Assembly (NCBI GenBank): GCA_017880825.1
Contig: JADGRN010000023.1
Location: forward strand, 1-13,285
Length of the DNA: 13,285 nt
DNA from: Methylophilaceae bacterium
GTDB taxonomy: Bacteria; Pseudomonadota; Gammaproteobacteria; Burkholderiales; Methylophilaceae
Direction of reading: 5' to 3'
The translations under genes were made by a program, and so were the position numbers. This document shows, piece after piece, positions 1 through 13,285 of this stretch (the stretch's first letter is position 1; every line of letters begins with the position of its first letter). The notes beneath the pieces are model-generated. The model saw nothing but the letters and a program-made list of their open reading frames with translations. It searched no databases and was not told the origin of the DNA.

Positions 1-549
1 CGGCACGACATCGGCGCCATGCAACGCTACCAAGGCGTGAACGGGGCGCACGAAATTGACGCTGCTCCAGCCATCAGCCAATTGGTAGGTCATCACCTTG
101 GGGATAGGCAGCTTGGCTAGCGTTTCTTCCAGCGCTTTTTGCAAGCCATCGGCCAGGGTTGCGCCGGGGGAGATGGCATCCAAAAACAGCACATCGGTTT
201 TGCCGTCATGCTCTCGCTTGAGTTGCGGCACCACGCTGGCGTCTGCGCCCAAGGCGGTCAGCTTTTTGATGAGGGCGGGTGTGGCTTGGCCATTGGCATC
301 CAGCCCCACTGCGACCGGCATGAGTTTTTGCGAAACTGGCTTGTCGGCCGCTTTATCAGCAACCTGTGTGATGTGTGCTGCCAGACGTCGAGGCGTGGCG
401 TAAGGCGTAATGCTTGCGTCAGCCGCAGCCAGGCCCTGTGCCTTAAGGCTATCGGCTAATAGGCTGGCAAAGGCTTCGCCCAGTTTTTTCAATGCTTTTG
501 GTGGTAGTTCCTCGACGAACAGTTCGACAAGCAGATTTTTATTGCTCAT
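1..549 (-). CDS. glyS: Glycyl-tRNA synthetase beta subunit, N-terminal part (runs off the window)
   Basis: Reading leftward from the ATG at 549, an open frame of 183 codons continues without a stop to the window edge. It begins MSNKNLLVELFVEELPPKAL, the typical GlyS start, and includes the conserved stretches TPRRLAAHI and WSSVNFVRPVHALVAL. The beta subunit of the bacterial alpha2beta2 enzyme helps bind tRNA-Gly and is needed for charging glycine in the cytoplasm. Family members are about 690-720 residues, so only about a quarter is visible here. The start lies 2 nt past the glyQ stop, with an AAGAAGG ribosome-binding sequence inside the glyQ tail, so the two subunits are probably translationally coupled. 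Identification is from the N-terminal family pattern and the glyQ-glyS order. Confidence 0.95.
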   Translation of the reverse strand, partial: MSNKNLLVELFVEELPPKALKKLGEAFASLLADSLKAQGLAAADASITPYATPRRLAAHITQVADKAADKPVSQKLMPVAVGLDANGQATPALIKKLTALGADASVVPQLKREHDGKTDVLFLDAISPGATLADGLQKALEETLAKLPIPKVMTYQLADGWSSVNFVRPVHALVALHGADVVP

Positions 550-551
550 GC

Positions 552-1472
552 TCAAGCTGCCTTCTTGTTGTTGATTTGTGCGAGCACTTGCCCTGCAAGT
601 TCAGGGTTTGCCATCGGGAAGCCAAGTCTGGCGCGACTTTCCAGGTAGCTTTGCGCCACGGCGCGCGCCAGGTTGCGGATGCGGCCGATGTAACCAGCGC
701 GTTCGGTGACGCTGATGGCGCCGCGCGCATCCAGCAGGTTGAAGGTGTGGGCGGCTTTGAGCACTTGTTCGTAAGCTGGTAGCGCGAGCTGGTTTTGCAT
801 CAGGTGCTGCGCTTCTTTTTCATGGCTGGAGAAAGCGCCAAGCAGGAACTCGACATCGCTGTGCTCGAAGTTGTAGGCGGATTGCTCTTTTTCGTTTTGC
901 AGGTAAACATCGCGATAAGTCAGGCCTTCAGTCCAAGTCAGGTCAAACACATTTTCCACGCCTTGCAGATACATGGCGAGGCGTTCCAGGCCGTAGGTGA
1001 TTTCACCCGTAATCGGCTTGCAGTCGATGCCGCCAACTTGCTGGAAATAGGTGAACTGCGTGACTTCCATGCCGTTGAGCCAGACTTCCCAGCCCAAGCC
1101 CCACGCGCCCAGGGTCGGGTTTTCCCAGTCGTCCTCGACAAAACGGATGTCATTTTTCTTGAGGTCGAAGCCCAGTGCTTCAAGCGAGCCGAGATACAGT
1201 TCCAGGATATCGGCAGGTGCCGGTTTCAGCACGACCTGGTATTGGTAGTAATGCTGCAAGCGGTTGGGGTTTTCGCCGTAGCGGCCATCCTTGGGGCGGC
1301 GGCTGGGCTGCACGTAAGCGGCTTTCCACGGCTCCGGGCCTAACGAGCGCAGAAAAGTGGCGGTATGCGAAGTGCCGGCGCCGACTTCCATGTCGTAGGG
1401 TTGCAGCAGGGCGCAGCCTTGCTTATCCCAATATTGCTGGAGAGTTAAAATAATCTGCTGAAACGTGAGCAT
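552..1472 (-). CDS. glyQ: Glycyl-tRNA synthetase alpha subunit
   Basis: A 306-residue protein of normal family length. It is the catalytic class II aminoacyl-tRNA synthetase subunit that makes glycyl-adenylate and, with GlyS, charges tRNA-Gly. Visible hallmarks are [21 protein letters not shown] (about residues 28-48), the motif 2 region [20 protein letters not shown] (54-73), [20 protein letters not shown] (116-135) and the motif 3-like [17 protein letters not shown] (156-172). The start [20 protein letters not shown] matches the usual N-terminus, although no strong ribosome-binding sequence precedes the ATG. It lies 35 nt downstream of lnt on the same strand and 2 nt before glyS, so one transcript is likely. 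Nothing appears truncated or atypical. Confidence 0.98.
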
Positions 1473-1507
1473 GAGTTTGGCTTAGTGGCTTGCAAAAGGG
1501 CTTGATT

Positions 1508-2980
1508 TTACTTCTTTTTACGCCCCCACAAAAGGGTAACCGCAAGCACGCAAAATATAATGACCGGCCAGTTGCCCCAGCTTACATAAGGCGTAGTGCC
1601 GGTGTAGCCCTGGGCCTCGCCTTTGAGAATGATGGTGGCGAAATGCGGCGCATGCGCCAGCATATTGCCGTGGGGGTCGATAATCGCCGTAGCGCCGGTG
1701 TTGGTGGCGCGCAGCATCATGCGGCCGGTTTCCAGCGCACGCGTTTGCGAGATCTGCAAATGCTGGTCGGCAGCCAGTGATTTGCCATACCAGGCGTCGT
1801 TGCTGGCATTGACCAGCAGGGTGGCTTGCGGCAACTGGCGGATGATTTCTTCGCCAAATACATCCTCGTAGCAAATATTGACGGCCACCTGCTGGCCAGC
1901 GATTTGCAGCGGCTTTTGATCCAGACCGCCGCGCGCCAGGTCGGTGAGCGGGATATTGAGCCAGTCGCGGTAAATCCAGCCAAAAATGCCTTTGAGCGGT
2001 ATGAATTCGCCAAACGGCACCAGATGCGATTTACGATAGGTTTGCGTAGGGGCGCTGCCATAGCTCAGCATGCTGTTGTAGTACTGTTCGTTTTCCAGTT
2101 CCACAGCGCCGACCAGCAGATCGCCAAGGTTTTGTTGGGCCAATGTCTTTAGCTGATTGAGATAGTCTGCGGGTACTTCTTTGGTCAGCATGGGCAAGGC
2201 GGTTTCCGGCAGCACGGTGAGCTGCGCGTTGCTCTGGCGTGCGAGCTGCAAGTAGCTGTCCAATGTACGCTGCGCTACCTCTGGCTGCCACTTCATGTCT
2301 TGCGCGATATTGCCTTGTAGCAAAGCAACCGAGAAAGGTGCGCCGACTGGTTTAGTCCACTCAATGAGCTTGAGCAGGCTGCCAGCAACCCATAATGTGA
2401 TGAGCGCCAGCAGCACTTTGCGCCGCATCGACTTTTTTACCAGCAAGGTAAGCAGGCTGGCTGCAAGCGCTGTAACCAGAGACACGCCATAAACGCCGAA
2501 TACCGGCGCAACCCCTGCCAGCGGGCTGTAAGGCACCTGTGAATAGCCCAAGATCAGCCAGGGGAAGCCGGTAAATATCCAGTTGCGTACCCATTCGAAT
2601 AACACCCACAGCATGGGCGCGCCGATCGCCGGGGCAGCTATCTGCTTGCTTAACCAGCCCGCTCCGGCTGCAGATAAAGAAAGAAATGCGCATAGGGCCA
2701 GCGTGGAAAAAGCCGCCATAAGTAATGGCATACCGCCAAAATCATGCAGGCTGATGTAAATCCAGGGGATTCCGGCACCCAAAAGCCCCAGGCCAAAAGC
2801 GTAGCCCAGCCATGCTGCCTGTTTTGCACTTTCGCATTTGCTCCAATAATGAAACAGCAGCGCGAGAGTGATGATGGGAATAGGGTAGAGGTAGAACGGG
2901 GCAAATCCTGCGACCGAAATAGCACCCAGTGCGACAGCAATCAATAGTGCCAGGCGTGAGTTTGGGAGTGGATAGCGCAA
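1508..2980 (-). CDS. lnt: Apolipoprotein N-acyltransferase, TTG start
   Basis: A 490-residue inner-membrane enzyme that transfers the third acyl chain from phospholipid to the N-terminal cysteine of apolipoproteins, the last step of lipoprotein maturation in Gram-negative bacteria. The N-terminal ~200 residues hold several hydrophobic membrane segments. The nitrilase-like periplasmic domain follows, and a last membrane segment lies near 471-485 before a GRKKK tail. The catalytic triad is recognisable: E259 (LTVLPETALP), K317 (TYRKSHLVPFGEFIP) and C370 (VNICYEDVF), matching the E. coli E267/K335/C387 pattern. The start codon is TTG; AGGAAA lies 5 nt upstream and no in-frame ATG occurs before residue 84, so TTG is favoured. 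It usually follows corC directly; here mscL and a small gene separate them, so it appears to have its own promoter. Confidence 0.97.
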   Translation of the reverse strand: MRYPLPNSRLALLIAVALGAISVAGFAPFYLYPIPIITLALLFHYWSKCESAKQAAWLGYAFGLGLLGAGIPWIYISLHDFGGMPLLMAAFSTLALCAFLSLSAAGAGWLSKQIAAPAIGAPMLWVLFEWVRNWIFTGFPWLILGYSQVPYSPLAGVAPVFGVYGVSLVTALAASLLTLLVKKSMRRKVLLALITLWVAGSLLKLIEWTKPVGAPFSVALLQGNIAQDMKWQPEVAQRTLDSYLQLARQSNAQLTVLPETALPMLTKEVPADYLNQLKTLAQQNLGDLLVGAVELENEQYYNSMLSYGSAPTQTYRKSHLVPFGEFIPLKGIFGWIYRDWLNIPLTDLARGGLDQKPLQIAGQQVAVNICYEDVFGEEIIRQLPQATLLVNASNDAWYGKSLAADQHLQISQTRALETGRMMLRATNTGATAIIDPHGNMLAHAPHFATIILKGEAQGYTGTTPYVSWGNWPVIIFCVLAVTLLWGRKKK

Positions 2981-2985
2981 GGGAA

Positions 2986-2991
2986 TTTCCT
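2986..2991 (-). promoter_or_regulatory. Ribosome binding site deciding the lnt TTG start
   Basis: On the minus strand AGGAAA is followed by TTCCC and then TTG. This is a good Shine-Dalgarno match at normal spacing, and it is the main support for the TTG codon at 2980 as the lnt start. Confidence 0.6.
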
Positions 2992-3014
2992 AGACGGGCA
3001 ATTAAACTTTTTGC

Positions 3015-3020
3015 ATTATA
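3015..3020 (-). promoter_or_regulatory. Possible -10 element of a lnt-glyQ-glyS promoter
   Basis: The minus strand has a perfect TATAAT here, 34 nt before the lnt start codon. The expected -35 position (about 17 nt further upstream, just inside the hairpin at 3032-3056) has no good match to TTGACA, so this is only a candidate. It would place transcription start near 3008 with a leader of under 30 nt carrying the AGGAAA site. Confidence 0.35.
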
Positions 3021-3031
3021 GCGATTGCGGG

Positions 3032-3056
3032 TAGGGCTATGTGTTTGTTAGCCCTA
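3032..3056. repeat. Perfect 8 bp inverted repeat between lnt and mscL
   Basis: TAGGGCTA (3032-3039) and TAGCCCTA (3049-3056) form perfect arms around a 9 nt spacer in the region between the divergent genes lnt and mscL. Only three T residues follow on the plus strand, so it is a poor intrinsic terminator. It overlaps the place where the lnt -35 box would be, so an operator or a hairpin in one of the leaders is possible. Its function is not known. Confidence 0.5.
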
Positions 3057-3071
3057 TTTCGCCAGAATGGT

Positions 3072-3104
3072 TTGGCATGCGAGTATTGATTAATTATAAG
3101 GGGG
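3072..3104 (+). promoter_or_regulatory. Possible mscL promoter and ribosome binding site
   Basis: TTGGCA (3072-3077), a 17 nt spacer and TATAAG (3095-3100) make a good sigma-70 match. A strong AAGGGGG ribosome-binding sequence (3098-3104) lies 4 nt before the mscL ATG and overlaps the -10. Both cannot act in the same transcript: starting from this promoter would give an almost leaderless mRNA without the ribosome site. Either the promoter match is fortuitous and transcription starts further upstream, or a short leader is used. The ribosome site is the firmer of the two. Confidence 0.35.
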
Positions 3105-3108
3105 CAGC

Positions 3109-3549
3109 ATGCTTAAAGAATTCCGAGAGTTCGCCATGCGTGGCAATGTCATCGATATGGCGGTTGGTATCATTATCGGCGCGGCGTTTGGCGCGATTGT
3201 TAAATCATTGGTGGATGATGTCATTATGCCGCCGATGGGGTTGCTGCTGGGTAATGCGGATTTCAGCAATATGTTTATCGTGCTGAAAGAAGGCGCTAAG
3301 GCAGCGCCATATGCTTCTGTTGCGGCGGCAAAAGAGGCGGGTGCAGTGACCTTGAATTACGGTCTTTTAGTTAACGCCGTGGTGAGTTTTACCATCGTAG
3401 CTTTTGCCGTATTCCTTTTGATACGCACCATCAATCGCCTGCAGCATGAAAAAGCCCCTGCTGATCCCACCACTAAAGACTGCCCGCGTTGTTACACTAC
3501 TATCCCGATTAAGGCCACGCGTTGCCCAAATTGCACCACAGATATTTAA
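3109..3549 (+). CDS. mscL: Large-conductance mechanosensitive channel with C-terminal zinc-ribbon-like tail
   Basis: A 146-residue inner-membrane channel that opens under membrane tension to release solutes during hypo-osmotic shock. The N-terminus MLKEFREFAMRGNVIDMAVG and the first membrane helix IIIGAAFGAIVKSLVDDVIMP (about 15-41) are the MscL signature. A periplasmic loop (about 45-80) and a second helix (about 85-106, LLVNAVVSFTIVAFAVFLLI) follow. The cytoplasmic tail ends in CPRC (C125, C128) and CPNC (C139, C142), a four-cysteine pattern expected to bind zinc; E. coli MscL lacks it, but I recall it in other family members. The start is fixed by AAGGGGG 4 nt upstream. The gene is transcribed away from lnt and stands alone between two minus-strand units, ending at a bidirectional hairpin. 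Confidence 0.97.
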   Translation: MLKEFREFAMRGNVIDMAVGIIIGAAFGAIVKSLVDDVIMPPMGLLLGNADFSNMFIVLKEGAKAAPYASVAAAKEAGAVTLNYGLLVNAVVSFTIVAFAVFLLIRTINRLQHEKAPADPTTKDCPRCYTTIPIKATRCPNCTTDI

Positions 3550-3584
3550 CACAATAGCTGGGGTTGAATATTTGAAATTGAAAT

Positions 3585-3612
3585 AAAAAGGACGACATCG
3601 GCCGCCCTTTTT
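3585..3612. terminator. Bidirectional intrinsic terminator between mscL and the small exported gene
   Basis: AAAAAGG (3585-3591) pairs with CCTTTTT (3606-3612). Inside, one A/C mismatch is followed by CG/CG around an 8 nt loop. The A-tract on one side and T-tract on the other give a hairpin followed by a U-run on both strands. This fits termination of mscL (stop at 3549) from the left and of the minus-strand gene ending at 3630 from the right. Confidence 0.7.
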
Positions 3613-3629
3613 CCTGAGCATTAAACAGC

Positions 3630-3995
3630 CTACAAATCAGGTTCTCTGCTGGGTCTTGATTTGACGACTGTATCCGGCGTGTCTTCACCATCGTTATTCA
3701 TGAAAACTACCGTGACAACTTTATCACCGACAAAATCAAGCTCTGTCGTTGGATAATAGGCGCCATCATCAGTTGTATTGACGAAGTGGTAGTGCCAGAC
3801 CGAAGCTATCACTTCGTTAGAGTCATCGGTGATATCACTTTTTTTGCTGGGCTCACCAAACTGTTCAACTATGGCCGCTTTGTCATATGAATAGATGTTG
3901 TCGACAAAGGTGTGTTCGTCGGTGGGGATTTCTGCAGGCGCAGCAAGAGCCGGGCCGGCCAAAGCCAGCAAAGAAGCCAGGATTAGAGTTTTCAT
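3630..3995 (-). CDS. Small exported protein, possibly BamE/SmpA-like fold (unrecognised)
   Basis: I do not recognise this gene by name. The ATG at 3995 gives 121 residues: a signal peptide MKTLILASLLALAGPALA (cleavage expected after A18, no lipobox cysteine) and a mature acidic domain of about 100 residues. A GTG 9 nt upstream (4004) would also be in frame, but AGGGG sits 8 nt before the ATG and overlaps that GTG, so the ATG is preferred. Residues 36-98 read YSYDKAAIVEQFGEPSKKSD, then SVWHYHF, then ELDFVGDKVVTVVF. This resembles the 'helix - GxP - W.Y - F..gkV' layout of SmpA/BamE-type periplasmic domains, which is inference only. It lies between mscL and corC, converges on mscL, and is preceded by a perfect hairpin (4022-4040). 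It probably acts in the periplasm; substrate or partner cannot be inferred. Confidence 0.75.
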   Translation of the reverse strand: MKTLILASLLALAGPALAAPAEIPTDEHTFVDNIYSYDKAAIVEQFGEPSKKSDITDDSNEVIASVWHYHFVNTTDDGAYYPTTELDFVGDKVVTVVFMNNDGEDTPDTVVKSRPSREPDL

Positions 3996-4003
3996 ATTTA
4001 GCA

Positions 4004-4008
4004 CCCCT
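4004..4008 (-). promoter_or_regulatory. Ribosome binding site deciding the small exported gene's ATG
   Basis: AGGGG on the minus strand lies 8 nt before the ATG at 3995 and overlaps the alternative GTG codon at 4004. This argues for the shorter form, which begins exactly at the signal peptide. Confidence 0.6.
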
Positions 4009-4021
4009 AAAAATAGAGTAT

Positions 4022-4040
4022 TCCTACTGTTTCAGTAGGA
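4022..4040. repeat. Perfect 8 bp hairpin with a 3 nt loop downstream of corC
   Basis: TCCTACTG-TTT-CAGTAGGA is a perfect inverted repeat between the corC stop (4096) and the start of the small exported gene (3995). On the minus strand the next bases are AATACTCTATTTTT, so the U-rich stretch begins only about 9 nt after the stem. It could be an imperfect terminator of the miaB-corC operon, or a leader hairpin or operator of the small gene. The sequence does not decide between these. Confidence 0.55.
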
Positions 4041-4070
4041 TATTTTGCGCCTGTATTAGTTCCCTGCCAT

Positions 4071-4094
4071 CTAAATCCAGTTTCGGCTAAATCC
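4071..4094. repeat. 8 bp direct repeat CTAAATCC next to the corC stop
   Basis: CTAAATCC occurs at 4071-4078 and again at 4087-4094, 16 bp apart, immediately after the corC stop. The spacing could suit tandem binding of a regulator upstream of the small exported gene. The repeat is short and could be chance. Confidence 0.3.
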
Positions 4095-4095
4095 G

Positions 4096-4935
4096 TTATT
4101 CCTCGACTTGCTCTGCTTCCGGTAAGCGCTCCACCAGAAGCGAATGTAGGCGTCTGCTGTCAGCACGCAACACCACAAAACTCAAATTATCAAAAGTAAT
4201 TTGCGTGCCGCGTTTTGGTAAATGCCCCAGCTTGCTGACGACTAGTCCACCAATTGTAGAGAATTCTTCATCACTGAAATTGGTGCCTAAAGCCTCGTTG
4301 AAATCGGCAATTTCCGTTAGCGCTTTGACCCGATAGCGGCCATTGCTGTCGCGGATGATGTTGTCTTCGGTTTCGTCGAAATCGTATTCGTCCTCGATGT
4401 CGCCGACGATTTGTTCCAGTACGTCTTCAATCGTCACCATGCCCGCTACGCCACCATATTCGTCGACCACGATAGCGATATGGTTGCGGTTGCTGCGGAA
4501 TTCCTTGAGCAACACATTGAGGCGTTTGGCTTCAGGGATGAACACCGCCGGGCGCAGCATGTCACGCACATTGAAATCCTCACCGGCGTAATAGCGCAAC
4601 AAATCCTTGGCCAACAGGATGCCGACGATGTCGTCCTTGTTTTCGTCGATCACCGGGAAGCGTGAGTGGGCAGTTTCGATCACGAAGGGAATGAACTTTT
4701 CCGGTGCATCGGTGATGTCGATGACGTCCATTTGTGAACGCGGTATCATCACATCGCGCACCTGCATCTCCGAAACCTGCAGCACGCCTTCTATCATGGC
4801 CAGCGCATCGGCATCCAGCAAGTTTTTTTCATAAGCAGAGTGCAACAGCTCAATGAGCTGCTCACGATCTTCCGGCTCGCGCAATAATAGCGTACTGAGG
4901 CGTTCCAGCCAGCGTGGTTTGTCGGTTTCAGCCAT
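4096..4935 (-). CDS. corC: CorC/YbeX family CBS-domain protein
   Basis: A 279-residue cytoplasmic protein of the CorC/YbeX family. Two CBS domains sit at about residues 60-118 (from VRDVMIPRSQMDVI) and 126-183 (MLRPAVFIPEAKRLNVLL, then VVDEYGGVAGMVTIEDVLEQ). A CorC/HlyC transporter-associated domain follows at about 198-272 (RVKALTEIADFNEALGTNF, FSTIGGLVVSKLGHLPKRG). There is no membrane domain, as in YbeX. The family has been linked to magnesium/cobalt efflux in Salmonella and to ribosome maturation in E. coli; the exact reaction is not settled. The start overlaps the end of ybeY by 8 nt, which indicates translational coupling at the end of the miaB-phoH-ybeY-corC operon. The usual next gene, lnt, is separated from it by about 1.1 kb. 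Confidence 0.95.
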   Translation of the reverse strand: MAETDKPRWLERLSTLLLREPEDREQLIELLHSAYEKNLLDADALAMIEGVLQVSEMQVRDVMIPRSQMDVIDITDAPEKFIPFVIETAHSRFPVIDENKDDIVGILLAKDLLRYYAGEDFNVRDMLRPAVFIPEAKRLNVLLKEFRSNRNHIAIVVDEYGGVAGMVTIEDVLEQIVGDIEDEYDFDETEDNIIRDSNGRYRVKALTEIADFNEALGTNFSDEEFSTIGGLVVSKLGHLPKRGTQITFDNLSFVVLRADSRRLHSLLVERLPEAEQVEE

Positions 4936-5386
4936 GTTGAGCGGCTTCCTTCTCGCTTAAATAGGGGTCAGGGTAGCCCAATTGCATGACAATTTCAGTC
5001 TCCAGTGTTTCCATCAATTCAGCTTGTGCCTCGATTTCATGGTCGTAGCCATGTAAATGTAATACGCCATGTACCGTCAGCTGGGCAAAGTGCGCCTCTG
5101 GCGTTTTGTTTTGTTCCTGTGCTTCACGCATCACCACAGGCGCGCAGAACACGATATCGCCTATCAAATGCGGTTCTTCACTCAAGCAAAAAGTCAGCAC
5201 ATTGGTGGCGTAGTCTTTGCCGCGATATTCACGGTTCAAGTCACGGGCTTCTGCTTCATCCACTATACGCAAAGCAATTTCAGCATCTATCCTGAGCGCG
5301 CTATTCGCCCATTTTCGGAACTGCTGTTTAGTCGGTAAGTCTTGGACTACGCTTGCATATTGCACTGCCAGTGAGAGCTTAGCCAT
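4928..5386 (-). CDS. ybeY: Endoribonuclease YbeY, rRNA maturation and ribosome quality control
   Basis: A 152-residue protein of normal length. YbeY is a zinc-dependent endoribonuclease involved in 16S rRNA 3' end processing and late 30S quality control in the cytoplasm. The metal-binding motif H-x3-H-x5-H is intact in HGVLHLHGYDH (H106, H110, H116). The conserved NREYRGKDYATNVLTFCL segment (about 51-68) and IGDIVFC (75-81) are also present. The ATG at 5386 shares one base with the phoH stop (TGATG), and the 3' end overlaps corC by 8 nt, so it is translated from the same message as both neighbours. YbeY and YbeZ (PhoH) are reported to work together, consistent with this coupling. Confidence 0.97.
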   Translation of the reverse strand: MAKLSLAVQYASVVQDLPTKQQFRKWANSALRIDAEIALRIVDEAEARDLNREYRGKDYATNVLTFCLSEEPHLIGDIVFCAPVVMREAQEQNKTPEAHFAQLTVHGVLHLHGYDHEIEAQAELMETLETEIVMQLGYPDPYLSEKEAAQHG

Positions 5387-6375
5387 CAGCTTTTGGAATT
5401 TTTGTGCTCAAGCTCCGGATGCGCTTGGTCATATTGTTCGTAGGCATTGATGATTTTTTGCACTAGCGGGTGCCGCACCACATCTTCAGACAAAAAATGC
5501 GTCATGGCAATGCCGCGCACGTCTTTCAGCACCTGTTTGGCTTCTACCAAGCCGCTTTTTTGGCCACGACCCAGGTCGGTCTGCGTGATGTCGCCGGTAA
5601 TCACTGCTTTTGTGCCGAAACCAATGCGCGTCAAAAACATCTTCATCTGCTCCGGCGTGGTGTTCTGCGCCTCGTCCAGGATGATAAAACTTTGGTTCAG
5701 CGTGCGACCACGCATATACGCCAGCGGGGCAACTTCAATCGCACCGCGCTCGAACATTTTATTCACCGCATCAAAACCCGCCAGGTCATACAGCGCGTCG
5801 TACAGCGGGCGTAGATAGGGGTCAACCTTTTGCGCCAGATCGCCGGGCAAGAAACCCAGACTCTCACCGGCCTCGACTGCAGGACGCACCAGAACGATGC
5901 GTTTAACCAGATCGCGCGTTAATGCATCTACCGCGCTGGCAACCGCCAGATAGGTTTTCCCGGTACCGGCCGGGCCGATGCCGAAAGTGATGTCGAATTC
6001 CTGAATCTGCTGCAGATATTCCACCTGGCGCGGCGTGCGGCCATGCAGTTCCTTACGCCGCGTCATCAGTACCGGCATGGCGCCGCTAGTGATGGTTCCC
6101 GGATTAAGCTTGTCCAGCTCTACCAGCCCCAGCTGGATTTCTTCAAGGTCGATTGGGTTTTTGGCACGCGCATAGAAATTTTCCAGCAATTGCGCAGCTC
6201 GCTGCATATTTTGTTTTTCGCCTGATAGCTTAAAACGCGCACCACGACGCGCGATGCCCACATCCAGCGCATCCTCGATTTGCTTGAGGTTTTCGTCCAA
6301 CGCGCCGCACAGGTTAGCCAGGCAGTTGTTGTCTTCGGGATTTAATGTGATTTCCAAAAATAGCTCTCTATGCAA
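5386..6375 (-). CDS. ybeZ: PhoH-like ATPase YbeZ, non-ATG start
   Basis: A protein of up to 329 residues. The N-terminal ~80 residues are the usual YbeZ extension, and the PhoH ATPase domain has an intact Walker A GPAGTGKT (134-141) and Walker B IILDEAQN (231-238). Other family marks are [31 protein letters not shown] and [11 protein letters not shown]. YbeZ is an ATPase that works with YbeY in RNA metabolism. The first start is TTG at 6375, inside the miaB tail (8 nt overlap). A second in-frame TTG at 6357 (residue 7), preceded by AGAGAG, is about as plausible, and no ATG occurs until residue 57. The family N-terminus (…EITLNPEDN) fits either. Use of TTG in a coupled overlap may keep its yield below that of miaB. 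Confidence 0.95.
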
Positions 6376-7696
6376 GCTCGCCGCGCAGCGTATACGGCAT
6401 AGCTTGAGTGATTTTTACCAATACGAATTGATTGATGAGGTTTTCGCTGCCAGCAAAATTAACAATACGGTTGTTATCAGCACGTCCAGCCAACTCCGCA
6501 GCGTCCTTGTGTGAACCACCCAATACCAGGACACGCTGGATTGTGCCTATCATAGATTCGCTGATGGCCTTGCCCTGAGTATCATTAAACTCTTGCAGGC
6601 GGGCTAAACGCGCGAGTTTAATCGGCTCCGGCGTATCGTCATTGAGGTAAGACGCCGGGGTGCCGGGACGCGGGCTGTAGACAAAACTGAAACTAAAATC
6701 AAAGCCAACGTCATCTACCAGTTTCATGGTGGATTCAAATTCCGCCTCGGTTTCACCGGGGAACCCGACAATGAAATCAGAAGTAATCGAAATATCCGGC
6801 CTGGCCTCGCGCAGCTTGCGGACGATGGATTTGTATTGCAGCGTGGTGTAGTTGCGTTTCATCGCCATCAGTACGCGGTCGGAGCCGGCCTGCACTGGCA
6901 AATGCAGATGCGAGACCAGCTTGGGGATGCGTGTGAAGCAGTCAATCAGCGCATGGCTCATCTCGTTAGGGTGCGAGGTGGTGAAGCGGATGCGTTCGAT
7001 TTGCGGGATCTCGGCGATATATTCAATCAGCAGGGCTAAATCCGCAGTTTCGCCGTCCCTGGTTTCGCTGCGGTAGGCATTGACGTTCTGCCCCAGTAGC
7101 GTGATTTCTTTCACACCCTGATCAGCCAGTTGCAAGGCTTCGGTCAGGATATCCTCGAACGGCCGCGAGACTTCTTCACCACGGGTGTAAGGTACTACAC
7201 AGAAGCTGCAGTATTTACTGCAGCCTTCCATGATGGAGAGAAACGCGGCGGCGCCTTCCACACTGGGTGGCGGCAAGTGATCGAATTTTTCGATTTCGGG
7301 GAAGCTGATGTCGACTTGCGACACACCGGTTCTGCGCTTGTTCTGGATCAGTGCCGGCAGGCGGTGCAAAGTTTGCGGGCCAAATACCACGTCCACATAA
7401 GGTGCGCGCGCCACGATGTTGGCGCCTTCCTGGCTTGCTACACAGCCGCCAACGCCAATGATCAAGTTGGGGTTTTTTTGTTTCATCGGGATAAAGCGCC
7501 CGAGGTGGCTGAATACTTTTTCCTGCGCTTTTTCACGCACAGAACAAGTATTCAGCAGGATGACGTCAGCCTCTTCGGGATTTCCTGTCGGTTCCATGCC
7601 ATCCGTTGTGTATAGCAGATCGGCCATGCGCGATGAGTCATACTCGTTCATCTGGCAACCGAAGGTTTTGATGAAAACTTTTTTGGGTGTGCTCAT
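6368..7696 (-). CDS. miaB: tRNA-2-methylthio-N6-dimethylallyladenosine synthase
   Basis: A 442-residue radical-SAM methylthiotransferase that adds the 2-methylthio group to i6A37 of tRNAs reading UNN codons. The N-terminal cluster domain has the three expected cysteines C14 ([15 protein letters not shown]), C51 (NTCSVREKA) and C85 ([11 protein letters not shown]). The radical-SAM motif [16 protein letters not shown] supplies C159, C163 and C166. A C-terminal TRAM-like region (about 375-440) ends in YTLRGELA. I chose the ATG at 7696 because [20 protein letters not shown] matches family N-termini; a GTG at 7729 would add 11 unlikely residues. Neither start has a strong ribosome site. It is the first gene of the miaB-ybeZ-ybeY-corC operon and diverges from cysG. 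Confidence 0.97.
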
Positions 7697-7749
7697 TGCT
7701 CGGTAACTACCGGGTACAAAGAACAGCACAATAGGGAAAGATGCAAATT

Positions 7750-7779
7750 ATCTTAATAAAACAGTAAGCTAAGTTCCAA
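7750..7779 (-). promoter_or_regulatory. Possible promoter of the miaB-ybeZ-ybeY-corC operon
   Basis: On the minus strand TTGGAA (plus 7774-7779), an 18 nt spacer and TAAGAT (plus 7750-7755) form a moderate sigma-70 match, four of six at each box. It would start transcription near 7743, about 47 nt before the miaB ATG. The -35 lies inside the inverted repeat at 7765-7789. Confidence 0.35.
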
Positions 7780-7800
7780 TTGTAGCTTAGCCCCAGCTAA
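7765..7800. repeat. Overlapping inverted repeats in the miaB-cysG divergent region
   Basis: TAAGCTA (7765-7771) and TAGCTTA (7783-7789) are perfect 7 bp arms with an 11 nt spacer. TTAGC (7787-7791) and GCTAA (7796-7800) then form a second, overlapping dyad. Three related GCTAAG/CTTAGC-type units therefore lie within 36 bp of the only intergenic stretch shared by miaB and cysG, and they overlap the candidate miaB -35. An operator for one or both genes is possible but unproven. Confidence 0.4.
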
Positions 7801-7827
7801 AAGCCAATGACAGGGTAAAATGCCGTC

Positions 7828-9222
7828 ATGGATGCATTACCAATTTTCTTGAAAATCAAAGGCCGCCGTTGCGTCGTCATCGGCGGCGGCGAAGTCGCTA
7901 CGCGCAAGGTTGGCATGCTGCTCAAAGCTGGTGGGGAGATTGCTGTGATCTCCCCCGAACTTGATCACGAACTTGCTGAATTGCATGAAGCAGGAAAAAT
8001 CAGTTTCCATCGGGGCACATTTAAGCCCGAACAATTGGACGGTGCTTGCCTGGTCGTCGCGGCGACTGACGACAAGGCAACCAACCGTGCCGTTTCCGAA
8101 GCTGCCCAGCGGCGCAACATCCCGGTCAATGTGGCAGACTCACCGGAGTTATGCAGCTTTACCATGCCGTCGATTGTCGACCGCTCACCGATAGTCATTG
8201 CCATTTCCAGCGGCGGCGTGGCACCCGTGCTGGCACGCCTGATTCGCGCCAAAATCGAAACCATGATTCCGGCGACGTACGGCCGTTTGGCGGCACTGGC
8301 TGCCGAGTTTCGCGCCCAGGTTAAACAACGGTTTGCTTCTGTGCAGGAACGCCGTATTTTCTGGGAAGAGGTGTTTCAAGGCCCCATTGCCGAGCGGGTA
8401 CTGTCCGGCCAGGAAGCCGCTGCACATGAAGCCTTGCAGGATATCCTGGCAGGCAAGGCTGAAGTCACGCATCGCGGGGAGGTTTATCTGGTGGGCGGCG
8501 GCCCCGGCGATCCTGATCTGCTTACCTTTCGTGCCCTGCGACTCATGCAGCAGGCCGATGTTTGCGTCTACGACAAGCTGGTCAGCAAGGAAGTCATGGG
8601 ACTGGTGCGGCGTGATGCGGAGCTGATTTATGTGGGCAAGGTGCGCGATCAGCATACCCTGCCACAAGAGGAAATCAACGAGTTGCTGGTGCGGCTGGCA
8701 AAACAAGGTAAACGCGTGCTGCGCCTGAAAGGCGGCGACCCGTTTATTTTTGGCCGTGGTGGAGAAGAAATTGGAACCCTGATGGAAAACGGTGTGCCTT
8801 TTCAGGTGGTGCCTGGCATTACGGCGGCCTGCGGCGTTTCCAGCTATGCCGGCATTCCTCTAACGCATAGAGATTTTGCCCATTCCTGTATTTTTACTAC
8901 CGGCCATTTGAAAGATGGCACAGTAGATTTGGATTGGCCTGCATTAGTGCGACCCAAACAAACGGTGGTGATTTACATGGGACTGGTAGGGTTGGCTGAA
9001 ATCTGCCGTCAACTGGTAGTGCATGGGTTGCCGGATAGCACGCCGGCTGCTGTGGTGCAGCAAGGCACTACGTCCAGGCAGCGCGTGGTAGTAGGCAATT
9101 TAGCGACATTGGCGAACTTGGTGGCGGACGCTGAAATGAAGCCGCCGTGCCTGACCATAGTGGGTGATGTGGTGAAACTGCGCGAAAAACTGGCCTGGTT
9201 CAGCCCGGACACCAGCCTGTGA
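7828..9222 (+). CDS. cysG: Sirohaem synthase (trifunctional CysG)
   Basis: A 464-residue fusion enzyme that turns uroporphyrinogen III into sirohaem, the cofactor of assimilatory sulfite and nitrite reductases. The N-terminal dehydrogenase/ferrochelatase half has the NAD-binding [12 protein letters not shown] (16-27), D104 (NVADSPE) and S128 ([14 protein letters not shown]), equivalent to the catalytic aspartate and the phosphoserine of Salmonella CysG. A dimerisation region follows. The C-terminal SAM-dependent methyltransferase spans about 217-460, with [53 protein letters not shown] and YMGL (M384). The segment after GK271 reads VRDQHTLPQ where GK-RAG-H-VPQ is more usual, a small deviation. 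No strong ribosome site is visible (AGGG 13 nt upstream). The gene ends 5 bp from the convergent kinase gene. Confidence 0.97.
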
Positions 9223-9227
9223 GTGGC

Positions 9228-10529
9228 TCATAGCGCCAGCGTCAAGCGCACTTCCAACCCGCCTTGGGGCCGATTGATCAATTCAAGCTGGCCCTTGTGC
9301 AGGCGCGCAATGCGGTCGGCAATCGCCAAACCCAGTCCACTGCCGCCTTCATTGCCACGCGCCGTATTCATGCGCTCGAATGGGCGCAGCAAGCGTGCCA
9401 TCTGCGCAACTGGAATACCCGGGCCATTATCCAGCACGCTTACCACCATGGAAGTGGCATTGAGGCTGGTTTGCACCTCCACCTTCCCACCACCGTAAGT
9501 AAATGCGTTGTCCAACAGATTGCCGAGCAGGCGTTGCATGGCGAGTGGCCTGAGCGCCACCAGATGGGTGGGCGATAGCTTCAACCGCACATGGCGTCCG
9601 ATCCTGGCAAGGCGCTCCGACAGTGATTTCAATAGCTCGTTGAGGTCGACCATTTGTGTCGGTTCACCTTCCACCCCGCGTATGAAGTCGAGAAACTGGT
9701 GAATGATGTTATCCATGTCGGCAATGTCCTGCACCATGCCTGCTTTCAGACAATCAGCTTGCTGTTCAGGCAGCATCTCAACGGCTAACCGTAACCGGGC
9801 CAGTGGTGTGCGCAAGTCATGGGAGACGCCTGCCAGCAGCAAGGTACGCTCGGTATCCAGTCTGGCCAACGCTTCAGACATCTGGTTAAACGTGCGACTG
9901 ACTTCGCGCAGTTCTTCAGCGCCTGATACGGGCAATTTTTGCGGTGTTTCTCCATGGCGTAATTTGTCTGCTGCTGCAGCCAGCAACCTCAAGGGCTGAT
10001 TGATGCGGGCGGCAATCACATAACCGCCTACCAGCGATAGCAATGCCACCAACCCAACCCAACCCAGCCACTGCCAGGGGAAAGGGCGTTCGACCTGAAT
10101 GCGCGGAATCACTACCCAGAAATCGTCCTGATCAATTGAAAAGCTCACCCATAAACCTGGCAAGCCGAGATGATTGACGGTAACCAGCGTATCTTCGCCT
10201 AACCTTTGGCGAATGATGGCCGCTATCAGACGGATATAAGTGTCCTTGGGTAGAGGCTCAACTTCTTCCATCAAATCCACCGCGTATACGCGTACGCCTT
10301 CACGCCCGGAAAAGTCAGAGAGCAGTGCGATGCGCCGATCTTCCGCCGCTGCCAACAACGCAGCACGCGTCAGGTTAACAATGCTGACCGCCTGAAATGC
10401 GGCAGCTGCAGCACGCGGTTCACGTTCAAAATAGTCAAAGATACGCAGTGCAGAAAACTGGCCAACCGCCAGCAGCAGAGCGACCAGCAGCATGATGCGA
10501 GCGAGTAGTGTGCGTGGCTGAAAACGCAT
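9228..10529 (-). CDS. envZ: EnvZ-like membrane sensor histidine kinase
   Basis: A 433-residue inner-membrane sensor kinase. Two membrane segments (about 10-30 and 153-174) flank a periplasmic domain of about 120 residues. A HAMP linker (about 175-228) follows, then the dimerisation and phosphoacceptor box AGVSHDLRTPLARLRLAVEM with H237. The ATP-binding domain has the N box LLGNLLDNAF (N337, N341), the G1 box DNGPGI (367-372) and the G2 box GGSGLGLAI (395-403). The H box is nearly the same as in E. coli EnvZ, which senses osmolarity and acid and phosphorylates or dephosphorylates OmpR. The ATG shares one base with the regulator's stop (TAATG), so the pair is coupled. The name rests on the partner and the H box; the input signal here is unknown. 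Its stop is 5 bp from the cysG stop, with no room for a separate terminator. Confidence 0.9.
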   Translation of the reverse strand: MRFQPRTLLARIMLLVALLLAVGQFSALRIFDYFEREPRAAAAAFQAVSIVNLTRAALLAAAEDRRIALLSDFSGREGVRVYAVDLMEEVEPLPKDTYIRLIAAIIRQRLGEDTLVTVNHLGLPGLWVSFSIDQDDFWVVIPRIQVERPFPWQWLGWVGLVALLSLVGGYVIAARINQPLRLLAAAADKLRHGETPQKLPVSGAEELREVSRTFNQMSEALARLDTERTLLLAGVSHDLRTPLARLRLAVEMLPEQQADCLKAGMVQDIADMDNIIHQFLDFIRGVEGEPTQMVDLNELLKSLSERLARIGRHVRLKLSPTHLVALRPLAMQRLLGNLLDNAFTYGGGKVEVQTSLNATSMVVSVLDNGPGIPVAQMARLLRPFERMNTARGNEGGSGLGLAIADRIARLHKGQLELINRPQGGLEVRLTLAL

Positions 10530-11254
10530 TATTTCGATGCCTCACCATCCGGCACAAACACATAGCCAAAGCCCCATACGGTCTGAATAAAACGCGGATT
10601 TGCAGGGTCGTCTTCAATCAGCCTGCGTAAACGTGATACTTGCACGTCCACGCTGCGGTCATAAACTTCCAGATCGCGTCCTCGTGCCAGTTGCATCAGC
10701 TTGTCGCGCGACAATGGCTGGCGTGCGTGATCAACCAATACTTTGAGTAAGGCGAATTCTCCACTGGTAATGCTCACTAGTTCACCATTTTTGCTGAGAC
10801 TGCGCGTCGACAGATCAAACATAAACTCACCAAAACTGATTTTCTCGCCAGACTCGACTGGAGCCCCCGGCACGACACTTTTCTGCCTCCTCAAAACGGC
10901 ATTGACACGGGCTAATAATTCACGCGGATTGAATGGCTTGTGCAGGTAATCATCCGCCCCCATCTCCAGCCCGATAATACGGTCAACCTCATCACCTCGT
11001 GCGGTCAGCATGACAATCGGTATATTGCTACCAGCGGCACGCAACCTGCGGCATACGGCAAGTCCATCTTCATCCGGCATCATCAAGTCCAGTACCAGCA
11101 GGTCAACATGTTCTCGTGCCAGCCACTTATCCATGTCCTCACTGTTGGCCACCGCTTTTACCACAAAGCCTTGCTCGCTGAAATAACGTTGCATCAGTTC
11201 CCGCATGCGCTGATCATCGTCCACCATCAGAATTTTTTTGATGTTTTCTTGCAT
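10529..11254 (-). CDS. ompR: OmpR-like response regulator
   Basis: A 241-residue response regulator, the DNA-binding partner of the downstream kinase. The receiver domain shows the acidic pocket DDD (near residue 12), phosphoacceptor D56 (LLVLDLMMPDEDG), the T of VMLTARG and the K of YLHKPFNPRELLARV. A winged-helix domain covers the last ~100 residues, with TSGEFALLKVLVDH, PLSRDKLMQLARGRDLEVYD, RSVDVQVSRLRRLIEDDP and FIQTVWGFGYVFVPDG. Identity to E. coli OmpR is obvious by eye, including the MQEN start. I therefore start at the ATG at 11254; in-frame ATG (11263) and TTG (11281) codons lie upstream and no start has a clear ribosome site. Four TnACA half-sites at 11328-11375 suggest autoregulation. 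Confidence 0.92.
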   Translation of the reverse strand: MQENIKKILMVDDDQRMRELMQRYFSEQGFVVKAVANSEDMDKWLAREHVDLLVLDLMMPDEDGLAVCRRLRAAGSNIPIVMLTARGDEVDRIIGLEMGADDYLHKPFNPRELLARVNAVLRRQKSVVPGAPVESGEKISFGEFMFDLSTRSLSKNGELVSITSGEFALLKVLVDHARQPLSRDKLMQLARGRDLEVYDRSVDVQVSRLRRLIEDDPANPRFIQTVWGFGYVFVPDGEASK

Positions 11255-11327
11255 AGATGACATTCTGTGCGGATTGCTCAAGTATTGAAAGGGTTGCGTA
11301 GAAACCTTATGTTAATTAAGGCGTACT

Positions 11328-11376
11328 GTTACATTCAGTTACAAATTAATCAATTCGAGTCACATTCTGCTTACAT
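11328..11376. promoter_or_regulatory. Candidate OmpR-family binding array (four phased TnACA half-sites)
   Basis: GTTACATTCA and GTTACAAATT are back-to-back 10 bp direct repeats at 11328-11347. GTCACATTCT (from 11359) and CTTACATCC (from 11370) form a second pair. The TnACA cores begin at 11329, 11339, 11360 and 11371, spacings of 10, 21 and 11 bp, so all face roughly the same side of the helix. Tandem half-sites of this kind are how OmpR-family dimers bind, and TTACA resembles E. coli OmpR half-sites. The array sits 74-122 bp upstream of the ompR ATG and just in front of the possible small RNA at 11406. This is inferred from pattern and position. Confidence 0.5.
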
Positions 11377-11393
11377 CCATCCCGCATTGTTGC

Positions 11394-11399
11394 AATACT
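11394..11399 (+). promoter_or_regulatory. Possible activator-dependent -10 element (plus strand)
   Basis: AATACT preceded by TGC gives an extended -10 style TGnAATACT (four of six plus TG). The -35 position (11371-11376) is a poor match but lies at the end of the TnACA array, as expected for a promoter needing an OmpR-type activator. Transcription would start near 11406. Confidence 0.25.
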
Positions 11400-11405
11400 T
11401 GCCAA

Positions 11406-11481
11406 GCCAGCTTGACTCATCTCCTTGTTAGCATGCAAGCAGGGGTCCGTAGCCAGTTGCTACGGATCCCTTCCTGTTTTT
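11406..11481 (+). ncRNA. Candidate small RNA divergent from ompR
   Basis: A strong plus-strand terminator (11441-11481) has no open reading frame in front of it. The only gene upstream, ompR, is transcribed the other way. A possible -10 at 11394 and the TnACA array before it would give a transcript of about 75 nt: some 35 nt of unpaired 5' sequence and then the terminator hairpin. This is the usual layout of a Hfq-type small RNA, and OmpR is known to activate small RNAs such as OmrA/OmrB and MicF in enterics. The 5' end is an estimate and no known RNA family is recognised. Confidence 0.35.
11441..11481 (+). terminator. Strong intrinsic terminator without an upstream gene
   Basis: AGGGGTCCGTAGC (11441-11453) pairs with GCTACGGATCCCT (11459-11471) over 13 bp with one G-U pair and a 5 nt loop. 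TTCCTGTTTTT follows, ending at 11481. The minus strand has no T-run after the stem, so it should act only on plus-strand transcription. It may end the candidate small RNA, or insulate the EF-hand gene from antisense read-through. Confidence 0.65.
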
Positions 11482-11500
11482 GACAATTTAAAAAATGTCA
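11481..11500. repeat. AT-centred dyad after the terminator
   Basis: TGACAATTTAAAAAATGTCA is an imperfect 20 bp palindrome (8 of 10 positions match) with perfect TGACA/TGTCA ends. It could be an operator in front of the EF-hand gene. The left arm also reads TTGACA with the preceding T, but there is no -10 at 16-18 nt from it. Confidence 0.3.
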
Positions 11501-11511
11501 TCAAGCAGGGT

Positions 11512-11517
11512 TATAAT
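11512..11517 (+). promoter_or_regulatory. Possible -10 element for the EF-hand gene
   Basis: A perfect TATAAT lies in an AT-rich stretch (11511-11555). The best -35-like sequence, TTTAAA at 11487-11492, is 19 nt away, which is long. TATACT at 11549-11554 is a second possible -10. Either would give a leader of about 100-130 nt containing the 18-codon ORF at 11596. Confidence 0.25.
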
Positions 11518-11595
11518 AATTATTAAAATAAAACAGCAAGATAGTAGATATACTAAGCTTATGCTGCACTGTCTTAAGTTACCCACAGCAAACAA

Positions 11596-11652
11596 ATGAA
11601 GGGCTGTTTAATGAAGCAATTATTGCTCTCGGCTTGGATTTGTATCACCTAA
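11596..11652 (+). CDS. Possible 18-codon upstream ORF (leader peptide)
   Basis: ATG at 11596 encodes MKGCLMKQLLLSAWICIT and stops at TAA 11650-11652, 4 nt before the ATG of the EF-hand gene. An internal ATG (11611, MKQLLLSAWICIT) has AAGGG 7 nt upstream, a better ribosome site than the EF-hand gene itself has. Translation of this short hydrophobic peptide could couple into the following gene. It could also be the remnant of a signal peptide or simply chance, since the ORF is very short. Confidence 0.3.
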   Translation: MKGCLMKQLLLSAWICIT

Positions 11653-11656
11653 GCAC

Positions 11657-12211
11657 ATGATAGCTGTTCGAAACATATGTCTGAACAAGCGGCATGCCAT
11701 GCTGGCACTCTACATGGCTCTTGGTTTGTCACAGCCATTATTTGCCGGTTCTCATGGCAATCAGCACGGAACTGACGATCCCCTTCCCCCAGTTACCGAA
11801 ACAGACTCTCAAGAACCCGTACCACAAGCTTTAGAAGGAAATGTCAGCGCAGAAGAGCGCTTGCGTTTACGCAACGATCTCGAAACTTACTCTCGCTCGG
11901 AAGATCCCGACCACGATCGGATGGAGGCGCAACGTCGCGCCATGCGTGAGCACAGCAAGCAGCGTTTTCAAAGTGCTGACAAGGATAGCGATGGGTCTAT
12001 TTCGCGTGAGGAAGCCTGGGAAAGTATGCCGCAACTTGCGCGCCATTTTGACCAGGTTGACACTAACAGTGATGGCATCATCACTGAGGACGAGATGGAG
12101 GCGGCGCAGGCTCGCATGTTAGAGCGTCAGCGCGCGGCCTCTGCCAAAAACGACGTGCAGGAACCCAAGCGCAAATCCAAAGATACAGCCAACCGTCGCC
12201 GCGCCCTTTAA
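11657..12211 (+). CDS. Secreted EF-hand calcium-binding protein
   Basis: A 184-residue protein with a signal peptide: positively charged n-region (VRNICLNKRH), hydrophobic core LALYMALGLSQPLFA and likely cleavage after A30. A Pro/Glu-rich linker follows. Two canonical EF-hand loops come next, DKDSDGSISREE (D108-E119) and DTNSDGIITEDE (D135-E146), both with acidic residues at positions 1, 5 and 12. A basic tail (KRKSKDTANRRRAL) ends the protein. Calcium binding in the periplasm or outside the cell is expected; no enzymatic domain is visible. The start has no ribosome site; an in-frame ATG at 11699 gives a shorter signal peptide (MLALYMALGLSQPLFA). I do not recognise a named family. It lies downstream of the 11596 mini-ORF and divergent from ompR-envZ. 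Confidence 0.8.
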   Translation: MIAVRNICLNKRHAMLALYMALGLSQPLFAGSHGNQHGTDDPLPPVTETDSQEPVPQALEGNVSAEERLRLRNDLETYSRSEDPDHDRMEAQRRAMREHSKQRFQSADKDSDGSISREEAWESMPQLARHFDQVDTNSDGIITEDEMEAAQARMLERQRAASAKNDVQEPKRKSKDTANRRRAL

Positions 12212-12231
12212 GTAATCTGGTAGTTCATTCA

Positions 12232-12291
12232 TGCATCAGCCATTAACTTGAGTTGATGCAACCGTTTCAGCACTTGCATACCTGCTTTTTT
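12232..12291 (+). terminator. Weak terminator region after the EF-hand gene
   Basis: TGCATCA (12232-12238) and TGATGCA (12254-12260) are perfect 7 bp arms around a 15 nt loop, but no T-run follows directly. A short AGCA/TGCT stem at 12269-12286 runs into a T6 tract at 12286-12291. Neither is a textbook terminator; together they probably mark the end of the EF-hand transcript. Apart from this and the promoter below, I see nothing in 12212-12361. Confidence 0.3.
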
Positions 12292-12320
12292 CCTAGTGGC
12301 ATAGCATTGCCGCGATGGAC

Positions 12321-12350
12321 CTGACAATACTGTATCCAATCGGATATAGT
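12321..12350 (+). promoter_or_regulatory. Candidate sigma-70 promoter of the COG3146-type gene
   Basis: CTGACA (12321-12326), an 18 nt spacer and TATAGT (12345-12350) match the consensus at five of six positions in each box. Transcription would start near 12357, only about 5 nt before the ATG at 12362. The message would then be nearly leaderless, which fits the absence of a ribosome-binding sequence. Confidence 0.4.
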
Positions 12351-12361
12351 TCCTTAGTACC

Positions 12362-13285
12362 ATGAATCTCGAATTTCAATTTGCTTCCGGCATCAGTCAG
12401 ATTGTTCCACAGGAATGGGATGCGCTTACTGATGGGTCGCCGCTGCTAAGCCATGCATTTTTAAGCACCCTGGAACAAACCGGCTGTGTAGGCGAGGGCA
12501 CTGGCTGGCAGCCTTTCCCTTTGCTGATACATAGAGATGGTTTGCTGGTGGGCGGGCTGCCGCTCTATCTGAAAAGCCATTCCTATGGTGAATATGTGTT
12601 TGACTGGGCTTGGGCCGACGCTTATCAGCGCAACAACCTGGCGTATTACCCCAAGATGCTGGCCGCCATTCCGTTCAGCCCGATTACCAGTGCGCGCCTG
12701 CTTAGCCATGACGCTCAGGTGCAAGCGGTAATGCTGCAAGTGTTGGAACAGCAGATGCAACAGCACCGGCTTTCTTCCGCACATGTGTTATTCCCCGACG
12801 ATGCCTCGGCCGAAGTGCTCCGAAAAGCTGGCTGGATAGAACGCTCAGGCGTGCAATTTCGCTGGGAGAACGAAGATTACAAGGATTTTGAGGATTTCTT
12901 ATCGCAGCTATCTCATGACAAGCGCAAAAAGATTCGGCAAGAGCGCCGCAAACTAAGTGAAGCCGGAGTCAGCTGCAAAAAACTGCAGGGGGCAGAAGTC
13001 ACCGCAGAGCAATGGGATTTCTTTTATCGGTGTTACGCGAATACCTACCGCCAGCACCACTCCACGCCTTATCTTACACCGGAGTTTTTTCGGCTATTAG
13101 GCCAACGCATGCCTGACAATACCTTGCTGGTGATTGCCGAACAGGCCGGTGAACCGATTGCAGCAACGTTCAATTTGTATAGCGAAAGTATTTTGTATGG
13201 GCGCTACTGGGGCGCCACAAAATTTGTCTCCGGACTGCATTTTGAGCTTTGCTATTATCAGGCACAGGAATTTTGCATTGAACAG
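12362..13285 (+). CDS. COG3146/PF04339-type FemAB/GNAT-like protein, 3' end outside the window
   Basis: From ATG 12362 the frame stays open for 308 codons to the window end, so the gene is partial; the family is usually around 380 residues. It reads like the COG3146 (PF04339) proteins annotated as 'peptidoglycan biosynthesis/recognition' and related to FemAB/GNAT acyltransferases. Visible marks are SPLLSHAFLSTLEQTGCVGE (26-45), GWQPFPLLIHRDGLLVGGLP (49-68), YGEYVFDWAWADAY (75-88), the basic segment SHDKRKKIRQERRKL (184-198) and YGRYWGATKFVSGLHFELCYYQ (279-300). The biochemical role of the family is not established to my knowledge; an aminoacyl or acyl transfer reaction is an inference from fold. 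It is preceded by its own candidate promoter and lacks an obvious ribosome site. Its last residues lie beyond 13285. Confidence 0.85.
   Translation, partial: MNLEFQFASGISQIVPQEWDALTDGSPLLSHAFLSTLEQTGCVGEGTGWQPFPLLIHRDGLLVGGLPLYLKSHSYGEYVFDWAWADAYQRNNLAYYPKMLAAIPFSPITSARLLSHDAQVQAVMLQVLEQQMQQHRLSSAHVLFPDDASAEVLRKAGWIERSGVQFRWENEDYKDFEDFLSQLSHDKRKKIRQERRKLSEAGVSCKKLQGAEVTAEQWDFFYRCYANTYRQHHSTPYLTPEFFRLLGQRMPDNTLLVIAEQAGEPIAATFNLYSESILYGRYWGATKFVSGLHFELCYYQAQEFCIEQ

Follow-up and report, generated by a model that had tools for sequence, protein, structure and literature searches.

The question raised by this locus is whether the DNA divergent from a two-component regulator gene pair in a Methylophilaceae genome encodes a small RNA controlled by that regulator, or whether the RNA predicted there is better explained in another way. 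We analysed a window of 13,285 nt (the whole stretch of DNA, numbered from its first base), in which a first-pass annotation had placed such an RNA at 11400-11481, divergent from genes that it named ompR-envZ. The gene pair is:

10529-11281, minus strand: response regulator gene of the risA/ompR type (Pfam Response_reg and Trans_reg_C), starting at ATG 11254 or TTG 11281
9228-10529, minus strand: risS-type sensor kinase gene (Pfam RisS_PPD, E 5.7e-35; HAMP, HisKA and HATPase_c)

The name risA-risS fits this pair better than ompR-envZ because the sensor carries RisS_PPD, a match to its periplasmic domain, and because GTTACA, found beside the regulator gene, is the RisA consensus in Bordetella. 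Chromatin immunoprecipitation sequencing (ChIP-seq) of RisA in Bordetella pertussis recovered the GTTACA motif in 391 of 430 peaks (PMC11019879). The best matches to RisA of the window are about 76% identical and derive from other genera of the family. No congener of the window was found among the 186 other family genomes in the RisA search, and a search of viral contigs returned no relatives. In a tree of RisA and the following frame (30 loci), the window stands next to genus g15 (support 91/85) and has a long branch (0.61).

Between risA and its divergent neighbour, we identified an operator and two candidates for the -10 element of a promoter, P1:

11328-11376, no strand assigned: conserved operator (the TnACA array), GTTACA-N5-TTACAA-N14-GTCACA-N6-TTACAT, agreeing with 25 of 30 consensus positions
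11385-11390, plus strand: -10-like box of P1, CATTGT, 8 nt past the operator, favoured by the family alignment
11391-11399, plus strand: alternative extended -10 of P1, TGC-AATACT, read from the sequence and without support from the family alignment

What had been described as a TnACA array is in fact a family-wide operator. We compared 110 intergenic regions beside risA, that of the window and those of 109 relatives from other genera. RisA matches at E 1e-80 were obtained from 169 relatives, with 17 of 187 genomes lacking one, and the 109 relatives comprise 29 loci returned and 80 picked for spread over genera. The family consensus is GTTACA-N5-TTACAA-N14-GAAACA-N6-TTACAT (also recorded as GTTACA-N5-TTACAA-N14-GAAACATTCGATTTACAT). 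It was drawn from these same sequences, so the relatives' scores are partly circular: at least 20 of 30 positions agree in 106 of the 110 regions vs 4 of 110 shuffles, and at least 22 of 30 in 98 regions vs none of 110 shuffles. The contrast with shuffles is less affected by this, as is the fixed inner gap: of the 106 regions that score at least 20, 102 have a gap of 14.

Repeated GTTACA-like half-sites thus stand at regular spacing before a -10, as expected for a promoter under RisA/OmpR control. A CAnnnT hexamer occurs 8 bases past the operator in 95 of the 106 regions vs a background of 2% (the four regions scoring below 20 were excluded from this count and from leader folding). The box is mostly CATGAT (47 regions) or CATTAT (17). 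The CATTGT variant is confined to the window (1 of 106), where P1 thus has a degenerate -10. The possible extended -10 of the first-pass annotation is present as TGC-AATACT, but the family alignment prefers CATTGT. With either candidate, transcription would start at about 11397-11407. The operator of fixed spacing and its -10-like box (106 of 110 regions), together with the identity of GTTACA with the RisA consensus, make control of the divergent promoter P1 by RisA well supported at the level of sequence, in agreement with the regulator control first proposed. RisA would bind the operator at 11328-11376 and act on P1, perhaps along with the promoter of risA itself. In B. pertussis, a RisA site lies in the risA promoter, although that study found no evidence that RisA regulates its own gene under the conditions used (PMC11019879).

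The gene ahead of P1, and the RNA that we predict between them, are:

11657-12211, plus strand: divergent gene for a small secreted-type EF-hand protein of 184 aa (Pfam EF-hand models; related frames in relatives)
11397-11481, plus strand: predicted short leader RNA of about 75-85 nt, running from P1 (start expected at 11397-11407) to a terminator

By eye, the EF-hand protein begins like a signal peptide. Its homologues occur in metagenome sources, which contain proteins 85-88% identical (P0002-P0005) that we ascribe to congeners. Its gene begins 280 nt past the array. Using its motif, we located the divergent gene in 41 of the 106 regions, the window included. Many of the placed frames start about 60-100 nt past the operator (in g23, part of g20, L153 of g10 and L116 of g7), so P1 is by origin the promoter of the divergent gene; in the window and another part of g20, the frame starts at least 200 nt past it. 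Because the promoter aims at the divergent gene in those relatives where the gene was located, the predicted RNA is first of all the leader of that gene.

In Burkholderiales, 15 of 16 hand-picked loci encode, divergently from risA, a small protein of secreted type whose C-terminal part carries an [DE]ERR.LR motif (L022 has no frame, and secretion was judged from the look of the start). Comparison of the profile of this protein with that of the EF-hand family gave a probability of 54% (P 1.2e-4, 29 columns), which is suggestive only. The firm gain from this locus is the operator and divergent promoter kept across the Methylophilaceae genera examined, rather than the hairpin. Together they link the RisA-type regulator with a small protein of secreted type, and a neighbour with a similar motif occupies the same place in Burkholderiales. 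The secreted-type protein can therefore be put to the test as a possible conserved output of RisA/RisS outside pathogens.

Inside the 280-nt leader, we identified a hairpin and tail:

11441-11471, plus strand: terminator hairpin of 13 bp with loop CAGTT (from the terminator-like-site scan, folding and shuffles)
11477-11481, plus strand: T5 run of the terminator tail, after TCCTG (read from the sequence)

The 13 bp plus-strand hairpin of the first-pass annotation is clearly present. It reads AGGGGTCCGTAGC-CAGTT-GCTACGGATCCCT, contains 8 G-C pairs and one G-U pair, and has the G+C-rich stem and short loop (5 nt) of a Rho-independent terminator. The stem is the longest among 19 terminator-like sites found by a scan of the whole window, where the number of such sites is at chance (19 observed vs 16.4 expected). 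The stem-plus-tail score for 11396-11545 is 27.9 vs a maximum of 21.6 in dinucleotide shuffles (none of 2000 as high), and the 86 nt at 11400-11485 fold with a z of -2.85, equalled by 1 of 200 shuffles. A T5 run does follow, but the tail is weaker than the term "U-rich" implies: TCCTG comes first and the run begins 6 nt past the stem, giving a moderate tail with an interrupted U tract. It satisfies the scan rule of 5 T in 8, and tail and stem jointly exceed shuffles. A repeat element was ruled out, since the hairpin has a single copy in the genome assembly (1.45 Mb, 76% complete) at up to 3 mismatches.

None of the window's 46 ORFs of at least 80 aa, on either strand, overlaps 11400-11481; as had been noted, no gene runs into the hairpin. 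Within the predicted RNA, the sole short frame with a Shine-Dalgarno-like motif has 8 codons and lies at 11457, and a 16-codon ATG frame at 11433 lacks such a motif (by eye). The interval thus has the lack of coding capacity expected of a stand-alone small RNA. A known RNA family was ruled out, as the window contains no Rfam 15 match above gathering score; for 11260-11700, there were three matches at E 4.5-8.6, far under the gathering scores. A short transcript from P1 ending at the terminator is plausible, and at about 75-85 nt it is close to the roughly 75 nt first proposed. It is the status of this transcript as an independent small RNA that lacks support.

The expectation that stem and U-tail would be conserved in relatives that keep the regulator pair fails across genera. 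In a stem-plus-tail scan of the 150 nt past the promoter (110 regions), the window scores 26.9, L142 scores 20.8 with a hairpin further downstream than that of the window, and the next best is 15.5. None of the 109 relatives, all of other genera, reaches the window's score over the 150 nt scanned. Scores of at least 12 occur in 14 of 110 leaders, where shuffles predict 4.7; this mild excess is spread over various positions and includes the window and three identical Methylophilus hairpins. Relatives' leaders may tend toward weak terminator-like stems, unlike that of the window. A perfect-stem scan of 420 nt found terminator-like stems in 12 of 90 regions including the window, the others all having at most 10 pairs and at most 4 G-C pairs. 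At the DNA level, a search of 61 genomes with the intergenic region and a search of 187 family genomes with 11395-11490 each matched only the window at E 0.001. In the latter, the next best match had E 0.009, and at E up to 10 some match occurred in 141 of 187 genomes. Among the lineages examined, a hairpin of this strength is seen in one only.

Several candidates for a shared RNA or terminator were considered and rejected. Matches that might mark a homologous RNA elsewhere in the family were judged to be chance: the seven loci inspected of nine besides the window (L197-L203, E 0.009-0.055) resemble, by eye, coding DNA or, in the case of L202, the strand opposite a gene start. In g20 (Methylophilus), several leaders have weak hairpins before CTATTTTTTGT, but z values range from -5.0 to +0.6 (16 sequences) and shuffles are often as high, so we do not claim a conserved terminator there. 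Terminators are not enriched over shuffles in the leaders of other families (49 of 61 loci, L006-L066, were scored, namely those with a TTACA site within 330 nt).

The restriction of the hairpin to one lineage, its interrupted tail and the long branch (0.61) would all fit a hairpin that has no role in termination, being either a leader stem that stabilises the mRNA or a product of neutral drift. However, stem and tail together score above 2000 shuffles, and no other terminator-like site in the window has so long a stem. We regard this reading as decidedly unlikely.

With moderate confidence, we favour a promoter under RisA control, most of whose transcripts end at a terminator specific to this lineage and leave a leader RNA. 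The operator, the fixed -10-like box, the terminator-like hairpin and the divergent gene are all established as sequence features. Transcripts from P1 would head toward the EF-hand gene, and most would stop at the intrinsic terminator at 11441-11481, leaving a leader RNA of 75-85 nt. The EF-hand gene would be fed by read-through, by a second promoter, or by both. The candidate for the latter is:

11488-11517, plus strand: candidate second promoter P2, TTAAAA-18-TATAAT, 10 of 12 positions, identified from its consensus match only

The terminator step could have arisen by accident in a single lineage, a possibility raised by the lack of any relative near the window's score and by the long branch of 0.61.

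The position of the terminator within a 280-nt leader raises the alternative that the EF-hand gene has a regulated leader of the attenuator or riboswitch type, in which a signal chooses between stop and read-through. Consistent with this, folds of the growing chain traverse an alternative structure before the right arm of the hairpin is made. That alternative is 15 kcal/mol weaker, however: the leader folds at -29.8 kcal/mol, and at -14.5 kcal/mol if the right arm is blocked. We see no competing antiterminator fold of comparable stability, so termination looks constitutive and not switched. Nor did we find a leader peptide with a Shine-Dalgarno motif ahead of the hairpin, or a riboswitch match in Rfam. 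Across the family, folds of the leaders' first 80 nt are divided on this point. The window has a z of -4.0, and leaders of some other genera also fold better than shuffles (mean z for g3 -4.4, two sequences; g12 -2.2, two; g11 -1.2, six), but g15 (-0.8, five), g20 (-0.6, 22) and g18 (+0.7, three) have little or no excess structure; the means for g23 and g7 are +0.4 (13 sequences) and +0.5 (28). We consider regulated attenuation quite improbable.

Some of these leaders contain structures of their own. The two g3 leaders (L089 and L090, z -4.1 and -4.7) form a long-range stem without a U tail. Five g15 leaders (L085, L097, L098, L100 and L104) have a 5' stem-loop directly past the promoter with paired changes CG/UA and GC/AU, and further on an invariant AAACTTTTA. 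The covariation score of the g15 stem-loop is 0.315 (none of 500 shuffles as high; 197 of 500 for further pair types), for a structure drawn by eye from the same five sequences and with a second helix that pairs only 63% of cells. A leader structure common to g15 and the window was rejected, as joint folding gave 4 pairs at -0.47 kcal/mol.

The layout at 11397-11481 also fits a dedicated, trans-acting small RNA under RisA control, with a 5' mini-hairpin, a CU-rich seed (UCAUCUCCUU), a terminator, and a next gene that has its own promoter. In the folding ensemble, the seed at 11417-11426 is left unpaired (0.80-0.99), which would allow it to bind a ribosome-binding site, and the placement of P2 past the terminator would suit a separate small RNA gene. 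Bordetella has the RisA-bound small RNAs rgtA and vrgX (PMC11019879), and Hfq is encoded in all 34 near-complete related genomes. Against this, the RNA has no other match at E 0.001 in the 187 family genomes and no Rfam family. The complement of the seed, AACAAGGAGATGAGT, recurs at up to 2 mismatches only in itself and in the 3' end of a pilT-looking frame, an unconvincing target from one 15-nt query against a 76% complete genome. Hfq was not found in the window's 76% complete assembly, probably due to the incompleteness of that assembly. A trans-acting RNA separate from the leader is possible but unsupported, and we consider it rather unlikely. The independent small RNA of the first-pass annotation thus gives way to the leader of a divergent gene placed in 41 of 106 regions, with no relative among 109 matching the terminator score and no Rfam family.

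The favoured reading, a leader RNA ended by a terminator, has a counterpart by position in Burkholderia thailandensis, where the RNA BTH_s19 comes from the intergenic region beside ompR/risA and lies in the 5'UTR of the divergently transcribed gene (PMC4035088). It was found by microarray and checked by RACE and northern blot; the RACE products measure 133-223 nt and the full-length form about 300 nt (PMC4035088). This contradicts the earlier statement that no such RNA was known beside ompR-envZ in betaproteobacteria, and its publication removes the claim to novelty as previously put. The likeness, a leader of the gene divergent from risA as in the window and its relatives, is one of position alone, and kinship is not proven. 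BTH_s19 differs in that the available part of the report gives a model of processing or degradation, with some products entering the gene, and describes no single strong terminator. In the area that corresponds to BTH_s19, the divergent leaders of Burkholderia and Paraburkholderia loci L025, L028 and L035 contain hairpins of the CCCGG...CCGGG type with a short T-rich stretch; that of L028 was identified by eye, and those of L025 and L035 are outscored by shuffles.

The enteric RNAs OmrA, OmrB and MicF resemble the window in combining an OmpR-family activator with a short terminated RNA. They are OmpR-controlled, trans-acting and have known targets, and to our knowledge they are not leaders beside ompR. 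The window differs from them in having no Rfam match. The RisA regulon of B. pertussis shares with the window the regulator family, the GTTACA motif, a RisA site at the risA promoter and RisA-linked small RNAs, but rgtA and vrgX are not described as adjoining risA in the available part of the report (PMC11019879). No report on this locus in Methylophilaceae was among the literature matches listed, from a search with most subscription journals outside its scope.

Should the hairpin mark the end of a stable RNA, the locus would illustrate how a small RNA can split off from a leader. A further step would be a recently born, lineage-specific RisA-dependent small RNA, for which a terminator arose in the neighbour's leader and the neighbour gained a promoter downstream. 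We judge this step unlikely; if true, it would catch a small RNA gene at birth from a 5' leader. The downstream promoter P2 is predicted only weakly, since promoter-like sites over the whole window are about as numerous as chance would give (12 vs 11.0 expected), though the interval 10800-12200 contains 5 vs 1.9 expected. An inverted repeat, TGACA-N10-TGTCA at 11481-11500, overlaps the -35 of P2 (by eye) and is a possible repressor site.

Closer to the EF-hand gene, which itself has no clear Shine-Dalgarno, we identified a short frame:

11611-11652, plus strand: short upstream ORF MKQLLLSAWICIT, preceded by 4 nt spacing to the EF-hand ATG at its end and carrying an AAGGG motif

Short ORFs ahead of the divergent gene suggest translational coupling. 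By eye, some genomes of g15, g18 and g11 also have short ORFs, with unrelated peptides, ahead of this gene. In the alignment of g20 (Methylophilus), 16 of 22 loci (L117, L118, L122, L139, L141, L142, L151 and L173-L181) keep a TTGATG-18-TATGTT-like block, with variants, past the first promoter, and this block resembles a second promoter of the divergent gene.
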